Below, in pieces: positions 1 through 64,000 of a stretch of DNA of 64,000 nucleotides; the stretch's first letter is position 1, and each line of letters begins with the position of its first letter. The notes under the pieces are model-generated. The model was given only the letters and a program-made list of their open reading frames with translations. It was not told where the DNA came from and made no database searches. Position numbers and translations under genes: made by a program. Source of the DNA: Chryseobacterium aurantiacum (GTDB lineage Bacteria > Bacteroidota > Bacteroidia > Flavobacteriales > Weeksellaceae); assembly GCF_003020585.1 (NCBI RefSeq), contig NZ_PXUE01000001.1:1-64000 (forward strand), given 5' to 3'.

Positions 1-224
1 GGGAAGGCAACATCCAAGGCCCATCATTATCATTATATTCACTGCCTGTCACTAGCCCCGATAGCAGCGGTTACCCCGCAGCAGGGAAAAGGCCCACAAG
101 GACGAGGCTGTTGGAAGCCATGGCGCAAGGAGTATGAGTGGATAGCGGGATTAGGCTCCTGATAATACATCTTTTCTAAATAGTGGTTGGACAGCTTATT
201 GATTGTCATCCCATAACTTACCAT
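1..224. other. GC-rich edge block of unknown nature
   Basis: Positions 61-120 contain 36 G or C out of 60, far above the AT-rich surroundings, and the enrichment extends to about 160. There is a small GCGG/CCGC hairpin near 66-78, and the octamer AAGGCCCA occurs twice (about 16-23 and 89-96). A minus-strand frame of 61 codons (224-39) crosses the block, but its cysteine- and proline-rich C-terminal half does not look like a normal protein. Just upstream on the minus strand another frame has protein-like composition before a stop. This may be the decayed 3' end of a gene cut by the window edge, a dispersed repeat, or a structured RNA. I cannot decide between these. Positions 225-300 show nothing I can name. 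Confidence 0.3.
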
Positions 225-300
225 ATTGAATTCCTACAGCAATGAGGGCTAAATCGAATTTCTTTTGAATGAGATGTTATGAAAACTCACTAGAGTAATT

Positions 301-870
301 TTAGTTAGGGCCTATGGTGAAAACTAATTTGGCATTATAGCTTGTAGCAGGAATTACTACGGAAACTCCGCTTATTTGCAGCTGGGTATTAATGCCCGAA
401 AAAGATACACTATTGCCAAGTCCTAGAACTCCGGCGAAATTAATGGTTAAAAATGTTGCATCTACTCCTTGAGGAATTTCTATATAGGTAGTTCCTCCAT
501 TGATGGTAGCACTACAAAGAACACAGACTCCGCCTATACTTGTACTTCCACCGCTTCTTTTTGCATAAAGACGCAATGAGTTATTCCAGGCAGTAGGAAT
601 ATAGTGCATGCTGATCTTAGCAGCTCCACCGGAAAGCAGATTTAGAAATGATCCGGGTAATAACCCAGAAAGTGTTAATAAAGTATCACTGCTTTGGTAG
701 GTCCCTGCATAATTGGTCCCTGCTTCGGTAATAGCAGGGACACTTACGACCCAGTTACTTCCACTAATATTTAATGTTTGCGCTTCCATGCAACTACTCA
801 TTATTAAAGGAATAATGTATAGATGTTTTTTTAGGAGTATTTTTTTGAGAAAGCGACTATTGATCTTCAT
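301..870 (-). CDS. Small secreted subunit-like protein C of the chaperone-usher-like operon
   Basis: This 189-residue protein has a positively charged, hydrophobic N-terminus (about residues 1-31) that reads as an export signal. It contains MSSC, so a lipoprotein signal is possible but the spacing is unusual. The mature part is rich in Gly, Ser, Thr and short beta-strand patterns, with two nearby cysteines (GVCVLC) that could form a disulfide. It shares a TEAG tetrapeptide with the two other small proteins of the operon (880-1410 and 5048-5626) but is otherwise diverged. It is the last gene, starting 9 nt after the preceding stop, so it is surely cotranscribed. I do not recognise a named family. 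A minor or tip subunit of a surface structure is an inference from context. Confidence 0.75.
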   Translation of the reverse strand: MKINSRFLKKILLKKHLYIIPLIMSSCMEAQTLNISGSNWVVSVPAITEAGTNYAGTYQSSDTLLTLSGLLPGSFLNLLSGGAAKISMHYIPTAWNNSLRLYAKRSGGSTSIGGVCVLCSATINGGTTYIEIPQGVDATFLTINFAGVLGLGNSVSFSGINTQLQISGVSVVIPATSYNAKLVFTIGPN

Positions 871-879
871 ATTTCAAAT

Positions 880-1410
880 TTATTCTGTAATGGTGTAAGT
901 AATGGTAACTACTGTATTGGTTTGGGCTGTTATATTATTATAAGAGCCGGGAACCAGAGAAATGGTGATATTATGCCCATTATTGACTCCGTTTCCGGTA
1001 TAAGCACCTCCTATACCACTGATGATTGTTATAGGCGTAGTAGTAAGGGTTACCTGCCCTGAGGAAGATCCTAAAGTTCCACCTCCTGCTCCTGAAGCTG
1101 CTGCGGCTTGCAACCTTATATTAACTCCAGGAACGAGTGGATTAACGGTTACTGCTGCGGTAATTCTTCTGGTAGCTCCTGATGGGGCAATAGCTGATGT
1201 ATAATTAATCCATTTTGTGGTATTGGGTGTTGGATTAACAAGAGCTCTTCCCGCTTCTGTGGGCGCTGTGAAGCTTAGGCTAATATTTCCTGAAGGTTCA
1301 ATATCCATTAAAGTAACAACGGGTAATGTTATAGACGGAGTGGTCTGGGAATATAGTAGTCCAGATAAGAGAAGATATGTTATTAATAGTATGGAGCGGA
1401 TCAACATCAT
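880..1410 (-). CDS. Small secreted subunit-like protein B, paralogue of 5048-5626
   Basis: The protein has 176 residues with a clear signal peptide (about 1-21, ending LLYSQ). The mature domain is all-beta in pattern. It begins with an ITLPVVTLMDIEP stretch, then FTAPTEAG, an NTTKWINYTS segment, a Gly/Ala-rich middle, the motif YTGNGVNNGHN, and an alternating hydrophobic C-terminal strand (VVTITYTI). All these blocks are matched in the same order by the protein at 5048-5626, so the two are paralogues. Its start overlaps the stop of the barrel gene upstream by 4 nt (ATGA), which indicates translational coupling. The C-terminal strand and size resemble pilin-type subunits assembled by donor-strand exchange, but this is an inference. 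No family name can be given from the sequence alone. Confidence 0.8.
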   Translation of the reverse strand: MMLIRSILLITYLLLSGLLYSQTTPSITLPVVTLMDIEPSGNISLSFTAPTEAGRALVNPTPNTTKWINYTSAIAPSGATRRITAAVTVNPLVPGVNIRLQAAAASGAGGGTLGSSSGQVTLTTTPITIISGIGGAYTGNGVNNGHNITISLVPGSYNNITAQTNTVVTITYTITE

Positions 1411-4142
1411 TTCTGTTTTTTTATTTCATTATATCCTACTTTTAAAGTTTCCTGCTGATATTTAATTTCAGTTTGCTGTTTTACAATATTGATATTTAAT
1501 TTTTTTATTTCTTCCGGCTTTAGAGTAAACTGAAACTGATTGGTTGAAATTTTATACCGCTTGTCTAAACCATTTCTATAAATTTTCACTGTCCAATCTC
1601 CAGGGCGGAGATAAGTAAAATCAAAATCCTCTCCTATAAAACAAATTTTACGATAGGTTTGTTCACCACTTATAGCCTCTATAATAATGCTTTCCTTTTT
1701 TCTTTTTTGAATAGAATTAATCTGATCATTTTCTACAGGTTCTGTAAATTGGATATGTCCCTGTATCTTAGCTGCTCTAGTCAGGCCGAAGTTAAAGATA
1801 TTTTCCTTATGATGAAGCGAAACTGATGCGGGCAATGCTACCGTTGGGATATCATTGATTTCGGTAGTTGACCGGTCCATTTCAAGATAATAATCACCAG
1901 GTGTAATATTTTTAAAGATGAAGTTTCCATCCTTATCAGTTATGGTAAGGTGGCTTCCGAGCATGAGCTTTACTTCTGATATTTTCTTCACGCCCATATT
2001 ACCGATGTTTCCTGATAATGTAGTATACTCCGCAATTTTCTGTACAGGGACATTTAAACGCAATGTATAGCGCAGTGAGAATATAAAGTCCTTATTGGCA
2101 AGATCACCTCTTTGGAGGGTGTAACGTCCGGATATATCAAACTCATGTCCAGGGAAAAGCTGTTGATGAAAAAGAAGCTCAAGAAGATTTCTATCCTTGA
2201 AATAATACTCCGGCATATAGTTATTCTGATAAAGGAAACTAAGATATGTTTTTGGTGAAAAATGACTTATAATGTTTGCACCATAATAGACTTGCCTTTG
2301 ATTTTTCAGTTGATATCTTGAAGTCACGGCATAGCTTCCATATAAATTGAATGATGTTTTAAACTTTTCAAATCCAATATTGGCCGTATATAATCTGGAA
2401 GTTCCTGAAAATCCAGTCAGATAATTATCTGTTTTTCCCAGCTGACCTTCCACGTTGATCTGAAAATTTCCAATTTTTTGATTGATGGCCAATCTGTAAA
2501 AACGCTCATCATAGTCAAACTGCTTGGGCTCCAAACGGTCCTGATACTTTTGATAACCGCTATAAAGCATAACAGTACCTTTACTCGTGTAGGAATACTG
2601 AATACCATATTGCAAAAATTTTCTATACGGAGCAGCAAGCAGTAAGGTATCTCTTTCAAAGTTTTTAGCATCCTGAACAAAGTTGGCAGTAATATTAAGT
2701 CTCTTTGAAATCCTATATTGAAGTCCTCCGTTAAATGTACTTGTATTGGTAAAATATCCTGCAAATTCAGGGCTGGATCTCATATACATCACATTTCCAT
2801 TTAATCTTTCAAAATTAGCCTGCGCCTGAATCATATAGGCAGTTCCCTCCGTTTTATTGGTTTTACTATAGGATACCTCCCCTAAAAGATTCAGGTTTTT
2901 AGATATCTGGAATTTTCCTGTTAGGTAAGGCAAGTGTGCATTGGAATCTAATCTTGAAATGGCAAAGACATTTTCCTCCTTTCTTGGTATTTTGTATAAA
3001 TATCCAGCTGTGATTTCTGATTCCTTTTTTATTTTAAATTTTGAATAGACATTAAACTCATCTTTGATATCTCGAAAAAATCTTGGATGATTATAAAAAC
3101 CACCAATACTTACTTTATTTATATCAAATCGCACCTCCGCTCCACGTCCATACCTTGAATATTCAGTCAGAAAAGATGAAGAATAGGTTTTGTCACCTAA
3201 ATGGATAAGAAAATGATCTCTCTTGTAGTTTACAAAATATTCTTCATATTGAGTAAAAGAACTGTATTCGACTGGGTTTTTAGTGGCAACATGAAATTCT
3301 ATTTGTCCTTTATTGTTTTTATCCAGACTTCCTTTACCGTAAATTTCACCTTGAAAACCGTCATTATAATCTCCTCTGTTTCTCATTCCTATGAATGCCA
3401 ATGAAGCTGAAACAGGTAATCTATGGTAGATGTCATCCTCAGACGGTTGGATAGATATTACCTTTACACTTGCATAGGCCGTTTCACTTTCCTTTGGATC
3501 ATCCGAAGAATAAACAGTTAAGTTAAGGTTTTGAAACTCGTTTTTCCCTAATTGAGGGTCGGTTTTTCGGGAGATTAATATTTGCTTTGTTTCTCCTGGA
3601 GATAAGAAAATTTCCGAATCCTGATCTATGATGGCATTCTTACTTTCCAGGATAAGTTTTTCCGGAATGTTTCCATTATTTTTAATGAGAAAATTAGCTT
3701 TAATGGTTTCGCCGGCTTTTACAAATTCCGGTGAATTCAAAGCCGTGAGAGAAATATTTCGATTTCCGGAAACAGTAACCTTTGAAATTTTTGTAAAGGA
3801 AATTCCATTGTTTCTGTCTGTAATATTCAATGTTACAGTATAGGTACCTTGGCTTGTTTCTGTTGCAATACGCAGAGGAACCAGATATACTGATGTTTCG
3901 TGAGGGGCAATTTGGAATTCTCCTTTTGTTAAAATGGGTAGAATCTGTGGATTTGAGGTACTCACTGAAATATCATAAGTTCTGTTTTCAGCTGAATTAT
4001 TTTCTAATGTGAATGGGATAGAAGTAGACATTCCCGGTAATAAACTATCTTTTTTACTAATCAATCGGTTAGATTGTTGTTGAGAAAAAATAAATATCGG
4101 GAATAATGATAGAATAATAAAGAAAGTCCAAGTTCTAATCAT
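1407..4142 (-). CDS. Outer-membrane usher-like beta-barrel protein with Ig-like ends
   Basis: This 911-residue protein has a signal peptide (about 1-20). Residues about 20-235 look like two Ig-fold domains of the NEW3 or COG1470 kind. Residues about 240-690 show dense alternating amphipathic strands with aromatic girdle residues, typical of an outer-membrane barrel. About 700-790 is a carboxypeptidase-regulatory-like beta-sandwich (DKDGNFIFKNITPGDYYLEM), and a second sandwich follows to the end. Length and order of parts resemble fimbrial ushers, whose barrel is flanked by small beta domains, although I see no classical usher signature. Its start overlaps the stop of the chaperone-like gene by 8 nt, and its end overlaps the next subunit gene by 4 nt. 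I propose it exports or anchors the small subunits. A plain barrel protein of other function remains possible. Confidence 0.8.
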   Translation of the reverse strand: MIRTWTFFIILSLFPIFIFSQQQSNRLISKKDSLLPGMSTSIPFTLENNSAENRTYDISVSTSNPQILPILTKGEFQIAPHETSVYLVPLRIATETSQGTYTVTLNITDRNNGISFTKISKVTVSGNRNISLTALNSPEFVKAGETIKANFLIKNNGNIPEKLILESKNAIIDQDSEIFLSPGETKQILISRKTDPQLGKNEFQNLNLTVYSSDDPKESETAYASVKVISIQPSEDDIYHRLPVSASLAFIGMRNRGDYNDGFQGEIYGKGSLDKNNKGQIEFHVATKNPVEYSSFTQYEEYFVNYKRDHFLIHLGDKTYSSSFLTEYSRYGRGAEVRFDINKVSIGGFYNHPRFFRDIKDEFNVYSKFKIKKESEITAGYLYKIPRKEENVFAISRLDSNAHLPYLTGKFQISKNLNLLGEVSYSKTNKTEGTAYMIQAQANFERLNGNVMYMRSSPEFAGYFTNTSTFNGGLQYRISKRLNITANFVQDAKNFERDTLLLAAPYRKFLQYGIQYSYTSKGTVMLYSGYQKYQDRLEPKQFDYDERFYRLAINQKIGNFQINVEGQLGKTDNYLTGFSGTSRLYTANIGFEKFKTSFNLYGSYAVTSRYQLKNQRQVYYGANIISHFSPKTYLSFLYQNNYMPEYYFKDRNLLELLFHQQLFPGHEFDISGRYTLQRGDLANKDFIFSLRYTLRLNVPVQKIAEYTTLSGNIGNMGVKKISEVKLMLGSHLTITDKDGNFIFKNITPGDYYLEMDRSTTEINDIPTVALPASVSLHHKENIFNFGLTRAAKIQGHIQFTEPVENDQINSIQKRKKESIIIEAISGEQTYRKICFIGEDFDFTYLRPGDWTVKIYRNGLDKRYKISTNQFQFTLKPEEIKKLNINIVKQQTEIKYQQETLKVGYNEIKKQK

Positions 4143-4944
4143 TTTTTACTTCTAGTTCCACATTGAGAGCAAATGCGTTCTCCTCTTCATCAGTTGCTAT
4201 TATTGATGCTTTATATTTTTCTGGAGGTACTTTACTGATATCAATATAAAATGTTTTGGAAGTATTGGGCAGCAATCCCATTGTTAAACTTGAATAAGTA
4301 CCTAACTTTTCACCGGTTTTACGATTATAGATTTCAATGGATGTGGTGGGTTTACAATAAAGATTACCATTGTTGGCTATGGCAATCATTAGAGTTTGCT
4401 TTCCCTCTTGCTTTTCTATTTTTACGCTTTCAAACTTAAGAATTGGCTTGGCTTTTTCTGTTTCGAAATCGGTAATAACCTGTATTGCATAACGTATAAC
4501 AGAAGTAATATTCACTCCTTGCTTATTATCACTAGGCTTAATGTCTTCCACAGGTTCTACAATAATTACACTCCAGTAGCTTCCAGGATCCATTGCCTGA
4601 TTAGGAACAGTAATTTCATAAAACACCTCTGTTTTTTCATTACCTTTAAGCGTAATCAGGTTGGTATTAAGTTTAACCCATTCTCCGTTAGTACGTTTGT
4701 TGGTATTCAGCGTTGTATAATTGATTGTTCCGTCAGCCTGGTAGGTGAAATCCTGTAAAAACAATTTTACAGTTTGGGGAGTTTTGCTTGTATTTTCAAT
4801 GGCAACTTTTCCTTTGTAGACTTTTCCTGTTTCAATTTTGTAAGAATGCGTAAGCCCGTTGAGAACCACAATGCCGGCATGTAAAAAGCTGAACTGCAAA
4901 ATCACGGTGATCAAAAGAAGAATACGCTTTATCATCATCATCAT
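4135..4944 (-). CDS. Periplasmic two-domain Ig-fold protein, chaperone-like
   Basis: The 269-residue protein begins MMMMIKRILLL, so the exact start is uncertain by up to three codons. A signal peptide ends near residue 23. The rest reads as two consecutive Ig-like sandwiches of about 120 residues each. The first (about 28-145) has the patterns of PapD-type chaperones and of the DUF916 domain of WxL-associated proteins: KGKVAIENTSKTPQTVKLFLQD, a GEWVKL segment, then FYEITVPNQAMDPGSYWSVIIVE. The second (about 160-267) has IAIANNGNLYCKP and a conserved-looking LPNTSKTF. It lies between the first subunit gene and the barrel gene, overlapping the latter by 8 nt. Holding subunits before export is the natural inference. 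Direct homology to PapD cannot be claimed from reading alone. Confidence 0.8.
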   Translation of the reverse strand: MMMMIKRILLLITVILQFSFLHAGIVVLNGLTHSYKIETGKVYKGKVAIENTSKTPQTVKLFLQDFTYQADGTINYTTLNTNKRTNGEWVKLNTNLITLKGNEKTEVFYEITVPNQAMDPGSYWSVIIVEPVEDIKPSDNKQGVNITSVIRYAIQVITDFETEKAKPILKFESVKIEKQEGKQTLMIAIANNGNLYCKPTTSIEIYNRKTGEKLGTYSSLTMGLLPNTSKTFYIDISKVPPEKYKASIIATDEEENAFALNVELEVKND

Positions 4945-4976
4945 TATATAAAGTTTGGAGTTTAATCATTAATAAT

Positions 4977-5017
4977 ACAAAACCAGGAAGAAACTGAATA
5001 TCAGCTTCTTCTTGTTT
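4977..5017 (-). terminator. Hairpin between subunit A and chaperone gene, likely attenuator
   Basis: On the minus strand an AGAAGCTGA-type arm (complement of about 5001-5016) pairs across a short loop with the complement of about 4981-4997. The stem is about 11 bp with one G-U pair and is followed by TTTTG. It lies after the first gene of the operon and before the chaperone-like gene, where a partial terminator would give more subunit A than assembly proteins. Confidence 0.55.
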
Positions 5018-5047
5018 TTGAATTCAGAAAAGAATTTTATTTAAATT

Positions 5048-5626
5048 CTAATTATCTGATATTGTATACGTAACGGTAGCTACTGTAGTGGCTGTTGCCT
5101 GTAAATCTGCATAAGCTGCTACCCCTCCAGGGCCGCTTCCTGCAGCAAGAGCGTACGTAAGGTTGTGTCCATTGTTGGCACCATTTCCTGTATAAGCACT
5201 CCCAATACCTGAAATAATAGTCTGGTCGGCAGCACTTAAAGTCAACAGACCTGCAGACGTTCCTAATGTACCTGCACCAGATCCTGTAGCTGCAGCGGCA
5301 GTTACGTGAAGATCAACTCCGGGAATGATAGCGTTCATTTTTACACTTACATTACGGGTGGGATCTGCAACAGATTTGATGGAAGAATAATTAAGCCATA
5401 GAGTTGTGTTAGCCGTAGCCGGAATAATAGGATTACCTGCCTCTGTAGGAGCTGTAAATCCAAGAGTAATATTTTTTGTGGCAGCGGGTTCAATATCTAC
5501 CAAAGCAACTTCAGGGATAGAAATTGTGACTGTATGGTTGTCTGTATTAGTATCCTGTGCACTTAAATTAGTGGATACAGCAACTGCAAATAGGGACATT
5601 GCAATCGTTAAGTTTAATTTTTTCAT
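5048..5626 (-). CDS. Secreted subunit-like protein A, first gene of the chaperone-usher-like operon
   Basis: The protein has 192 residues with a standard signal peptide (about 1-23, ending NLSAQ). The mature part is rich in Ala, Gly, Thr and Asn, with no cysteine. It shares ordered blocks with 880-1410: a VTISIPEVALVDIEP start, FTAPTEAG, an NTTLWLNYSS segment, YTGNGANNGHN, and a terminal TVTYTI strand. As the promoter-proximal gene followed by a hairpin, it is the best candidate for the abundant structural subunit. No catalytic motif is visible. It resembles the size and composition of pilin or spore-coat-U-like subunits, but I cannot assign it to a family by eye. A secreted adhesin that does not polymerise is an alternative. 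Confidence 0.8.
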   Translation of the reverse strand: MKKLNLTIAMSLFAVAVSTNLSAQDTNTDNHTVTISIPEVALVDIEPAATKNITLGFTAPTEAGNPIIPATANTTLWLNYSSIKSVADPTRNVSVKMNAIIPGVDLHVTAAAATGSGAGTLGTSAGLLTLSAADQTIISGIGSAYTGNGANNGHNLTYALAAGSGPGGVAAYADLQATATTVATVTYTISDN

Positions 5627-5663
5627 GATGCTATAATTAGTTAAGTGAATATAATGAAATTCG

Positions 5664-5690
5664 ATATATTATAAAAAAAATATATTATAA
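5664..5690. promoter_or_regulatory. Direct repeat in the promoter region of the subunit operon
   Basis: The 11-mer ATATATTATAA occurs at 5664-5674 and again at 5680-5690, in a very AT-rich stretch 38-64 bp upstream of the 5626 start. Two identical sites 16 bp apart could bind a regulator, or may only be low-complexity DNA. I see no clear TAnnTTTG box on the minus strand here. Confidence 0.3.
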
Positions 5691-5764
5691 TTTTTATATT
5701 GTTAAATATTTGACCTTTTTAACGCAATATAATTGTGAATTATTTTATGTTTGAAAATAAAAAA

Positions 5765-5787
5765 ATCCTGTACAGTACGTACAGGAT
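5765..5787 (-). terminator. Rho-independent terminator of the SusCD-phospholipase operon
   Basis: ATCCTGTAC (5765-5773) and GTACAGGAT (5779-5787) form a perfect 9-bp stem with a 5-nt loop. On the minus strand it is followed by a T run (complement of 5758-5765), 25 bp after the phospholipase stop codon. Confidence 0.85.
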
Positions 5788-5811
5788 CTATGGTCTTAAT
5801 TGAAATAACTC

Positions 5812-8160
5812 CTATGCCCAATGAGGATCCGAAACAGAAACTTTACCCGTTTCTATTCTGCCTGCAAAATGCCATATGTGATTTTCAAGGGTTATTTTAA
5901 GATCATACCAGCCCTTGTATTTGCTAAGATCAATAATTATTTTATCCTCAGGCTTTTTTGTAGATATCATTTTTTTACTTTTTTCATACCCGTTTTCCAG
6001 AGTTAGATTGACATTGCTTTCTTTATGGTTTTTAAAAACTAATTCAATCTGACTTTTTGAACTGTTATTAATAAGAATCACCTCAACCTCTGGTTTTTTG
6101 GATCCCTTGAATTTTCGGAAAAAGCCATTAGGCCCAAACACTTCGTAATCATATGTTCCGGATTGTATCACAGGGTGTGATAATTCCTGCTTTGAATATA
6201 ATGCATAGGAAAAATAATAATTATTACTATTCAATTGGGTTCTGTCATAAAGATGAAGAGGAACTCCATTTTCCTTTACATTGGTCATCGTGATCTTATC
6301 TCCACTTAAATTCACATAAAAATCATAGGGAAGTGGATTGGAGGGTTTCATTCCCTTTTCCTGAATATCAAGAAGACTGTTATTCAGTTCATTTTCAGAA
6401 TACCATTTCAGTTGAGGAACAGGCTTGTTTTTGGCAGCATTAATGGTTTTAGCAAAATCCTTTTGATCCAGATAATCCATTTTTGGAGCTTTGGCATTGG
6501 GTAGGTTGAAAGCAGAAGTCAGATCTCCGCAAATAGCTCTTCTCCACTCACTGATAGTATCTACATGAACATTTTTATTAAACTTCTTCATGATAAATTT
6601 TTCAAGAAACTGCAGCACAGAGGTATGATCCGAAACTTCAGAGTTAACAAAACCTCCCTTGGTCCACGGAGAAGCAATAATCATTGGAACCCTGTAACCA
6701 AGGCCAACGGTTCCTTCTGCTTTTTCATAATCCTTTAATGTAGGATCGGACATATATTCCTGAGACTTGTCAACGTATTCAACCCCTTCTTTTCCATTCA
6801 TATCAACGGGTTGGCTCGGGTTTAATGGTGGGGCAAAAGGGATTACATGGTCAAAATAGCCATCATTTTCATCATAATTGATAATAAAAATTGTTTTTTT
6901 CCAGGTTTCAGGGTCCTTGGTCAGAATATTTAAAACCTCAGAAATATACCATGCTCCATACCAAGGAGAACCAGGATGATCCGAGAAATGTTCAGGGGCT
7001 ACCAGCCAGGAAACCAAAGGAAGTTTTTTCTCTTCCACATCCTTACGGAACTGAAACAATACATCTCCTTTCGGAACCACCAGCCTTTCTCCGTTTTCAT
7101 CTTTACCAATTTCCAGATGATGATAATCGGGATCATTTGAATTGGTTGTGAACGCCTTTTCGTGGAGATTTTTCTCCAGTTGTGATAATTTTGAATAATT
7201 ATCAGGATGATATGTTACCTGATCTTCCTGTAGTTCAGTAATGAGCGCTTCCAGTCTTTCTTTTCGGCTAGGGTTTTTTATGATTTCCTGTTTCAGGGAA
7301 GCGATCATTTTGGGAATATTCTCGTAATACCCCTTTGAAAATTTTACATTATATTTTGAAAACCATTCAATCGGGTTATCTGTAAAGTTGCTCAGCCATG
7401 CTTCCTGCTCTCCGGACATTCCTTTTGGCAGGCTGATTTCATTCTGATAAATGCGCCATGATACATTTTTTTCCTCTAAAATTTCAGGAAAACTCTTCCA
7501 TTTTGCCTGTCTGGCTTTATCATAATCAATGTCATCATTCACAACATTGGCTTTTGATTTACCGTTTTGCTGTTCTCTTAAGGTTCCGGACCAAAGAAAT
7601 AATCTGTTAGGAGTAGTCCCCGTAAGTGAAGAACAGAAATATTGATCAAATATGGTAAAGGCATCTGCCATTTGATAATAAAAAGGAAGATCTTCGCGGT
7701 TGTAATAGCCTAGAGTAAGGGGAATATTTTTATAATCCTTATTTCCTGAAGCTTTTGCCTGAAGCCATTGGTCATATTTTCCTTTATTCAATGCGTGTTG
7801 CTGGTTTTCCCAGGAATGAGGAAGTGAGCTCATCCATGTAGATTTAGTATTTCTAAGATCCAGGCGAGCCGGGGAAGCATATTTTCCGCTATTTTCCTTT
7901 TGAAAGAACACAGAATGCCCATCCTGTTTTACAAAAGCTCTTTTATCTAAAAAACCTCTTACTCCTTTTAAAGCACCAAAGGCATGATCAAATGAGCGGT
8001 TTTCCTGCATTAGGATAACTACATGCTCAGCATCATAAAAAGTAGATTGTGCGGCCGGATCAATAGCTAAGGCCTTTAAAATTGCAGGATGAAGAACACC
8101 TGAAGTTCCTAATCCGGCTAATAAAATACTTGATTTTTCTAAAAATTCTCTTCTGTCCAT
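5812..8160 (-). CDS. Phosphocholine-specific phospholipase C, Tat-exported
   Basis: This enzyme hydrolyses phosphatidylcholine-type lipids to diacylglycerol and phosphocholine outside the cytoplasm. The 782-residue protein starts with a twin-arginine signal (MDRREFLEKSSILLAGLG), as expected for the folded, metal-dependent family. The phosphoesterase domain (about 45-560) shows EHVVILMQENRSFDHAFG near the start, GTTPNRLFLWSGT, NYDENDGYFDHV and SDHTSVLQF. These are the hallmarks of the bacterial phospholipase C/acid phosphatase AcpA superfamily. Two small beta-rich domains follow (about 600-690 and 700-775), matching the C-terminal DUF756 repeats of the family. The gene is last in a SusC-SusD-phospholipase operon, 82 bp after SusD. 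Its products could be imported or further dephosphorylated by enzymes encoded downstream. Length fits the family. Confidence 0.93.
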   Translation of the reverse strand: MDRREFLEKSSILLAGLGTSGVLHPAILKALAIDPAAQSTFYDAEHVVILMQENRSFDHAFGALKGVRGFLDKRAFVKQDGHSVFFQKENSGKYASPARLDLRNTKSTWMSSLPHSWENQQHALNKGKYDQWLQAKASGNKDYKNIPLTLGYYNREDLPFYYQMADAFTIFDQYFCSSLTGTTPNRLFLWSGTLREQQNGKSKANVVNDDIDYDKARQAKWKSFPEILEEKNVSWRIYQNEISLPKGMSGEQEAWLSNFTDNPIEWFSKYNVKFSKGYYENIPKMIASLKQEIIKNPSRKERLEALITELQEDQVTYHPDNYSKLSQLEKNLHEKAFTTNSNDPDYHHLEIGKDENGERLVVPKGDVLFQFRKDVEEKKLPLVSWLVAPEHFSDHPGSPWYGAWYISEVLNILTKDPETWKKTIFIINYDENDGYFDHVIPFAPPLNPSQPVDMNGKEGVEYVDKSQEYMSDPTLKDYEKAEGTVGLGYRVPMIIASPWTKGGFVNSEVSDHTSVLQFLEKFIMKKFNKNVHVDTISEWRRAICGDLTSAFNLPNAKAPKMDYLDQKDFAKTINAAKNKPVPQLKWYSENELNNSLLDIQEKGMKPSNPLPYDFYVNLSGDKITMTNVKENGVPLHLYDRTQLNSNNYYFSYALYSKQELSHPVIQSGTYDYEVFGPNGFFRKFKGSKKPEVEVILINNSSKSQIELVFKNHKESNVNLTLENGYEKSKKMISTKKPEDKIIIDLSKYKGWYDLKITLENHIWHFAGRIETGKVSVSDPHWA

Positions 8161-8242
8161 GTTCAGTCGTAATAAGAAAGAAACCGCAAGTTAATAGGAT
8201 TTTCCTGCGATTTCTTTGTTTTGTATAAAATATATCAGATTT

Positions 8243-9763
8243 CTACTGTAACCACCAAGGTTTAGAGTTAATGTTATCATTCCCTCCATACTGAGAAGTA
8301 AGGGCTGCCTTTAAATTTGCATTGTTATAGCTATATTCGGATTGAGGATATCTGAATCTGAATGGTGCCGGAACGCCTGCCTTTAAAGGATAGTTTGGAT
8401 ATCCTGTTCTTAAATAATCATAATAGGAAGTCCATTGTGCCTGATGGAACATGGTCATGTACTTTTGAGTGATGATTTTTTCCACCTGGGTTTCTAATGG
8501 TGCAGAATTATTATAAACGACCAAAGGAGTGATAAGGTATTGGTTTACATCAAAACCTGAGAAATACTGTCCTGGATTTTTTACATACGTCTGATAGAAA
8601 GTAAAACTGGCCTTGATTGCATTGTCATAGTGCGTTTTTGCTGATCCTGAGATCCATCCTCTGGCAGAGGCTTCTGCTAAAATAAATTCTAATTCTGAAT
8701 AGCTTAGTACTGACGAGGGCTCGTTGGTAGCATCTTTGTAAAAACGATCGTTTACCTTAGAGATATTTTTTGCAGTGATTAAAGCGGCGTTATCAGAATA
8801 AGGAGATGTAGGGTTTCCTCCATTATATCCTGTAAAATCTGTAATGGCTTTTCCTGCTTCCTTAGCTCCTGTAGTTTGGGCTGCAAATGTGAATAATCGG
8901 GGATCATGTCTGTCTTTAAACAGATTAATGAAATAATCGGCCATATATAAACTAGATCCATATCCACTGTTGTTGAACATGCTGTATCTGCTGTCTGCAG
9001 TATCAGCAAACTTAAGTTCTCCGTTGTCAGAAATAGAAGTCATTAAAGGCTGGCTTCCTGCAATGGCTGCAAATTCTGTTGCAATGTTGTAGCTTCCAAC
9101 CGTAGTTTTTTTAGATAAGGTCATCAGTATTTTCAATCGGAAAGAATTGATCAGTTTTTTCCATTTTAAAGCATCTCCGCTGAAAACAATATCGCCCTCA
9201 ATTTTATCATTGGTATTGATCAGATCATTGGCCTCTTTTAATTCTGATAAAATTCCGGACATGATAGCGTCCTGAGTGTCATATTTTGGCTGTGTAATTC
9301 CGGATTCACCTTTGGCTGCTTCAGAATAAGGAGCACTCCCTACTCTTAAGCTTATATTAAAAAAATGATAGGCCCTGTAAAATTTTCCAATGGCGATATA
9401 ATTTTTATTATTGATCTTCTCTGCTTCCTGCATCATTTTTCCTGTATTCAAAAGCCCTTTGGTATAAACCTCGAAAGAAGTATCATTCCATTTCATGTAC
9501 TGATATTTATTCTCTCCATCTGTACCAATCATCATTCTGGAAGCATACATATTATCACTATCTACCTGAAAAGTATATTTTGAAATATAGGTTAGAAGAT
9601 ATTTTGGATCAATACTGGCCGGATCATTTGGATTTTCATTAATAGTATCCAGGCTGGATTCGCACGAAGTTAATGCTAATGCTCCTGCAATAAGGATAGA
9701 TTTTATGTTGAGCCACTTTGCAGTTTGTCTTGCTCTAGTGATCACATTGATATTATTTTTCAT
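8243..9763 (-). CDS. SusD/RagB-like surface lipoprotein (first pair)
   Basis: The 506-residue protein has a long N-terminal stretch, then a hydrophobic segment ending in the lipobox LTSC (Cys about 33). The mature part begins ESSLDTINENPNDPASIDPKYLL, characteristic of the SusD-like_2 branch. Helical repeats with YRAYHFFNISLRVGSAPYSEA and a late KYMTMFHQAQWTSYYDYLRTGYP segment also fit SusD-like proteins. Such lipoproteins sit on the cell surface as the lid of their SusC partner and capture ligands. The start is 19 bp after the stop of the SusC gene, and a phospholipase C gene follows. By association the ligand may be a phospholipid product rather than a glycan. The N-terminus before the lipobox is longer than usual, so a start at an internal codon is possible. 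Confidence 0.92.
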   Translation of the reverse strand: MKNNINVITRARQTAKWLNIKSILIAGALALTSCESSLDTINENPNDPASIDPKYLLTYISKYTFQVDSDNMYASRMMIGTDGENKYQYMKWNDTSFEVYTKGLLNTGKMMQEAEKINNKNYIAIGKFYRAYHFFNISLRVGSAPYSEAAKGESGITQPKYDTQDAIMSGILSELKEANDLINTNDKIEGDIVFSGDALKWKKLINSFRLKILMTLSKKTTVGSYNIATEFAAIAGSQPLMTSISDNGELKFADTADSRYSMFNNSGYGSSLYMADYFINLFKDRHDPRLFTFAAQTTGAKEAGKAITDFTGYNGGNPTSPYSDNAALITAKNISKVNDRFYKDATNEPSSVLSYSELEFILAEASARGWISGSAKTHYDNAIKASFTFYQTYVKNPGQYFSGFDVNQYLITPLVVYNNSAPLETQVEKIITQKYMTMFHQAQWTSYYDYLRTGYPNYPLKAGVPAPFRFRYPQSEYSYNNANLKAALTSQYGGNDNINSKPWWLQ

Positions 9764-9782
9764 TGTATTGACGTACTTTTAA

Positions 9783-12700
9783 TTAAAACTTAAGATTGAA
9801 TCCTATTCCAAACCATCTGCTTGATGGATCCTGAATATCATTTGTGATGTCACCCGTTCTTCCTGATCTGATTTGGAAGTCAGGATCAGAATAAAGGTTC
9901 TTGGATTTTTTCCACATAGCTAGGTTGTAGGCAGAAATGTTGGCAGTGAAGCCCTTGATCATTCCCCTTGGATTCAATAAAGAAGAGAAATCATATTCTA
10001 ATACTACAGACCTTAGCTTGATGAATGTTCTGTCGAAAACATTCGCAAATTCTTCACTTTCATCCTGAGTTACTCTTGCTTGGTAAGGATAGTTCTGGGC
10101 CCAGTCCTGGAAGCTGATGGCTGTTGTATGCGGAGTATAAAGCCCTGTAGCAGGGTTGTAGTTTACCCCATCCGGTACGAAATAATAACTTCCCGGTTTA
10201 GCGTATTCAAGATCCCTGTAAGCAACAGAATTAGGATGTTTTCCTCCCCACCACATTTTTTCAACCACCTGAGATCTCATCACGCCACCAATGCTTCCAT
10301 CGATCCCAATATTTAGAGATAGTTTCTTATACTTGAAGCTGTTGTTAAAGCCAAATGTCCAGTCCGGATTGAAATGTCCCAGATTGCTTGGTGTATTTGC
10401 TCTGGTTGGCATTCCCGATTTAGCATCCAGAATTACTTTTCCGTCCGGAGATTTTTGCCAGGTGTAGTCATAGTAGCTGTCCATTCTTTCACCTAACTTG
10501 ATATTATTATAGTTAGGCATATTATCATAAATGGAAGTCAGCTTTTGTTCATATGTACTCCAGTTGATTAGAGTTTTCCAAGTAAAATCAGATGTTTTTA
10601 CAGGAACAAGTCCCAAGGAAACCTCGAATCCTTTTGTTGTATACTCATTTCCGTTTACATACTGGGAAATGAATCCGGATGACTCAGCACTCGGAAATTC
10701 AAGAATGTTGTTGTAATCCAAAGTTCTGAAGTAAGTTGCATCTAAGGTAATTCTGTTTTTGAGGAAGCCTGCACTTAATCCTAGTTCATAAGATTTTGTC
10801 TGCTCAGGTTTTAAAGAGTTTTCTATATTCAGAATTGTTGGATAAAGGTAGGTTGGGTTTCCATTGAAAGTAATTCCTTTATTATTCAAATAATAATTTC
10901 TGATTGAGTAAGGCTGGAAGTCATAAGCCACTTTTGCCCATGAAGCAGAAAGTTTTAGCATATTGATAGATTCCGGAAGCTTTACCAGATTGGAAATTAC
11001 AGCACTTATGGAAGCAGATGGATAAAAATAAGATCTGTTGGCCTTAGGTAATGTGGAAGACCAGTCATTACGTCCGGAAATATTGATGAAAAAAGCATTG
11101 TACAACCCAATATCAATAGTAGAATAGGCACTGTAGATCAGCTTTTCTTTTAGATAAGAATATTTTTTGATGGCTCCTATGGAATTTTCCATTGTATACA
11201 CTTCAGGAATCCTTAAACCATCTGTAGAGGTTTCATTATTGTTGTTTTTGTAGTAGAATGTGGAACCTCCGGCATTGATGGTAAAGTCAAAATTTTCAGA
11301 AATCTTTTTCTTGTACGTAGCCAATACATCGTAGTTAAGATTCCAGGTTTTTAGATCTTTCAATATATACCCTCCACTTCTTGGCGCATTATAATTGAAG
11401 TAAGAATAAGGGCTGAAAGTTTCCGTCTTGCTATGATTTTCTACAATGGAAGCTTTACCTTTTATAGAAAAATCCTGAGTTGCCTTGTATTCCAATCCGG
11501 CCTGTGCATTGATGATATTGGTTCTGTTTTGGTTTTTATAATATTCAGCTCCAAACCAGGGGTTATTGTACCATGCATAGTTCCAGTTGGCTTGTGAAGT
11601 ACCTTCTTTTCCGGGAACCCACATATGATTTCTCAGTGCATTTCCGTCCACATCACCACCCATCCAGATCAGTATTGTGTACATGTGTCCGCTAGGGTTG
11701 TAATCATAATTTGGAACATTGGGTGTAAAGGCCTGATTAAAGTTAAATTTTGTATCCAATATAAGCTTGTCTCCCAAATGATTTTCAGAGGAGAAATTAA
11801 TCCCGTATTTCTGGAGATAAGAATTAGGAACCCTGTCATCATAATTCATGAAGTTCCCGGAAAGCCTGTATATATCCTTATTATTCCTGTAGCTGATCGC
11901 AAAATTATTGTTATTGATAACCGCAGGCTTTAAAAATGTATCTAAGTTATTATGATACTTCCAGTCAATCGGAACCCTTTCGTATCTTGATTTATCATTA
12001 TACTGAGTTCCTGTAACAGCTCCATACCAAGGCGTGATTTGTCCTGTTACTTTATCTCTGATAGGGCTGTTCCATTGGGCAATCTGCAATCCCGGAACAA
12101 ACTTTGGTCCCCAGATCATATCTCCATCATTCACCCCGCCATCAGCACCGTCCCAGAATTCATATTTTCCATGAGATCCGTTACCATATTCTGTCTGGGT
12201 CTTTGGAAGATTAGTAAATCCCCCTGTAATCATGGTATTTTGAGAAAATTCTACAGAAAACCCTTTCTTTTTAGCACTTTTTGTGGTAATCAGAATAGCT
12301 CCGTATCTCCCTCTTGAACCATATAAAGCAGAAGCCGGAGCTCCTTTCAGTACGTTGACATTCTCTATATTGTTGGGATCCAGATTTTGAAAAACTTCCT
12401 TTTCCACAATTACACCGTCAATTACAAAAACCAAATTGGAATTTCCTCTCAATGTAAATTGGGGAGCCTGTTGCATCCCCGTTGGATTGGAAACATTAAG
12501 ACCGGCTACCTGTCCAGAGAAGAGATTCCCGATGCTTGGAGTTGTAATGGTCTCAAACTGCTTGGTTCCTACTTCTTGCGTAGAATATCCTATCTTTTCT
12601 TTCTTTTTAGCAATCCCCAAGGCAGTGATGACAACTCCTTCAATCTGCTTTTCATTGGTTTTCTTTAAAACAACCGAATATTCCTTTTTTGAGGAAACTT

Positions 12701-12941
12701 CCACGGTGTAAACAGAAAAGTCAGGTGAAAAGAATTCGAGAATATCTTTGGGATTAGCTGAAATGGTGAAATTACCATTTTCATCAGTCATGGCGGTCTT
12801 TCCTGTGTTTTTATCGGTGATATTTACACCCGATACACTGGTGCCGTTTTCAGATTTTACATTTCCAGAAATGTTAATTTCCTGAGCCGTAATATATAAG
12901 GGAAGTAAAAAAACTGCAAATGTAGCTAAAGCTTTCTTCAT
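9783..12941 (-). CDS. SusC/RagA-type TonB-dependent outer-membrane receptor (first pair)
   Basis: The protein has 1052 residues from the ATG at 12941. It has a signal peptide (about 1-20), a carboxypeptidase-regulatory-like domain (about 22-95, ISGNVKSENGTSVSGVNITDKNTGK), then a plug domain containing FVIDGVIVEKEVFQNLDPNNIENVNVLKGAPASALYGSRG in segments, and a 22-strand-type barrel ending in a C-terminal phenylalanine. These receptors import large ligands with TonB energy, using the SusD partner as lid. An upstream in-frame TTG (12956) is unlikely as the start because it lies in the TAAATTTG promoter box. The gene heads the operon with SusD and a phospholipase C. Substrate is inferred from that neighbour only. 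Confidence 0.94.
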   Translation of the reverse strand: MKKALATFAVFLLPLYITAQEINISGNVKSENGTSVSGVNITDKNTGKTAMTDENGNFTISANPKDILEFFSPDFSVYTVEVSSKKEYSVVLKKTNEKQIEGVVITALGIAKKKEKIGYSTQEVGTKQFETITTPSIGNLFSGQVAGLNVSNPTGMQQAPQFTLRGNSNLVFVIDGVIVEKEVFQNLDPNNIENVNVLKGAPASALYGSRGRYGAILITTKSAKKKGFSVEFSQNTMITGGFTNLPKTQTEYGNGSHGKYEFWDGADGGVNDGDMIWGPKFVPGLQIAQWNSPIRDKVTGQITPWYGAVTGTQYNDKSRYERVPIDWKYHNNLDTFLKPAVINNNNFAISYRNNKDIYRLSGNFMNYDDRVPNSYLQKYGINFSSENHLGDKLILDTKFNFNQAFTPNVPNYDYNPSGHMYTILIWMGGDVDGNALRNHMWVPGKEGTSQANWNYAWYNNPWFGAEYYKNQNRTNIINAQAGLEYKATQDFSIKGKASIVENHSKTETFSPYSYFNYNAPRSGGYILKDLKTWNLNYDVLATYKKKISENFDFTINAGGSTFYYKNNNNETSTDGLRIPEVYTMENSIGAIKKYSYLKEKLIYSAYSTIDIGLYNAFFINISGRNDWSSTLPKANRSYFYPSASISAVISNLVKLPESINMLKLSASWAKVAYDFQPYSIRNYYLNNKGITFNGNPTYLYPTILNIENSLKPEQTKSYELGLSAGFLKNRITLDATYFRTLDYNNILEFPSAESSGFISQYVNGNEYTTKGFEVSLGLVPVKTSDFTWKTLINWSTYEQKLTSIYDNMPNYNNIKLGERMDSYYDYTWQKSPDGKVILDAKSGMPTRANTPSNLGHFNPDWTFGFNNSFKYKKLSLNIGIDGSIGGVMRSQVVEKMWWGGKHPNSVAYRDLEYAKPGSYYFVPDGVNYNPATGLYTPHTTAISFQDWAQNYPYQARVTQDESEEFANVFDRTFIKLRSVVLEYDFSSLLNPRGMIKGFTANISAYNLAMWKKSKNLYSDPDFQIRSGRTGDITNDIQDPSSRWFGIGFNLKF

Positions 12942-12953
12942 TTTTTTTGAATG

Positions 12954-12961
12954 CAAATTTA
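12954..12961 (-). promoter_or_regulatory. Flavobacterial -7 box of the SusCD-phospholipase operon
   Basis: TAAATTTG on the minus strand matches the Bacteroidota -7 consensus TAnnTTTG. It sits 13-20 nt upstream of the ATG at 12941, and I see no good TTG -33 element. It implies a very short 5' leader. Confidence 0.5.
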
Positions 12962-13098
12962 GCCGGGCATTATTACCTATACTTTACGATCATATTAAAA
13001 TAAAAATACGATTTATACATTTTTTAACAGAAATAATTAACAAAAGGGTAAAGTGAAAAAGAGCTTTTGTGTAAGGATTTTTGCTTTATTATAAGTTG

Positions 13099-13221
13099 AA
13101 CCACAAAGGTCACAAAAGTATTGTTATACCAATGTTTTAAAGTTTTAGGAAATCTAAAATAAGACAACAAAAAAAGTTGATATAAGATGAAAATCCAATA
13201 TTTAAAATAACTTTTGTGGTT
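13099..13221. repeat. Spaced inverted repeat in the 12962-13239 intergenic region
   Basis: AACCACAAA (13099-13107) is matched by TTTGTGGTT (13213-13221) about 105 bp away. The left copy extends imperfectly (AACCACAAAGGTCACAAAAGT against the complement of ACTTTTGTGGTT). It may be a degenerate dispersed intergenic repeat. No gene is visible between the arms. Confidence 0.35.
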
Positions 13222-13239
13222 GAAAAATATTTAGACAAT

Positions 13240-14844
13240 TTAAAATCTACTCAAAATACCCCAATGGATCTTGATGTCATTGAATTTGAATGGGTTCCCG
13301 AATTCATTACCATTTGACAGCTGAAAACTCATCAGCCCGATGGGGATAAAGAAATTGAAACCTAGCCCAACGCTGTAGAGCTTGGGTTTTACATTCAATG
13401 ATTTATTATTGAGTTGTCCATATTGCCCAAAGAGGTCAAAGAAAGCTTGATTGCCAATGAGGTACCGATATTCTAAGCTTCCGTAATAATAAAAATCTGC
13501 GGCGAGGGAGTTTTCATTAAATCCCCGCATGGAATTCCAGCCTCCGAAGCGATACAATTCGTTGGCCGAAAACTCTATTTTAGAATCCATCATGGCACCT
13601 TCTCCTTTAATATTCAGGAAATGGTTCCCGGAAATATGATAATTGTGCTCCCCAAAAAAGTAAAACTGGTTTTGGGTAGATTTAATATTTCCTTTGGTAT
13701 AAGTTGTTGTTAAGTAATCATATCCTGCATTGATCCTTGTTTTGTAAAGAAAAAGATCAATATCGGTAGGCTCGGTCATTTCAAACCATATCCCGATTCC
13801 TCTTTTGTTGTAATCCTTTCCCTGAACATACAATGAATCAATAATAGTGGATGTTTCCAGAGTCGCTCGAAGACCAATTTTATTCCGATTGTTGATGTGA
13901 TAATAGAAAGCAGGAAGAAACTTTACGTTGGCAAAGGTAGAATCCTGTCTGTAGATATTCACCTTGGTATTCATCCCCACATTGGATTTAAAAAGATAAG
14001 GGATGTCTACCTGAAGATCAAAGGTTTGCCCTTTGTCTGGGTTTCTCTGCCAGTAAAGATTAACTGCTTCAAAACCATTGAACATATTCCTGAAATTCAC
14101 GTTCATGGTACCGTTTAGGGTAAACTTATCAGATTTGTCATTTCCAAAACCAATTACCCCATCAAAGGTATTGGTCTTTTTTTTCTCCAAAAACAGGTAA
14201 ATATTGGTAGAATCTTTGGTGAATAAAGTCTGTGGCTGTCTTTCAAGCATGACAAAAGGATGGCTTTGGAAATTCTTATTAATGGCCAGCAAGTTTTTGT
14301 CATCATAGTTTTTGCCCTTAAATTCTTTTTCAAGGTTTTTGATGAATCGTTTGGGAACCTTATCGTAACCTTTTATGACGAAACCATTGATCGTTCTTTT
14401 ATCATTTTTGTTGATATCCAGCTCTACAATCGGAAATCCATTTTTTTGTCCCTTATATTTAGACTTAATTCTACTGAAGGAATATCCGTCATCAATATAG
14501 CTTTTATTGATGCTTTTCTTGGTTGAGTCTAAATTTTTAGTAAAAAAATCTTTCTGAACTTTCAGCTTTTGAACAATGGAATCGGAAAGGTTAACATAGG
14601 TTTCATTGAAGTTCTTCCCTTTGTCATAAAAAATTTCCGTGCTGTCTCCTTTTATTTTTACATCTTTTAGCTGGGTGAAGAAATAGTTACTTTGAGCCAG
14701 AGAATCCAGATATTTTACCGCAGAAACAGAATCTTTTACTTTTTTTCTGACCTTGGTTTCAGTATCAATTAGCCAATACTGCTTTTTCTGCGCTTGTATA
14801 AAAACGCAGAAGAGCACAAAAAATATTTTTAAAAACAGCTTCAA
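13240..14844 (-). CDS. Omp85/BamA-superfamily outer-membrane protein
   Basis: The 534-residue protein has a signal peptide (about 1-18). Residues about 20-235 have the alternating alpha-beta pattern of POTRA-like modules, including RTINGFVIKGYDKVPKRFIKN and YDDKNLLAINKNFQ. From about 240 to the end the sequence is beta-barrel in pattern. It carries FGGWNSMRGFNENSL, the position of the conserved RGF motif in loop 6 of BamA and TpsB barrels, and ends in phenylalanine. This supports a two-partner-secretion-like or assembly-factor barrel, but it is shorter than BamA and no cognate substrate gene is adjacent. It is monocistronic between the SusCD operon and a dehydrogenase. A specific function is not assignable. 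Confidence 0.8.
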   Translation of the reverse strand: MKLFLKIFFVLFCVFIQAQKKQYWLIDTETKVRKKVKDSVSAVKYLDSLAQSNYFFTQLKDVKIKGDSTEIFYDKGKNFNETYVNLSDSIVQKLKVQKDFFTKNLDSTKKSINKSYIDDGYSFSRIKSKYKGQKNGFPIVELDINKNDKRTINGFVIKGYDKVPKRFIKNLEKEFKGKNYDDKNLLAINKNFQSHPFVMLERQPQTLFTKDSTNIYLFLEKKKTNTFDGVIGFGNDKSDKFTLNGTMNVNFRNMFNGFEAVNLYWQRNPDKGQTFDLQVDIPYLFKSNVGMNTKVNIYRQDSTFANVKFLPAFYYHINNRNKIGLRATLETSTIIDSLYVQGKDYNKRGIGIWFEMTEPTDIDLFLYKTRINAGYDYLTTTYTKGNIKSTQNQFYFFGEHNYHISGNHFLNIKGEGAMMDSKIEFSANELYRFGGWNSMRGFNENSLAADFYYYGSLEYRYLIGNQAFFDLFGQYGQLNNKSLNVKPKLYSVGLGFNFFIPIGLMSFQLSNGNEFGNPFKFNDIKIHWGILSRF

Positions 14845-14949
14845 TTCTCAGTGTATTTAAACCATAGATGGGTTGCTAAAATTTAAAATAAGCTTACTCC
14901 TCCCTAATGGTTTAAAGTAATTATTAAATAACTTTTTATAAAACTGAAA

Positions 14950-15738
14950 CTAGTCCAGTTTATTATACTTCTTCATCAAATTCTCATAAACTCCCTGCGG
15001 AAGAATCCATTTCAATGGAACTCCTATTTTCTGCCCGAATTTACCAAAATAATAATGAGCTTTCCATTTATTCTTCCCTAAAAGTTTTTCAATGTATTCT
15101 GCCACTTCTATAGGTTCGGTTCCTTCGTTCACATGGGCATTCATCAAAGAATATACTTTGTCAAATACATTTTTATAGGGTTGGGAAACCTGAGCAATGA
15201 CTCTGTTTTCTGCAATATTGGTTTTAATATCTCCCAGGTGAAGAGAACATACCTCAATATTCCAAGGGTAAACTTCATACCTCATCGCCTCAGTTACTTT
15301 ATCCAGAGCAGATTTTGATGCCGAATAAAACCCGCGGAATGGTAATCCCATTTCACTTCCGATACTGGAAACATTAATGATTTTTCCGAATTTGTTTTCA
15401 CGCATTTTGGGAAGTACAGCGCTCATCATCTGAACAGGACCTGCCAAATTCAGACTGAAAAGTTTTAGAATATCTTCCTTAGTAGAATCCTCTACGGCAC
15501 CTACCATTCCCATTCCTGCATTATTAATCAATACATCAATTCTGGTTTCGGTTTTCAGAACCTCGGCAATGGCGTTTTGAACAGCAGTGTTGTCGGTAAC
15601 ATCCGTAGGTATCGATTTGAAATACTGGCTTTCCGTATGCTTTCTGCTTAAACCATATACTTTGTTCCCTTTTTTACCAAAATATTCAGCTAATGCAAAT
15701 CCAATCCCTGATGAGGTTCCTGTAATGATAATGGTCAT
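14950..15738 (-). CDS. Short-chain dehydrogenase/reductase (SDR)
   Basis: This 262-residue classical SDR has the NAD(P)-binding motif TGTSSGIGFALAEYFG near the N-terminus, the structural NNAGMG motif near residue 83, a catalytic Ser in NVSSIGSE, and the catalytic YSASK tetrad residues at about 147-151. It is a cytoplasmic oxidoreductase of unknown substrate. The C-terminal part (HVNEGTEPIEVAEYIEKLLGKNKWKAHYYFGKFGQKIGVPLK in segments) fits the group acting on lipids or retinol-like substrates, but that is weak. It is a single gene, with no operon partner close by. Confidence 0.92.
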   Translation of the reverse strand: MTIIITGTSSGIGFALAEYFGKKGNKVYGLSRKHTESQYFKSIPTDVTDNTAVQNAIAEVLKTETRIDVLINNAGMGMVGAVEDSTKEDILKLFSLNLAGPVQMMSAVLPKMRENKFGKIINVSSIGSEMGLPFRGFYSASKSALDKVTEAMRYEVYPWNIEVCSLHLGDIKTNIAENRVIAQVSQPYKNVFDKVYSLMNAHVNEGTEPIEVAEYIEKLLGKNKWKAHYYFGKFGQKIGVPLKWILPQGVYENLMKKYNKLD

Positions 15739-15833
15739 TTAATCGTATGATTTTAATAATGTTTTATTCTTCTTTCCTGCACATCTATAGCCGGTTTGGG
15801 ATATCTATGAACAAATGAAAAATCTATTTTCAG

Positions 15834-15841
15834 CAAATGTA
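15834..15841 (-). promoter_or_regulatory. Possible -7 box for the SDR gene
   Basis: TACATTTG on the minus strand fits TAnnTTTG and lies about 95 bp upstream of the dehydrogenase start, in the 397-bp divergent region 15739-16135. No -33 TTG is found at the expected spacing. The rest of that region is AT-rich and shows no open frame or strong hairpin. Confidence 0.35.
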
Positions 15842-16106
15842 AAAAAAGAATAATGAACTATGTTACTTATTGTATCTGAAAATATTTTTAATCCCAACAG
15901 GTTTATTGTCTCCAATTGATTATAAACTTAAACGAAAGTTAATGTCATCTATGCAGAGAATATCAACGGAATGATTACTTTATTTGTTTATGTTGTTGTT
16001 TTACAGTGTTTTAATTAACGATTGTGAGAATTTTTTTTTGATAACGGTTAAAGTTTCTTAATAAAAACATAAGGGAATCTTAATGAGGTGAGGGAATGCG
16101 CTGCTC

Positions 16107-16114
16107 TAATTTTG
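16107..16114 (+). promoter_or_regulatory. -7 box of the second SusCD operon
   Basis: TAATTTTG followed by CA matches the Bacteroidota -7 consensus, 21 nt upstream of the ATG at 16136. It lies inside the extended frame that could start with GTG at 16088, which argues against that upstream start. A canonical -33 TTG is not evident. Confidence 0.5.
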
Positions 16115-16135
16115 CATGTAATTAAAAAGGATGTC

Positions 16136-19024
16136 ATGAATGTATTTAAAATCCCTGTCTCAGTAACTTATTTAACGGGTAGGGTATTACTTATTGGTGC
16201 AATATCTGCTTCACCGATGTTCCTATCTCAGAAAAAAGACAGCTTAAAGGAAAAAACCATCGATGAGGTTGTTGTTATAGGGTACGGAACACAGAAGAAA
16301 AGTAAAGTGTCCGGTGCTGTTGCAGAAGCTTCGCTGGATAAGCTTAGTTCAAGATCTTTATCTGGAGTTGGAGAGGTACTTCAGGGAAAAGCTGCCGGAG
16401 TAACGGTGGTAAATGAAGGGGGAGATCCTAATGGCTCGCCTAAGGTAAATATCCGTGGTTTGGGAGGGGTAAATGGAGAAACTCCTCTTTACGTTGTGGA
16501 TGGCGTAGTTTTTAACGGAACCCCTGCCATTAATCCTAATGATATTCAGGATATTTCTGTGCTTAAGGATGCTTCTGCTGCAATTTACGGAGCAAGATCT
16601 TCCGGAGGGGTAATCCTTATTACCACAAAAAGAGGTAAAAAAGGGAGTCTGACTATTGATTTTGATGTTAAATACGGAATCAACCAGGCATGGAAGTTAA
16701 GAGAATCTTTAAATGCTGCAGAATTTCAGGACGTAATGCGTCAGGCATATACTAATGCGGGGAAACTAAATAGTCTTCCACTAGCTTTCAATTCGGAAAA
16801 ATATGCTGATGGCGGAATTACAAGAACAGACTGGATGAAAGAAATTTTCCGCACAGGAACCATTCAGGAATATAATGTAAACCTAAGCGGTGGAAATGAA
16901 AAATCCAGATTCTTTGTAGGAATGAATCACAGGAATCTCGAGGGAATTTTATTAAACACCCAGGCAAAAAGATATAATTTCAGGGTAAACTCTGAACATA
17001 AAGTGAAAGACTGGCTGACGTTTGGAGAGAATATGTATTATAATTATTCCCAGGGAAATACTGCCAACACAAAGAACGGTTATACGGGAGCTTTGGTTGC
17101 CGCGATGTATTATCCGCCCAATGTCCCTGTATATACACCAACAGGAGCTTTTTCTGGATTACCCATTGATGTGGCAGGAGGTTATGGAGATATGATCAAC
17201 CCTGTTGCCTATCTTAAAAGGATCAGTATTCAAAACCCTACCCATGAGATTTTGATCAATCCTTATGTAGAAATTACTTTGGCTAAAGATTTAAAATTCC
17301 GTTCAAATTTTTCTCAGACATTTAAGATCGGAAATGTTAAAGAATTTACTCCCAGAGTATTGGAGGTAGGAAAAATATTTGATACCAATAGTCTGGAATA
17401 TCAGTCTAACAACATATCCACTTCTCTTGCCGAACAGCTCCTTACGTATAAGCTAACAACTGGTAAGCACAATTTTGATTTTCTTGCAGGATTTACTTTT
17501 CAGAAAACAACTGAAGATGGTTTCAAAGCTAAAGCTTTTGATTTCAGAAGTGAAGCAGAGGTGTTCAGATATCTTCAAAATGCAGCAGATACCAATAAAG
17601 AATTATACAGTTATAAATATCAGCAGTCTCTGGTATCTTATCTGGCAAGAGCCAACTATGACTATGCAGGTAAGTATATTATCAGTTTGCTGGGAAGAAG
17701 AGACGGAACTTCTCTGGTTGCTAAACAAAATAAGGTAGCCAATTATTATTCCATTTCCGGAGGATGGGTGGTTTCCAAAGAAAACTTTATGAACGATATT
17801 TCCTGGCTTTCCAATCTGAAACTAAGAGGAAGCTACGGAATTCTAGGGAACCTGGGAGGAGTTTCTTATCAGGCAGTGAATCCTCTGATGGTAAGGGATA
17901 ATAATATTATTTTTGGACAGGATCCATCACAGAATATTGCCTATTATGCTACAACATTTCCTAATTCAGATATAAAATGGGGGAAATCTGAGCAAACCAA
18001 TTTTGGGGTAGATGCTTCTTTCCTGCGAAACAGTCTTTCCTTACAGTTTGATTATTTTGTTAAGAATTCACGAGACCAGATTTTCAACGTTAATCTTTCA
18101 AGTACATCCGGTTATATAGATCAATATGTGAATGCTGGATTGTTTCAGGATAAAGGATTCGAATTAGGAATCAATTATAACAGCAAAAACACAGGCGATT
18201 TTACCTATTCAATAGGCGCTACTTTCAGTCAACTAAAAAATACGGCGAAGCAATTGGCCGGTGTAGACGAGATCTTTATCAATAGTAATAATGTTCGGGG
18301 AGTATTGAAGCCTACCAGAATAAAAGTAGGAGAATCTCTTTATTCTTATTATGGTTACAGAACAGACGGGATTTTCCAGACTCAGGCAGAAATTGATAAT
18401 TATAAAGATGCCAACGGTAACCTTATTCAGCCTAATGCTAAACCGGGAGATATCAAATTCCTGAAAAAAGATGGAAATACCGGAGTATTGAACAACAATG
18501 ATTTTGTAAACCTTGGAAATCCATATCCTAAATTCTCTTACGGACTATCTTACAATATGTCATGGAAGAACTTTGATCTTAACCTATTCTTTCAGGGAGT
18601 ATATGGAAACAAAATATTTAATGGATTGAAGTTTATTTCATTAAATCCGGGTGGAACAGGGCAGAACTATAACATGGACAGGGATATCCTGAACGCGTGG
18701 ACTCCGCAGAATACCAATACCAATATTCCTAGAGTAGTACAAGGTGACCCAAGTGGTAATTACTCCAAAGTATCAGATTTCTATGTGGAAGATGGCTCTT
18801 ATTTTAGATTGAAAAACCTTACGATTGGATATTCATTGCCACAGGAGCTTTATAAAAGACTTGATGTAAATAAAATAAGAGTATATGTAACGAGCAATAA
18901 CCTCTTTACCATTACCAAATATACAGGCTTTGATCCTGAAGTAGGCATGGAAACATATGGTGTGGATACCGGAAGATATCCTCAGGCCCGGTCATTTATT
19001 TTCGGACTGGAAGTAGGGTTCTAA
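16136..19024 (+). CDS. SusC/RagA-type TonB-dependent receptor (second pair), lacking the N-terminal regulatory domain
   Basis: From the ATG at 16136 the protein has 962 residues. The N-terminus is a hydrophobic export segment (about 1-34). The plug domain starts almost at once with TIDEVVVIGYGTQKK and continues with VVDGVVFNGTPAINPNDIQDISVLKDASAAIYGARSSGGVILITTKRG in segments. The usual carboxypeptidase-regulatory-like domain before the plug is missing. The barrel follows and ends FIFGLEVGF. It imports a ligand with its SusD partner (start 26 bp downstream). The nearby phosphodiesterase-phosphatase gene suggests an organophosphate ligand, an inference from context. An in-frame GTG at 16088 exists, but the promoter box at 16107-16114 makes it unlikely. 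Confidence 0.93.
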   Translation: MNVFKIPVSVTYLTGRVLLIGAISASPMFLSQKKDSLKEKTIDEVVVIGYGTQKKSKVSGAVAEASLDKLSSRSLSGVGEVLQGKAAGVTVVNEGGDPNGSPKVNIRGLGGVNGETPLYVVDGVVFNGTPAINPNDIQDISVLKDASAAIYGARSSGGVILITTKRGKKGSLTIDFDVKYGINQAWKLRESLNAAEFQDVMRQAYTNAGKLNSLPLAFNSEKYADGGITRTDWMKEIFRTGTIQEYNVNLSGGNEKSRFFVGMNHRNLEGILLNTQAKRYNFRVNSEHKVKDWLTFGENMYYNYSQGNTANTKNGYTGALVAAMYYPPNVPVYTPTGAFSGLPIDVAGGYGDMINPVAYLKRISIQNPTHEILINPYVEITLAKDLKFRSNFSQTFKIGNVKEFTPRVLEVGKIFDTNSLEYQSNNISTSLAEQLLTYKLTTGKHNFDFLAGFTFQKTTEDGFKAKAFDFRSEAEVFRYLQNAADTNKELYSYKYQQSLVSYLARANYDYAGKYIISLLGRRDGTSLVAKQNKVANYYSISGGWVVSKENFMNDISWLSNLKLRGSYGILGNLGGVSYQAVNPLMVRDNNIIFGQDPSQNIAYYATTFPNSDIKWGKSEQTNFGVDASFLRNSLSLQFDYFVKNSRDQIFNVNLSSTSGYIDQYVNAGLFQDKGFELGINYNSKNTGDFTYSIGATFSQLKNTAKQLAGVDEIFINSNNVRGVLKPTRIKVGESLYSYYGYRTDGIFQTQAEIDNYKDANGNLIQPNAKPGDIKFLKKDGNTGVLNNNDFVNLGNPYPKFSYGLSYNMSWKNFDLNLFFQGVYGNKIFNGLKFISLNPGGTGQNYNMDRDILNAWTPQNTNTNIPRVVQGDPSGNYSKVSDFYVEDGSYFRLKNLTIGYSLPQELYKRLDVNKIRVYVTSNNLFTITKYTGFDPEVGMETYGVDTGRYPQARSFIFGLEVGF

Positions 19025-19050
19025 TCTAAACAAATTTAAAATTTAAAAAG

Positions 19051-20559
19051 ATGAAATTTTTCAATACAATAATTGTACTAACATGGCTATCCGCATCATT
19101 GTTGTCATGTACCAATGAACTGGATATACAGCCTGAGGGAACTCCAACAGAAGCCAGCTTCTGGAAAACGGAAAATGACCTGATTACCGGAGCCAATGCC
19201 ATGTATAAACCACTTTCCGATAGTGAATTCTATGGAAGAGGATTTTTCTGGTTCATCAATGCCAGTGACGATATGGTAACAGGAAGATCAAAAAGTGAGG
19301 CGGATAATGTGAAGAACTTTAGCAGTAACTATATCGCGGCAGGAGATCTGGAAACACAATGGAACAAAAGATATACTGTGATTGGAGTTGCCAACCGGGT
19401 GATCCGTAATGTTAATAATATTCAGGCTTCACAGGCCGTTAAAAATAAGTATTTGGGGGAAGCATTGTTTATGAGCAGCAGAATGTATTTTGAGCTCGCC
19501 TACAGTTATGGAAATGAAAAAGCAGGTATTCCTATTATAGATCGTACCAAAGAACCGGATCCAAACCCAATTCCAAGAGCATCCAATGTGATGGAAAATT
19601 ACAATTATATTGTCAATGACCTGAAAAAAGCTGCTGAATTATTACCAAGCCAGGCAGAACTTCCTGCTAAAGATTACGGAAGACCTCATAAAGCCGCAGC
19701 ATGGGCGCTTTTATCAAAAGTATACCTGTTTATGAAGGATTGGCAAAATGCAGCATATTGGGCAAATGAAGTAATGACAAAGGGAAATAGAAATCTTTTG
19801 AATAATTATGCAGATGTCTTCAAAGCAGAAAATAATTACAGCTCAGAATATATCTGGTCTATTCCAAGTACCCCCAAATTTAATTCAGTGGGAAGTATTC
19901 TTCCGGGGGTCATGTTAGAAAATAAAGGTTGGGGAGAATATAACGGATGGGGATATTTTCAGCCGACCAAAGAATTGTATGATGAGTATGAATCCGGAGA
20001 TCTTAGAAGAGGAGCAACAGTTCTTAAATTAGGTGATAAATTCACTTTTAACGGAACAGAAAGAACATATGCGTCTTCCAACTCTCTCACAGGGTATCAG
20101 TTTAATAAATATATGGATGCTTTTAAATATCCGCTGAGCAGTGGCCATGTAAGTGCCAATGGAGACTACCCTTGTACAGACCTTGCCGTTCCTATTATGC
20201 GTTATGCTGAGGTTATTCTGATCAGAGCCGAGGCCTTATTGATGTCAGGCGGAAATGCAGACGCAGAAATCAACCTCATTAGAAAACGTGCGGGACTAGC
20301 TCCTAAAACCGGATGTACAATGGCTGATCTGAAGCACGAAAGACGTTGCGAATTAGCAGGTGAATGGGCAGACAGGCATAGAGATCTTGTACGCTGGGGA
20401 GATGCTCAGTCAACGTATTCTCAGCCTTTACACGGGATAGACGGAAAAGTGGTATGGGCAGCAAGAAGCTTCAATCCTGCAATCCATAACGTATGGGCAG
20501 TTCCACAGGCCGAAATCGTTAATAGTCACGGAGTGGTTAAACAGAACGAAGGTTGGTAA
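19051..20559 (+). CDS. SusD/RagB-like surface lipoprotein (second pair)
   Basis: The 502-residue lipoprotein has its lipobox at LLSC (Cys about 20). The mature start TNELDIQPEGTPTEASFWKTENDLITGANAMYKPL is typical of RagB/SusD proteins. Other family marks are the helical segment LGEALFMSSRMYFELAYSYG, VMRYAE-like IMRYAEVILIRAEALL, and the C-terminal domain with RRCELAGEWADRHRDLVRWGDA. It acts at the cell surface as a ligand-capturing lid for the SusC encoded just upstream. A perfect 36-nt palindrome follows it by 23 bp, before the phosphatase gene. The ligand cannot be read from sequence. The second SusD is a different subfamily from the one at 8243-9763, so the two pairs probably bind different ligands. 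Confidence 0.95.
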   Translation: MKFFNTIIVLTWLSASLLSCTNELDIQPEGTPTEASFWKTENDLITGANAMYKPLSDSEFYGRGFFWFINASDDMVTGRSKSEADNVKNFSSNYIAAGDLETQWNKRYTVIGVANRVIRNVNNIQASQAVKNKYLGEALFMSSRMYFELAYSYGNEKAGIPIIDRTKEPDPNPIPRASNVMENYNYIVNDLKKAAELLPSQAELPAKDYGRPHKAAAWALLSKVYLFMKDWQNAAYWANEVMTKGNRNLLNNYADVFKAENNYSSEYIWSIPSTPKFNSVGSILPGVMLENKGWGEYNGWGYFQPTKELYDEYESGDLRRGATVLKLGDKFTFNGTERTYASSNSLTGYQFNKYMDAFKYPLSSGHVSANGDYPCTDLAVPIMRYAEVILIRAEALLMSGGNADAEINLIRKRAGLAPKTGCTMADLKHERRCELAGEWADRHRDLVRWGDAQSTYSQPLHGIDGKVVWAARSFNPAIHNVWAVPQAEIVNSHGVVKQNEGW

Positions 20560-20582
20560 AATTTTAATCTTAAATAGTATTC

Positions 20583-20623
20583 ACTATATCATTACAGAAA
20601 TTTCTGTAATGATATAGTTTTTT
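20583..20623 (+). terminator. Perfect 36-nt palindrome plus T run between susD and phosphatase
   Basis: ACTATATCATTACAGAAA (20583-20600) is followed directly by its exact reverse complement (20601-20618), then by T residues to 20623. It looks like an intrinsic terminator. The next gene starts only 12 nt after the T run, and I see no TAnnTTTG box in between, so the phosphatase must be expressed by read-through or by mRNA processing. Confidence 0.8.
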
Positions 20624-20634
20624 AAACACGTCTT

Positions 20635-22461
20635 ATGAAATTATCAAAAATATTAGGATTACTGGCTTTGGCCGTTTTTTTCGAAAATCAGGCACAGAAT
20701 TATTTGAATTATAATGTTGGAAATGCACATTCTCACAATGATTATATGCAGGGAATTCCTTTCTGGCAGGCTTACTATGCTGAATTTGGTTCCATTGAAG
20801 CAGATGTTTTTCTGGTGAAAGGCAAACTTTGGGTCGCTCACACAGAAAAAGAACTTTCAGCAGACAGAACACTTGAAAATCTTTATCTGGATCCTATTTC
20901 AAAGCAAATAAAGCTGAACAAAGGGAATATTTACCCTGATGCTAATAAAAAACTACAATTGCTTGTCGACATCAAGCAGGACTATAAAACAACCCTGAAC
21001 GCATTGGTAAGTACCCTGAAGAAATACCCTGAAATTACAGGAAGCTCGGGGGTGAAAATTGTTATTACCGGCGGTAGGCCCCAGCCTGCGGATTTTAAAA
21101 ATTATCCCAGCTATCTTTATTTTGATGGAGATCTTGACAAAAACTATTCTGCTGACCAGTTGAAAAGGGTAGGGATGTTCAGTGCAGATCTTCCTGGGCT
21201 GGTAAAATGGAATGGAAAAGGTATTCCGAGAGATGAAGAAACAGAAAAGATAAAAAAAGCTGTTGATAAGTCCCATGCTCAACAAAAACCTATGCGCTTT
21301 TATGGAGCTCCCGATTTTCCCAATGCATGGGTAAACCTAATGGATATGGGAGTAGATTACATCAATACAGATCATATTCCGGATCTTAAAAAATTCATGA
21401 ATACCATTCCAAAGAATTTTTACAAAAATACAAAGGAGTACGCAACCTATACTCCAACTTATAAAACAGATGGAATCAGTAAAAAGGTGAAAAATGTGAT
21501 TCTTTTGATTCCGGATGGAACTTCCCTGCCTCAATATTATGCTGCTTTTACAGCAAACAAAGGAAAGTTGAATGTCTTTAATATGAAATCAACCGGTTTA
21601 TCCAAAACCAATTCTTCCAATGCTTATGTAACTGATTCTGCACCGGGATCTACAGCATTTGCAACAGGAGTAAAAACAAAAAATACATTTGTAGGAGTTG
21701 ATGATACAGGAAAGTCTTTGGCTCAGATTCCTGATATTATTGCAGCTAAAGGATGGGTGTCTGGTCTTATTTCTACAGGAGATGTTACTGATGCTACGCC
21801 GGCAGACTTTTATGCACACTCAGATAACAGAAACAGCTCGGAACCCATTTTAAAGGATTTTGCAGGCTCAAAAACCAAAATTTTAATTGGAGGGCCTACC
21901 AGTGGATTAACAAAAGAAACCGAACAAAAACTTAAGGAAGCAAAAATAGATCTATTTCAAAACCTCAAATCTGTTGGGAAAATAAATAATCGTACCCTGA
22001 TCATTGATCCTCTGGCTTCACAAAGAGTAACCAATGGAAGAGGAAATTGGCTGGCCGATGCCTTTGATCTTACCTTAAATGATTTAAAAAATAATAAAAA
22101 AGGTTTTTTCATGATGGTGGAAGCTTCCCAGACTGATGGCGGCGGGCACAGTAATAATATAGAACAATTGGTTACTGAATTGCTGGATTTCGATCATGTG
22201 GTGGGGAAAGCCATGAAGTTTGCAGATGAAAACAAAGAAACATTAGTAATTGTAGTGGGAGACCACGAAACCGGTGGTTTAACCCTTTTGGACGGAAGCT
22301 TAAAAGACGGATGGATATTCGGAAACTTCAGTACAAATGATCATACCTCTATTCCGTCAAGTGTTTTTGCCTATGGTCCGAATTCAAAGGAATTTACAGG
22401 CATGTTTGAAAACACCGAAATTTTCAACAAAATACTCGCAGCTTACGGAATTCAGAAATAG
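20635..22461 (+). CDS. Fusion of a GDPD/PI-PLC-like phosphodiesterase and alkaline phosphatase
   Basis: The 608-residue protein has a signal peptide (about 1-20). The N-terminal domain (about 24-265) reads as a PLC-like phosphodiesterase TIM barrel: NAHSHNDYMQG, SIEADVFLVKGKLWVAHTEKE, and a late MGVDYINTDHIPDL, as in Aim6-like members of the GDPD superfamily. The C-terminal domain (about 280-608) is an alkaline phosphatase. It has the metal-binding VILLIPDGTSLPQYYA, the nucleophile motif VTDSAPGSTAFATG, DVTDATPADFYAH, MVEASQTDGGGHSNN, VVGDHETGG and a final TNDHTSIP histidine. Such an enzyme could cleave a glycerophosphodiester and then release inorganic phosphate from the monoester in the periplasm or at the surface. 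It follows a SusC-SusD pair and precedes a convergent PI-PLC gene. Confidence 0.9.
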   Translation: MKLSKILGLLALAVFFENQAQNYLNYNVGNAHSHNDYMQGIPFWQAYYAEFGSIEADVFLVKGKLWVAHTEKELSADRTLENLYLDPISKQIKLNKGNIYPDANKKLQLLVDIKQDYKTTLNALVSTLKKYPEITGSSGVKIVITGGRPQPADFKNYPSYLYFDGDLDKNYSADQLKRVGMFSADLPGLVKWNGKGIPRDEETEKIKKAVDKSHAQQKPMRFYGAPDFPNAWVNLMDMGVDYINTDHIPDLKKFMNTIPKNFYKNTKEYATYTPTYKTDGISKKVKNVILLIPDGTSLPQYYAAFTANKGKLNVFNMKSTGLSKTNSSNAYVTDSAPGSTAFATGVKTKNTFVGVDDTGKSLAQIPDIIAAKGWVSGLISTGDVTDATPADFYAHSDNRNSSEPILKDFAGSKTKILIGGPTSGLTKETEQKLKEAKIDLFQNLKSVGKINNRTLIIDPLASQRVTNGRGNWLADAFDLTLNDLKNNKKGFFMMVEASQTDGGGHSNNIEQLVTELLDFDHVVGKAMKFADENKETLVIVVGDHETGGLTLLDGSLKDGWIFGNFSTNDHTSIPSSVFAYGPNSKEFTGMFENTEIFNKILAAYGIQK

Positions 22462-22488
22462 CTTTTGATTTTTTTTCTCTTTATAAAG

Positions 22489-22518
22489 AAAGGCCGTTTC
22501 AAAAAAGAAACGGCCTTT
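22489..22518. terminator. Bidirectional hairpin between convergent phosphatase and PI-PLC genes
   Basis: AAAGGCCGTTTC (22489-22500) and GAAACGGCCTTT (22507-22518) form a perfect 12-bp stem with a 6-A loop. It lies between the two convergent stop codons and could serve both. Confidence 0.85.
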
Positions 22519-22541
22519 GAGTATATCTAACAAATAATAAT

Positions 22542-23540
22542 TTAGAAATTGGTTTTAACAATAAGTTCAGAAAGCTCAGCATTCACAAAGTCCATTGGCA
22601 TAATCCCAAATGATCCGTGCGTATTTGTTTGAAAGAATGTTTTAAGCTTTGGATTAATATTGTTTGAAACGGTAGGGATGCTCGGGATTCCAAATATTCC
22701 TGGTTTATAACCGCTGGTAAAGTTGATGAAAAGTCTATCGTTATTACTGTTTTTTGCTTCATTCAAAAGACTGGAGACTCCATTCCATTTATCATCATTG
22801 TTAGTCACCTTATAATAATCCTGAACTTTAAGCAACGCCCCTGAGTTATTAATTTCAAATGTCGTATTATCTGCCCATGCCGTTGCATTAATTCCTTTTG
22901 CTGTCTCAGCAGAGAACCTCCTCAATAATCTGATCTTTCCTCTAATCTCTCCAAGAGTAGGAATATTAGTTCCCAGATTCCATTTCGATGGATTTTTCTG
23001 AACATAAGAATCAAAAGTTTTCTCGAAGCTTCTTGTGGTATTGGATGCATCATGCTCTTCCTTTACTGACATAATGATTGTTTCAGATGGATGGCTGTCC
23101 AAAAATGCATTGCAGGCATTAAGTACATCATCAAAGTTGAGGTTCTGATAAATAGGGCCATGATGAATGGTAAAAGAATTATCAATGTGCCTGCAACGGA
23201 TATCAAGAAAACGAACACCCGCGTTAAGCTGTTCACTGATGCTGAGATTTTGGGTTTTTGCAGTACCTGTTACTACAGGAGCATCTATACGTGCTCCGGA
23301 ATCATGCGTTCCTGGGATTGAAATCCTGGAAATCGAAATATTATCCTGAAGAGCAGACATCCAGCTGTTCATTTCAATAGGAGCTAAAGAAGATAATTTA
23401 GAGCTTGCTTTTTCAATGGAAGTAGGGCTTGCTTCATTGGAATCTCTTTCTATAAGACCATCAGAGCAAGAAAAAAAGACAGCTGCAGTAGCCATACTAA
23501 GGGTAAAGGTTTTTACATATTTCATGGGGTGCTTGAACAT
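22542..23540 (-). CDS. Phosphatidylinositol-specific phospholipase C-like lipoprotein
   Basis: The 332-residue protein has a lipoprotein signal ending FFSC (Cys about 25). The catalytic X domain shows SISRISIPGTHDSGA with the first catalytic His, then LDIRCRHIDNSFTIHHGPIYQ with the second. FLDSHPSETIIMSVKEEHD and a late FINFTSGYK segment follow. These are typical of bacterial PI-PLC, a metal-independent enzyme that cleaves phosphatidylinositol or GPI anchors to diacylglycerol and cyclic inositol phosphate. Being a lipoprotein, it probably works at the outer membrane or on the cell surface. A second ATG five codons in (MKYVKTF) is an equally plausible start. The neighbouring phosphatase and SusCD pair support a shared role in phospholipid breakdown. 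Confidence 0.93.
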   Translation of the reverse strand: MFKHPMKYVKTFTLSMATAAVFFSCSDGLIERDSNEASPTSIEKASSKLSSLAPIEMNSWMSALQDNISISRISIPGTHDSGARIDAPVVTGTAKTQNLSISEQLNAGVRFLDIRCRHIDNSFTIHHGPIYQNLNFDDVLNACNAFLDSHPSETIIMSVKEEHDASNTTRSFEKTFDSYVQKNPSKWNLGTNIPTLGEIRGKIRLLRRFSAETAKGINATAWADNTTFEINNSGALLKVQDYYKVTNNDDKWNGVSSLLNEAKNSNNDRLFINFTSGYKPGIFGIPSIPTVSNNINPKLKTFFQTNTHGSFGIMPMDFVNAELSELIVKTNF

Positions 23541-23688
23541 AGTTTATATTTTTAATTGTATTTAAAATTAATAATATATCAAGCAATGAGGAGTTAATTT
23601 AACTTTAAAAGATAATTAAGTTGCTGAGAATAAAAAAGAACGCAGATAAAAATCAAATACAAGAAATTTATCGCGCCCTATTTGCTTT

Positions 23689-24372
23689 CTAAAAAATGAA
23701 ATCTTCTTTCAGTCCGGGAATTTTAAACTTATGTTCCCCGATTTTGAAATTTTCCATTTTTATTGGGTATTGAAACTTATGGGTAAACTCTTTATAAAAA
23801 TCTTCAGGGATCTTTTCATTGTCATTACAAGATGAAAAGTCCTTGTCAACAATAACCTTTCCTGTAGAAAAATTGATTTCATAGGTAAAATCAAACTCAC
23901 AGGTGTCTGCAAAATTTTCGTGGGCACCGATCAGGTAAAAATCGCCATTCTGAAATCTAAAAGTATGTTTATAGGTTAAAGAATGCCGGGAATTGGTATT
24001 AAACTCCTGAGTAATTGAAAGAGCAGCAGTTTTTATAAAAATTTTTGGAGGAGTATTATATTCAGGATAAAAGCCTGTTCCGCTAGAAAATAGGAGGATA
24101 GAGTTTTCTTTCCATATCTTAAGTTTTCCATGATCCTGTTTCAGAATGTATAGAATTCTTTTAAAGTCCTTATGCTCGGGATAATCTTTGTTTTCTGAAG
24201 CTTTTTGATCAGTCTCCAGTATAATTACTGTTTCCTCTTTTCCATCTTTATCCAGATCTCCTTTCTCCTCCGTAATTTTTGTGTATCCTTTCGGAATTGA
24301 AAAATCTTTCAGATTTTGTGCATTTGAAAGGGTACTGAATGATATTGTAATAAGGAAAAAAAGATTTTTCAT
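23689..24372 (-). CDS. Secreted protein of unknown function with FG-GAP-like segment
   Basis: The 227-residue protein has a signal peptide (about 1-18, ending LSNAQ). Near the N-terminus of the mature part is GDLDKDGKEETVIILE, the kind of Asp-rich calcium-binding loop found in FG-GAP or dockerin-like repeats. The rest is beta-rich with two cysteines (DTCEFDF and SSCND) that may pair. I do not recognise a family. It follows the gene at 24388-24876 by 15 nt on the same strand, so the two are probably one operon. Neither gene has a clear link to the phospholipase or aroA neighbours. Confidence 0.75.
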   Translation of the reverse strand: MKNLFFLITISFSTLSNAQNLKDFSIPKGYTKITEEKGDLDKDGKEETVIILETDQKASENKDYPEHKDFKRILYILKQDHGKLKIWKENSILLFSSGTGFYPEYNTPPKIFIKTAALSITQEFNTNSRHSLTYKHTFRFQNGDFYLIGAHENFADTCEFDFTYEINFSTGKVIVDKDFSSCNDNEKIPEDFYKEFTHKFQYPIKMENFKIGEHKFKIPGLKEDFIF

Positions 24373-24387
24373 AGAATAGTCTTGAAA

Positions 24388-24876
24388 TTATAATCCCGTA
24401 TCTTCTTTTTCTATCAATCCGGATTCCTCCAGGTGGCACATACAGCCTTTTATGGTTTTGTAGATTCCTGCAATATTAGTTTCCTTACCCTTGCTGTCCG
24501 TTACAGTGACTCCTGTAGAATAGGATTCATCCTCTGCATAGTAACTTCTGAATAGCTGATATTGGTAGCCATTATTGGTAAACGTAAGATAATTAAGCTC
24601 CATTCCTGCATTTTGCTTTCCTCCGCCTCTGAAATAAGAATTGTACTTGAATTTTTTCCAACTGTCTTTTGTTCTTTCCGCCGGAAACTCCATTTCTACA
24701 TGATTTTTACTTCCAAAACGATATTGAATGTATTCATCCTTTTTATCCTTTACCAATGCCATTTTCTTTCCTGCTTTTGTTTCGAAGGAAAAAATAATTT
24801 CTTCATTGGGAAGAAGATACTGCGCCCAAATGGATAGGGGGAACGTTAAAGCAAATAGGATTAAATACTTTTTCAT
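24388..24876 (-). CDS. Small secreted protein of unknown function
   Basis: The 162-residue protein has a signal peptide (about 1-18, ending SIWAQ). The mature part has no recognisable catalytic motif. It contains a pair of cysteines close together (GCMCHLEESG) near the C-terminus and is basic in the middle. It is probably cotranscribed with the downstream unknown at 23689-24372. An 82-bp gap separates it from aroA on the same strand. Function is unknown. Confidence 0.7.
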   Translation of the reverse strand: MKKYLILFALTFPLSIWAQYLLPNEEIIFSFETKAGKKMALVKDKKDEYIQYRFGSKNHVEMEFPAERTKDSWKKFKYNSYFRGGGKQNAGMELNYLTFTNNGYQYQLFRSYYAEDESYSTGVTVTDSKGKETNIAGIYKTIKGCMCHLEESGLIEKEDTGL

Positions 24877-24958
24877 GAAATGGTGTTATTTATAAATGTA
24901 GTAATTTAAAAAGACTTAGCAGCTCATTTTCAAATTACTACATTTTCAAATTGTTAAA

Positions 24959-26182
24959 TTATTGTACTGTTACACTGGCAAGGTCTTCCCAGAACATAGG
25001 ATAAGATTTTTCCACTACATTCTCATCCTCAATGTTAAGTTCCTTAATCAGGCAGAAAGGAGCAAAGCTCATAGCCATTCTATGATCCTGATATGTTCGG
25101 ATCGAAATATGCTCCTCTGGTTCCCCAAAACTTACAGAATCAATGGTTAGATCAGTAATTTTGGTATCAGTACCCAGTTTTTTCAGTTCATTATATAAAG
25201 CTTGAAGCCTGTCGGTTTCCTTTACCCTTAATGTTCCCAGTCCTGATATTTCAAAAGGTATTTGTAGTGCTGCGGCTGTTACGCAAAGCGTTTGGGCAAT
25301 ATCCGGGCAGTTATTCATGTCCAAAATGATTTTTTCAGGAAAAGAGAAGTCAGGTTGAGGTTCCAGTGTCAGTTTGTGTTCATCCTCAGAGAACGTTGTT
25401 TTAATTCCGAAGAAATCTTCGTAAATTTTTGCAATCGCAGAATCACCCTGAGTTGATGATTTGTAAAAGCTTTTCAGATGAATGGTTTCTCTTCCCAATG
25501 CACAGATTGAGTAGAAATAAGAAGCCGAACTCCAGTCGCTTTCAACCTCGTAACTTACCGTTGCAGTTTCAGTATCAGGATGGAAGGGTTCTACTTTAAT
25601 AGTATTGCCTTCAAAGCTGTTTTTAATTCCAAATCTTGTCAGAATATCAAGAGTCATTTCAATATAAGATCTTGATGTTACTTCACCTACAAGATGAATT
25701 TCCAGACCGTTTTCAAGTTTTCCTGCAATTAGCAGCAGAGAGGTAATAAACTGGCTTGAAATATGAGCAGGAACATTGACCGAAGTTTGAGTGATCTTTT
25801 TACCGGTGATTTTTAAAGGAGGAAAACCCTCGTTCTCCAGATATTCAATCTCTACACCAAGATCTACTAAGGCATTCACTAAATTCTTAATAGGTCTTTC
25901 TTTCATTCTTCCGGAACCGGTAAGTACAGTTGTTTTTCCCTCCTGAATTGAATAATAGGAAGTGAGAAAACGCATGGCCGTTCCCGCATGGTGGATGTCC
26001 ACCACCTCTGTGTTTTCAGATAATGCTTTCTTCAATAATTGGGTATCCTGAGAATTGGATAAGTTCCCGATTTTAATATTACTAAATAAACTTTCCAAAA
26101 TCAATAAACGATTCGAAATACTTTTCGAACCGCTGATTTGTACTGTCTTATTGCCTATTAATTTTGATTTTTCTAGCTTCAT
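24959..26182 (-). CDS. aroA: 3-phosphoshikimate 1-carboxyvinyltransferase (EPSP synthase)
   Basis: This enzyme joins phosphoenolpyruvate to shikimate-3-phosphate in the sixth step of the shikimate pathway, in the cytoplasm. The 407-residue protein carries the family motifs in order: SGSKSISNRLLILESLF at the N-terminus, GTAMRFLTSYYS near residue 63, SSQFITSLLLIAGKL, RVKETDRLQAL and YQDHRMAMSFAP near the C-terminus. It is somewhat shorter than the roughly 430 residues of the enterobacterial enzyme. PEP-site Lys and Arg residues in the SGSKSISNR and DHRMAM motifs are intact. A 12-bp inverted repeat lies just upstream, between it and the MazG-like gene, which is on the same strand. Confidence 0.97.
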   Translation of the reverse strand: MKLEKSKLIGNKTVQISGSKSISNRLLILESLFSNIKIGNLSNSQDTQLLKKALSENTEVVDIHHAGTAMRFLTSYYSIQEGKTTVLTGSGRMKERPIKNLVNALVDLGVEIEYLENEGFPPLKITGKKITQTSVNVPAHISSQFITSLLLIAGKLENGLEIHLVGEVTSRSYIEMTLDILTRFGIKNSFEGNTIKVEPFHPDTETATVSYEVESDWSSASYFYSICALGRETIHLKSFYKSSTQGDSAIAKIYEDFFGIKTTFSEDEHKLTLEPQPDFSFPEKIILDMNNCPDIAQTLCVTAAALQIPFEISGLGTLRVKETDRLQALYNELKKLGTDTKITDLTIDSVSFGEPEEHISIRTYQDHRMAMSFAPFCLIKELNIEDENVVEKSYPMFWEDLASVTVQ

Positions 26183-26211
26183 TATTTCTTCGGATTTAAG
26201 AAGTAAGGAAC

Positions 26212-26255
26212 CAGATAACAGATATCAGAGTTTACGATCCGAGATCTGTTATCTG
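26212..26255. repeat. Inverted repeat upstream of aroA
   Basis: CAGATAACAGAT (26212-26223) pairs exactly with ATCTGTTATCTG (26244-26255) across a 20-nt spacer. It fills most of the gap between the MazG-like gene and aroA. The arms use the same CAGAT-type words seen at 53616-53645 after rpsI, which suggests a dispersed intergenic element. It could also end the upstream transcript, though no T run follows closely. Confidence 0.6.
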
Positions 26256-26265
26256 AGAACTTTCT

Positions 26266-26592
26266 CTATTTTAATTTTTCATTATTCTGATGCCGATCTT
26301 TATCACGGTCAGTTTTAATCTTCATTTTCTTGTCGAATGCTTCCTGTAGATTCACTCCGGTCTGATTGGCCAGACATAGTGTTACAAAAAGTACATCTGC
26401 GAGTTCTTCTCCCAGGTCTTTGGTTTTGTCACTTTCCTTTTCACTCTGTTCACCATATCTTCTTGCGATGATTCTGGCTACTTCGCCTACTTCCTCAGTT
26501 AGCATGGCCATGTTGGTCAGCTCATTAAAATATCTTACACCGATGGTTTTAATCCACTCATCAACCTGTTGTTGTAGTTGGGTAATTTCCAT
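26266..26592 (-). CDS. MazG-like nucleotide pyrophosphohydrolase
   Basis: The 108-residue protein is a single MazG-type all-alpha NTP-PPase domain. The metal-binding glutamates are visible in TEEVGEVARIIARRYGEQ and the following DLGEELADVLFVTLCLANQ, which together give the EExxE...ExxD pattern. The family hydrolyses nucleoside triphosphates to monophosphates and pyrophosphate and may clean the nucleotide pool. Its ATG overlaps the stop of the upstream lipoprotein gene by one base (TAATG), so the two are translationally coupled. The two products have no obvious shared job. Confidence 0.9.
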   Translation of the reverse strand: MEITQLQQQVDEWIKTIGVRYFNELTNMAMLTEEVGEVARIIARRYGEQSEKESDKTKDLGEELADVLFVTLCLANQTGVNLQEAFDKKMKIKTDRDKDRHQNNEKLK

Positions 26593-28001
26593 TATTGATA
26601 AGCTCCAAGAGTAGGGTTAGTGGTTCTTGATACATTGACAATGTCAAAAGGTACAGTTCCCGCTACGGAAACATTTCCTTTTCCGATAGCCGGAGAAGTA
26701 GTTTTTACTCTTAAGTTCATTTTTGCCATAAAATAGTTCACAAACTCAGGTTCCACATTTCTAATTGTTTGTACGATATTCGTATTATTCTCAAAAGAGA
26801 AACCAGCTTCGGATGGACCGGAATATTTTATTAAACAATTTTGAATAAGATATTCAAACTGTTGTCCGGGTGTAGGTTCAAACTGAACAGAATTATCCCT
26901 GTCAGAGTAAATAATACTGTTTCTTATATTAAGCTGCTGTAAAGCGCCCTGTTCTATTTGGCCGGCATCATTTTTCCACTCATTCGTTGCAAAGACTCCA
27001 TTTCTGTCAAATGTTCCCATTGATTTGGAGTAGTTGGCAATTGTTGCATGAGTATAATTATGATTTCCTCCTTTGAAAATTCCAATACATGATAATCCAC
27101 AATTGTTCATCACAAGATTATTGGCATTCACCTTAGAATTTACAGCATAAATTCCGTACTCAAAGAAAGTATGGATAAATGAATTGGTGATGGAAGCATT
27201 GGTTTGCTTCATTTCCAGACCCCTTGTTCCGCCAAAGAGTCTTGCATGATTCATATTAAGGATAGAATTAGCCTCCATTCTTATGGAGTTCCAGTTTTTA
27301 GAAATAGTATCATAATAAGGGTCATTTCTGTCCCCACGAAGAATAACTTGGTTATCCTTTGTCCCATTAATATTTAAAACAGCATTGGAAGAGACTTTCA
27401 TTCCACTGTTTTTATGGAAATATACCTTGGTACCCGGATCTATATCTAAAGTTACATTAGAAGCAAGACTAAGATCCCCGTAGATAATTTTCGCTTTATT
27501 ATTAGTCCATGTGGTAGAACTGGAAATTATATTAGGATTGGTAGGAGTCTGAATAAAAAATTCTGCATCCTGAACGACTGAGAATAGGGTAACATGCTGC
27601 TGTCCGGTAGGTCCGGAAAAAAGAACCTTGTCCTCAGCAATGGCTTCAGGTCCTGTTGCCTGTGGTGCTATCTCCACATATATATAGAGACTGTCTTTTT
27701 TTCTCAAAGGAACATCCTTAAAATCATACCCTGGTTTTCCATCTACATTAATTCTATATAACGATGCTGCTCCTTTTTCAAGATTTACTCTTGGGATCAG
27801 AATATCTTTGTCTTCATTATTATATACCTTTACTACATAGGTTTCTGAACGTACCTGGTGATATACCGTGTCACAGAATACCGTGTCTCTTGAAAATCTT
27901 AACTCCTGCGAAGGAGCATCAAAGGTAATATCATCCTTATTACATGATACTGCAACAAGTAGCATCCAAAAAGAAAAAGCCAGTAATAATTTGAATTTCA
28001 T
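26592..28001 (-). CDS. Beta-helix-type lipoprotein, conserved in Bacteroidota
   Basis: The 469-residue lipoprotein has its lipobox at AVSC (Cys about 20). The first part (about 30-150) is beta-rich with an RDTVFCDTVYHQVRSETYVVKVYN segment and a VNLEKGAASLYRINVDG block. From about 160 to the end, repeated short strands rich in Asn, Ile, Val and Thr (for example NATVLNING-like SSNAVLNINGTKDNQVILRGD and later MNHARLFGGTRGLEM) suggest a right-handed parallel beta helix. No lyase catalytic residues can be assigned. It is anchored in a membrane and likely exposed outside the cytoplasm. The mazG-like gene follows with a one-base overlap. The divergent neighbour is rpmE2. Confidence 0.85.
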   Translation of the reverse strand: MKFKLLLAFSFWMLLVAVSCNKDDITFDAPSQELRFSRDTVFCDTVYHQVRSETYVVKVYNNEDKDILIPRVNLEKGAASLYRINVDGKPGYDFKDVPLRKKDSLYIYVEIAPQATGPEAIAEDKVLFSGPTGQQHVTLFSVVQDAEFFIQTPTNPNIISSSTTWTNNKAKIIYGDLSLASNVTLDIDPGTKVYFHKNSGMKVSSNAVLNINGTKDNQVILRGDRNDPYYDTISKNWNSIRMEANSILNMNHARLFGGTRGLEMKQTNASITNSFIHTFFEYGIYAVNSKVNANNLVMNNCGLSCIGIFKGGNHNYTHATIANYSKSMGTFDRNGVFATNEWKNDAGQIEQGALQQLNIRNSIIYSDRDNSVQFEPTPGQQFEYLIQNCLIKYSGPSEAGFSFENNTNIVQTIRNVEPEFVNYFMAKMNLRVKTTSPAIGKGNVSVAGTVPFDIVNVSRTTNPTLGAYQ

Positions 28002-28083
28002 CGAAATTAAAGTTTAAGTAAGTTCCAAATTTAACGAAAATACTTTGAATTTCTTATCAATAAAAAAATATTGGATTCAGTAT

Positions 28084-28113
28084 TTGGAAATTAGAAAAAA
28101 TGTTGTATTTTTG
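28084..28113 (+). promoter_or_regulatory. Promoter of rpmE2
   Basis: TTG (28084-28086), a 19-bp spacer and TATTTTTG (28106-28113) match the Bacteroidota housekeeping promoter (TTG, then TAnnTTTG) closely. The leader to the ATG at 28187 would be about 65 nt. Confidence 0.8.
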
Positions 28114-28186
28114 CAACCTAAAATTTAGCAGAGAAATATCCATTACTATTTCGAAAGCAAACTTAATTTTTTTAAAAAAAAGTATT

Positions 28187-28438
28187 ATGAAAAACGGAAT
28201 CCACCCAGAAAATTATAGACTTGTTGTTTTCAAAGATATGAGTAACGACGAGGTGTTTCTTTGCAAGTCTACTGCAGAAACAAAAGACACTATCGAGTTC
28301 GAAGGACAAGAGTACCCTCTAATCAAAATGGAGATCTCTTCAACTTCTCACCCTTTCTATACTGGTAAAGTGAAATTAGTTGACACTGCAGGTAGAGTTG
28401 ATAAGTTCATGAACAAATACAAAAAATTCGCTAAGTAA
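28187..28438 (+). CDS. rpmE2: 50S ribosomal protein L31 type B
   Basis: The 83-residue protein from the ATG at 28187 starts [19 protein letters not shown], typical of the zinc-free type B L31. The CxxC pairs of the zinc-binding type A form are absent, and only one Cys is present. The C-terminus KFMNKYKKF is also characteristic. L31 bridges the two ribosomal subunits. The frame is open for 29 codons further upstream, but that extension covers the promoter and has no ribosomal match, so I reject it. The gene is monocistronic with its own promoter and terminator. In many bacteria type B L31 replaces type A when zinc is scarce. Whether this genome also has type A is not visible here. Confidence 0.96.
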
Positions 28439-28460
28439 TTTTTTGTACAATTAAAATATT

Positions 28461-28492
28461 AAAGTCTTCCAATTTTTGGGAGACTTTTTTTA
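28461..28492 (+). terminator. Terminator of rpmE2
   Basis: The stem AAGTCTTCC / GGGAGACTT (one G-U pair) with an AATTTTT loop is followed by a T run, 23 bp after the rpmE2 stop. Confidence 0.9.
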
Positions 28493-28503
28493 TTGTAAAT
28501 TTG
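28476..28503 (+). promoter_or_regulatory. Candidate promoter of the GlmU-like gene
   Basis: TTG (28476-28478), a 17-bp spacer and TAAATTTG (28496-28503) lie about 37 bp upstream of the ATG at 28540. The spacer is slightly short, and the -33 element overlaps the rpmE2 terminator. Confidence 0.5.
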
Positions 28504-28539
28504 TTAATCTAGATCTTTAAACCTTAAACTTAAAACTGA

Positions 28540-29703
28540 ATGATGCAATTAGTATTTTCAGACGCACAATATTGGGAAGACTTTCTTCCACTTACTTTTA
28601 CCAGACCAGTTGCAGCAATGCGATGTGGTATTCTTACATTTTCAGAAAGATGGCAGAAAATTCTGGAGAATACAGAAGTTTCTTATTTTACAGAAATGTA
28701 TCTGCAGGATAAATTTAAAGCCCCGGAAGAAAAGGAAAGTCTTTTTCTGGTTCCGAACTTTCTGCCTACAGAAACAGTAATTCAACAAATCAAGGATCTT
28801 AAACAAGGGGAAGCTTTGGTTTACGAAGATGAATTGGTGGCTGCAAAAATTAATATGAAAGGATTTTCTTTACATCAGATTGAAAAAATGACTGATATTA
28901 AAGAAGAACTTATTTTCTTTAAAAAACCAACCGACCTGTTTACCTATAACCATCACGCAATTGATTTTGACTTTGACCTGATTACCAAAGGAAGAACTTC
29001 GCAGGAATTATCTTCAACAAACGGATTTTTAGGTGATAAAAAAGACTTATTCATTGAAGAGGGGGCCCAAATTGAATTTTCAACATTGAATACCAAGACC
29101 GGTAAGATTTATATTGGTAAAAATGCAGAAGTTATGGAAGGGTGTAACCTCCGTGGACCGATCACACTGGGTGATGATTCTAAATTTAACCTGGGTTCAA
29201 AAATCTATGGGGCAACTACCATTGGGCCACACTGTAAAGTAGGAGGAGAGGTGAATAATATTATCATCTTCGGGTACACAAGCAAAGGACACGAAGGGTT
29301 TATAGGAAACTCAGTAATTGGCGAATGGTGTAATTTTGGAGCAGATACCAATTCTTCCAATCTTAAAAATAACTATAGCCATGTTAAGCTATGGAATTAT
29401 AGAACCAAGGCTTTCGAAGATACCGGATTGCAGTTTGCAGGTCTTGTTGTTGGAGATCATTCCAAAACAGCAATCAATACTCAATTGAATACAGGAACTG
29501 TGATTGGAGTTGCTTCCAATATCTTCAAACCTGGTTTTCCACCCAATCTTGTAGAGAATTTCTCATGGGGAGGATTAAAGGATGATGAAAGATTCCGACT
29601 GGATAAAGTTTATGAGGTGGCTGAAAGAGCAATGGCAAGACGGAAAGTCCCTTTAACAGAGGAGGATAAGGCTATTCTGAAACATATTTTTGATACGTAT
29701 TAA
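28540..29703 (+). CDS. GlmU-like putative sugar nucleotidyltransferase with left-handed beta helix
   Basis: The 387-residue protein starts MMQLVFSDAQYWEDFLPLTFTRPVAAMRCGILTFSERW in segments, the signature of the Bacteroidota GlmU-family paralogue with a diverged nucleotidyltransferase domain. The second ATG may be the true start. From about residue 170 to 330 there are hexapeptide repeats (KIYIGKNAEVMEGCNLRGPITLG, then SKIYGATTIGPHCKVGG) forming a left-handed beta helix, as in acyl- and acetyltransferases. It could activate a sugar-1-phosphate with a nucleoside triphosphate, acylate a sugar nucleotide, or do both. Substrate is unknown. The gene is monocistronic and followed by a strong hairpin. 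Confidence 0.88.
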   Translation: MMQLVFSDAQYWEDFLPLTFTRPVAAMRCGILTFSERWQKILENTEVSYFTEMYLQDKFKAPEEKESLFLVPNFLPTETVIQQIKDLKQGEALVYEDELVAAKINMKGFSLHQIEKMTDIKEELIFFKKPTDLFTYNHHAIDFDFDLITKGRTSQELSSTNGFLGDKKDLFIEEGAQIEFSTLNTKTGKIYIGKNAEVMEGCNLRGPITLGDDSKFNLGSKIYGATTIGPHCKVGGEVNNIIIFGYTSKGHEGFIGNSVIGEWCNFGADTNSSNLKNNYSHVKLWNYRTKAFEDTGLQFAGLVVGDHSKTAINTQLNTGTVIGVASNIFKPGFPPNLVENFSWGGLKDDERFRLDKVYEVAERAMARRKVPLTEEDKAILKHIFDTY

Positions 29704-29715
29704 TCTAATTATAAT

Positions 29716-29747
29716 AAAAACTTCAATTTTTTTTGAAGTTTTTTTAT
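29716..29747 (+). terminator. Terminator of the GlmU-like gene
   Basis: AAAAACTTCAA (29716-29726) and TTGAAGTTTTT (29733-29743) form an 11-bp stem with a T-rich loop and a T run downstream. Confidence 0.88.
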
Positions 29748-29802
29748 TTTTGATGTAATAGATTTGAAACAGCAGTTGTCTTACCTATAAGAAACAAAAC
29801 TC

Positions 29803-30312
29803 ATGACCCAAGAAACTTTCAAGAATACGGTGTTTATTCTCAAAGACGAGATGTATCGTTTTGCGAAGCGATTCGTCATGAGTAGTGATGAGGCAGAAGA
29901 TGTAGTACAGGATCTTATGATGAAGTTCTGGCAGAAAAGGGATGAACTTGAGCAATTTGGAAACTTTAAATCCTATGCGCTGAAGTCTGTTCGTAATGAA
30001 TGCCTGAACCGGCTGAAGCATCACGATGTGAAGATAGGCTTTGCGGATATGCAACTTCATCGGTCAGAGCTTTACAGTATGGACGTTGATAATCTTAAGG
30101 ACTATATCATAGGATTTATCAACCAGCTCCCCGAAAAACAGAAGATGGTTATCCACTTGAAAGATGTAGAAGAGTATGATGTTTCCGAAATTTCTGAAAT
30201 GCTGGAAATGGAGGAAAATGCAGTAAGGGTAAACCTTATGCGAGCGAGACAAAAAGTAAAAGAACAAATCTCACAACTGATGAGCTATGAAAAAAGATCA
30301 ATTACAAGATAA
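29803..30312 (+). CDS. ECF-family RNA polymerase sigma factor
   Basis: The 169-residue protein has sigma region 2 (about 15-75) with DEAEDVVQDLMMKFWQKRDEL, the core-binding and -10-recognition helices. Region 4 (about 108-160) has INQLPEKQKMVIHLKDVEEYDVSEISEML followed by an HTH helix ENAVRVNLMRARQKVKEQI. It directs RNA polymerase to a stress or envelope regulon. Its end overlaps the next gene by 26 nt. That gene encodes a single-pass membrane protein with the layout of an anti-sigma factor, so the activity is probably held at the inner membrane until a signal arrives. Confidence 0.95.
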   Translation: MTQETFKNTVFILKDEMYRFAKRFVMSSDEAEDVVQDLMMKFWQKRDELEQFGNFKSYALKSVRNECLNRLKHHDVKIGFADMQLHRSELYSMDVDNLKDYIIGFINQLPEKQKMVIHLKDVEEYDVSEISEMLEMEENAVRVNLMRARQKVKEQISQLMSYEKRSITR

Positions 30313-30958
30313 ATACAACGAAGTCTTCCGGGATATAAAGGAAGAAAAAATGGACTGGAGCTTTGAGGATTTTCTTCAGAAAGCAGAAAGTGCAGAACCC
30401 GAAGGAAATATAACTCCAATTATTCCATTGGAAGAACCGAAAAGACCCTCCTTTCCCAAATGGTTCTGGATGGCCGCTAGTGTAATGCTGGTCTTTGGGA
30501 TAGGGCTTTTCCTTAATAATAATTCTGAAGCAGATACTCAGGATAAAGAACAACTGGTGAAGAATGAAGTCTTAAGACAAAAATCCAGATTCATTGAAGA
30601 AAATAATGAACACCAGGAACAGGTAGCGGTTAACCACACCGATTCTATTTCAGGAACAAAAAAAGATTCCATATTTCAGGATAATCATGTAGCTGAAAAA
30701 GATGTTATGGATGAAATATTGCCAAAAAGAGGCAGGCTTAAAAAGGAAAGAAAGCCAAGATACGCGGATAATTCTCCTTTTAAAAACAATATGTCTAAAG
30801 ATTCTACAGGCTATGAAAATTCTTACGTTATTGTAAACGGAAAAAGAATTGACAATGTAGAAGAAGCAATTAATGTAACAAAATACTCATTTCAGATATT
30901 TGCAAATAACGTTAGTGAAAAATTGGCACAGCCTACGGTGGTAGACGATGATTATTAA
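30287..30958 (+). CDS. Putative membrane-bound anti-sigma factor
   Basis: The 223-residue protein has a cytoplasmic N-terminal part (about 1-65) of charged, helical character. One transmembrane helix follows (about 66-85, FWMAASVMLVFGIGLFL), then a highly charged low-complexity region. No canonical zinc-binding HxxxCxxC motif is present. Topology, 26-nt overlap with the sigma gene and size make anti-sigma function the best guess. The periplasmic tail ends with a small conserved-looking segment (YVIVNGKRIDNVEEAINVTKYSF). It is followed 48 nt later by the DUF4252/GIN gene, so the four genes 29803-32804 look like one unit. Confidence 0.8.
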   Translation: MKKDQLQDKYNEVFRDIKEEKMDWSFEDFLQKAESAEPEGNITPIIPLEEPKRPSFPKWFWMAASVMLVFGIGLFLNNNSEADTQDKEQLVKNEVLRQKSRFIEENNEHQEQVAVNHTDSISGTKKDSIFQDNHVAEKDVMDEILPKRGRLKKERKPRYADNSPFKNNMSKDSTGYENSYVIVNGKRIDNVEEAINVTKYSFQIFANNVSEKLAQPTVVDDDY

Positions 30959-31006
30959 TCAGAACAACAGTTGCCATCATTAACTTAAAAAAAATAAAAT
31001 TGACTC

Positions 31007-32287
31007 ATGAAAAAACTATTCATAATATTCGCTCTTGCTTTTTCCCATTTCTTTAATGTATATGGACAAAAAGATAAATTTGATCAGCTTTTTGACAAAT
31101 ATCAAGAGGTAGAAGGAGTAACCTCCATTAAGATTGCGAAACCAATGTTCGGGATGCTTAGCAGTCTCAATATTGATGACTCTCAGCTAGATCAGATTAA
31201 ACCGCTATTGTCAAAGATTAACGGACTTAAGATTCTGATCACCGAAAATCAGGAAAAGGGAAATACCGCTGAAGGGCGTAAGATTCAAACAAATATGTCT
31301 CAGCTAAGTAAAGATATTTCCTCTTACTTAAAGAATCTGAACTACAGCGAAATCATGTCGGTGAATAATGCCGGAGCTAAAGTGAAGTTTTTATCCGCAG
31401 AAGCTAAAAATGGAATTTTGGATGATTTGTTATTAAGTATTGACGGAGGAAGCGGGGAAAGTATTTTTGTAATGCTGGACGGAAAGCTTTCTATGGATGA
31501 TGTGAGCAAAATCATTAATTCCAGTGAAACCAAGAAGAATCCAATTTCCAGCACAAGAAATAATCTTACCTCAGATAATAATTCGTCTTACCTTAACGGG
31601 GAAGCGAGAAACGTAGGTGATTTTTCAGGGATTCGCGTAAGTACAGGTGTAAACGTAATCTTTAAACAAGAAAAACCAACCAGTGTAAAAGTGATTGCTG
31701 ATTCAGATAAATTAGAATACATTATTACCAAGGTGGAGAATGGTATTTTAAAAATTTATATTGATAATAAAGGGGTAAGAAATCTGAGATTCAAAAATCT
31801 AAGCGTTAACGTATCCTCTCCAAGAATGGAAGATATTGATGTGTCTTCTGGCTCTAACCTTACCATTGTAAACTCTATTCAGGAAAAAAACATGAAGATT
31901 GATGCTTCATCCGGTTCTAATATTACTGGTGATTTCAAAGTATCAAATGCGGCCACTATTTCAGTCTCTTCAGGTTCCAATATCAGAGCAGGAATTACAG
32001 CTGGAAATATTGATGTAAAAAGTTCAAGCGGCTCCAATATCAGTTTGAGTGGAAAAGCAGATTCCGGAACCATTGATATTAGCAGTGGAGCATTATGTAA
32101 AGCTGATGAGCTGAAGTTTACTTATCTTGAAACAGAAGCTACTTCCGGAGGAAATCTTAGCGTAAATGTGTCCGATAAACTAAAGGTAAGAGCCTCTTCC
32201 GGAGGATCTGTAAGATATAAAGGAAGACCTGAAATAGATGCAAATATTAGCAAAACCTCAGGAGGATTATTAAAACCAATGGACTAA
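31007..32287 (+). CDS. DUF4252 protein fused to a GIN (DUF2807) adhesin-head-like domain
   Basis: The 426-residue protein has a signal peptide (about 1-21). Residues about 23-175 match the DUF4252 pattern, with FDQLFDKYQEVEGVTSIKIAKPMF at the start and SIFVMLDGKLSMDDVSKIIN at the end. Residues about 200-415 form a GIN/DUF2807 beta helix with recurring SSGSN repeats (VSSGSNLTIV, ASSGSNITGD, VSSGSNIRAG, SSSGSNISLS). The DUF4252 domain recurs alone in the next gene. GIN domains occur in surface or periplasmic proteins of uncertain function. Association with an ECF sigma and anti-sigma gene suggests it is an output of, or an input to, envelope-stress sensing. Confidence 0.9.
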   Translation: MKKLFIIFALAFSHFFNVYGQKDKFDQLFDKYQEVEGVTSIKIAKPMFGMLSSLNIDDSQLDQIKPLLSKINGLKILITENQEKGNTAEGRKIQTNMSQLSKDISSYLKNLNYSEIMSVNNAGAKVKFLSAEAKNGILDDLLLSIDGGSGESIFVMLDGKLSMDDVSKIINSSETKKNPISSTRNNLTSDNNSSYLNGEARNVGDFSGIRVSTGVNVIFKQEKPTSVKVIADSDKLEYIITKVENGILKIYIDNKGVRNLRFKNLSVNVSSPRMEDIDVSSGSNLTIVNSIQEKNMKIDASSGSNITGDFKVSNAATISVSSGSNIRAGITAGNIDVKSSSGSNISLSGKADSGTIDISSGALCKADELKFTYLETEATSGGNLSVNVSDKLKVRASSGGSVRYKGRPEIDANISKTSGGLLKPMD

Positions 32288-32297
32288 AATCATCACC

Positions 32298-32804
32298 ATG
32301 AAAACTCTTAAAAACTTTTTTCTTGCTATCCTGACAATAGGAATGCTTCAATCCTGTATTGTTTCGGAAAAACCTAATATGGCTTTCTTTTCGAATTCTA
32401 AATATGACTTTAAAGGGGCTACATTTATGAGTATTAATGTACCCATGTTTTTAGCCAAATCCTATATTAAGAAATCTCTGAGAGAAAAAGGAAAAGATGA
32501 GGAAGCGATCAATCTTGTTAAAAAAACCTCTAAAATAAAACTGCTTACAGTTGCCAATGGTAATAAGCAAATGCTTCGTGACTATGCTCAATATTTGCAG
32601 GATAACCACTATGAGGAATGGGCTACCATAAAGCATGATGGAGATAATATCAATATTCGTGTAAAACAGGATGGGGATGCCATTAAAAATATGTTGATCA
32701 CCTTAGATTCTAATAGTAAAGAAATGGTATTTGTAGATGTAAAAGGAAACTTTACTCCTGATGATATTTCAAGAATGATTAGTTCTATTTCTGTGGATAA
32801 TTAA
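32298..32804 (+). CDS. DUF4252 lipoprotein
   Basis: The 168-residue lipoprotein has a lipobox at LQSC (Cys about 20) and a mature domain that matches the N-terminal domain of the preceding protein. It shares the late motif FVDVKGNFTPDDISRMISSI with the FVMLDGKLSMDDVSKIIN segment there. It starts 10 nt after the previous stop and is the last gene of the sigma, anti-sigma and DUF4252 cluster. The family is common in Bacteroidota next to ECF sigma genes, and its biochemical role is unknown. A terminator follows. Confidence 0.9.
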   Translation: MKTLKNFFLAILTIGMLQSCIVSEKPNMAFFSNSKYDFKGATFMSINVPMFLAKSYIKKSLREKGKDEEAINLVKKTSKIKLLTVANGNKQMLRDYAQYLQDNHYEEWATIKHDGDNINIRVKQDGDAIKNMLITLDSNSKEMVFVDVKGNFTPDDISRMISSISVDN

Positions 32805-32860
32805 TACAATTATAATAGAAAGCAAGTAGTTTCAGACATACTAAATTTATTTTGTAAAGG

Positions 32861-32888
32861 AAAACCGCTCTTAAAAAGGGCGGTTTTT
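32861..32888 (+). terminator. Terminator after the ECF sigma cluster
   Basis: AAAACCGCTC (32861-32870) and GGGCGGTTTT (32878-32887) form a stem with one G-U pair, followed by T residues. Confidence 0.88.
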
Positions 32889-32960
32889 CGATTTAACTTG
32901 TTGATTATTAATTTTTATTTAAACTATTAAAAATGATTTTCATATGTCATTAAAATAACC

Positions 32961-32968
32961 TAATTTTG
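32961..32968 (+). promoter_or_regulatory. -7 box of guaB
   Basis: TAATTTTG followed by CA lies 15 nt upstream of the guaB ATG and fits TAnnTTTG. No clear -33 TTG stands at the expected distance. Confidence 0.5.
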
Positions 32969-32982
32969 CAAAGAAAGTAAAG

Positions 32983-34443
32983 ATGTCTATTCATAACAAA
33001 ATTGTAGAGACAGCCATCACTTTCGATGACGTTCTTCTAGTCCCTTCTTATTCAGAAGTTTTACCTAACCAGGTTTCATTAAAATCAAGACTTACCGACA
33101 AAATCACGCTGAATGTTCCGATAGTTTCCGCTGCTATGGACACCGTTACTGAAGCTGATCTGGCCATTGCATTAGCAAGAGTTGGAGGGTTAGGCTTTAT
33201 TCACAAAAACATGACGATTGCCGAGCAGGCAGCGCAAGTAAACCGTGTGAAACGTTCCGAAAACGGAATGATTTCTGATCCGGTGACCCTTTCAAAAGAT
33301 CATACTTTAGCAGAAGCTAAAGAACTGATGTCAAAATTCAAAATTTCTGGTCTTCCGGTAGTAGACCCCAATAATGTTCTTATTGGAATCATTACCAACA
33401 GAGATGTAAAGTATCAGGAGAATCTTGATATGAAAGTGGAGGAGATTATGACCAAGGAAAACTTGATCACTTCAGACAAAGATACCAACCTTGAAAAGGC
33501 AAAAGAAATTCTTCTTAAAAACAGAGTAGAAAAATTGCCTATCGTAGATAAGGATAATAAACTTGTTGGATTAATTACCATCAAGGATATTGATAATCAG
33601 TTGGAATATCCAAATGCAAATAAAGATGACAACGGTCGCCTTATTGTAGGAGCAGGAGTTGGAGTTGGAGAAGATACATTGGATAGAATTCAGGCCCTTG
33701 TTCAGGCAGGTGTAGATATTATCGCAATTGATTCAGCTCACGGACATTCTAAAGGGGTATTGGATAAAATTTCTGAAATCAGAAAAGCGTATCCTAATCT
33801 GGATATCGTAGGAGGAAATATTGTAACTGCTGAAGCTGCAAAAGATCTTATTAAGGCAGGAGCAAATGTTCTTAAGGTAGGAGTTGGTCCAGGTTCAATC
33901 TGTACAACCAGAGTGGTTGCCGGAGTTGGAGTACCACAGCTATCAGCTATTTATAATGTGTACGAATACGCAAAATCTCAAAATGTAACTGTAATTGCTG
34001 ATGGAGGAATCAAGCTTTCCGGAGATATTGTAAAAGCTATTGCAAGTGGAGCAGGAGCAGTAATGTTAGGTTCTCTTTTAGCCGGTACTGATGAAGCACC
34101 AGGAGAGGAAATTATTTTCCAGGGAAGAAAATTCAAGTCTTACCAGGGAATGGGAAGTCTTTCTGCAATGAAGAGAGGAGGAAAAGAAAGATATTTCCAA
34201 AGTGAAGCTAAAAAATTCGTTCCGGAAGGAATTGAAGGAAGAGTACCACACAAAGGAAAATTAGAAGATGTAATCTTCCAATTGACTGGTGGTCTGAGAG
34301 CAGGTATGGGATATTGTGGAGCTAAGGATATTGAAGTTCTGCAAAAAGATTCCAAATTAGTAATGATAACAGGAAGCGGATTGAAAGAATCGCACCCGCA
34401 TGATGTAATTATCACCCAAGAAGCTCCGAATTATTCTTTTTAA
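32983..34443 (+). CDS. guaB: Inosine-5'-monophosphate dehydrogenase
   Basis: The enzyme oxidises IMP to XMP with NAD, the committing step of GMP synthesis. The 486-residue protein has the full family layout. The TIM-barrel start is [25 protein letters not shown] in segments. Two CBS domains are inserted at about 95-210 ([18 protein letters not shown] and [13 protein letters not shown]). The catalytic loop is [54 protein letters not shown] follows in segments, then the mobile flap with [12 protein letters not shown]. The catalytic Cys is intact. It is a cytoplasmic tetramer. The gene is monocistronic with its own promoter and terminator. Confidence 0.98.
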
Positions 34444-34470
34444 AAAATAATTTAAATAGTACTATAAAAA

Positions 34471-34496
34471 CCGCACAAAAGTGCGGCTTTTTTTTG
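34471..34496 (+). terminator. Terminator of guaB
   Basis: CCGCAC, an AAAA loop and GTGCGG are followed by a long T run, 27 bp after the guaB stop. Confidence 0.9.
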
Positions 34497-34814
34497 GAGT
34501 TAATTGATGATTAAGTGTTGTTTTAGTAATTTTTGTATTGATTGATAGATTGTTGTCTTGATGTGTTGTGCTTTTAATAAATTACTTTAAAAGTGAATTT
34601 TAACCTTAAATAAGCTTTCTTTTAATTTTATTTTCAAGAAAATATTTTAATTATTGCGAAATAAAAAAAATAGAAAGTGTAACAAATTGGAGTTTTTTTC
34701 TACTTACTGTATTAAATATTTGGATTTTATTCATTTTTAGCTAATGTGAATTATGTATATCTGATTTTACTTTAGATAAAGTTGTGAATTTAAAACTTTT
34801 TAAAAATTATTGAA
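34497..34814. other. AT-rich intergenic region upstream of an M43 protease gene
   Basis: No open frame, tRNA or strong hairpin is visible. The region is rich in T and A runs. I could not find a well-spaced TTG and TAnnTTTG pair for the protease gene, so its control is unclear. Confidence 0.5.
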
Positions 34815-36683
34815 ATGAAGAAAACTATCCTTTGTGGGGCATTGCTACTTTCCCTTTCTGTATCAGCACAGCAAAAAAAAGAGTGGTGTGAATTTGATAA
34901 AGAACAAAAAAATTATCAAAAACAGAATAAGGAAATTGACGAAATGATTCGTAATATCCGCAACCGTATTGTAGATTCTAATCAGAAAAGTAATGCGAAG
35001 AATGGGGGTGCTGCTTTTAAAACGGTGGATGGAGTTTACGAAATTCCGGTAGTGGTACACGTAATAGCACCTACTGATGCTGCTATAGGCTCTTCTTATA
35101 ATAAAAGTGATGCTCAAATTCAGGCGTGGCTGGATCGTTGTAATGCAATGTATGCTGGTACTTATCAATGGGCTCAAGGCGTTCCTGCTGATTTTGGAAA
35201 TGCAGCTACAATGCCAATAAAACTAGTTTTGGCTAAAAGAGATCCTAATTGTAATGCAACTACAGGAATCATCAGATACAATGGAGGTACACTTGCAGGA
35301 TATAATGATTATGGAGTAAAGCGTAATGGAGCAAATGGAGTTACTACTACACAGGTAAAAACGATTGCCCCGCATTGGCCAGAAGCTTCTTATTTTAATA
35401 TCTATATTATGAATAAAGTAGATGGAGGAGGGCAATATGGAATTATGGGATGGGCAGGCCTGCCTCAAAATCCTGATTCTGCATACGAATCTTTCATGAA
35501 GTCTTTTGTAGTGACACTACAGGATGATATTACTTTAGCTCATGAGTTTGGACATAGTATGGGATTACTTCATACTTTCGGAAATGTAGACCCTGACGCT
35601 CCACAAGGAGATACTACTACTAATTTTTGCCCACCAACTACTAACGACTGCACTGTAGATGATGATGGGGTTTGTGATACAGAAAGATCAAGAAGTTTAC
35701 TTAATGATCCAGCACCTACCAATAATGATATGAATTATTGTACAGGAACTAATTATCAGGGAGTACAGTATAATATGATGAATTATACAAACCCGAATGC
35801 ATTCAAATTTACAAATGGGCAACACGACAAAGCATCTCTTAATTTCTTCTTATTAAGAGGGGCATTAAGTACTTCATTGGGGGCAACTGCACCTTCTGCA
35901 ACTACCTCTATTGGAACTCCTATTGCTGCTACATGTAACCCAACTGGGGTAATAACTCCTGCTAATTATTTTGTAGGGCCTACATTGGTAAAGCTAGGAA
36001 ATATAAATAATGGTTCTGTAGGATTTTGGGCTGGTGCACCTAACTTTTATGAAGATTATACAGGGACAAGCTGCTTGAAAGCTACATCTACGGAGCTTTC
36101 AGCAACCGGTACACATAATCTTCAGGTTAACGTGTCTGGTTCAGAGAATGATGTGAGAGTATGGATTGATTTCAATAATAACGGAACATTTGAAGCTTCT
36201 GAGCTTGTTGGTTCTGGTGACAATATTGTTGCGGATCCAGCTACAGCAATAGGTATCTACACTACTACAGTTACAGCTCCTGCTACAGTAGTGCTTAATA
36301 CTCCACTTAGAATGAGAGTACTTGTAGATGATGATAATCCAGGGATGGCTCCTTGTGGACAATTAAAGTATGGTCAGATTGAAGATTATACAGTGAGATT
36401 TGTTACCAACCTAGGAACAAGTGAGGTGAAAGCTGATAATGGTGATTTAACAATTTATCCTAACCCTGTTGCTACAGGAGAGAAAATTTTCATCAAGGCT
36501 AAAAATGCTAAGAACTTGAAAGTTTCAATTTCTGATATGTCTGGAAGATTGGTGGCAAGTCCATCTGTATCTGAAGAAAGAAATGGTGTTTTCAAAGTAA
36601 ATCAACAACTTGAAAAAGGAGTTTATATGATTCAGGTTTCTAACGGAAAAGAGAATAAAACTTCTAAATTGATCATTAAATAA
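34815..36683 (+). CDS. Secreted M43-type zinc metalloprotease with GEVED domain and T9SS type A signal
   Basis: The 622-residue protein has a signal peptide (about 1-19). The protease domain has the zinc motif LAHEFGHSMGLLHTFG (HExxHxxGxxH) and a Met-turn in NMMNYTNPNAF, as in pappalysin-like M43 peptidases. Calcium or disulfide-linked loops are suggested by Cys-rich CPPTTNDCTVDDDGVCDTE. A GEVED domain follows (about 440-540) with VRVWIDFNNNGTFEASELVG and YGQIEDYTVRF. The C-terminal about 75 residues (YPNPVATGEKIFI to SKLIIK) match a T9SS type A sorting domain, so it is exported by the gliding-motility secretion system. It is a paralogue of 38121-40034. Confidence 0.94.
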   Translation: MKKTILCGALLLSLSVSAQQKKEWCEFDKEQKNYQKQNKEIDEMIRNIRNRIVDSNQKSNAKNGGAAFKTVDGVYEIPVVVHVIAPTDAAIGSSYNKSDAQIQAWLDRCNAMYAGTYQWAQGVPADFGNAATMPIKLVLAKRDPNCNATTGIIRYNGGTLAGYNDYGVKRNGANGVTTTQVKTIAPHWPEASYFNIYIMNKVDGGGQYGIMGWAGLPQNPDSAYESFMKSFVVTLQDDITLAHEFGHSMGLLHTFGNVDPDAPQGDTTTNFCPPTTNDCTVDDDGVCDTERSRSLLNDPAPTNNDMNYCTGTNYQGVQYNMMNYTNPNAFKFTNGQHDKASLNFFLLRGALSTSLGATAPSATTSIGTPIAATCNPTGVITPANYFVGPTLVKLGNINNGSVGFWAGAPNFYEDYTGTSCLKATSTELSATGTHNLQVNVSGSENDVRVWIDFNNNGTFEASELVGSGDNIVADPATAIGIYTTTVTAPATVVLNTPLRMRVLVDDDNPGMAPCGQLKYGQIEDYTVRFVTNLGTSEVKADNGDLTIYPNPVATGEKIFIKAKNAKNLKVSISDMSGRLVASPSVSEERNGVFKVNQQLEKGVYMIQVSNGKENKTSKLIIK

Positions 36684-36705
36684 TTTTAATCAATTTATAA
36701 ATAAT

Positions 36706-36737
36706 AATGCCTCCATTTAATGGGGGCATTTTTTTAG
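36706..36737 (+). terminator. Terminator of the first M43 protease gene
   Basis: AATGCCTCC (36706-36714) and GGGGGCATT (36722-36730) form the stem, followed by a T run. Confidence 0.88.
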
Positions 36738-36761
36738 TATTCCGAATTCAATATTTATTCA

Positions 36762-36791
36762 AAAAAAGCTTCCGGAAATTCCGAAAGCTTT
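36762..36791 (-). terminator. Terminator of the DUF4407 gene
   Basis: AAAGCTT with CCGG opposite CCGAAAGCTTT forms an interrupted stem. On the minus strand it is followed by a T run (complement of 36761-36767). Confidence 0.7.
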
Positions 36792-36826
36792 GTGATTTTA
36801 ATTATTCAATATACAATACGTATATA

Positions 36827-37897
36827 TTAGCTTTTTAAATTATCCTTGAAATCTTCAACACGGAAATCTGTCAGAGCATTCCCTTTTTCAATTTTTTCTT
36901 TAGAATAAAGACGGAAGTCATTTTCTGTTTTCTCTAAAAGATAATCATAAGGACCTACATGAGAGATTAATTTTACCAAAACAGGTGAAATTTCAAGACA
37001 GATAAATAATCCCATAATAAACGTAGCTGCAAGCCCTATAATGGCCGAATTCTTTCCAAGTTCATCCAAAGCCTGAAGCCTTGCTGCAAAACCATTGAAT
37101 TTATCCTCAAAGGTTTCTGTAGATTTTCTTTCTGTTTCCAGATTTGTATAGACCTTTGAGATTTCCTGATCCAGATATTGCAATCTTGGAGCTGCCTGTT
37201 TCTGGTAATTTTCAAGATCCTGTCTTCTTTGTTCCTTCAATTGTTGCTTACGTTTAGCATTAGGACCAAAACCTTCTTTTCCGCTGGTTAAACCGGATTG
37301 TTTTCCCAAGATTTCCTTTTCCAGTTCCACAGATGCAGAATCATATGATTTTTGATACAGAGCTATTTTTTCAGAGATCTGGTTCTTTTCTGTTTCAAAA
37401 GGCCCGCTTTGTTGAAGAATTCTTCCACTCATTTCTCCCTGAAGCTGCTTTTTATTTCTTTGAATAATGGTATTTAATTGCTTATTAACCTCCTTTTCAA
37501 AAATTTTAAGCTCCAGAGGTTTTGAAATAATAATTCCTAGAAAAGTAGCAAGAATCAATCGGGGGATAGACATGAGTATCTGATTCCACCATGTTCCTGT
37601 TTTTTTAATAGAGGAAACAATATATCGGTCAAGGTTAAAGATCATCAATCCCCACAAAATTCCAAAACCTACAGAGGCCAAGATGTTGTCAAATACCGTA
37701 TACATAGCATAACCTGCAGATAAAGTAGCAAATACTGCAGTAAAAAGTACAATTCCTCCAATCCCTGAAAATTTATTCCATTCACTTGGAGTTTTTCTTA
37801 AAATATGGATGTTCCCGCCAGAACAGACCATTAGAAACTTTTGGAACCAGTTTATTTTATGATTCGCTTGATTTATAGTTTGTTGGTTTGTTTTCAT
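36827..37897 (-). CDS. DUF4407 family inner-membrane protein
   Basis: From the ATG at 37897 the protein has 356 residues. Four hydrophobic segments are seen: about 43-65 (GIGGIVLFTAVFATLSAGYAM), 70-90 (ASVGFGILWGLMIFNLD), 105-130 (ILMSIPRLILATFLGIIIS), and 285-310 (AIIGLAATFIMGLFICLEI). Between the third and fourth lies a long charged coiled-coil region (about 140-280) rich in Glu, Lys and Gln. This is the layout of DUF4407. The frame also opens at a TTG (37915), but that codon is inside the TACATTTG promoter box. It sits between two paralogous secreted proteases, oriented opposite to them, and has no known activity. Confidence 0.9.
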   Translation of the reverse strand: MKTNQQTINQANHKINWFQKFLMVCSGGNIHILRKTPSEWNKFSGIGGIVLFTAVFATLSAGYAMYTVFDNILASVGFGILWGLMIFNLDRYIVSSIKKTGTWWNQILMSIPRLILATFLGIIISKPLELKIFEKEVNKQLNTIIQRNKKQLQGEMSGRILQQSGPFETEKNQISEKIALYQKSYDSASVELEKEILGKQSGLTSGKEGFGPNAKRKQQLKEQRRQDLENYQKQAAPRLQYLDQEISKVYTNLETERKSTETFEDKFNGFAARLQALDELGKNSAIIGLAATFIMGLFICLEISPVLVKLISHVGPYDYLLEKTENDFRLYSKEKIEKGNALTDFRVEDFKDNLKS

Positions 37898-37912
37898 AAC
37901 TGAAAATTTATA

Positions 37913-37920
37913 CAAATGTA
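37913..37920 (-). promoter_or_regulatory. -7 box of the DUF4407 gene
   Basis: TACATTTG on the minus strand fits TAnnTTTG, 16-23 nt upstream of the ATG at 37897. A TTG lies 16 bp further upstream, which is shorter spacing than usual. Confidence 0.55.
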
Positions 37921-38059
37921 GTATTAAAAATCATACCAATGTAAAAGATAGTATTATGTTTTACCAAGTAATTTGGCTAAAAATATCAAAATGTTGATTT
38001 ATAATAGGTTGGATAAACTGGATTGAATTGTATAAATAATAAAAAAAATATTTTTGTTT

Positions 38060-38091
38060 TTGAGTTAATTAGATTAAAAATGATATTTTTG
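38060..38091 (+). promoter_or_regulatory. Promoter of the second M43 protease gene
   Basis: TTG (38060-38062), a 21-bp spacer and TATTTTTG (38084-38091) match the Bacteroidota promoter. The leader to the ATG at 38121 is about 25 nt. Confidence 0.7.
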
Positions 38092-38120
38092 CTTTTATAT
38101 AATCAAAAAAAAAGATCAAT

Positions 38121-40034
38121 ATGAAGAAAATTACTATTGTTTCTGCGGTTTTGTTGTTTATTAATGTTTTTTCACAGAGCCACGAACATGCTTGTGGATT
38201 TGATGATGAATTAAGAAGAATGGATGCTCAGTTTCCTGAACTGAAAAAGAGAAGAGAAGAGACAGAACAAAAGCTTAGAAAAATTGATAAGCATGACTAT
38301 CTGAATAAAGTAGGGGGTGGAACATCCTGGAACGGGTTATATACCGGTGAGGTATATGAAATTCCTGTTGTAGTACATGTTATTGAATCTAAAGCAGCTG
38401 CAAATGCAAATTTATCACTGACAGATCAGGAGATTACAGACTGGATTGACAGGGCAAATAAAATGTATGCAACTACTTACGGTAATGGTTTCTATCCAGA
38501 AGGCCCAGGTATAGATGGAGGAAATGTAATGCCTTTTAAATTAGTTTTAGCAAAAAGATCACCAACCTGTACAGCTACAAACGGTATTGTACGATATAAC
38601 GGAAGCCCGATTCCTCAATATGATGCCAGTGGCGTAAAGCAAGGTTCTGGAGGTAGTGGTGCAAGTGATGCTGATATTAAAGCATTGGCTCCGCATTGGC
38701 CAGAAGGCTCTTATTTTAATATTTATGTTATCATTGGATTTAACGGTCAACAGCTAAATTCTGGTGGGTTGATGGGATATGCAAGGTTCCCCGAGACCTA
38801 TGATTATTTTTATGAAAGTTTCATGAAAGTAGCTACCATCAAAAATTCCAATGATACAACACTTACGCATGAACTAGGGCACGCGTTTGGTCTTTATCAC
38901 ACTTTCCAGGGGGGGAATTATACTGTAACAAGTGGAAATGCTGGATATTGTCCTCCTGCTCAAACAGACTGTACAATAGATAATGACAGGGTTTGTGATA
39001 CTGAAGTTTCCGGGGCTGCTTTCTATCAGAATCCGGCACCTGCTAACACAGCTATTAATCCTTGTACCGGGGTAAATTATCAAGGGGTTCAGTATAATAT
39101 TATGAACTATTCTAATACGGAAAGAAAATTTACAGCAGGCCAGAGAGAAAGAGCTATCATGTTGATGATGGAGAACAGAAAAAATCTACTTAATTCAACA
39201 GCTGGTAAAGATCTTTCTGTTGTAATTCCGTCTCCTGTTTCTGTAGTGGCAGCTCAATGTAATCCGGCAGGAATTACACACCCTGCTAACAATAACTTTG
39301 CGATTGGACCAACAAGAGTGAGCTTTGGATCTATTGGAAGTTTAACTAACGGATATGATTCAGATGAACCAGCTCCTAAGTTTTATGATGATTACACTGC
39401 CGCAAACTGTATAAGACCTGCTTACTATACTGATATTCCTTTAGCTGGAAGCACAGCGTTAAAAGTTGGGTATGACAATGGCTTTAATCAGGCTGATAAA
39501 TTTAAAACCAAGGTTTGGATAGATTATAATAACAATGGTTCATTCGAAGAATCTGAGTTAGTGGTAAACAATACTTCCGCTACTATAGCATCTGGAGGAG
39601 GGACTACCATTACTACCAATATTACTCCTCCGGCAGGAGCTGTTACCAATACTTACCTAAGAATGAGAATTGCGGTAGACGCAGCAACCTATGCTGGTGC
39701 AGCACTTCCTGATGTTACTGCTTGCTCTCAATTACAATATGGTCAAATGGAAGACTATGCAGTGAGAATTATGGGAGGTTTGGGAACTTCTGAAGTTACT
39801 GGTAATACAGAATCAAAATTAGTCTATCTGAAAGCTGAAAATAAATTAAGATTAGCTGGAAGAAATGACATATTTGGAGATTACCAGATCTATGACCTAA
39901 GCGGTAAGCTTATTCAGAAAGGAAATACCAAGACAAATGAAGTTCAGATTGATAGATCGCTTCCTAAAGGAGCATATATCATTAATTACTCTGATAAAAA
40001 TAAGAAAGAATCTAAGAAATTCTTGAACAACTAA
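38121..40034 (+). CDS. Second secreted M43-type metalloprotease with GEVED domain and T9SS type A signal
   Basis: The 637-residue protein has a signal peptide (about 1-18) and the same domain order as 34815-36683. The zinc motif THELGHAFGLYHTFQ keeps HExxHxxGxxH, and YNIMNYSNTERKFT gives the Met-turn. Cys-rich CPPAQTDCTIDNDRVCDTE matches the paralogue. The GEVED domain has FKTKVWIDYNNNGSFEESELV and YGQMEDYAVRIMGG. The C-terminus (LRLAGRNDIFGDYQIYDLSGKLIQKG to KKFLNN in segments) fits T9SS type A, though it lacks the YPNP motif. It has its own promoter and terminator. The two proteases are similar but clearly diverged, so they may cut different substrates. Confidence 0.94.
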   Translation: MKKITIVSAVLLFINVFSQSHEHACGFDDELRRMDAQFPELKKRREETEQKLRKIDKHDYLNKVGGGTSWNGLYTGEVYEIPVVVHVIESKAAANANLSLTDQEITDWIDRANKMYATTYGNGFYPEGPGIDGGNVMPFKLVLAKRSPTCTATNGIVRYNGSPIPQYDASGVKQGSGGSGASDADIKALAPHWPEGSYFNIYVIIGFNGQQLNSGGLMGYARFPETYDYFYESFMKVATIKNSNDTTLTHELGHAFGLYHTFQGGNYTVTSGNAGYCPPAQTDCTIDNDRVCDTEVSGAAFYQNPAPANTAINPCTGVNYQGVQYNIMNYSNTERKFTAGQRERAIMLMMENRKNLLNSTAGKDLSVVIPSPVSVVAAQCNPAGITHPANNNFAIGPTRVSFGSIGSLTNGYDSDEPAPKFYDDYTAANCIRPAYYTDIPLAGSTALKVGYDNGFNQADKFKTKVWIDYNNNGSFEESELVVNNTSATIASGGGTTITTNITPPAGAVTNTYLRMRIAVDAATYAGAALPDVTACSQLQYGQMEDYAVRIMGGLGTSEVTGNTESKLVYLKAENKLRLAGRNDIFGDYQIYDLSGKLIQKGNTKTNEVQIDRSLPKGAYIINYSDKNKKESKKFLNN

Positions 40035-40045
40035 AACTAAGTAAA

Positions 40046-40067
40046 AAAGCCCTTGTAAAAGGGCTTT
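40046..40067. terminator. Terminator between the second M43 gene and ruvC
   Basis: AAAGCCCTT (40046-40054) and AAGGGCTTT (40059-40067) form a perfect 9-bp stem. The genes are convergent, so the hairpin may serve both. Confidence 0.88.
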
Positions 40068-40069
40068 CT

Positions 40070-40624
40070 TTATTTTAATCTATTGGGATTCTGCTTTAAA
40101 AAGCTTTCCCAGCCTGAGTAAGATTTTGTATCTGTAATAGTCCCAGAATTGAAGTGATGACATACGGCAACAGCAAGCCCGTCAGAAGCATCCAGATATT
40201 TGGTGGGAAATTCTTTTAAATTAAGAAGATTTTGAAGCATTCCTGCGACCTGTTCCTTACTCGCATTACCATTTCCTGTAATTGCCATTTTGATCTTCTT
40301 AGGAGAATATTCCGTAATGGGAATATTTCTATATAGGCTGGCAGCCATGGCTACTCCCTGTGCACGTCCCAATTTTAGCATACTCTGTACATTTTTTCCA
40401 AAGAAAGGAGCTTCCAGTGCTACTTCATCAGGATGAAACTCATCAATAAGAGCCAGTGTTTTTTCAAAAATATATTTGAGCTTGGTTTCGTGATTGGGGT
40501 ATTTTTTTAGGATAAGTTCGTGAATAGAAATCATTTCCATTTTACCTTTTTTAACGGAAATAAGACCAAATCCCATGATGGCGGTGCCGGGGTCAATACC
40601 TAAAATTATCTTCTCTGAAATCAT
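40070..40624 (-). CDS. ruvC: Crossover junction endodeoxyribonuclease RuvC
   Basis: RuvC resolves Holliday junctions with RuvAB during recombination and repair. The 184-residue protein shows the RNase H-like acidic residues in order: ILGIDPGTAIMGFGLI (first Asp), ALEAPFFGKNVQSMLKLGRAQGVAMAASL (Glu), and DASDGLAVAVCHHF (the last two Asp). Length and spacing are normal. The gene is alone here, with no ruvA or ruvB nearby. It converges on the protease gene and shares its terminator region. Confidence 0.97.
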   Translation of the reverse strand: MISEKIILGIDPGTAIMGFGLISVKKGKMEMISIHELILKKYPNHETKLKYIFEKTLALIDEFHPDEVALEAPFFGKNVQSMLKLGRAQGVAMAASLYRNIPITEYSPKKIKMAITGNGNASKEQVAGMLQNLLNLKEFPTKYLDASDGLAVAVCHHFNSGTITDTKSYSGWESFLKQNPNRLK

Positions 40625-40629
40625 TGGTT

Positions 40630-40656
40630 CAAAGATATGACTTTATAAAATAACAA
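40630..40656 (-). promoter_or_regulatory. Candidate promoter of ruvC
   Basis: On the minus strand TTG (complement of 40654-40656), a 16-bp spacer and TATCTTTG (complement of 40630-40637) precede the ruvC ATG by 5 nt. The transcript would be nearly leaderless, and the spacer is short, so this is tentative. Confidence 0.4.
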
Positions 40657-40747
40657 TAGAAACTGAAAATAGTTCAGTACTTCACTTCAATAAGAATTTA
40701 AAGGGTTTTTATAGAATCTAAGATGATTCTTCCACCCATTCATCCTT

Positions 40748-41272
40748 CTAATCTGTCAAGTGTTTTTCAGCAATAGGAACCCATTTACCATCATGACGAA
40801 GCAGTAAAATTTTCTCAACTATGAATTTAGTTTTATATTCTTTTTCCTTATATTCTTCCCATGCATTCAGATAGTTTTCCCATGTCAGATCTCTGTAGCC
40901 TACTGTCATATGTGGATTAAATGAATATTTTGTAAAATTAAACTGCTGATTTACTCTATGGTAAAGCTCAGTTAAATGAACATTATTTTCAGGATGTACA
41001 AAAATAACAGGGTTTTTTGGGTTAGGGAAACTACCAAATCCATTTAAATCCATTTCAAAGGGTGATAGACTGGTATTAATTTTTTGAAAAGCTACATGAA
41101 TATCACTTTCCAATTCTAATTCTCTGGAAAAAGGAGGGAAAAGAGTGATGTGAGCATCATTCTTCAATGCCATGGTATTGCTATATGAAACCGCAAGATC
41201 TCTTTTAAAAACCCTAACTTCTTCAATAATTTCCTGAGGTGGATAAATGGCAATGAAATACATTTTTTTCAT
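40748..41272 (-). CDS. 2'-5' RNA ligase family (2H phosphoesterase) protein
   Basis: The 174-residue protein has the two HxT motifs of the 2H phosphoesterase superfamily. These are NDAHITLFPPF in the first half and NPHMTVGYRDL in the second. They form a symmetric active site that cleaves 2'-3' or 2'-5' cyclic and linear phosphodiesters in RNA or related molecules. Substrate cannot be told from sequence. It is a small cytoplasmic protein, divergent from the PadR gene and apparently monocistronic. Family names such as LigT or ThpR are used, but I do not assign a symbol. Confidence 0.9.
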   Translation of the reverse strand: MKKMYFIAIYPPQEIIEEVRVFKRDLAVSYSNTMALKNDAHITLFPPFSRELELESDIHVAFQKINTSLSPFEMDLNGFGSFPNPKNPVIFVHPENNVHLTELYHRVNQQFNFTKYSFNPHMTVGYRDLTWENYLNAWEEYKEKEYKTKFIVEKILLLRHDGKWVPIAEKHLTD

Positions 41273-41301
41273 AAAGTAAATTTAAAATTTTAAAATAAAT
41301 T

Positions 41302-41332
41302 TTGATACATAAGAAAATTATGCATATGTTTG
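41302..41332 (+). promoter_or_regulatory. Promoter of the PadR operon
   Basis: TTG (41302-41304), a 20-bp spacer and TATGTTTG (41325-41332) followed by CA fit the Bacteroidota promoter, about 20 nt upstream of the ATG at 41353. Confidence 0.75.
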
Positions 41333-41352
41333 CAATATATTAAAATTACTCC

Positions 41353-41676
41353 ATGAAAAAGAACAGTCTTTATAAAGGAACATTACAGAATATCATTTTG
41401 AAATTACTTTCCAGGGAAGTTAAAATGTATGGTTACCAGATTACCCAGAGAGCCAAGGAGCTTACTCAGGGAGAGCTTGAAATGACGGAGGGAGCCCTTT
41501 ATCCTCTACTGCATAAACTGGAGGCCGATGGAATGATCACTTCGGAAATTCAAAAGATTAACGGTAGAGACCGGAAATACTATTTACTGACTGAAAAAGG
41601 GAAAAAGCAGCAGGCAGAACAGGAAAGTGAGATGAAAAGTTATCTTATCAATCTGCAGACAATATTCAGTATCTAA
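41353..41676 (+). CDS. PadR-family transcriptional regulator
   Basis: The 107-residue protein is a PadR-type winged helix. It starts MKKNSLYKGTLQNIILKLLSREVKMYGYQITQRAKEL in segments, then TEGALYPLLHKLEADGMITSEIQ, the recognition-helix region, and NGRDRKYYLLTEKGKKQ, the wing. It acts as a dimeric repressor, usually responding to a ligand or to membrane stress. The next gene, 54 nt downstream, is a membrane protein. PadR regulators often pair with such genes and control their own operon. The ligand is unknown. Confidence 0.94.
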   Translation: MKKNSLYKGTLQNIILKLLSREVKMYGYQITQRAKELTQGELEMTEGALYPLLHKLEADGMITSEIQKINGRDRKYYLLTEKGKKQQAEQESEMKSYLINLQTIFSI

Positions 41677-41729
41677 TAAGCTGTATTTAACCAATCCAAT
41701 AAATATTTAAACTAATAATTCATTTTACT

Positions 41730-42344
41730 ATGATGGCAATCAATCAGGAAAAGGAGATCGAAAGATATCTTTTATCTAAGAATTTAAATTCTGAATTGTT
41801 TATTGAAATTAAAGATCATTTCATAGAACAGATTTCAGTACAACAGGAAGAGAAAAACATCAGTTTTCAGGACGCTTTCCAACAGGCAAAAATGAGCTGG
41901 AAGAAAGAATTAAATATGGTGAAAGCAGATTTTCTATCATCCAGAAAGATCGCAAGAATTGAAAAATCAGTGATTCAGAAAAGATTTAAGACCATTACCT
42001 TTTCTGCTGTTGCTTTTTCATTGCTTCTTGCAGTGTTTATGTACAGCAATTCCAATGTATTCAGGTATTCTCAGATTTCATTATTAAGCATTATGGGAGT
42101 ACTTCTGGGGTATAACCTTGTATTTGGAAAAATGAGACTATACAATTATGTACGACTTAGCTTTCATCCCTTAATTTTAAAGAATGCCTTCGTTGGTATT
42201 ATCCTTTTTTCTGTTGCATGGTTTTGGGGTAATAATGTAACGGACGCAGGAAGCGGAATAATGAAGATTTTCTTCTTATACGCTATTGCAGTTAAAATTC
42301 AGTTACTTTATTACAACGCAAAGAAGACTAGTGTTTTGATTTAA
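41730..42344 (+). CDS. Membrane protein paired with PadR regulator
   Basis: The 204-residue protein has a soluble, charged N-terminal part (about 1-85) with EIKDHFIEQISVQQEEKNISFQDAFQQAKMSW in segments, like the helical prefix domain that often precedes membrane parts in PadR operons. Four hydrophobic segments follow: about 87-105, 110-130, 145-165 and 175-195. No catalytic or transporter signature is visible. It is cotranscribed with the PadR gene. Its 3' end overlaps the convergent serine hydrolase gene by 17 nt. It may sense or respond to membrane conditions together with the regulator, an inference from pairing only. Confidence 0.8.
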   Translation: MMAINQEKEIERYLLSKNLNSELFIEIKDHFIEQISVQQEEKNISFQDAFQQAKMSWKKELNMVKADFLSSRKIARIEKSVIQKRFKTITFSAVAFSLLLAVFMYSNSNVFRYSQISLLSIMGVLLGYNLVFGKMRLYNYVRLSFHPLILKNAFVGIILFSVAWFWGNNVTDAGSGIMKIFFLYAIAVKIQLLYYNAKKTSVLI

Positions 42345-43434
42345 GCTGCACTAGTGTGTTTTCAAGATTATCCGTGATCTTTTTCACCTCTATATGGGGT
42401 TTGAAGACCAGGCCTTTGCCTTTTTCTTCATCCGCAATATTGGAAAGGATAATAACAGAGGTCTTCGTTTCAGGATAATAGATATTTAGGGACGGAGATC
42501 CCTTTACATACCCACTGTGAAAATAAGAATTGGGCTTGCCGATGTTCAACATGATTCCGTAGGCATAGCCCATTTTTCCAAAGATAGCATGTCGTCTTTC
42601 TGCACTTTTGGCCATAAACTGATTGAGGGTTTCAGGCTTAAGGATTTTTCCGCCATAAAGGGCATTATTCCAGGTATGAAGATCCTGAATGGTAGAAAGT
42701 ATCCCTCCGGCAGGAGTTCCAATTTCTTTTCCACCAAGTCTTTTCGGCATGTTCGGAACTTCTTCAGCTCTGACGGCATTGCCAACATAGGCCGAGGCAA
42801 AATTATTTCCTTTAAAAATTTCGTCCGTAGAAGAATGGCTCATTCCCGCCTTTTTAAAAAGCTCCACTGCATTTTCATCATATGATTTTCCGGACACTGT
42901 TTCTACAATTTTTCCTAGTGCATTAAAGCCGTCGTTGGAATAATAGAAATCAGACCCGCTTTTAAACATCAGTTTTCCACCCAGCATGTTCAATCCGGAA
43001 GTATGGTTCAGAAGCTGATGGATAGTGATGTTTTGATACTCTTTAATCTGGAATTCCTTCAGATATTTTGAAACCTTGTCTGTAACATTCAATTTTCCCT
43101 GCTCCATCTGAAGAAGAACCAAAACAGCGGTAAACTGCTTACTTACAGAACCAATGGCAAAAATAGTACTGCTGTCAATTTTTATTTTCCTTTTAAAATC
43201 TGAATATCCGCTTTCCTTTCTGTACAATGGTAGAGAGTCCTTAAAAACGGCAACACTGCCATTGAATTGATATTTTTTAAATACAGAATCAATCTGTTGT
43301 TCTAAAAGGGTCTTTTGAAAAGCGGTGATGGTGGAATCAATAACTGCTTTTTTATCAATGGGAGGGAGAGGGGTTTCAGTTTTACAGGAAAATAAAAAAC
43401 AGAAAGGCAAAAGGAATACTAAATTTTTGATCAC
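42328..43434 (-). CDS. Serine hydrolase of the beta-lactamase/class C family, lipoprotein
   Basis: The 368-residue lipoprotein has a lipobox at FLFSC (Cys about 17). The catalytic SxxK motif is SVSK at about residues 96-99 (AIGSVSKQFTAVLVLLQMEQGKL in segments). The second motif YSN is in DFYYSNDGFNALG, and HSG in YFHSGYVKGSPS takes the place of the third. This is the DD-peptidase/esterase-like subset of class C beta-lactamase relatives. Such enzymes cleave esters, peptides or peptidoglycan fragments. True beta-lactamase activity cannot be assumed. It is monocistronic and convergent with the PadR-linked membrane gene. Confidence 0.92.
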   Translation of the reverse strand: MIKNLVFLLPFCFLFSCKTETPLPPIDKKAVIDSTITAFQKTLLEQQIDSVFKKYQFNGSVAVFKDSLPLYRKESGYSDFKRKIKIDSSTIFAIGSVSKQFTAVLVLLQMEQGKLNVTDKVSKYLKEFQIKEYQNITIHQLLNHTSGLNMLGGKLMFKSGSDFYYSNDGFNALGKIVETVSGKSYDENAVELFKKAGMSHSSTDEIFKGNNFASAYVGNAVRAEEVPNMPKRLGGKEIGTPAGGILSTIQDLHTWNNALYGGKILKPETLNQFMAKSAERRHAIFGKMGYAYGIMLNIGKPNSYFHSGYVKGSPSLNIYYPETKTSVIILSNIADEEKGKGLVFKPHIEVKKITDNLENTLVQLKSKH

Positions 43435-43576
43435 GGGTGTTTATTTTTTAAAATTAAAAATGATATTCTTAAAGATACTGAAACTTTTAAGAGCATTGGA
43501 ATATGCAAAATGTGTGCTAACAAAGACTTTTTGAGGCATTTAATAAGTATTTAATAATTCTTTGAGGAGTATTCAA

Positions 43577-43584
43577 TACATTTG
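43577..43584 (+). promoter_or_regulatory. -7 box of the PLP decarboxylase gene
   Basis: TACATTTG fits TAnnTTTG and overlaps the TTG (43582) that could otherwise serve as a start. It lies 27 nt upstream of the ATG at 43612. The -33 element is not clear. Confidence 0.5.
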
Positions 43585-43611
43585 AATAAATTATCTGTAA
43601 TCCGAAAAATA

Positions 43612-45018
43612 ATGAATGACCATTTAAAAAATGATGCTGCCCAAATTGACCATATTTTGGATGCCATAAAGAAGCAGGGTACAGAATACCTCAATTCTAT
43701 TGCGGACAGACCTGTAACAATAAATAAACCTTTTGAGCCTGCTGAGCCGGAACTATCAAAGTCTGGTTATGGAACTGAAGAAACACTAAAAATATTCAAT
43801 GAAAGATTCGAACCTATTATGGTTGGATCATCAGGACCCAGATATTGGGGATTTGTTACCGGAGGCACTACTCCCGCTTCCATTGCCGGTGATTGGCTGG
43901 CAACTATTTATGATCAGAATACTCAATCTGTAAAAGGACAGGGGGACATTTCTGCCAATATAGAACTGGAAACGATACAATTAATGTTGAAGCTTCTTGG
44001 GCTTCCAGATAACTTTTTAGGAGGCTTTGTAACAGGGGCTACTCTGTCTAATTTTACATGCATGGCGGTGGCTCGTCAATGGTTGGGAAAACAGCAAGGG
44101 AGAGATGTTGCTAAAGATGGTCTTTCCGAACCGGTGAGAGTACTGACAGCGACACCACATTCGTCTTCCATAAAATCACTTTCATTGCTAGGAATCGGAA
44201 GTAATAATATGATCAGAATAAAAACACAAGAAGATCGTGAGGCAATTTCCATCGCAGATTTAGAAGATCAGATTATGGGACTTAATGGAGAACCATTTCT
44301 CCTGATTTCAAGCGGAGGAACGGTAAATACTGTTGATTTCGATGATTTTGTGGAAATAAAAAAATTAAAAGATAAATATAACTTCTGGTGGCATATTGAT
44401 GCAGCTTTTGGAGGTTTTGCCGCGTGTTCAGAAAATTATAAACACCTTGTGGAAGGTTGGGAATATGCAGACAGTATCACAGTAGATTGTCATAAATGGC
44501 TTAATGTACCTTATGAAAGTGCTGTTTTCTTTATTAAGGATCAATATAAAATTTTACAGATAGAGACTTTTCAAAATTCTAATGCTCCTTATCTTGGAGA
44601 TCCGTTGGAGAGCTTCAGTTATTTAAATTTTCTTCCTGAGAATTCAAGGAGGTTAAAGGCCCTGCCAGCATGGTTTTCCATTATGGCTTATGGAAAGGAG
44701 GGATATCAGGATATCGTAGAGAATAATGTATCTCTTGCAAAACAGTTCGGGCAATTTGTGGAAAAGAGTAATGATTTTAAATTATTGGCTCCTGTGAGGC
44801 TTAATACCGTTTGCTTTACCTTAAAAGATGATAACAAGCAGGATGAGGTTGCTCATTTTCTGGAATTGCTTAACAAAATAGGAAAGGTTTTTATGACTCC
44901 AACCTTTTATAACCAACATAAAGGAATTCGGGCGGCTTTTGTAAACTGGCAAACCAATGAAAATGATATTCGCCTGGTATTTGATCTAATGAATGATATA
45001 ATTACCACATTAAAATAA
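43612..45018 (+). CDS. Pyridoxal-phosphate-dependent group II decarboxylase
   Basis: From the ATG at 43612 the protein has 468 residues. The PLP-binding lysine is at about 295 in TVDCHKWLNVPYESAVFF. Other family marks are TGGTTPASIAGDWLATIYDQN, TGATLSNFTCMAVARQWL, and HIDAAFGGFAACSENY with the cofactor-contacting Asp. These put it with aromatic-L-amino-acid, glutamate and diaminobutyrate decarboxylases. The substrate is not readable by eye. It is a single gene with its own promoter and terminator. A start at TTG 43582 adds ten residues but lies in the promoter box. Confidence 0.93.
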   Translation: MNDHLKNDAAQIDHILDAIKKQGTEYLNSIADRPVTINKPFEPAEPELSKSGYGTEETLKIFNERFEPIMVGSSGPRYWGFVTGGTTPASIAGDWLATIYDQNTQSVKGQGDISANIELETIQLMLKLLGLPDNFLGGFVTGATLSNFTCMAVARQWLGKQQGRDVAKDGLSEPVRVLTATPHSSSIKSLSLLGIGSNNMIRIKTQEDREAISIADLEDQIMGLNGEPFLLISSGGTVNTVDFDDFVEIKKLKDKYNFWWHIDAAFGGFAACSENYKHLVEGWEYADSITVDCHKWLNVPYESAVFFIKDQYKILQIETFQNSNAPYLGDPLESFSYLNFLPENSRRLKALPAWFSIMAYGKEGYQDIVENNVSLAKQFGQFVEKSNDFKLLAPVRLNTVCFTLKDDNKQDEVAHFLELLNKIGKVFMTPTFYNQHKGIRAAFVNWQTNENDIRLVFDLMNDIITTLK

Positions 45019-45025
45019 TATTGAA

Positions 45026-45051
45026 AAGCCCGTTAAGAAATTTTCGGGCTT
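45026..45051. terminator. Terminator between decarboxylase and Dph6-like genes
   Basis: AAGCCCG (45026-45032) and CGGGCTT (45045-45051) form a 7-bp stem. The genes converge and the hairpin overlaps the stop codon of the minus-strand gene. Confidence 0.75.
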
Positions 45052-45760
45052 ACTTTAATACCAGATCACAAAACCAAAAAAGATACTCTTCATCCTGATC
45101 TTCGGGATTGGCTTTAGGCTTGGGGTAGGTTTTCTTGACAATTTCTCCAATTTCAAAATCAATAGGATTCTTGAAAATAGGGCCATCAAACGTGAAAGTA
45201 TGAAACTCTCCATTTTCTCCACAAGGGTCTACATTATCGGGCAAATCATCTATAAATTGTTGGTCAATAATACGTCCTGCAAAGGTTTTGTCCAGATAGT
45301 TTCCGTTTACACAGGTTACAATGGTTTTAAAACCAAGATTCAGAAACTCGTGGATAAGATTTAAAGTATCTTTTTTCCAAAGAGGAAATACAGCTTGCAT
45401 TCCAATGGCTTTTAGTTGATTCTCACGATATTTACGAAGGTCTTCCAGGAAAATATCTCCAAAAATAGAGTAGGTGATGCCCTGAGCTTGTATTTCAGAC
45501 ATCGTTTTACTCATGATTTGCTGATATTCCTCCATAGAAGGTTCCTTGGGAAGTTCCATTTTAATTAAAGGAATCCCTAAACTTTCAGCTTGTTTTTCCA
45601 AAAGGGAAACATGTACCCCATGCATGGAAATTCTTTGAAACTCCTTATTAATGCTTGTCAATAGAGTAGAGACCTCATACTGATCTTCTTGTAATATTTT
45701 GTAAAGGGCAAGCGTAGAATCTTTCCCGCTGCTCCAGTTGAATAAGGCTTTTGGCTTCAT
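45050..45760 (-). CDS. Dph6-related ATP pyrophosphatase (diphthine-ammonia ligase family)
   Basis: The 236-residue protein has a PP-loop (FNWSSGKDSTLALYKIL) at the N-terminus, which binds ATP and forms an adenylate. A MHGVHVSLLEKQAESLGIPLIKMELP segment, then YSIFGDIFLEDLRKYRENQL, follow the pattern of the Dph6 or MJ0570-like ATP-binding family. It amidates or otherwise activates a carboxylate. In eukaryotes the family makes diphthamide. Bacteria lack diphthamide on EF2, so the bacterial substrate is unknown. It is a cytoplasmic, single gene. Confidence 0.9.
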   Translation of the reverse strand: MKPKALFNWSSGKDSTLALYKILQEDQYEVSTLLTSINKEFQRISMHGVHVSLLEKQAESLGIPLIKMELPKEPSMEEYQQIMSKTMSEIQAQGITYSIFGDIFLEDLRKYRENQLKAIGMQAVFPLWKKDTLNLIHEFLNLGFKTIVTCVNGNYLDKTFAGRIIDQQFIDDLPDNVDPCGENGEFHTFTFDGPIFKNPIDFEIGEIVKKTYPKPKANPEDQDEEYLFWFCDLVLK

Positions 45761-45820
45761 GAGAATAATTGTTCTGCGAAAATAAAAAATCCCTGATCAT
45801 TTTCATGGATTTATAGGCTT

Positions 45821-46603
45821 TTACTTAGAATAAAGTAAATAAAGGTTTTCTATAAAGCTTTTTTTAGACAGCTTCTTAACAATTACTTCATCATAGAATG
45901 CTAAATACTTATATTCAGGATGCTCAGCTTTTATTTTTTCAAATTTTCTTTTTCCTACTTTTTTTCCATCCAGAAAATAATAATCAGGAGGTTGATGATC
46001 GGATATGTAAACAGCTCCTATGGTTATATACTCTCTTTCAATCTCAAAGTTTTGTTTACCCAATAACTCATTGGTTTTAAGGATGGAAGATTTAAAATCA
46101 GTAACTTCTTTATTGTTTGAATCTATAGTCGTATAATCAATTCTTACGATGTTGTGTTCAGTTAATACTTTTTCCGGAAAAGATAAAGTGAAATTTCCGT
46201 TTTCATCGGCTTTTGCACTGTACAGCCTATCCAATGTCACTAATGATATTTCTCCTGCTGCTAACTTTGCATTTCTTGAAGAAACCAGCTTTCCTTTTAT
46301 TGTAATCTCTTTTTGATATACATTTTCAGTGGTAGACTTATTATTTTCAGTTTGTGCATTCACATAGATTGAAGAGGTGAGTGTTAAGGCCAAAAATACA
46401 CTTGAAAAAGTAGGTTTTAAATATGTTTTTTTCACACAAATAGAGGTGTTGCTTTCTAAAACTGCATCAATTTCTGTTTCAGGAAGATGATCGAAATCCC
46501 ATACCTTTTTTTTGCATTCATCACAGAATTTGCCATCTGAAACCTGCTCCATGTTCTCCCAGTCCTGACTGCAGGGACTCGAAATTTGAAATTTTTCTTT
46601 CAT
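45821..46603 (-). CDS. Protein with Cys-rich N-terminus, single membrane segment and regulatory-like beta domain
   Basis: From the ATG at 46603 the protein has 260 residues. The N-terminus (about 1-65) has a CxxC motif in KFCDECKKKVWDFDHL and further cysteines, like a small cytoplasmic zinc ribbon. One hydrophobic segment follows (about 67-85, FSSVFLALTLTSSIYVNAQ). The rest is periplasmic and includes a carboxypeptidase-regulatory-like sandwich (ITIKGKLVSSRNAKLAAGEI and ADENGNFTLSFPE). An internal signal-anchor placed after a zinc domain is unusual. No named family is assigned. A start 13 codons further upstream is possible in the same frame but adds a non-typical tail. Confidence 0.75.
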   Translation of the reverse strand: MKEKFQISSPCSQDWENMEQVSDGKFCDECKKKVWDFDHLPETEIDAVLESNTSICVKKTYLKPTFSSVFLALTLTSSIYVNAQTENNKSTTENVYQKEITIKGKLVSSRNAKLAAGEISLVTLDRLYSAKADENGNFTLSFPEKVLTEHNIVRIDYTTIDSNNKEVTDFKSSILKTNELLGKQNFEIEREYITIGAVYISDHQPPDYYFLDGKKVGKRKFEKIKAEHPEYKYLAFYDEVIVKKLSKKSFIENLYLLYSK

Positions 46604-46630
46604 GATTATACGTTGAAGAATAAAAATACA

Positions 46631-46660
46631 AAAAAACCTCAAAGAAATTCCTTGAGGCTT
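46631..46660 (-). terminator. Terminator of the lipoprotein gene at 46736-47314
   Basis: CCTCAA (46637-46642) and TTGAGG (46652-46657) form a stem. On the minus strand it is followed by a T run, the complement of 46631-46636. Confidence 0.7.
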
Positions 46661-46735
46661 TTATATTTTCTGAAAATAATTCAAAAATAGGGTGTGGATA
46701 TAATGTTTTCAGTAAAAACTGCTGGACGATCTAAA

Positions 46736-47314
46736 TTATAAACTTCCTGTCGCTTTTTCTGCATTCACAAATACACCACCACTAATGGTTCTTGTCTGAT
46801 TAGCCGTTACCCCATAATATTGATGATTCACCTTTGTTTCTATTTTACCGGACATCTTTTTTCCATCAAATGAAGTAATGGTAATTTTTCCGGTCGGTTT
46901 CCCATAGAAACTATTGGTACATCCCCAATAGGATGAACAGTTTGGAGCCACACAAGTCTCAGAATAGTTGAAATCCATATTCATGGAGGCGGGGAGATCG
47001 GTATGTACATAAACATATTCCTTACCCACTTCAATATTGTCTGTATAAATTTTAGAATCTAAATAAAATCCCTGGTCATAAGCATATATGAAAATCCCAT
47101 AATAATCGCGGTTATGCGAATCTTTTGATTTTCTCCATTCTACATAATGGGTAGTTCCTTTATTTTCGACTTTTTTGTCTACACCTTCAATTTTTGCCTG
47201 GAAATATCCTTCCACTGGCGGTTCAGTTGGTTTGTTGTCTGATGAAGTGTCATCATCTGATCCACTACATGAAAATAAAACAAGGCAACAAATAATTTTA
47301 AAGAGAGTTTTCAT
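46736..47314 (-). CDS. Lipoprotein of unknown function
   Basis: The 192-residue lipoprotein has its lipobox at LFSC (Cys about 16) followed by an Asp/Ser-rich linker (SGSDDDTSSDNKPTEPP). The rest is beta-rich, with three cysteines (SETCVAPNCSSYWGC) near residue 130 and GKITITSFDGKKMSGKIETKV near the C-terminus. This resembles DUF6252-like or other small secreted Bacteroidota lipoproteins, but I do not assign a family. It lies just 18 bp after icmF on the same strand. It has its own terminator but no obvious promoter, so cotranscription with icmF is possible. Confidence 0.75.
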   Translation of the reverse strand: MKTLFKIICCLVLFSCSGSDDDTSSDNKPTEPPVEGYFQAKIEGVDKKVENKGTTHYVEWRKSKDSHNRDYYGIFIYAYDQGFYLDSKIYTDNIEVGKEYVYVHTDLPASMNMDFNYSETCVAPNCSSYWGCTNSFYGKPTGKITITSFDGKKMSGKIETKVNHQYYGVTANQTRTISGGVFVNAEKATGSL

Positions 47315-47332
47315 TGTTAGTTTTTTTATATT

Positions 47333-50300
47333 CTACATGTTTCTTCTATATTTTCCACCTACTTCGAACAAAGCATTGGTGATCTGTCCCAGAGAACAAT
47401 ATTTCACGGCATCCATCATTACATTAAATAAATTCTGTTGATTGATGGCAGCGTGTTGTAATGTTTTTAAGGCAGCTTCTGACTTGTCTTCATTTGATCT
47501 TTGGAAATTATGAAGAGTTTCAATCTGAACCTGTTTTTCTTCCTCAGTTGAACGGATAACTTCTCCCGGACGAACCGTTGGTGAACCATCTTTACCAAGG
47601 AAAGTATTTACCCCGATAATTGGATATTCTCCAGTGTGTTTCAACCATTCGTAATGCATAGATTCTTCCTGAATTTTTGAACGTTGATACATCGTCTCCA
47701 TTGCACCAAGAACACCTCCTCTTTCTGTAATTCTGTCAAATTCTGCATACACAGCTTCTTCCACTAAATCTGTCAACTCTTCAATGATAAATGATCCTTG
47801 AAGCGGATTTTCATTTTTCGCTAATCCTAATTCTTTGTTGATGATCAGCTGAATCGCCATTGCTCTTCTTACAGATTGTTCTGTAGGAGTTGTAATCGCC
47901 TCGTCATATGCATTTGTATGCAAAGAGTTACAGTTGTCATAAATAGCATAAAGGGCCTGAAGCGTTGTTCTGATATCATTAAAATCAATTTCCTGAGCGT
48001 GAAGAGAACGTCCCGAAGTTTGGATGTGGTATTTCAACATCTGGCTTCTTTCGTCAGCACCATATTTCAGTTTCATTGCTTTTGCCCAGATTCTTCTTGC
48101 TACACGTCCGATTACTGAGTATTCAGGGTCAATACCATTCGAGAAGAAGAAAGATAGGTTAGGAGCGAAATCATTAATGTTCATTCCTCTTGACAAATAA
48201 TATTCCACATAAGTGAAACCATTCGCCAACGTAAATGCCAGCTGAGAAACCGGATTAGCACCTGCTTCCGCAATGTGGTATCCTGAAATAGAAACCGAAT
48301 AGAAGTTTCTCACTTTTTCTGTGATGAAATATTCCTGAACATCACCCATCAATCTTAATGCGAATTCTGTAGAGAAGATACAGGTATTCTGAGCCTGATC
48401 TTCCTTTAAAATATCTGCCTGAACCGTTCCACGAACTGTTGCAATTGTTTTGGCTTTAATTTCAGCATAAGCTTCAGCCGGAATTACTTCATCTCCCGTT
48501 AAGCCCAACAATTTTAGACCTAATCCGTTATTTGATGGAGGCAATTCGCCGTTATATTTTGGTCTTTCTAAGCCTTTGTCATCGAATTTTGCTTTTAAGG
48601 CTTTCTCAACATTGGCTTCAAGCTTGTGTTCAGCAATATATTTTTCAACGTTCTGGTCAATGGCTGCATTCATAAAGAAAGCTAGCAACATGGGTGCAGG
48701 CCCGTTGATGGTCATAGAAACTGAAGTCATTGCATTCACCAAATCAAATCCGGAATACAATTTTTTAGCATCATCTAAAGTCGCAATAGAAACTCCTGCA
48801 TTTCCAATTTTACCATAAATATCCGGTGGTAAAGCAGGGTCTTGACCATATAAAGTTACAGAGTCAAATGCTGTAGACAAACGTTTTGCATCCATTTCTG
48901 CAGAAACGTAATGGAATCTTCTGTTTGTTCTTTCTGGTCCTCCTTCTCCTGCAAACATTCTTGTAGGATCTTCACCCGTTCTTTTGAAAGGGTAAATTCC
49001 TGCAGTATAAGGGAATCCTCCAGGAAGATTTTCCTGGCCTTTCCATTTAATCAAATCACCCCAATCGGTATATTTAGGTAAAGCAATTTTTGGAATTCTT
49101 AAGTGAGATAAAGATTCTGTTGAGGTTTCAACCTTGATTTCTTTTCCTCTTACAAAATAGGAGTAAAACTCAGCATGGAAAGCTTTTTTCGTATCATCCC
49201 AAGTTTTTAGGAAGTCGATATTTTCCTGTTGAAGATCTTTTTCAGCCTTTTGATATTCAGCATCTAAAGTTTCATTAGAAAGAAAACTTCTCACTCCTTC
49301 AATGTGATACATTTTTCTGGCTAATTCTGCCTGTTTTTCAATATTAGCATCGTATTGTCTGTTGTTTTCAACAATCTCAGAAAGGTAACGAACTCTTTTT
49401 GGAGGGATAATGGTTACTTCATCTGTGATTTCCTGTTCAACAAAACCTTGTAAGTTCAAATCCGAGTACTTCTCATTAACTTTTTCAACCAATCTGTTGT
49501 ATAATTCTGTTGTTCCGTGATCATTGAACTGAGACGCTTTTGTGGCATAAACCGGCATGTCATCCAATGGACTTTCCCACAATAAGTGGTTTCTCTGGAA
49601 CTGTTTTCTTACTGCCTGAAGCGCATCCAAAGCACCTCTTTTATCAGATTTATTTAAGGCAACTAAATCTGCATAATCTAACATGTCGATTTTTTCCAAC
49701 TGCGTAGAAGCTCCATATTCAGGAGTCATCACATACATTGAAACATCAGCAAAATCTGAAACCTCCGAACCCGATTGTCCGATACCTGAAGTTTCAAGAA
49801 TAATTACATCAGGATGAGCAAGTTTCAAAACATTTAAAGCTGAATGGATAAATGGAGAAACGGAAACATTGTTTTCTCTCGTAGCCATAGAACGCATATA
49901 AACTCTGGAATCATTGATTGCGTTCATACGGATTCTGTCTCCCAATAATGCTCCTCCGGTTTTCTTTTTCGAAGGGTCAATGGAAATAATGGCAATTTTT
50001 TTACCAGGATTTGAACGAAGGAAACGTCTTACCAGTTCATCCGTCAAAGAAGATTTTCCTGCACCACCCGTTCCGGTGATACCAATAATTGGAATATTTA
50101 AATCCTTTGATTTTTCGTCAATGGCTTTTACTAGTTCAGGTTTATCTTCTGAAAAGTTTTCAACGGCAGAAATAATTTTAGCAATACTCGTAGAGTTTTC
50201 AAAGCTAATTGAGTCTAAATCTTCCGCAGTTACTTCTTTTCCTGTTGCGAAATCTGATCTTTTCACCAAATCATCGATCATTCCCTGTAAACCAAGTTCA

Positions 50301-50680
50301 CGACCGTCGTCCGGAGAATAAATCCTGTCGATTCCGTAAGACATAATATCTTCGATTTCTTCGGGTAGGATTACACCGCCGCCGCCGCCAAAAATTTTAA
50401 TTTGTGGAGAGTTTTTTTCTCTTAAAAGGTCATAGATATATTTAAAATATTCATTGTGACCACCTTGATAGGAGGTTAATGCAATAGCATTGGCATCTTC
50501 CTGGATCGCTGTATTTACAACTTCCTCTGCAGATTTGTCATGTCCTAGGTGAATAACTTCACATCCAGTTCCCTGAATGACACGACGCATAATATTGATC
50601 GCAGCATCATGCCCGTCAAATAATGAGGCAGCAGTTACGATTCTTACCTTGTTGGTTGGAGTATATTTTTGGGTTTCCAT
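47333..50680 (-). CDS. icmF: Fused isobutyryl-CoA mutase IcmF with its G-protein chaperone
   Basis: The 1115-residue enzyme interconverts isobutyryl-CoA and n-butyryl-CoA with adenosylcobalamin. Domain order is a B12-binding domain (about 10-145, [18 protein letters not shown] and [10 protein letters not shown]), a MeaB-like GTPase (about 190-430, with [48 protein letters not shown]), a linker, and the mutase barrel (about 540-1110). Where methylmalonyl-CoA mutase has Tyr in its TMY motif and Arg in its MVRNT motif, this protein has Phe (TRMFAGEGG) and Gln ([11 protein letters not shown]). These substitutions mark isobutyryl-CoA specificity. The GTPase loads and protects cobalamin. The role is probably branched-chain or valine-derived acyl-CoA metabolism. 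Close relatives can also act on isovaleryl/pivalyl-CoA. Confidence 0.95.
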
Positions 50681-50707
50681 AAAAATTCTAGAAAGTTTCT
50701 AAGTTTC

Positions 50708-50715
50708 CAAATATA
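50708..50715 (-). promoter_or_regulatory. -7 box of icmF
   Basis: TATATTTG on the minus strand fits TAnnTTTG, 27 nt upstream of the icmF ATG. I see no clear -33 TTG. Confidence 0.5.
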
Positions 50716-50912
50716 ATAATAAAAAAAGAACCCTGTGTTTGATTTTATAGTATTGATTATCACTATTTTGGTTAAGGCTATTTAATTAAATGTCCCCTTT
50801 TTTGGGTTGAAGTGTTTAAAAGTTTGAAAGATCGGGAGTTGCAGAGTTAAAATGAGTTACAGGGATTTCATTTTCAAATGGATTCGGCTTTAGATTCTCA
50901 AATTAAATTCTC

Positions 50913-50920
50913 TACTTTTG
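50913..50920 (+). promoter_or_regulatory. -7 box of a small membrane protein gene
   Basis: TACTTTTG followed by CA fits TAnnTTTG and lies 17 nt upstream of the ATG at 50938. It falls inside the extended reading frame that begins at 50878. Confidence 0.45.
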
Positions 50921-50937
50921 CAAAATATTTTACAGAC

Positions 50938-51270
50938 ATGCAAAAAGCTTTGATGTACTTCGCATTGGGAACGGTAATAAGCTTCCTTATCAATTATTTC
51001 TTTTTAAGTTCAGAGAACATCGCATTGGATATTTATTATGCCTTTGCCTTTGGAACTGCATGGGGAATTGCTTATTATTTGGATACGCCCAACTTTACTT
51101 TACCTCAAAAACTAGGCTTATCATTTGTAGCCATGGGAATTCTTGTTCTGGTGGGAACCCTGATTTTTAAATTAGAATTAGCGATTCCTTCCATCCTAAA
51201 GTTTTCTACGGTTTTTGTAGCGTATTATTTATTTGCTAGCTTCAGGGGTAGCAAGTCATTAAGAAAATAA
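50938..51270 (+). CDS. Small integral membrane protein of unknown function
   Basis: From the ATG at 50938 the protein has 110 residues and is almost wholly hydrophobic. It has four predicted membrane segments (about 2-22, 28-48, 57-77, 80-100). The charged residues lie in short loops and at the C-terminus (FRGSKSLRK). An in-frame ATG at 50878 would add 20 residues, but the promoter-like box inside that stretch favours the later start. No family is recognised. Confidence 0.7.
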   Translation: MQKALMYFALGTVISFLINYFFLSSENIALDIYYAFAFGTAWGIAYYLDTPNFTLPQKLGLSFVAMGILVLVGTLIFKLELAIPSILKFSTVFVAYYLFASFRGSKSLRK

Positions 51271-51307
51271 AAACTGAGGCTGTCAAAATAGACAGCCTCA
51301 GTTTTTT
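51271..51307. terminator. Bidirectional terminator between the small membrane protein and DUF3667 genes
   Basis: AAACTGAGGCTGTC (51271-51284), a 6-nt loop and GACAGCCTCAGTTT (51291-51304) form a perfect 14-bp stem with a T run after it. The genes on both sides converge here. Confidence 0.93.
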
Positions 51308-51310
51308 TAT

Positions 51311-52417
51311 TTAGTGAATCATCAGAAAGCTAATTATAGCAAGACCGACAACTAAAAACGTAAATGCAAATAAATTAAGGGTAAATAATATGGCTCCAAT
51401 AATAAAGCTTACGAGGCCATGTGCATGATAAACCCTACGGTGAGCAATAAAGAAATATCCAACACTATATATTGATAAGGCCATCACCAGAATATATAAA
51501 ATAGTATTAGCCAGCCAAAAGTCTACTAGACCTATCAATTTGGTGAGTAAGAATATAAGCAGGATTGTTAATAAAAGAAACGAGAAATAATGCAGGGTAA
51601 AGATCCCGTGGTCAAAATACCACCATTTTTTCTTGCTATGAAAAACCCATAAAAAGAATGCAAAGAGCGGAAGATAGATGAAAAGGGCTTTGGGTAGGTT
51701 GTGAAATGACTTTTGTATCATATTAACAACAATTTCTTTTTTAGTTACTCCTTTCTCTTTAAGCTCAAAGAATTTATGAGCCACTGGTTTTTGAATAACA
51801 TCAAAAATTGAAGGTTTTTTAGCCAGAGCCGAGTCATAGGATTTCCTCGTTCTGTATTGTCCATACTCCACATCAGGATCTATTGTCTTATTCAGGTTCA
51901 ATATTTCTTTAACATCCTCTATTTTAGCGGAGTCCGGAAGTGCGTTTAAACCTTTAATAGTCATTGAATCCTCTGCTGTCAGGTTTTTTTTAGCCTGTAT
52001 GCTGTCCAGTATTTTTTGAGCTTCCAGAGATTGTATTTTGGAAATAACACCTGTCTTTTCCGAATCTTTGTGGTCTTTCTCTTCATTAAAATTAAAATTC
52101 ACCATAGGAAAAAGGGCAAACACAAAGAAAGTAATGAAACTGACAAATATATAGAGCTTTACAGGGGGAACAAATACCTGTCTCTTACCCTCCAGATAAG
52201 TGTTTGTAAGTTTTCCGGGTTTAAATAGTAGATTTTTTACCGTACCCCAGAATTGCCCATCATAATGGGTGAAGTCTTCAATAAAGTGGGTAAAAAGAAA
52301 ATAAAACGGTTGGCGTCTTTCAGTATTTTCCTGTCCGCAATGGGGGCAGAAACGTTCTTCAACTTGATGCCCGCAGTTCAGGCAGGTTTTATCTTCTCTG
52401 ATCTTTCCGTGGCTCAT
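51311..52417 (-). CDS. DUF3667 family membrane protein with N-terminal zinc ribbon
   Basis: From the ATG at 52417 the protein has 368 residues. The first 35 carry a double zinc knuckle (TCLNCGHQVEERFCPHCGQEN). The DUF3667 hallmark FIEDFTHYDGQFWGTVKNLLFKPGKLT follows in segments, then five or so membrane segments: one near 85-105 (LYIFVSFITFFVFALFP) and four from about 235 to 365. A long charged stretch (about 110-225) separates the first from the rest. Family function is unknown. An in-frame TTG (52438) overlaps the TATATTTG box, so the ATG is preferred. Confidence 0.92.
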   Translation of the reverse strand: MSHGKIREDKTCLNCGHQVEERFCPHCGQENTERRQPFYFLFTHFIEDFTHYDGQFWGTVKNLLFKPGKLTNTYLEGKRQVFVPPVKLYIFVSFITFFVFALFPMVNFNFNEEKDHKDSEKTGVISKIQSLEAQKILDSIQAKKNLTAEDSMTIKGLNALPDSAKIEDVKEILNLNKTIDPDVEYGQYRTRKSYDSALAKKPSIFDVIQKPVAHKFFELKEKGVTKKEIVVNMIQKSFHNLPKALFIYLPLFAFFLWVFHSKKKWWYFDHGIFTLHYFSFLLLTILLIFLLTKLIGLVDFWLANTILYILVMALSIYSVGYFFIAHRRVYHAHGLVSFIIGAILFTLNLFAFTFLVVGLAIISFLMIH

Positions 52418-52435
52418 GAGTAAAAGTTTGTGAGG

Positions 52436-52443
52436 CAAATATA
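52436..52443 (-). promoter_or_regulatory. -7 box of the DUF3667 gene
   Basis: TATATTTG on the minus strand fits TAnnTTTG exactly, 19-26 nt upstream of the ATG at 52417. The rest of the 52444-52686 divergent region is AT-rich with no open frame. Confidence 0.6.
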
Positions 52444-52686
52444 ATTATTTCAGTGATAAAATAATGGGATCAGTAAGCTTTTGCGGAAATCTTTAAAGGA
52501 AAGTTAATAAAGAAAGAGTTGAGGGACCAAACTCTTACTTTATCAGTTGTGTTTTTAGAATCTTCTAAACGTTTTTTTCATCGCAACAACATTTTACAAG
52601 TTTTATGCCAAAAGTATAAATAGTGTTAAAATCTATTGCTATAGAGTTGAATAGCAGATATTATATAGATTAAATGAAATATGTTT

Positions 52687-52715
52687 TTGGGTTACGAAAA
52701 TTATTTGTACCTTTG
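52687..52715 (+). promoter_or_regulatory. Promoter of rplM-rpsI
   Basis: TTG (52687-52689), an 18-bp spacer and TACCTTTG (52708-52715) followed by CA match the Bacteroidota promoter. A small CCC/GGG hairpin lies at about 52719-52732 in the roughly 40-nt leader, which could be regulatory. Confidence 0.75.
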
Positions 52716-52761
52716 CACACCCTTTTAGGGGTAAATTATGTTTAATCTTTAACTAAAACGT

Positions 52762-53217
52762 GTGAATACATTAAGTTACAAAACTGTTTCAGCGAACAAA
52801 GCTACTGCTAATAAAGAATGGGTTGTGGTAGACGCTGAAGGACAGCCGTTAGGAAGACTAGCTTCTACGGTTGCAAAGATTTTGAGAGGTAAGCACAAAA
52901 CGAACTTTACACCTCACGTAGATTGTGGTGATAACGTAATCGTTTTGAATGCTGGGAAAATTACGCTTTCCGGAAACAAGTGGGCTGATAAGACTTATAT
53001 CTGGCATACAGGATACCCTGGTGGACAGAAGTCTATGACTGCGGCTGAACTTCAAAAGAAAGATTCTTTAAAGGTATTAGAAAAGTCTGTAAAAGGTATG
53101 TTACCTAAAAACAGATTAGGTTCTGCCATCCTTAAGAACCTTTATTTATATGAAGGAACTGAGCACAAACATGAAGCTCAACAGCCTAAAACAATTAATG
53201 TTAACGAATTTAAATAA
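52762..53217 (+). CDS. rplM: 50S ribosomal protein L13
   Basis: The 151-residue protein begins with a GTG codon at 52762. The N-terminus MNTLSYKTVSANKATANKEWVVVDAEGQPLGRLAS and the core TPHVDCGDNVIVLNAGKI, YIWHTGYPGGQKSM and MLPKNRLGSAILKNLYLYEG in segments are typical of L13. It is an early-assembling large-subunit protein. rpsI starts 6 bp after its stop, the conserved L13-S9 order. Its promoter is well defined. Confidence 0.98.
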   Translation: MNTLSYKTVSANKATANKEWVVVDAEGQPLGRLASTVAKILRGKHKTNFTPHVDCGDNVIVLNAGKITLSGNKWADKTYIWHTGYPGGQKSMTAAELQKKDSLKVLEKSVKGMLPKNRLGSAILKNLYLYEGTEHKHEAQQPKTINVNEFK

Positions 53218-53223
53218 TTAATT

Positions 53224-53610
53224 ATGTCTATAGTTCACAAAATCGGAAGAAGAAAAACTTCTGTAGCTAGAGTTTATGTAAAACCAGGTTCTGGTGTTAT
53301 TACAGTAAACGGTAAAGATGCTGCAACTTATTTCTCTACAGACGTGATGGTTTATAAATTAAACCAACCGTTTATCCTTTCTGAGACTGTTGGTCAGTAC
53401 GACGTTACCGTAAATGTTTTCGGTGGTGGAAATACAGGTCAAGCAGAGGCTATCAGATTAGGTATTTCTAGAGCTTTATGCGAAATCAACGCTGAGTTCA
53501 GATTAGCATTAAAGCCAGCTGGTTTACTTACAAGAGACGCAAGAATGGTGGAAAGAAAGAAGCCAGGTCAGAAAAAAGCAAGAAAGAGATTCCAATTCTC
53601 AAAACGTTAA
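53224..53610 (+). CDS. rpsI: 30S ribosomal protein S9
   Basis: The 128-residue protein starts [24 protein letters not shown], contains [24 protein letters not shown], and ends in the basic tail [17 protein letters not shown] that reaches the decoding-centre tRNAs. It is cotranscribed with rplM. The stretch after it contains a CAGATTTCAGA-type short repeat and then the rpsB leader. Confidence 0.98.
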
Positions 53611-53793
53611 TTTTCAGACTTCAGATTCAAGATTTCAGATTTCAGAATTTATTCAATTTGTTGTCTTTTATCTAAAATCTATTTATCTAAACAAAAAAAT
53701 TGCCCGTTACGTTTAGCATCCAAACGCTTCTCCCATCTAAAGAAGTTGTTGATTGTTTAAAAGACGGAAAGTAAACTAACAAAAACAGAAAAC
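53611..53793 (+). promoter_or_regulatory. rpsI-rpsB intergenic region with candidate rpsB leader hairpins
   Basis: Two adjacent hairpins are visible. CGTTT/AAACG occupies 53710-53726, and CTTCT/AGAAG occupies 53727-53745, about 50 nt upstream of rpsB. They abut exactly and could stack. Upstream (53616-53645) are short CAGATTTCAGA-like repeats, related to the inverted repeat before aroA. Autoregulatory leaders are common before ribosomal protein genes, so this may be an S2-responsive leader. No matching TAnnTTTG box is evident, so read-through from rpsI is likely. Confidence 0.45.
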
Positions 53794-54555
53794 ATGGCAA
53801 AAGCAAATGTAAAAGACCTTTTAGAGGCTGGCGTACACTTCGGTCACATGACTAGAAAGTGGAATCCAAATATGGCTCCATACATTTTTATGGAGAAAAA
53901 CGGTATTCACATTGTAGACTTACATAAAACAGCAGTTAAATTAGATGAGGCGTGCAGCGCTTTAGAAAAATTAACTTCTGCAGGTAAAAAAGTTCTTTTC
54001 GTAGCTACTAAAAAGCAAGCGAAAGAAGTTGTTGCAAAACACGCTTCTGAACTTAATATGCCTTATATTACAGAAAGATGGCCAGGAGGTATGTTAACGA
54101 ACTTCGTTACTATCAGAAAGGCGGTAAAGAAGATGAACTCTATCGACAAAATGAAAAAAGACGGTACGTTCGAAACTTTATCTAAAAAAGAAAGATTACA
54201 AGTTGACAGACAAAGAGCTAACTTAGAGAAAAACTTAGGTTCTATCTCTGACATGGTTAGACTTCCTTCTGCAATCTTTGTAGTTGATATCTTAAGAGAA
54301 CACATCGCGGTAACTGAAGCTAAGAAATTAGGTATTCCAGTTTTCGGTATCGTTGATACAAACTCTGACCCTAGAAAAGTTGACTTCGTTATCCCAGGAA
54401 ACGATGATGCTTCTAAATCTATCGATATGATCTTGAGCATTGTTTCTGATTCTATCAAAGAAGGTCAGTCTCAAAGAAAAGCTGATAAAGAAAAATCTAA
54501 AGAAGAAGGAGAAAAAGTGTCTGCTGATACAGATGCTGATTTCGATGCAGAATAA
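53794..54555 (+). CDS. rpsB: 30S ribosomal protein S2
   Basis: The 253-residue protein has LLEAGVHFGHMTRKWNPNMAPYIFMEKNGIHIVDLHKT in segments at the N-terminus. The S2 core includes ITERWPGGMLTNFVTIRKAV and PVFGIVDTNSDPRKVDFVIPGNDDASKSIDMI. The C-terminal tail is acidic (EEGEKVSADTDADFDAE). S2 is one of the last proteins to join the small subunit. The usual downstream tsf gene is absent, as a terminator and a minus-strand gene follow. Confidence 0.98.
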   Translation: MAKANVKDLLEAGVHFGHMTRKWNPNMAPYIFMEKNGIHIVDLHKTAVKLDEACSALEKLTSAGKKVLFVATKKQAKEVVAKHASELNMPYITERWPGGMLTNFVTIRKAVKKMNSIDKMKKDGTFETLSKKERLQVDRQRANLEKNLGSISDMVRLPSAIFVVDILREHIAVTEAKKLGIPVFGIVDTNSDPRKVDFVIPGNDDASKSIDMILSIVSDSIKEGQSQRKADKEKSKEEGEKVSADTDADFDAE

Positions 54556-54578
54556 TTAAAGATTTTCTTTAATATAGG

Positions 54579-54611
54579 AAAAACGCTGAACTTAGGTTCA
54601 GCGTTTTTTTG
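54579..54611 (+). terminator. Terminator of the rplM-rpsI-rpsB operon
   Basis: AAAACGCTGAAC, a TTAG loop and GTTCAGCGTTTT form a 12-bp stem followed by a T run, 24 bp after the rpsB stop. Confidence 0.93.
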
Positions 54612-54692
54612 CTTTTATAGATGTTTAAATATTAGGTTAGTCTATTAAAATAAGAATATAAAAGAAAAGCCACAGAATTCTGTGGCCTTATG

Positions 54693-55130
54693 TTAGTTTC
54701 TAAGCGTTATAGAATAGGAACTTGTTATGTACTTTGTCGATTGATAGGACGAGTTGCAAACCATTCCTGAAAGTCGGTAGTTTTGATTTTTAGGAACCAT
54801 GGTGTAGCCTATCTTTCCGGCTCCTATGGGAATCTTCTTAAAAAAGCCGTTTCCGCTTACCGTAAGGACCATATTACAAGAAGATTTATTCTCTACTGAA
54901 ATGGAGGTTCTGAGGTTGCCGGGATCATCATCATTTAGAAGATCGCTGAGTACCTCTGCTGTTTCTGGTTTATAGGTTTTAATAAGCTCGTTATATTCTC
55001 TTGCTGTATTAGCCGCACTTCCACCAGAGTTATTGGTAGGGTAGGGATTTCTTATAGGGTAGCCACCATAGTTGGCACTACAACTTGTAAGAATTAATGA
55101 GATTCCTGTGAGAGCTAATAGCTTTTTCAT
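54693..55130 (-). CDS. Small lipoprotein, member of a three-paralogue secreted family
   Basis: The 145-residue lipoprotein has its lipobox at LTSC (Cys about 17), then a Gly/Asn/Pro-rich linker. The C-terminal domain (about 75-140) has ISVENKSSCNMVLTVSGNGFFKKIPIGAGK and MVCNSSYQSTKYI. It matches the C-terminal domains at 55138-55818 and 56611-57384, sharing the SCN...VC cysteine pair and strand order. It lies 7 bp after the next gene on the same strand, so they are one operon. The family resembles DUF6759-type proteins of Chryseobacterium, but I am not certain of the name. Function is unknown. Confidence 0.78.
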   Translation of the reverse strand: MKKLLALTGISLILTSCSANYGGYPIRNPYPTNNSGGSAANTAREYNELIKTYKPETAEVLSDLLNDDDPGNLRTSISVENKSSCNMVLTVSGNGFFKKIPIGAGKIGYTMVPKNQNYRLSGMVCNSSYQSTKYITSSYSITLRN

Positions 55131-55137
55131 ACCTATT

Positions 55138-55818
55138 CTATTTTTTTCTTTTCTTTTTTAAGGGTTTTTCCGGTGGAGCAGCAGGCTTTTGTTCAGCTAC
55201 TGGCTGTTTCGGATTATCAATGGTTACAAAGATACTTTTTTTTACCTCTTTCTGGGAAAAGTACTTCATATCACACACGTTACTGTTGAGGGTATAGGAG
55301 CCTTTGTTGATCACAATGAAGTTTTCTCCATGAGCAGGAACGGCAAGATTGTAATAATCTTTTCCTTCTATCCTAAGAACAATATTGCAGTCTGAGTTAT
55401 TTTTAAATAAAAGGATAACTTCTTTTTTGGTAATATCCTCATTGAGCATTGCATTCAGGAGTTTTTCTGTTTTCTCCTTATGTTCGGTAGATGTTTCCGC
55501 AATTAATCGTCGAAATTCCTCCGCCTCTTTTGAATTGGGATCTTTCATTGCATTTTTGGGAATATCAGCCAATACAGGCCTTGCTTCCATCGGTTTGGCG
55601 GTAAGTGCTCCTTGGGTCCACTGAGAGTTTTTCAGGGCAATGAGCTTCGGTTTCAGCACACTCTTTTTCGGATCGTCAGGGTGTGCGTTCTTTAGATATT
55701 CTTCAATTTCCTTGATATTTGTGCTTTTTAGGATGTCTCTACTGCTTTTTTGTGCATTGGTAAAGACTGGGGTAAGGAAAGTGAAAAATAAAATCGTTAA
55801 AATTTTTTTTTTCATCAA
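55138..55818 (-). CDS. Secreted protein with AHPDDP N-terminal module and shared C-terminal domain
   Basis: The 226-residue protein has a signal peptide (about 1-22). An N-terminal module (about 25-60) has STNIKEIEEYLKNAHPDDPKKSVLKPKLIALKNS in segments, which is matched by the protein at 56611-57384. The C-terminal domain (about 135-205) has LLFKNNSDCNIVLRIEGKDYYNLAVPAHGE and NVCDMKYFSQKEV, including the SDCN...VC pair. A basic, proline-rich tail ends it. The trmB gene follows 16 bp upstream on the same strand. The role is unknown. The protein could bind a surface ligand through the conserved Cys-containing sandwich. Confidence 0.78.
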   Translation of the reverse strand: MMKKKILTILFFTFLTPVFTNAQKSSRDILKSTNIKEIEEYLKNAHPDDPKKSVLKPKLIALKNSQWTQGALTAKPMEARPVLADIPKNAMKDPNSKEAEEFRRLIAETSTEHKEKTEKLLNAMLNEDITKKEVILLFKNNSDCNIVLRIEGKDYYNLAVPAHGENFIVINKGSYTLNSNVCDMKYFSQKEVKKSIFVTIDNPKQPVAEQKPAAPPEKPLKKKRKK

Positions 55819-55834
55819 GTGTTGTTTTATTTCA

Positions 55835-56512
55835 TTAGCTTATTCGGAATTTTATATAAGTGATAGTTTTACCTTTAGCCGAAAATAGTTCTTCATAATA
55901 CGTTTTGATGTCTCTCAAATGTTCTGTATCAGGATCATATTCCGGAGCTCCATAAATGTCATGGTGAGCAGAGATGATTTCATATCCTGCACCTTGTAGG
56001 TATCCTAAAGTATATCCGTGAAGAAACTCTGAATCTGTTTTCAAATGGATGATACCACCCGGCTTAAGGAATTTTTTATATCGGTTTAAAAAGTCAGGGT
56101 GAGTTAATCTGTGTTTTGTTCTTTTATATTTGATCTGTGGATCCGGGAAAGTGATCCAGATTTCATCTACTTCATTCTCGGCAAAGAAATGATCTACAAG
56201 TTCAATTTGCGATCTTAAAAAAGCAACATTATTCATATTGTTTTCCACAGCTTCTTTAGCTCCAAACCAAAATCTCGCGCCCTTAATGTCAATTCCGATA
56301 AAGTTTTTTTCAGGAAATGTTCTTGCAAGTCCTACAGAGTATTCTCCCTTTCCACAACCTAGTTCCAAAACGATAGGGTTGTCATTTTTAAAGAAGTTTT
56401 CTCTCCATTTTCCTTTAAGATCAAAGCCATTTAAAGCATCTTCTCTTGTTGGTTGGATAACATTTGGTAATATTTTGTTTTCAGCAAATCTTGCTAATTT
56501 ATTCTTGCCCAT
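55835..56512 (-). CDS. trmB: tRNA (guanine-N7-)-methyltransferase
   Basis: TrmB makes m7G46 in the tRNA variable loop with S-adenosylmethionine. The 225-residue protein has the SAM-binding motif NPIVLELGCGKGEYSVGLA, NFIGIDIKGARFWFGAKEAVENN, the catalytic-region WITFPDPQIKYKRTKHRLTHPDFL in segments, and a C-terminal HLRDIKTYYEELF. The Asp and the PDP motif of the family are intact. The gene sits between two members of the small secreted family, so it is likely transcribed with them even though the jobs are unrelated. Confidence 0.96.
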   Translation of the reverse strand: MGKNKLARFAENKILPNVIQPTREDALNGFDLKGKWRENFFKNDNPIVLELGCGKGEYSVGLARTFPEKNFIGIDIKGARFWFGAKEAVENNMNNVAFLRSQIELVDHFFAENEVDEIWITFPDPQIKYKRTKHRLTHPDFLNRYKKFLKPGGIIHLKTDSEFLHGYTLGYLQGAGYEIISAHHDIYGAPEYDPDTEHLRDIKTYYEELFSAKGKTITYIKFRIS

Positions 56513-56610
56513 TGAGATTTATAAAATGACTGCAAAAATAGTAAAAATTGCATAGATTATAGACCTTTTAGAACTAAAAGACCTATGGAGAATACACTAT
56601 ATTCGTTTGG

Positions 56611-57384
56611 TTACTTTGCCTTTGTGCTTCCGAGGGCTACCATAATTGGTTTTTGAATGGTTTTTTGTGAGGCATACTGCGCTCCGCAGACTAAGCTTGT
56701 GAAAAGATACTGTCCTTTTTCTATCACTATTGAGTTGTCAGCATGCGCTGGAATAGCAAGTCTATACTTGGTGGTTCCTACCCCTTCCATTCTCACAATG
56801 ATATTACAGTCAGAATTATTTTGAATAAGAATAATGCATTCCTTAGCATTAGGATCATTATCAAAAAGGGAATTAAGGATTTTTACAGTCTTGTTTTGGT
56901 GTTCCACAGGAGAGATTTTCATCAGCATATTGAATTCTTCAGCTTCTGCATTGGGTATGGCTGTGTTGGAGGCTGTATTTACAACAAATGTATTTTGCGT
57001 GGTGCTTGGGGTGTAAACGGCTGTAGGTTGCTTTGATGCCAGTTCCGCCTTATACTTTGCGATTTGTTTCTCCTTGATTTTGGCGTTCATCTCATCAAAA
57101 GTAATCTTCGTAGAAGGTCTTCTTCTTAACAGGGCAAGCATTTCCTGCATATCTTTTACTTTCTGATCGTCAGGGTGTGCGTTTTTGATGTATTCTTTCA
57201 TCAGTTCCATAACCCTTGGTTTCAGTACAGATCGTCTTGGATCATCAGGATGAGCGTCTCTTAAGAAAGCATTAATTTCATAGATGTTATTGCTTTTTAT
57301 AACATCGCTGTAGTCTTTCCCTCTTTTTTGGGCAGACAGACTGAAAAACAAGACTGAGCTAATAAGTAAAAGTATTTTTTTCAT
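56611..57384 (-). CDS. Secreted protein with duplicated AHPDDP modules and shared C-terminal domain
   Basis: The 257-residue protein has a signal peptide (about 1-18). Residues about 22-90 contain two AHPDD-type modules (IYEINAFLRDAHPDDPRRSVLKPRV and IKNAHPDDQKVKDMQEML), where the paralogue at 55138-55818 has one. A Lys-rich helical linker follows (about 95-125), then a Thr/Asn-rich linker and the shared domain (about 175-250) with IQNNSDCNIIVRMEGVGTTKYRLAIPAH and LVCGAQYASQKTI. It belongs to the same unknown family. It is 98 bp upstream of trmB on the same strand. Confidence 0.78.
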   Translation of the reverse strand: MKKILLLISSVLFFSLSAQKRGKDYSDVIKSNNIYEINAFLRDAHPDDPRRSVLKPRVMELMKEYIKNAHPDDQKVKDMQEMLALLRRRPSTKITFDEMNAKIKEKQIAKYKAELASKQPTAVYTPSTTQNTFVVNTASNTAIPNAEAEEFNMLMKISPVEHQNKTVKILNSLFDNDPNAKECIILIQNNSDCNIIVRMEGVGTTKYRLAIPAHADNSIVIEKGQYLFTSLVCGAQYASQKTIQKPIMVALGSTKAK

Positions 57385-57640
57385 TAATGAGTTTTTAGTT
57401 AAAAATGATGTACTTTCTCTTAATTTGCGTTTAGGTTAAATAGTTTATATGATAACGTAATAGTATTTTTTTTATTTTAAACACTTGTATGTGACATAAA
57501 ATTACGCATATTTTTGAATATTAAACAGAAGTATTTGATAAATTTTGAATAGCCTGTATAAATGATAAAAAAATAATCCATGTAAATGATACATGGATTA
57601 TGGTTTATATGAAATTTTGGTTTCTTTTTCAGATCAGATT

Positions 57641-58432
57641 TTACTTGGCAACTACCTCCTGAAGATGAGAGTTTCTTAATCTTTTTTGGTAGATAGGCAC
57701 ATATTTCTCAATAGGGATTTTTATGGCTTCGAAGTTTCCGGCCAATACGTAAGGCTGTATATTTTCTGACGTATAAACAAACTGAAGGAAGTTGTCAATC
57801 AGGTTTTCAGGAATTTTAAATCTGGTGAAATATTCTTTACCTAAATAATTCTTTATCTGGGTAACAGAACTATTCATCTTTTCATAGGCCTGATAACGTT
57901 GTTTTTTCTTTCTTTCCCCAGACAGCATATCATAGATGCTTCCAAGGCTTAAAGTAAGCCCACCATCTCTTAACCCGGCAACCGGAAGCTCAGGAGGAGT
58001 CCCGTCACCTTTAGGTTCTGGAAGACCAATTACTTTCTTAATAGCTAATCCTTTGTCTTCTTTCCTCAATGAATTTACATCATATCGAAGATTTCCTGTA
58101 GGCTTGAATCTGTTGAGTACAATTTCCTGAATCTCATAATACGCAATCTTTAGTTCTACAAGATTTTTCTGACCCAGCAATTGCGGAGTCATCTTGATGT
58201 CTTTTCTTTCGGTAACAATAGAGGTAAAACGGATAACATCACCCGGATTTGCGGGAACATTAAAATTACCATTATAGTCCGTAAGAACAGTCTTTTGTGT
58301 GTTCAGATTGGTAACATATACCTGGTTAAGATACAAGATAGAGTTATCCCTTAGAAATACTTCTCCGGAATACATTTGAGCATTGATTTTTGCCAGAAAA
58401 ACCAATAACAACAGAGTAAACAGTTTCTTCAT
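57641..58432 (-). CDS. Secreted protein with carboxypeptidase-regulatory-like domain
   Basis: The 263-residue protein has a signal peptide (about 1-18). Residues about 20-95 form a CarboxypepD_reg-like sandwich (SGEVFLRDNSILYLNQVYVTN, TVLTDYNGNFNVPANPGDVIRFTS in segments). The rest is helical and basic with no enzyme motif (ERKKKQRYQAYEKMNSSVTQI, and ENLIDNFLQFVYTSENI). Many Bacteroidota surface proteins have this layout. It is a single gene, 195 bp upstream of the next gene on the minus strand. No function can be inferred. Confidence 0.8.
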   Translation of the reverse strand: MKKLFTLLLLVFLAKINAQMYSGEVFLRDNSILYLNQVYVTNLNTQKTVLTDYNGNFNVPANPGDVIRFTSIVTERKDIKMTPQLLGQKNLVELKIAYYEIQEIVLNRFKPTGNLRYDVNSLRKEDKGLAIKKVIGLPEPKGDGTPPELPVAGLRDGGLTLSLGSIYDMLSGERKKKQRYQAYEKMNSSVTQIKNYLGKEYFTRFKIPENLIDNFLQFVYTSENIQPYVLAGNFEAIKIPIEKYVPIYQKRLRNSHLQEVVAK

Positions 58433-58576
58433 ATAATTGGCAAAATTACATAGAAATACAGCAATTTGTGTCTCATTAGATAAAGAATAGTGGTTAAAGT
58501 TATATTAAACTTTAGGATTAAATTGTTAATGAGTGTTATAAACCTCGTTTTAATTCAAATGAAGGCCTAAAAAGCA

Positions 58577-58621
58577 AGAGGCTGAAAGAAAGTTTTGGTG
58601 ATTTGCTTTCTTTCAGCCTCT
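58577..58621 (-). terminator. Terminator of the large T9SS type B protein gene
   Basis: AGAGGCTGAAAGAAAG (58577-58592) and CTTTCTTTCAGCCTCT (58606-58621) form a 16-bp stem with a 13-nt loop, just beyond the stop codon at 58628. On the minus strand a TTGCTTTTTAGG stretch follows. Confidence 0.85.
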
Positions 58622-58627
58622 GATCTT

Positions 58628-61600
58628 TTACCTGTGTTTTACCAACAGCCAGCTTGAATATTTTATGGAAACTGAAGACCCATATTCTGTCCAGGTGATA
58701 AAATACCAATAAGTAGCAGTAGGAACATATCTGCCCCCGATTCTTCCATCCCAGGTATATCTGTTTTCTGGAGTTCCTCTGAAGATTTCGGCTCCATATC
58801 GGTCAAAGATGCGGAATACAAGATTATCATTGGCCATTAGAGCAGAATAATCAATGCCCTCATTGCGGCCGTCACCATTGGGTGTAATGGTATTGATAAG
58901 ATTAATAATGGCAAATTCCTTTTTAACTTCACCACATACCTTAGAGTCTCTTACCATAACATAGTGTGCTCCTCTTGGTACATCATAAAAGACATTTGAG
59001 TTTTGCCACACAACGCCATCCAGTGAATATTGATAAGGAGGTGTACCTCCGGTTACTCCAACTTTTACTGTAGTTCCATCAATTTCAATTGAAGTAATTT
59101 GAGGAAGCTGATATTCTGTAACGTTTACAAGTTGTTTATAAACACATCCATTGAAAGTAAGCTCTACCCAATAGCTTCCTGCAGGAACGTTGGTGATTGA
59201 GTGGGTAGTTGCACCGGTACTCCATAGGTATTTTTCAAATCCAGGGCCGGCATCCAGTGTTGTAGTTGCTTTTGGACAAATGGTTTGGTCTATCAGTATA
59301 TTTGATTTTTTTGGGATCTTAATGGTAATTTTAATAGAAGCGACTTCCGGACAGACTCCATTTTTTTCAAAACGAATATAAAAAGTCTGGGGAGCTGTAA
59401 TATTGATTGTTGCAGCAATTGGGTTGATGTCATTTTGAGCATCCGACAAGCTTCCATGAAATGTATACGTTACAGTAGGATCGGTTGTGAACATAGGAAT
59501 GAACTGAGCGAGATTTACGGATTTTACTCCATCCAGATCGTCATCACACACAGTATCGGTAACAGATCTGCTGGATAATGGTATCCTTGCTCCGATACTG
59601 AACTGTAAAGGTTTAATTACTGAGGCGCAGCCATCAGGAGAATCTACTCTGATGTAAATGGTTGTTGTAGCTGTATAGCTCCAGATATTGGGAAGTGTGT
59701 TGGCATTTCCTGCATTGGCATCAGCTAAGTTTGCATAATATCTTACTGTAAAATACGTCGGGTTATTAAGAACAATACCCGTGATGTTGGATAGTATAAT
59801 ATTGACTGTTCCATCCATATTGTCATCACAGAAAGTACCATTGTAGTTATCCACAACTATGGCCTTGTTGTAAAGAGAAAGAGTTATCTGCGCGATACTT
59901 TTACATCCCAGACTATTTTTTACTACGGCATATACGATGGTTCCGTTGGGTGCGGTATAGGAATTGGCTGTTGTAATCAATGCAGCAGGATTTTCCGTTT
60001 GAGCATCTAGCAGTGTAGGGTAATAGGTGATATTTACAGGGGTATTTGCCGTTACATTGGCTGTCGTCAGATTGAATGTTCCCTGTCCATTGATGTCACA
60101 GGCTTTCATGGTTACATTGGTAACGGTAATAGCTTTGATATTGATGGTTACTGTCACGGTTTCACAATCCGGGAAGTCAGGATCATTGCCACAGAAGGTA
60201 TACGTGAATGTATCTGTTCCGGCGGTACCAGGAGTATTAACTGTATAGGTGATGATTCCTGTAGTAGGATTTATAACTGCTGTGCCAAGCGTGGGTGGAG
60301 TTGTAATAGCAACAGTGGCAGGTACTGGAGTTTGTGGGGAATTACTGAATGCAGGAGGTATGGTCTGGGTGGTACACACGTCATAGGAGGCGGCTGTAAG
60401 TTTGGTACAGTTCAGTACTTTTAACTGCTCGGTAACTAATGGGGCACAGCTGCCCATAGTTACGGAACAGATGTAATATCCAGATTGTGTGGGAGTAATT
60501 GAAGAACCTGTAGCACCAGAAACAGGATTGCCGTTTCTGTACCATTGATAGGTATCATAAATGATGGGATCTACAGTAAGTACAATTCCCGGAACACAAT
60601 TTCCTCCTGATTTTATAATAACTGGCTGTGTAGGGAAGCCTGCAAAGAATCCTCCATAGCCTACTGCATCACTGCCTGCAGTAATACCCGCAGTGATTGC
60701 TTTGTTGGAAACTATGGTTATTGTTCCCGTCGTATTAGGAATTCCATAAGTAACCCAATTGTTGGTTCCTGTCATATTGTAGGGGCCGGTTGAGGCTGGT
60801 GGATTTACACCATTTACAGTAACCGTGGCTCCTCTTTCTGTAATAAGATTCAGCTTTGTAGGAATATTAAGAATTCCCAGAGGGTTTCCATTAGAATGAA
60901 CAAAGTTTTCATCAATAAAGCCCAGCTCATTGATTTGCTTGGGAAGATAACAGTTTAGGGCAGGAATAAAATTAAAACCTCCGGTAGCTACTTCATTTCC
61001 TGTATTAGAATCTCCCGATAAAATTTGGTAGACATAGGCGTTTTTAGAAGTTTTAATATATAAGTTATAATGTCCTCCACCTTGAAGCATGTATTTCGTA
61101 TCAGGAATAATAAAGTATTTTCCGGTGTTGAGGGTAGCAATAGGAACCAGTTCGTTATTTACATAAATTTGAGTATTGTCTTCGGTGGCCACAATGATGG
61201 CCCCTTCCATATTGGAGCCAATAGTTCCGTTGCCTTTCACGAGGGCAAATTCATTACCAAGACGGTCAACCGGTACTGCCTGATCCATTAGGATATCAGA
61301 GCTTGTGGAGAAATTTCCTGCGTATTGGCCATTGAAGTTTCCATTGGTTACATTCACTGGTTTGTTTGACGTGATTTTGGCTCCGATAAATCCATCAAGA
61401 TTTCCAGTCATGTCTCCAATCCCGTCAATGATATAAGATTGTCCTTTGTTTAGGGCTATCGTCATGGTGGGATTCGTTGCTCCTGTAGTTCCGTTTGAAA
61501 ACTGTACCTGCGGGCTGTAACCAGTAATGGTAACCATGGTATTATCCTCTGTTGCCAGAATACTGGTCATGAAGTTTAGAATGCCATTGCTTACGGTAAT

Positions 61601-62023
61601 AGGAGCAAAAGCGGTGAAGAAATTTTTTCCGGTGGAAGGAATTCCTTTGGAAGTAATAATTTCTGCATGGTTATGTACTGAAAATCTTAAGTTGGCATAA
61701 AAAGGAAATTCAGCCTTTAGGTATAGCCCTTTTGTAGTAGGGGTAAATACATCTGACTGTTGTGTGGTAATAATATAATTCCTTAAAACGTCAAATTTCT
61801 GGGGATTGTTTTTACTGATATTTACAGTTCCGATGAGAACATTATTGTTATAAATATTCACGGGAAAGGGGGTCGTTCTACTGGTAGACAGATAAATTTT
61901 CTGGTAGGGGCTGGGTGCTCCTGATCTATCCACCATTGGAGCAAACCAATGTTCTCGGTCCAATTGTGCAAAAGCAGAGGTGAAAATGTAGAATATAAAT
62001 AAAAAAGATAGAACTTTCTTCAT
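58628..62023 (-). CDS. Large surface protein with Ig-like repeats and T9SS type B C-terminal domain
   Basis: The 1131-residue protein has a signal peptide (about 1-19). The N-terminal half (about 30-450) resembles the IgGFc-binding-protein-like domain found in many Bacteroidota gliding-related surface proteins, with ATEDNTMVTITGYSP and ATEDNTQIYVNNEL. Ig-like/SprB-type repeats follow (about 470-1030), including QWYRNGNPVSGATGSSITPTQSGYYICSV in segments. The C-terminal domain (NTITPNGDGRNEGIDYSAL, RIFDRYGAEIFRG, YTWDGRIGGRYVPTATYWYFI) is the gliding-motility-associated type B T9SS signal. It is exported and probably attached to the cell surface. A paralogue follows upstream. Confidence 0.93.
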   Translation of the reverse strand: MKKVLSFLFIFYIFTSAFAQLDREHWFAPMVDRSGAPSPYQKIYLSTSRTTPFPVNIYNNNVLIGTVNISKNNPQKFDVLRNYIITTQQSDVFTPTTKGLYLKAEFPFYANLRFSVHNHAEIITSKGIPSTGKNFFTAFAPITVSNGILNFMTSILATEDNTMVTITGYSPQVQFSNGTTGATNPTMTIALNKGQSYIIDGIGDMTGNLDGFIGAKITSNKPVNVTNGNFNGQYAGNFSTSSDILMDQAVPVDRLGNEFALVKGNGTIGSNMEGAIIVATEDNTQIYVNNELVPIATLNTGKYFIIPDTKYMLQGGGHYNLYIKTSKNAYVYQILSGDSNTGNEVATGGFNFIPALNCYLPKQINELGFIDENFVHSNGNPLGILNIPTKLNLITERGATVTVNGVNPPASTGPYNMTGTNNWVTYGIPNTTGTITIVSNKAITAGITAGSDAVGYGGFFAGFPTQPVIIKSGGNCVPGIVLTVDPIIYDTYQWYRNGNPVSGATGSSITPTQSGYYICSVTMGSCAPLVTEQLKVLNCTKLTAASYDVCTTQTIPPAFSNSPQTPVPATVAITTPPTLGTAVINPTTGIITYTVNTPGTAGTDTFTYTFCGNDPDFPDCETVTVTINIKAITVTNVTMKACDINGQGTFNLTTANVTANTPVNITYYPTLLDAQTENPAALITTANSYTAPNGTIVYAVVKNSLGCKSIAQITLSLYNKAIVVDNYNGTFCDDNMDGTVNIILSNITGIVLNNPTYFTVRYYANLADANAGNANTLPNIWSYTATTTIYIRVDSPDGCASVIKPLQFSIGARIPLSSRSVTDTVCDDDLDGVKSVNLAQFIPMFTTDPTVTYTFHGSLSDAQNDINPIAATINITAPQTFYIRFEKNGVCPEVASIKITIKIPKKSNILIDQTICPKATTTLDAGPGFEKYLWSTGATTHSITNVPAGSYWVELTFNGCVYKQLVNVTEYQLPQITSIEIDGTTVKVGVTGGTPPYQYSLDGVVWQNSNVFYDVPRGAHYVMVRDSKVCGEVKKEFAIINLINTITPNGDGRNEGIDYSALMANDNLVFRIFDRYGAEIFRGTPENRYTWDGRIGGRYVPTATYWYFITWTEYGSSVSIKYSSWLLVKHR

Positions 62024-62087
62024 TCAGTAAGGGTATTTATCACAAATTTAATAATAAAAAGTATTGTATTGTTGAAAAGGTAATAAA

Positions 62088-62118
62088 AAAACCGCGATTT
62101 TAAAATCGCGGTTTTGAA
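62088..62118 (-). terminator. Terminator between the two T9SS type B genes
   Basis: AAAACCGCGATTTT (62088-62101) and its exact complement (62102-62115) form a 14-bp stem. On the minus strand a T run follows (complement of 62085-62091). Confidence 0.9.
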
Positions 62119-62136
62119 TGTTGTATTTTGAATTTG

Positions 62137-64000
62137 TTATTCTCTGTTTTTTACTAAAATCCAGCCAGTGTATTTTACCTGAGTCTTTTCTTTATTAGCC
62201 TCATTCCAGGAAACGTGATACCAGTATGTACCGGTTACAAGTCTCTTGTCAAAATGTTTTCCATCCCACTTGTAATTGTTGAATTTAGTTCCGGTGAATA
62301 TCATGTTACCATATCTGTCATACACTACAAAAGATAGGTTGTCTTTATAAGCAAGTTCACTGTAATCAATGAAGTCATTTACATTATCTCCGTTAGGAGT
62401 AATGGCGTTCAATAGATTTGGAACTGTAATTTCTGTTGCAACAGGTGTACAGTTGTAGGCATCTTTTACATAGAATGTGTGCTGGCCTCTGGTTAATCCT
62501 GTGAAAGTGTTAGAATCCTGCCAGTTTGCAGTACCGTCTACAGCAAATTTATAAGGAGGTTTACCACCTATTGCAATTACTGTTGCACTGTTATTGTTGA
62601 TTTCTATTTGTTGAATTACTGGATCTTCGGCTTTTTTCACTCTTACTACTTGTGTAAGGAAACATCCGTTTTTACTAAGTATTACAGAATATTCACCAAC
62701 TCCAACGTTTCTGATTCCTGAAGTAGTAGCACCATTGCTCCACTGATAAGAGTCATATCCAGGTCCTGCATCTAAGTCTATTTTAGCATCCATACAAATA
62801 TATCTATCTACCAGGATCGGAGACATCTTGATTGGAAGAGGAATAAGTTCAATCTTTGAAATAGCGGTACAGCCTTCGGCAGTAGATACTTTTACATATA
62901 CAAATCCACCAGTTGCAGGGAAGTTGTCAGGTGTAGTTATTTCATTGATACCTGCATTAAGGTCATTTAATGAACGGTAGTATTTCTTTATTGCAGCTCC
63001 GTAATCTGTAATTTTTGCCTTAGTTAAGTCAAAATAAGCATAAGGTGCTACATCATACCAACAAGCTTTAATAGTGTCATCTTTTACAACAAAAGGAATT
63101 ACATTAAGCTCCAAGGTAACCTCTTCACAGTCTGTAAACTCTACAGAGTCTCCACAGAATGTATAAACGATTTTGTCTGGTCCCTCATAATTGGCATTTG
63201 GTGTATAGGTAATTGTTCCGTTTGGATTTACAACTGCCGTACCTTTAGTAGGAGGGGTCAAAATCTTTACTGTAGTTGCTACAGGAGTCTGTGTTGAAGA
63301 CGTAAAAGTAGGTGTAATTATTTTGGTAGCACAAACTGCAAGGTTTTGTTTTGTAATTTTTAAACAGTTTTGTACTTTATAAATAGGCGTTGTAACAGGC
63401 GGACATGTTCCCATTGTTACTTTTACCGTATAATTTCCGGATTGCGTAGGAGTATAGCTGTAAGATGTTGCTCCTGGGATAGCCACTCCGTTTCTGAACC
63501 ACTGGTAAGTTTCATATCCGTCATCTACTTCCAGAATAAGTCCAGGAACACAGTCTCCTGTTTTTTTAGCAATGACAGGAATTGAAGAGAATCCTGCAAA
63601 GTAACCTCCATATCCTGCAGAGCTGTATCCTCCATTAATACCAGCAGTTACAGCTTTTGTAGAGGTAATGGTAAGGTTGTCAACAACTCCGGATATTGCA
63701 TAAGTTACCCACTGGGTATTTCCTGTAAGAGGATAGGGTCCTTCCGCTGGGCTAGGAGGGTTACTGTTTACCAATACGGTAGCTCCGGCCTCAGTTAGAA
63801 TGTTAAGTTTTAATGTAATATTATCGGTAATTCCTGGCATTTCATTGATCTTACCAATCTCATCAATTTTTCTTGGTAAGAAACAGTTCAATGGTGGGAT
63901 ATAGTTAAATCCATTGGTTGCTGCATTGCCATCTATTCCTATAAACTGATACAAATACACATTTTTGGATGTTGAGATAAGCATGTTAGAATGATTTCCG
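62137..64000 (-). CDS. Large T9SS type B surface protein, cut by the right edge
   Basis: The N-terminus is missing, since the frame is open through the window end (GNHSN precedes the first ATG at 63984 and aligns to its paralogue). The visible 620 or so residues match the C-terminal half of 58628-62023. Shared blocks are TSKNVYLYQFIGIDGNAATNGFNYIPPLNCFLP in segments, an Ig-like QWFRNGVAIPGATSYSYTPTQSG, and an AVVNPNGTITYTPNANYEGPDKIVYTFCGD repeat. It ends with the type B signal (NAITPNGDNVNDFIDYSEL, VYDRYGNMIFTG, YKWDGKHFDKRLVTGTYWY). It is a tandem duplicate of the neighbour. Confidence 0.93.
   Translation of the reverse strand, partial: GNHSNMLISTSKNVYLYQFIGIDGNAATNGFNYIPPLNCFLPRKIDEIGKINEMPGITDNITLKLNILTEAGATVLVNSNPPSPAEGPYPLTGNTQWVTYAISGVVDNLTITSTKAVTAGINGGYSSAGYGGYFAGFSSIPVIAKKTGDCVPGLILEVDDGYETYQWFRNGVAIPGATSYSYTPTQSGNYTVKVTMGTCPPVTTPIYKVQNCLKITKQNLAVCATKIITPTFTSSTQTPVATTVKILTPPTKGTAVVNPNGTITYTPNANYEGPDKIVYTFCGDSVEFTDCEEVTLELNVIPFVVKDDTIKACWYDVAPYAYFDLTKAKITDYGAAIKKYYRSLNDLNAGINEITTPDNFPATGGFVYVKVSTAEGCTAISKIELIPLPIKMSPILVDRYICMDAKIDLDAGPGYDSYQWSNGATTSGIRNVGVGEYSVILSKNGCFLTQVVRVKKAEDPVIQQIEINNNSATVIAIGGKPPYKFAVDGTANWQDSNTFTGLTRGQHTFYVKDAYNCTPVATEITVPNLLNAITPNGDNVNDFIDYSELAYKDNLSFVVYDRYGNMIFTGTKFNNYKWDGKHFDKRLVTGTYWYHVSWNEANKEKTQVKYTGWILVKNRE

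Follow-up and report, generated by a model that had tools for sequence, protein, structure and literature searches.

The described systems that lie closest to the locus considered here are the classical chaperone-usher pathways (typified by FimC-FimD-FimA and PapD-PapC-PapA), the WxL clusters of Gram-positive bacteria (which pair WxL proteins with WxLIP proteins) and the type V (FimA/Mfa1) pili of Bacteroidia. In the first of these, the FimD usher is a barrel of 24 strands, and tip adhesins such as FimH combine an extra N-terminal part with a pilin domain that has no donor strand. According to PMC4654587, a proline in strand D1 is the sole residue that is invariant across the chaperone superfamily, and classical chaperones hold the C-terminal carboxylate of a subunit by means of two conserved basic residues. 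PMC10599100 defines a WxL cluster by the presence of at least two WxL-domain proteins, and presents AlphaFold2 complexes in which a strand of WxLIP fills a gap in WxL and completes its sandwich, a strand donation of the kind that is predicted here; a term search of that paper returned neither ‘chaperone’ nor ‘usher’. For type V pili, the paper on the Mfa4 structure (PMC4789730) mentions a donor-strand mechanism in its title.

An operon at one end of the window (the whole stretch of 64,000 nucleotides of Chryseobacterium aurantiacum that was analysed) probably encodes a diverged chaperone-usher pathway, which would build a surface fibre from small secreted subunits. In a full-text literature search, preprints and most subscription papers aside, no title or opening of an abstract among the matches listed described a comparable system for this phylum. 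The five minus-strand genes that had been predicted between positions 301 and 5626 are all present as open reading frames: subunit 1 (5048-5626; 192 aa, with a signal-peptide-like start, an alternating-hydrophobic N-terminal segment and a beta-sandwich model); a chaperone-like two-Ig periplasmic protein of the WxLIP family (DUF916 plus DUF3324; 4135-4944; 269 aa); a usher-like outer-membrane protein (1407-4142; 911 aa); subunit 2, a paralogue of subunit 1 (880-1410; 176 aa); and subunit 3 (301-870; 189 aa). Four of them are packed as tightly as was first proposed, with an overlap of 8 nt between the chaperone and barrel genes (4135-4142), another of 4 nt between the barrel and subunit 2 genes (1407-1410), and a gap of 9 nt from subunit 2 to subunit 3; the gene for subunit 1 is separated from the chaperone gene by 103 nt. 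The window begins at the start of its contig, where the view of the operon ends on the subunit 3 side.

Conservation of this order in relatives, which the original prediction had put forward as a check, proved to be extensive. The full five-gene order was found in 76 of 80 loci that come from named genomes (almost entirely of Chryseobacterium, but including a locus of Elizabethkingia miricola and another of a Weeksellaceae bacterium), and the 8-nt overlap of chaperone and barrel genes recurs in all 76, so that the arrangement is not due to chance. As for the exceptions, subunit 1 went undetected in two loci, a single long ORF replaces subunits 2 and 3 in one, and in one the fourth gene scores higher as subunit 1. 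Among 16 further congener loci, 15 carry all five genes in order and the last (L043) shows the first three. In a homologue survey of 59 genomes (the window’s own, 35 of the same genus and 23 of the same order), the 269-aa protein was present in 38: its own, all 35 congeners and two of the 23 others. The close chaperone type (62-89% identical) occurs in 33 of the 35 congeners, one of these matches spanning only 140 residues, and the remaining two have distant chaperone types only. One of the order-level relatives (L048) has the five genes in the same order at 26-47% identity, the other (L049) starts near a contig end with the chaperone first, and a locus in another family, outside that of the window (L193), keeps both gene order and overlap. 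Chryseobacterium relatives carry a barrel 93% identical to that of the window.

The 269-aa protein exceeds the Pfam cut-offs for PF11797 (41.1 bits against 28.9) and, by a margin of 0.2 bits, for PF06030 (27.5 against 27.3), with DUF916 followed by DUF3324, both over cut-off. A profile built from eight orthologues matched the solved structure of EfmWxLIP1 (9i25_C/9i1y_A; E 2.5e-11) over positions 43-263 of 266; the two Ig domains that had been proposed for this protein are thus secure by homology. The PapD_N model (PF00345) is absent from it, and matches nothing over cut-off in the whole genome. The protein ends shortly after its second Ig domain and, as judged by eye, has no C-terminal hydrophobic helix.

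Its relation to classical chaperones becomes visible when the window type (type A) is combined with types B and C, its two sisters in the genus (described below). A profile of 15 pooled Bacteroidota chaperones from these three types, compared with eight pilus chaperones of E. coli K-12, matched at 94.7% (E 6.1e-8) over 205 columns and both domains, against 20.7% for type A alone. Among the controls, the reversed chaperone profile reached 0.16%, the best of 30 column shuffles scored 19.4 (as compared with 58.8 for the real profile), and the N-terminal Ig pair of the barrel gave 14.1% and 4.7% with the K-12 chaperones. The pooled chaperones also match the barrel’s own N-terminal Ig pair at 90-97% (97.2% at best), and part of the K-12 signal is therefore general Ig likeness; this match between chaperone and barrel may itself reflect either a duplication or such likeness. 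At the level of individual residues, the K-12 set has an invariant P88, with which a non-proline aligns in the window-type chaperone (a reading that depends on the alignment), and both basic anchor residues are missing there at the aligned positions. In type B, Arg35 and Lys161, each kept in all seven sequences, are aligned to one Arg and one Lys in the K-12 set, which we take to be the anchor pair of PapD numbering. The type B and type C chaperone profiles found neither a WxLIP nor a PapD match in the PDB.

The 911-aa protein is predicted to be an usher-fold barrel with periplasmic domains at both its N- and C-termini. Its model (pLDDT 81) comprises two N-terminal Ig-like domains at about 39-229, a 26-strand barrel at 239-702 and a beta-rich C-terminus at 707-888 that was read as two sandwich domains. 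The ‘regulatory sandwich’ that had been described from the sequence corresponds to a CarboxypepD_reg match that stays below its cut-off (21.6 bits against 32.3). A plug insertion is absent, all gaps between strands within 239-702 being of 15 residues or fewer. The lack of a lumen or plug suitable for export had been named as evidence against an usher, and the plug is indeed missing from the model, yet the best PDB matches of that model are to FimD, which takes rows 1-8 of the Foldseek search and nine of the best ten. Upon re-alignment of the barrel, FimD ranked first (366 residues, rmsd 4.8) and PapC third (356 residues, rmsd 5.2); these two give the longest tight alignments, and porins tie with them on Z.

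One alternative would make the 911-aa protein a porin, a receptor or an exporter of polysaccharide, with the Ig proteins as accessory surface proteins and a resemblance to ushers that is no more than that of any large barrel to another. We regard this as very unlikely, given the extent and rmsd of the FimD and PapC alignments together with the FimD matches that head the Foldseek search, the locking of the barrel gene to the chaperone gene and the subunits, and the weak matches to the usher model PF00577 of barrels in the ‘bridging’ operons described below. At the sequence level, PF00577 found nothing over cut-off in the window genome (an E. coli control was positive), the window-type barrel profile displayed no detectable similarity to the K-12 ushers, and a sequence search of the PDB with the barrel profile returned weak matches only, confined to single Ig or sandwich segments (best E 7e-4). 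A search seeded with the divergent barrel of L048 yielded three proteins only, and thus little extra depth for the barrel model.

When the model of subunit 1 was used for a structural search, the first 16 of 50 rows were chaperone-usher pilus proteins, at low scores, and the nearest structures (again at low scores) were FimA, CfaB and PapA. Subunit 2 is 47% identical to subunit 1, and subunit 3 is the most variable gene of the operon (median identity 47%). The median distance from the likely signal cleavage site to an xEAG-type motif is 17 residues in subunit 3, 37 in subunit 1 and 32 in subunit 2. A homology of subunit 3 to subunits 1 and 2 was considered but is not supported, the match being at 0.38% once signal peptides were removed. 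The subunit profile found nothing meaningful in the PDB (best E 0.058), the K-12 pilin profile matched none of the subunit and adhesin profiles, and NCBIfam offered nothing useful. Pfam searches at E values up to 1 detected no WxL domain in the three subunits and no FimA/Mfa domain in the five proteins, and no conserved lipobox was seen by eye in the subunit alignments.

The gap of 103 nt between the subunit 1 and chaperone genes contains a hairpin at 4978-5020 on the minus strand (gap at -20.2 kcal/mol, z -3.6, with none of 200 shuffles as good). A z of -2 or lower was reached in seven of ten such gaps that were folded. Across 76 loci, 51 reached it within the opening 85 nt of the gap, as compared with 9 of 76 regions upstream of subunit 1 and 19 of 73 regions that follow subunit 3. 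The hairpin is possibly an attenuator, which would yield subunit 1 in excess. On account of this hairpin downstream of its gene, and of its high conservation, subunit 1 is likely to be the major (shaft) subunit. Subunit 3 might be the tip or the first subunit to be exported, the grounds for this being solely its place in the order, its variability, and its short length and N-terminus.

Two paralogous sister clusters within the genus extend the comparison. Type B (L050-L061) has one subunit ORF of 173-205 aa, a chaperone, a protein of about 342 aa and a barrel of about 932 aa; type C (L062-L067) has, in the stretches that were fetched, between two and five subunit ORFs in tandem, each of about 181 aa, followed by a chaperone, a barrel of about 934 aa and a protein of about 477 aa. 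Chaperone profiles of the window type matched those of type B at 98.0% (E 1.8e-13) and of type C at 96.3% (E 1.8e-9). The barrel profiles did so at 98.3% (E 2.5e-14) for type B and at 91.1% (E 1e-6) for type C, against 0.16-0.62% for reversed profiles and 0.4-8% for a TonB-type barrel. The type A subunits matched those of types B and C only weakly, at 7% and 26% (1.4% and 9.8% without signal peptides). The C-terminal domains of the 342-aa and 477-aa proteins are homologous to subunits (95.8%, E 6.5e-9, and 97.1%, E 6.9e-11, respectively), and these matches begin only past the N-terminal segment of the subunits; both proteins thus appear to be built like tip adhesins, by analogy with the FimH arrangement.

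The tandem subunits of type C also help in weighing a second alternative, namely a non-fibrous, WxL-like complex in which one or two subunits, held stable by a WxLIP homologue, stay on the outer-membrane barrel as an adhesive patch and no polymer is formed. This explanation draws on the WxLIP cut-offs that the chaperone exceeds, and on one homologue of subunit 1 (P0233) that is annotated in one source as ‘WxL domain-containing protein’. We nevertheless consider it unlikely: the subunits of the window match no WxL domain, as many as five similar subunits in tandem suggest a stock for polymerisation, the chaperone ends without the hydrophobic helix of WxLIP (by eye), and the barrel, as modelled, resembles an usher.

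Relatives of the chaperone can be followed beyond the order. The pooled chaperone profile was found in 50 of 395 sampled genomes of the phylum, representing 32 of 170 genera, with four of the 50 being short partial matches. PF11797 by itself matches in seven of the 395 (four over cut-off), so that the WxLIP label alone misses most relatives of the chaperone. From 48 places outside the genus, 32 were retrieved by hand; in 26 of these, the same strand carries an ORF of at least 850 aa no more than 2.5 kb away, and 20 of those 26 show a match to the barrel profile. On the other strand, a matching barrel was found at two places (L202 and L211) and a large ORF without a match at a third (L218), and neither a large nor a barrel ORF was found near the chaperone at L201, L205 and L209.

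The usher model PF00577 rose above its cut-off in none of the 395 genomes, and appeared below it in four (E 1.9e-5 to 7.4e-4); in scans of whole proteins, it was seen in two of these four barrels, at 20.1 and 20.7 bits (cut-off 27.1). In all four loci, an ORF of 276-278 aa directly adjoins the PF00577-like barrel. The pooled chaperone profile picks up one of the four encoded proteins (1.2e-14); the remaining three give no match of their own, but are 37-48% identical to that one. These loci formed part of a bridging set of eight barrels and eight chaperones (L229-L232 of family f38; L214, L215 and L217, of the same kind; and L216). The eight barrels matched the K-12 ushers at 91.2% (E 9.8e-7) over 256 columns, against 0.2% for a reversed control, in an alignment that runs from the first strands through the plug region, as placed by plug limits that we assume. 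The eight chaperones matched the window type at 98.65% (E 5e-16) and the K-12 chaperones at 83.5%, and all eight keep the superfamily-invariant proline. SPOR domains exceed cut-off in six of the eight barrels. A similar trio is also encoded on a plasmid of Deinococcus deserti, where the chaperone is 30% identical over 91% (E 2e-27) and the barrel profile matches at 1.4e-8.

It is here that the question of a separate origin can be addressed. Convergence would mean that Bacteroidota brought together WxLIP-like chaperones and large barrels without descent from the PapD/FimD systems, in keeping with a window-type barrel that has neither detectable sequence similarity to ushers nor a plug, and with subunits that fail to match the K-12 pilins. 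Moreover, the sole link between bridging and window-type barrels runs through the C-terminal region of the pooled window-type profile (95.1%, E 3.2e-8; 12-29% for the window-type barrel alone). Against this, in the bridging operons a homologue of the window-type chaperone stands beside a barrel that can be aligned with ushers through the plug region, and the K-12 and pooled Bacteroidota chaperones match across both domains; convergence is accordingly thought highly improbable. The original prediction had spoken of a chaperone-usher-like pathway that was either ‘independent’ or ‘highly diverged’. The WxLIP relation of the chaperone and the paralogous clusters lay beyond the view of that prediction. 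Its chaperone-usher-like reading is supported, and high divergence is now favoured over independence, which is less supported, because the bridging operons pair a related chaperone with a barrel that is alignable to ushers. The window system thus likely belongs to a chaperone-usher lineage that has diverged and has no plug, and was not invented independently.

For such a lineage, a mechanism can be proposed in which the subunits would reach the periplasm through Sec signal peptides, and the WxLIP-family chaperone would donate a beta-strand that completes the open Ig fold of each. Chaperone-subunit pairs would then dock on the 911-aa protein at its Ig and C-terminal domains in the periplasm, and the subunits would be exported through its 26-strand barrel, each chaperone strand giving way to the N-terminal strand that the following subunit supplies. 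Subunit 1 would form the shaft of the resulting fibre, and subunit 3 would be either its tip or the first subunit exported. Judged from sequences and models, there is a good probability that the window operon works like a chaperone-usher system; as to its descent, a remote branch of that family is the most probable reading. By the strict family marks that were examined it falls outside the family, with no match to PF00577 or PapD_N above cut-off and without the invariant proline, the basic anchor and the plug.

A broader proposal, to which we assign somewhat less than an even chance, is that the Bacteroidota possess their own, undescribed chaperone-usher branch, with a chaperone that links PapD-type pilus chaperones to the Gram-positive WxLIP proteins, so that the two would form a single family of strand-donating chaperones, and a plug-free usher that is gated by its own periplasmic Ig or C-terminal domains. 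If this branch is real, the window operon would be its clearest genus-wide example. Chaperone-usher assembly would then be present in Bacteroidota in a form that is invisible to the standard usher model; the WxLIP family would gain a mechanism, as strand-donating chaperones; the closure of ushers would become a testable comparison between plugged and plug-free barrels; and Chryseobacterium and its relatives (including one Elizabethkingia miricola locus) would have a likely adhesive organelle.

Set beside the classical chaperone-usher pathways, the window operon shares the order of subunit, chaperone, barrel and subunits (compare fim of K-12), a two-Ig chaperone with profile similarity to theirs when its type is pooled with the sister types, a barrel model that has FimD and PapC among its best matches, and a subunit 1 model that lies nearest to FimA, CfaB and PapA. 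It differs from them in having no PF00577 or PapD_N match above cut-off, in a barrel with 26 predicted strands, no plug and two N-terminal Ig-like domains, and in a chaperone of the window type that has neither the invariant proline nor the Arg/Lys anchor. With the Gram-positive WxL clusters, it has in common the chaperone family and the small secreted partners encoded alongside; unlike them, it includes an outer-membrane barrel and has no WxL-domain subunit (where the definition of such a cluster calls for at least two), and its chaperone, by eye, is without the C-terminal hydrophobic helix of described WxLIP proteins. Type V pili are likewise surface fibres of Bacteroidota, the fibre of the window being one predicted from its genes; in contrast to those pili, the window cluster has a dedicated chaperone and barrel, no FimA/Mfa domain and no lipobox that could be seen. 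The bridging operons resemble it in a homologous chaperone, the gene for which directly adjoins that of a large barrel, and in small secreted proteins encoded alongside (in those loci with sequence on that side); unlike the window operon, they have barrels of 994-1505 aa that are alignable to ushers through the plug region and mostly carry SPOR, together with chaperones that keep the invariant proline.

Operons like the candidate chaperone-usher operon of the window are not confined to the Bacteroidota: plasmid 2 of Deinococcus deserti VCD115 carries an operon of the same kind (L224:8393-12780), in which genes for a small secreted protein, a chaperone (annotated as a FimB/Mfa2 family fimbrial subunit) and an 839-residue barrel-like protein stand together. 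Within the window's own usher-like barrel (1407-4142), the chaperone profile matches the N-terminal pair of Ig domains (residues ~39-229) at 97.2% with an E-value of 4.2e-11, and this protein may have a chaperone-like module built into it.

Upstream of the window operon lies a gene (5812-8160) for a 782-residue protein, which we take to resemble a phosphocholine-type phospholipase C; at several other Chryseobacterium loci the same position is occupied by reading frames with a similar start. In the paralogous type C clusters of this genus (L062-L067), the chaperone is preceded by two to five tandem, mutually similar subunit genes (~181 residues each), possibly a gene-amplification array.

At the bridging Bacteroidota loci (L229-L232, from genomes G230, G336, G375 and G289, and L214-L217), the usher-like barrels, each alongside a chaperone-like gene, span 994-1505 residues, and six of the eight carry a C-terminal SPOR domain, a peptidoglycan-binding domain, above cut-off. 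One small secreted protein adjoining these barrels scores above cut-off for DUF4402 (37.9 versus 25.2 bits). Three of the clusters are adjoined by sets of proteins (L214:10699-12878, L215:1997-4356 and L217:10958-13202) with MGRxxLI or MNxGL starts and short hydrophobic N-termini. The N-termini resemble those of type IV-like prepilins, and two surface-fibre systems may be adjacent to each other at these three loci.
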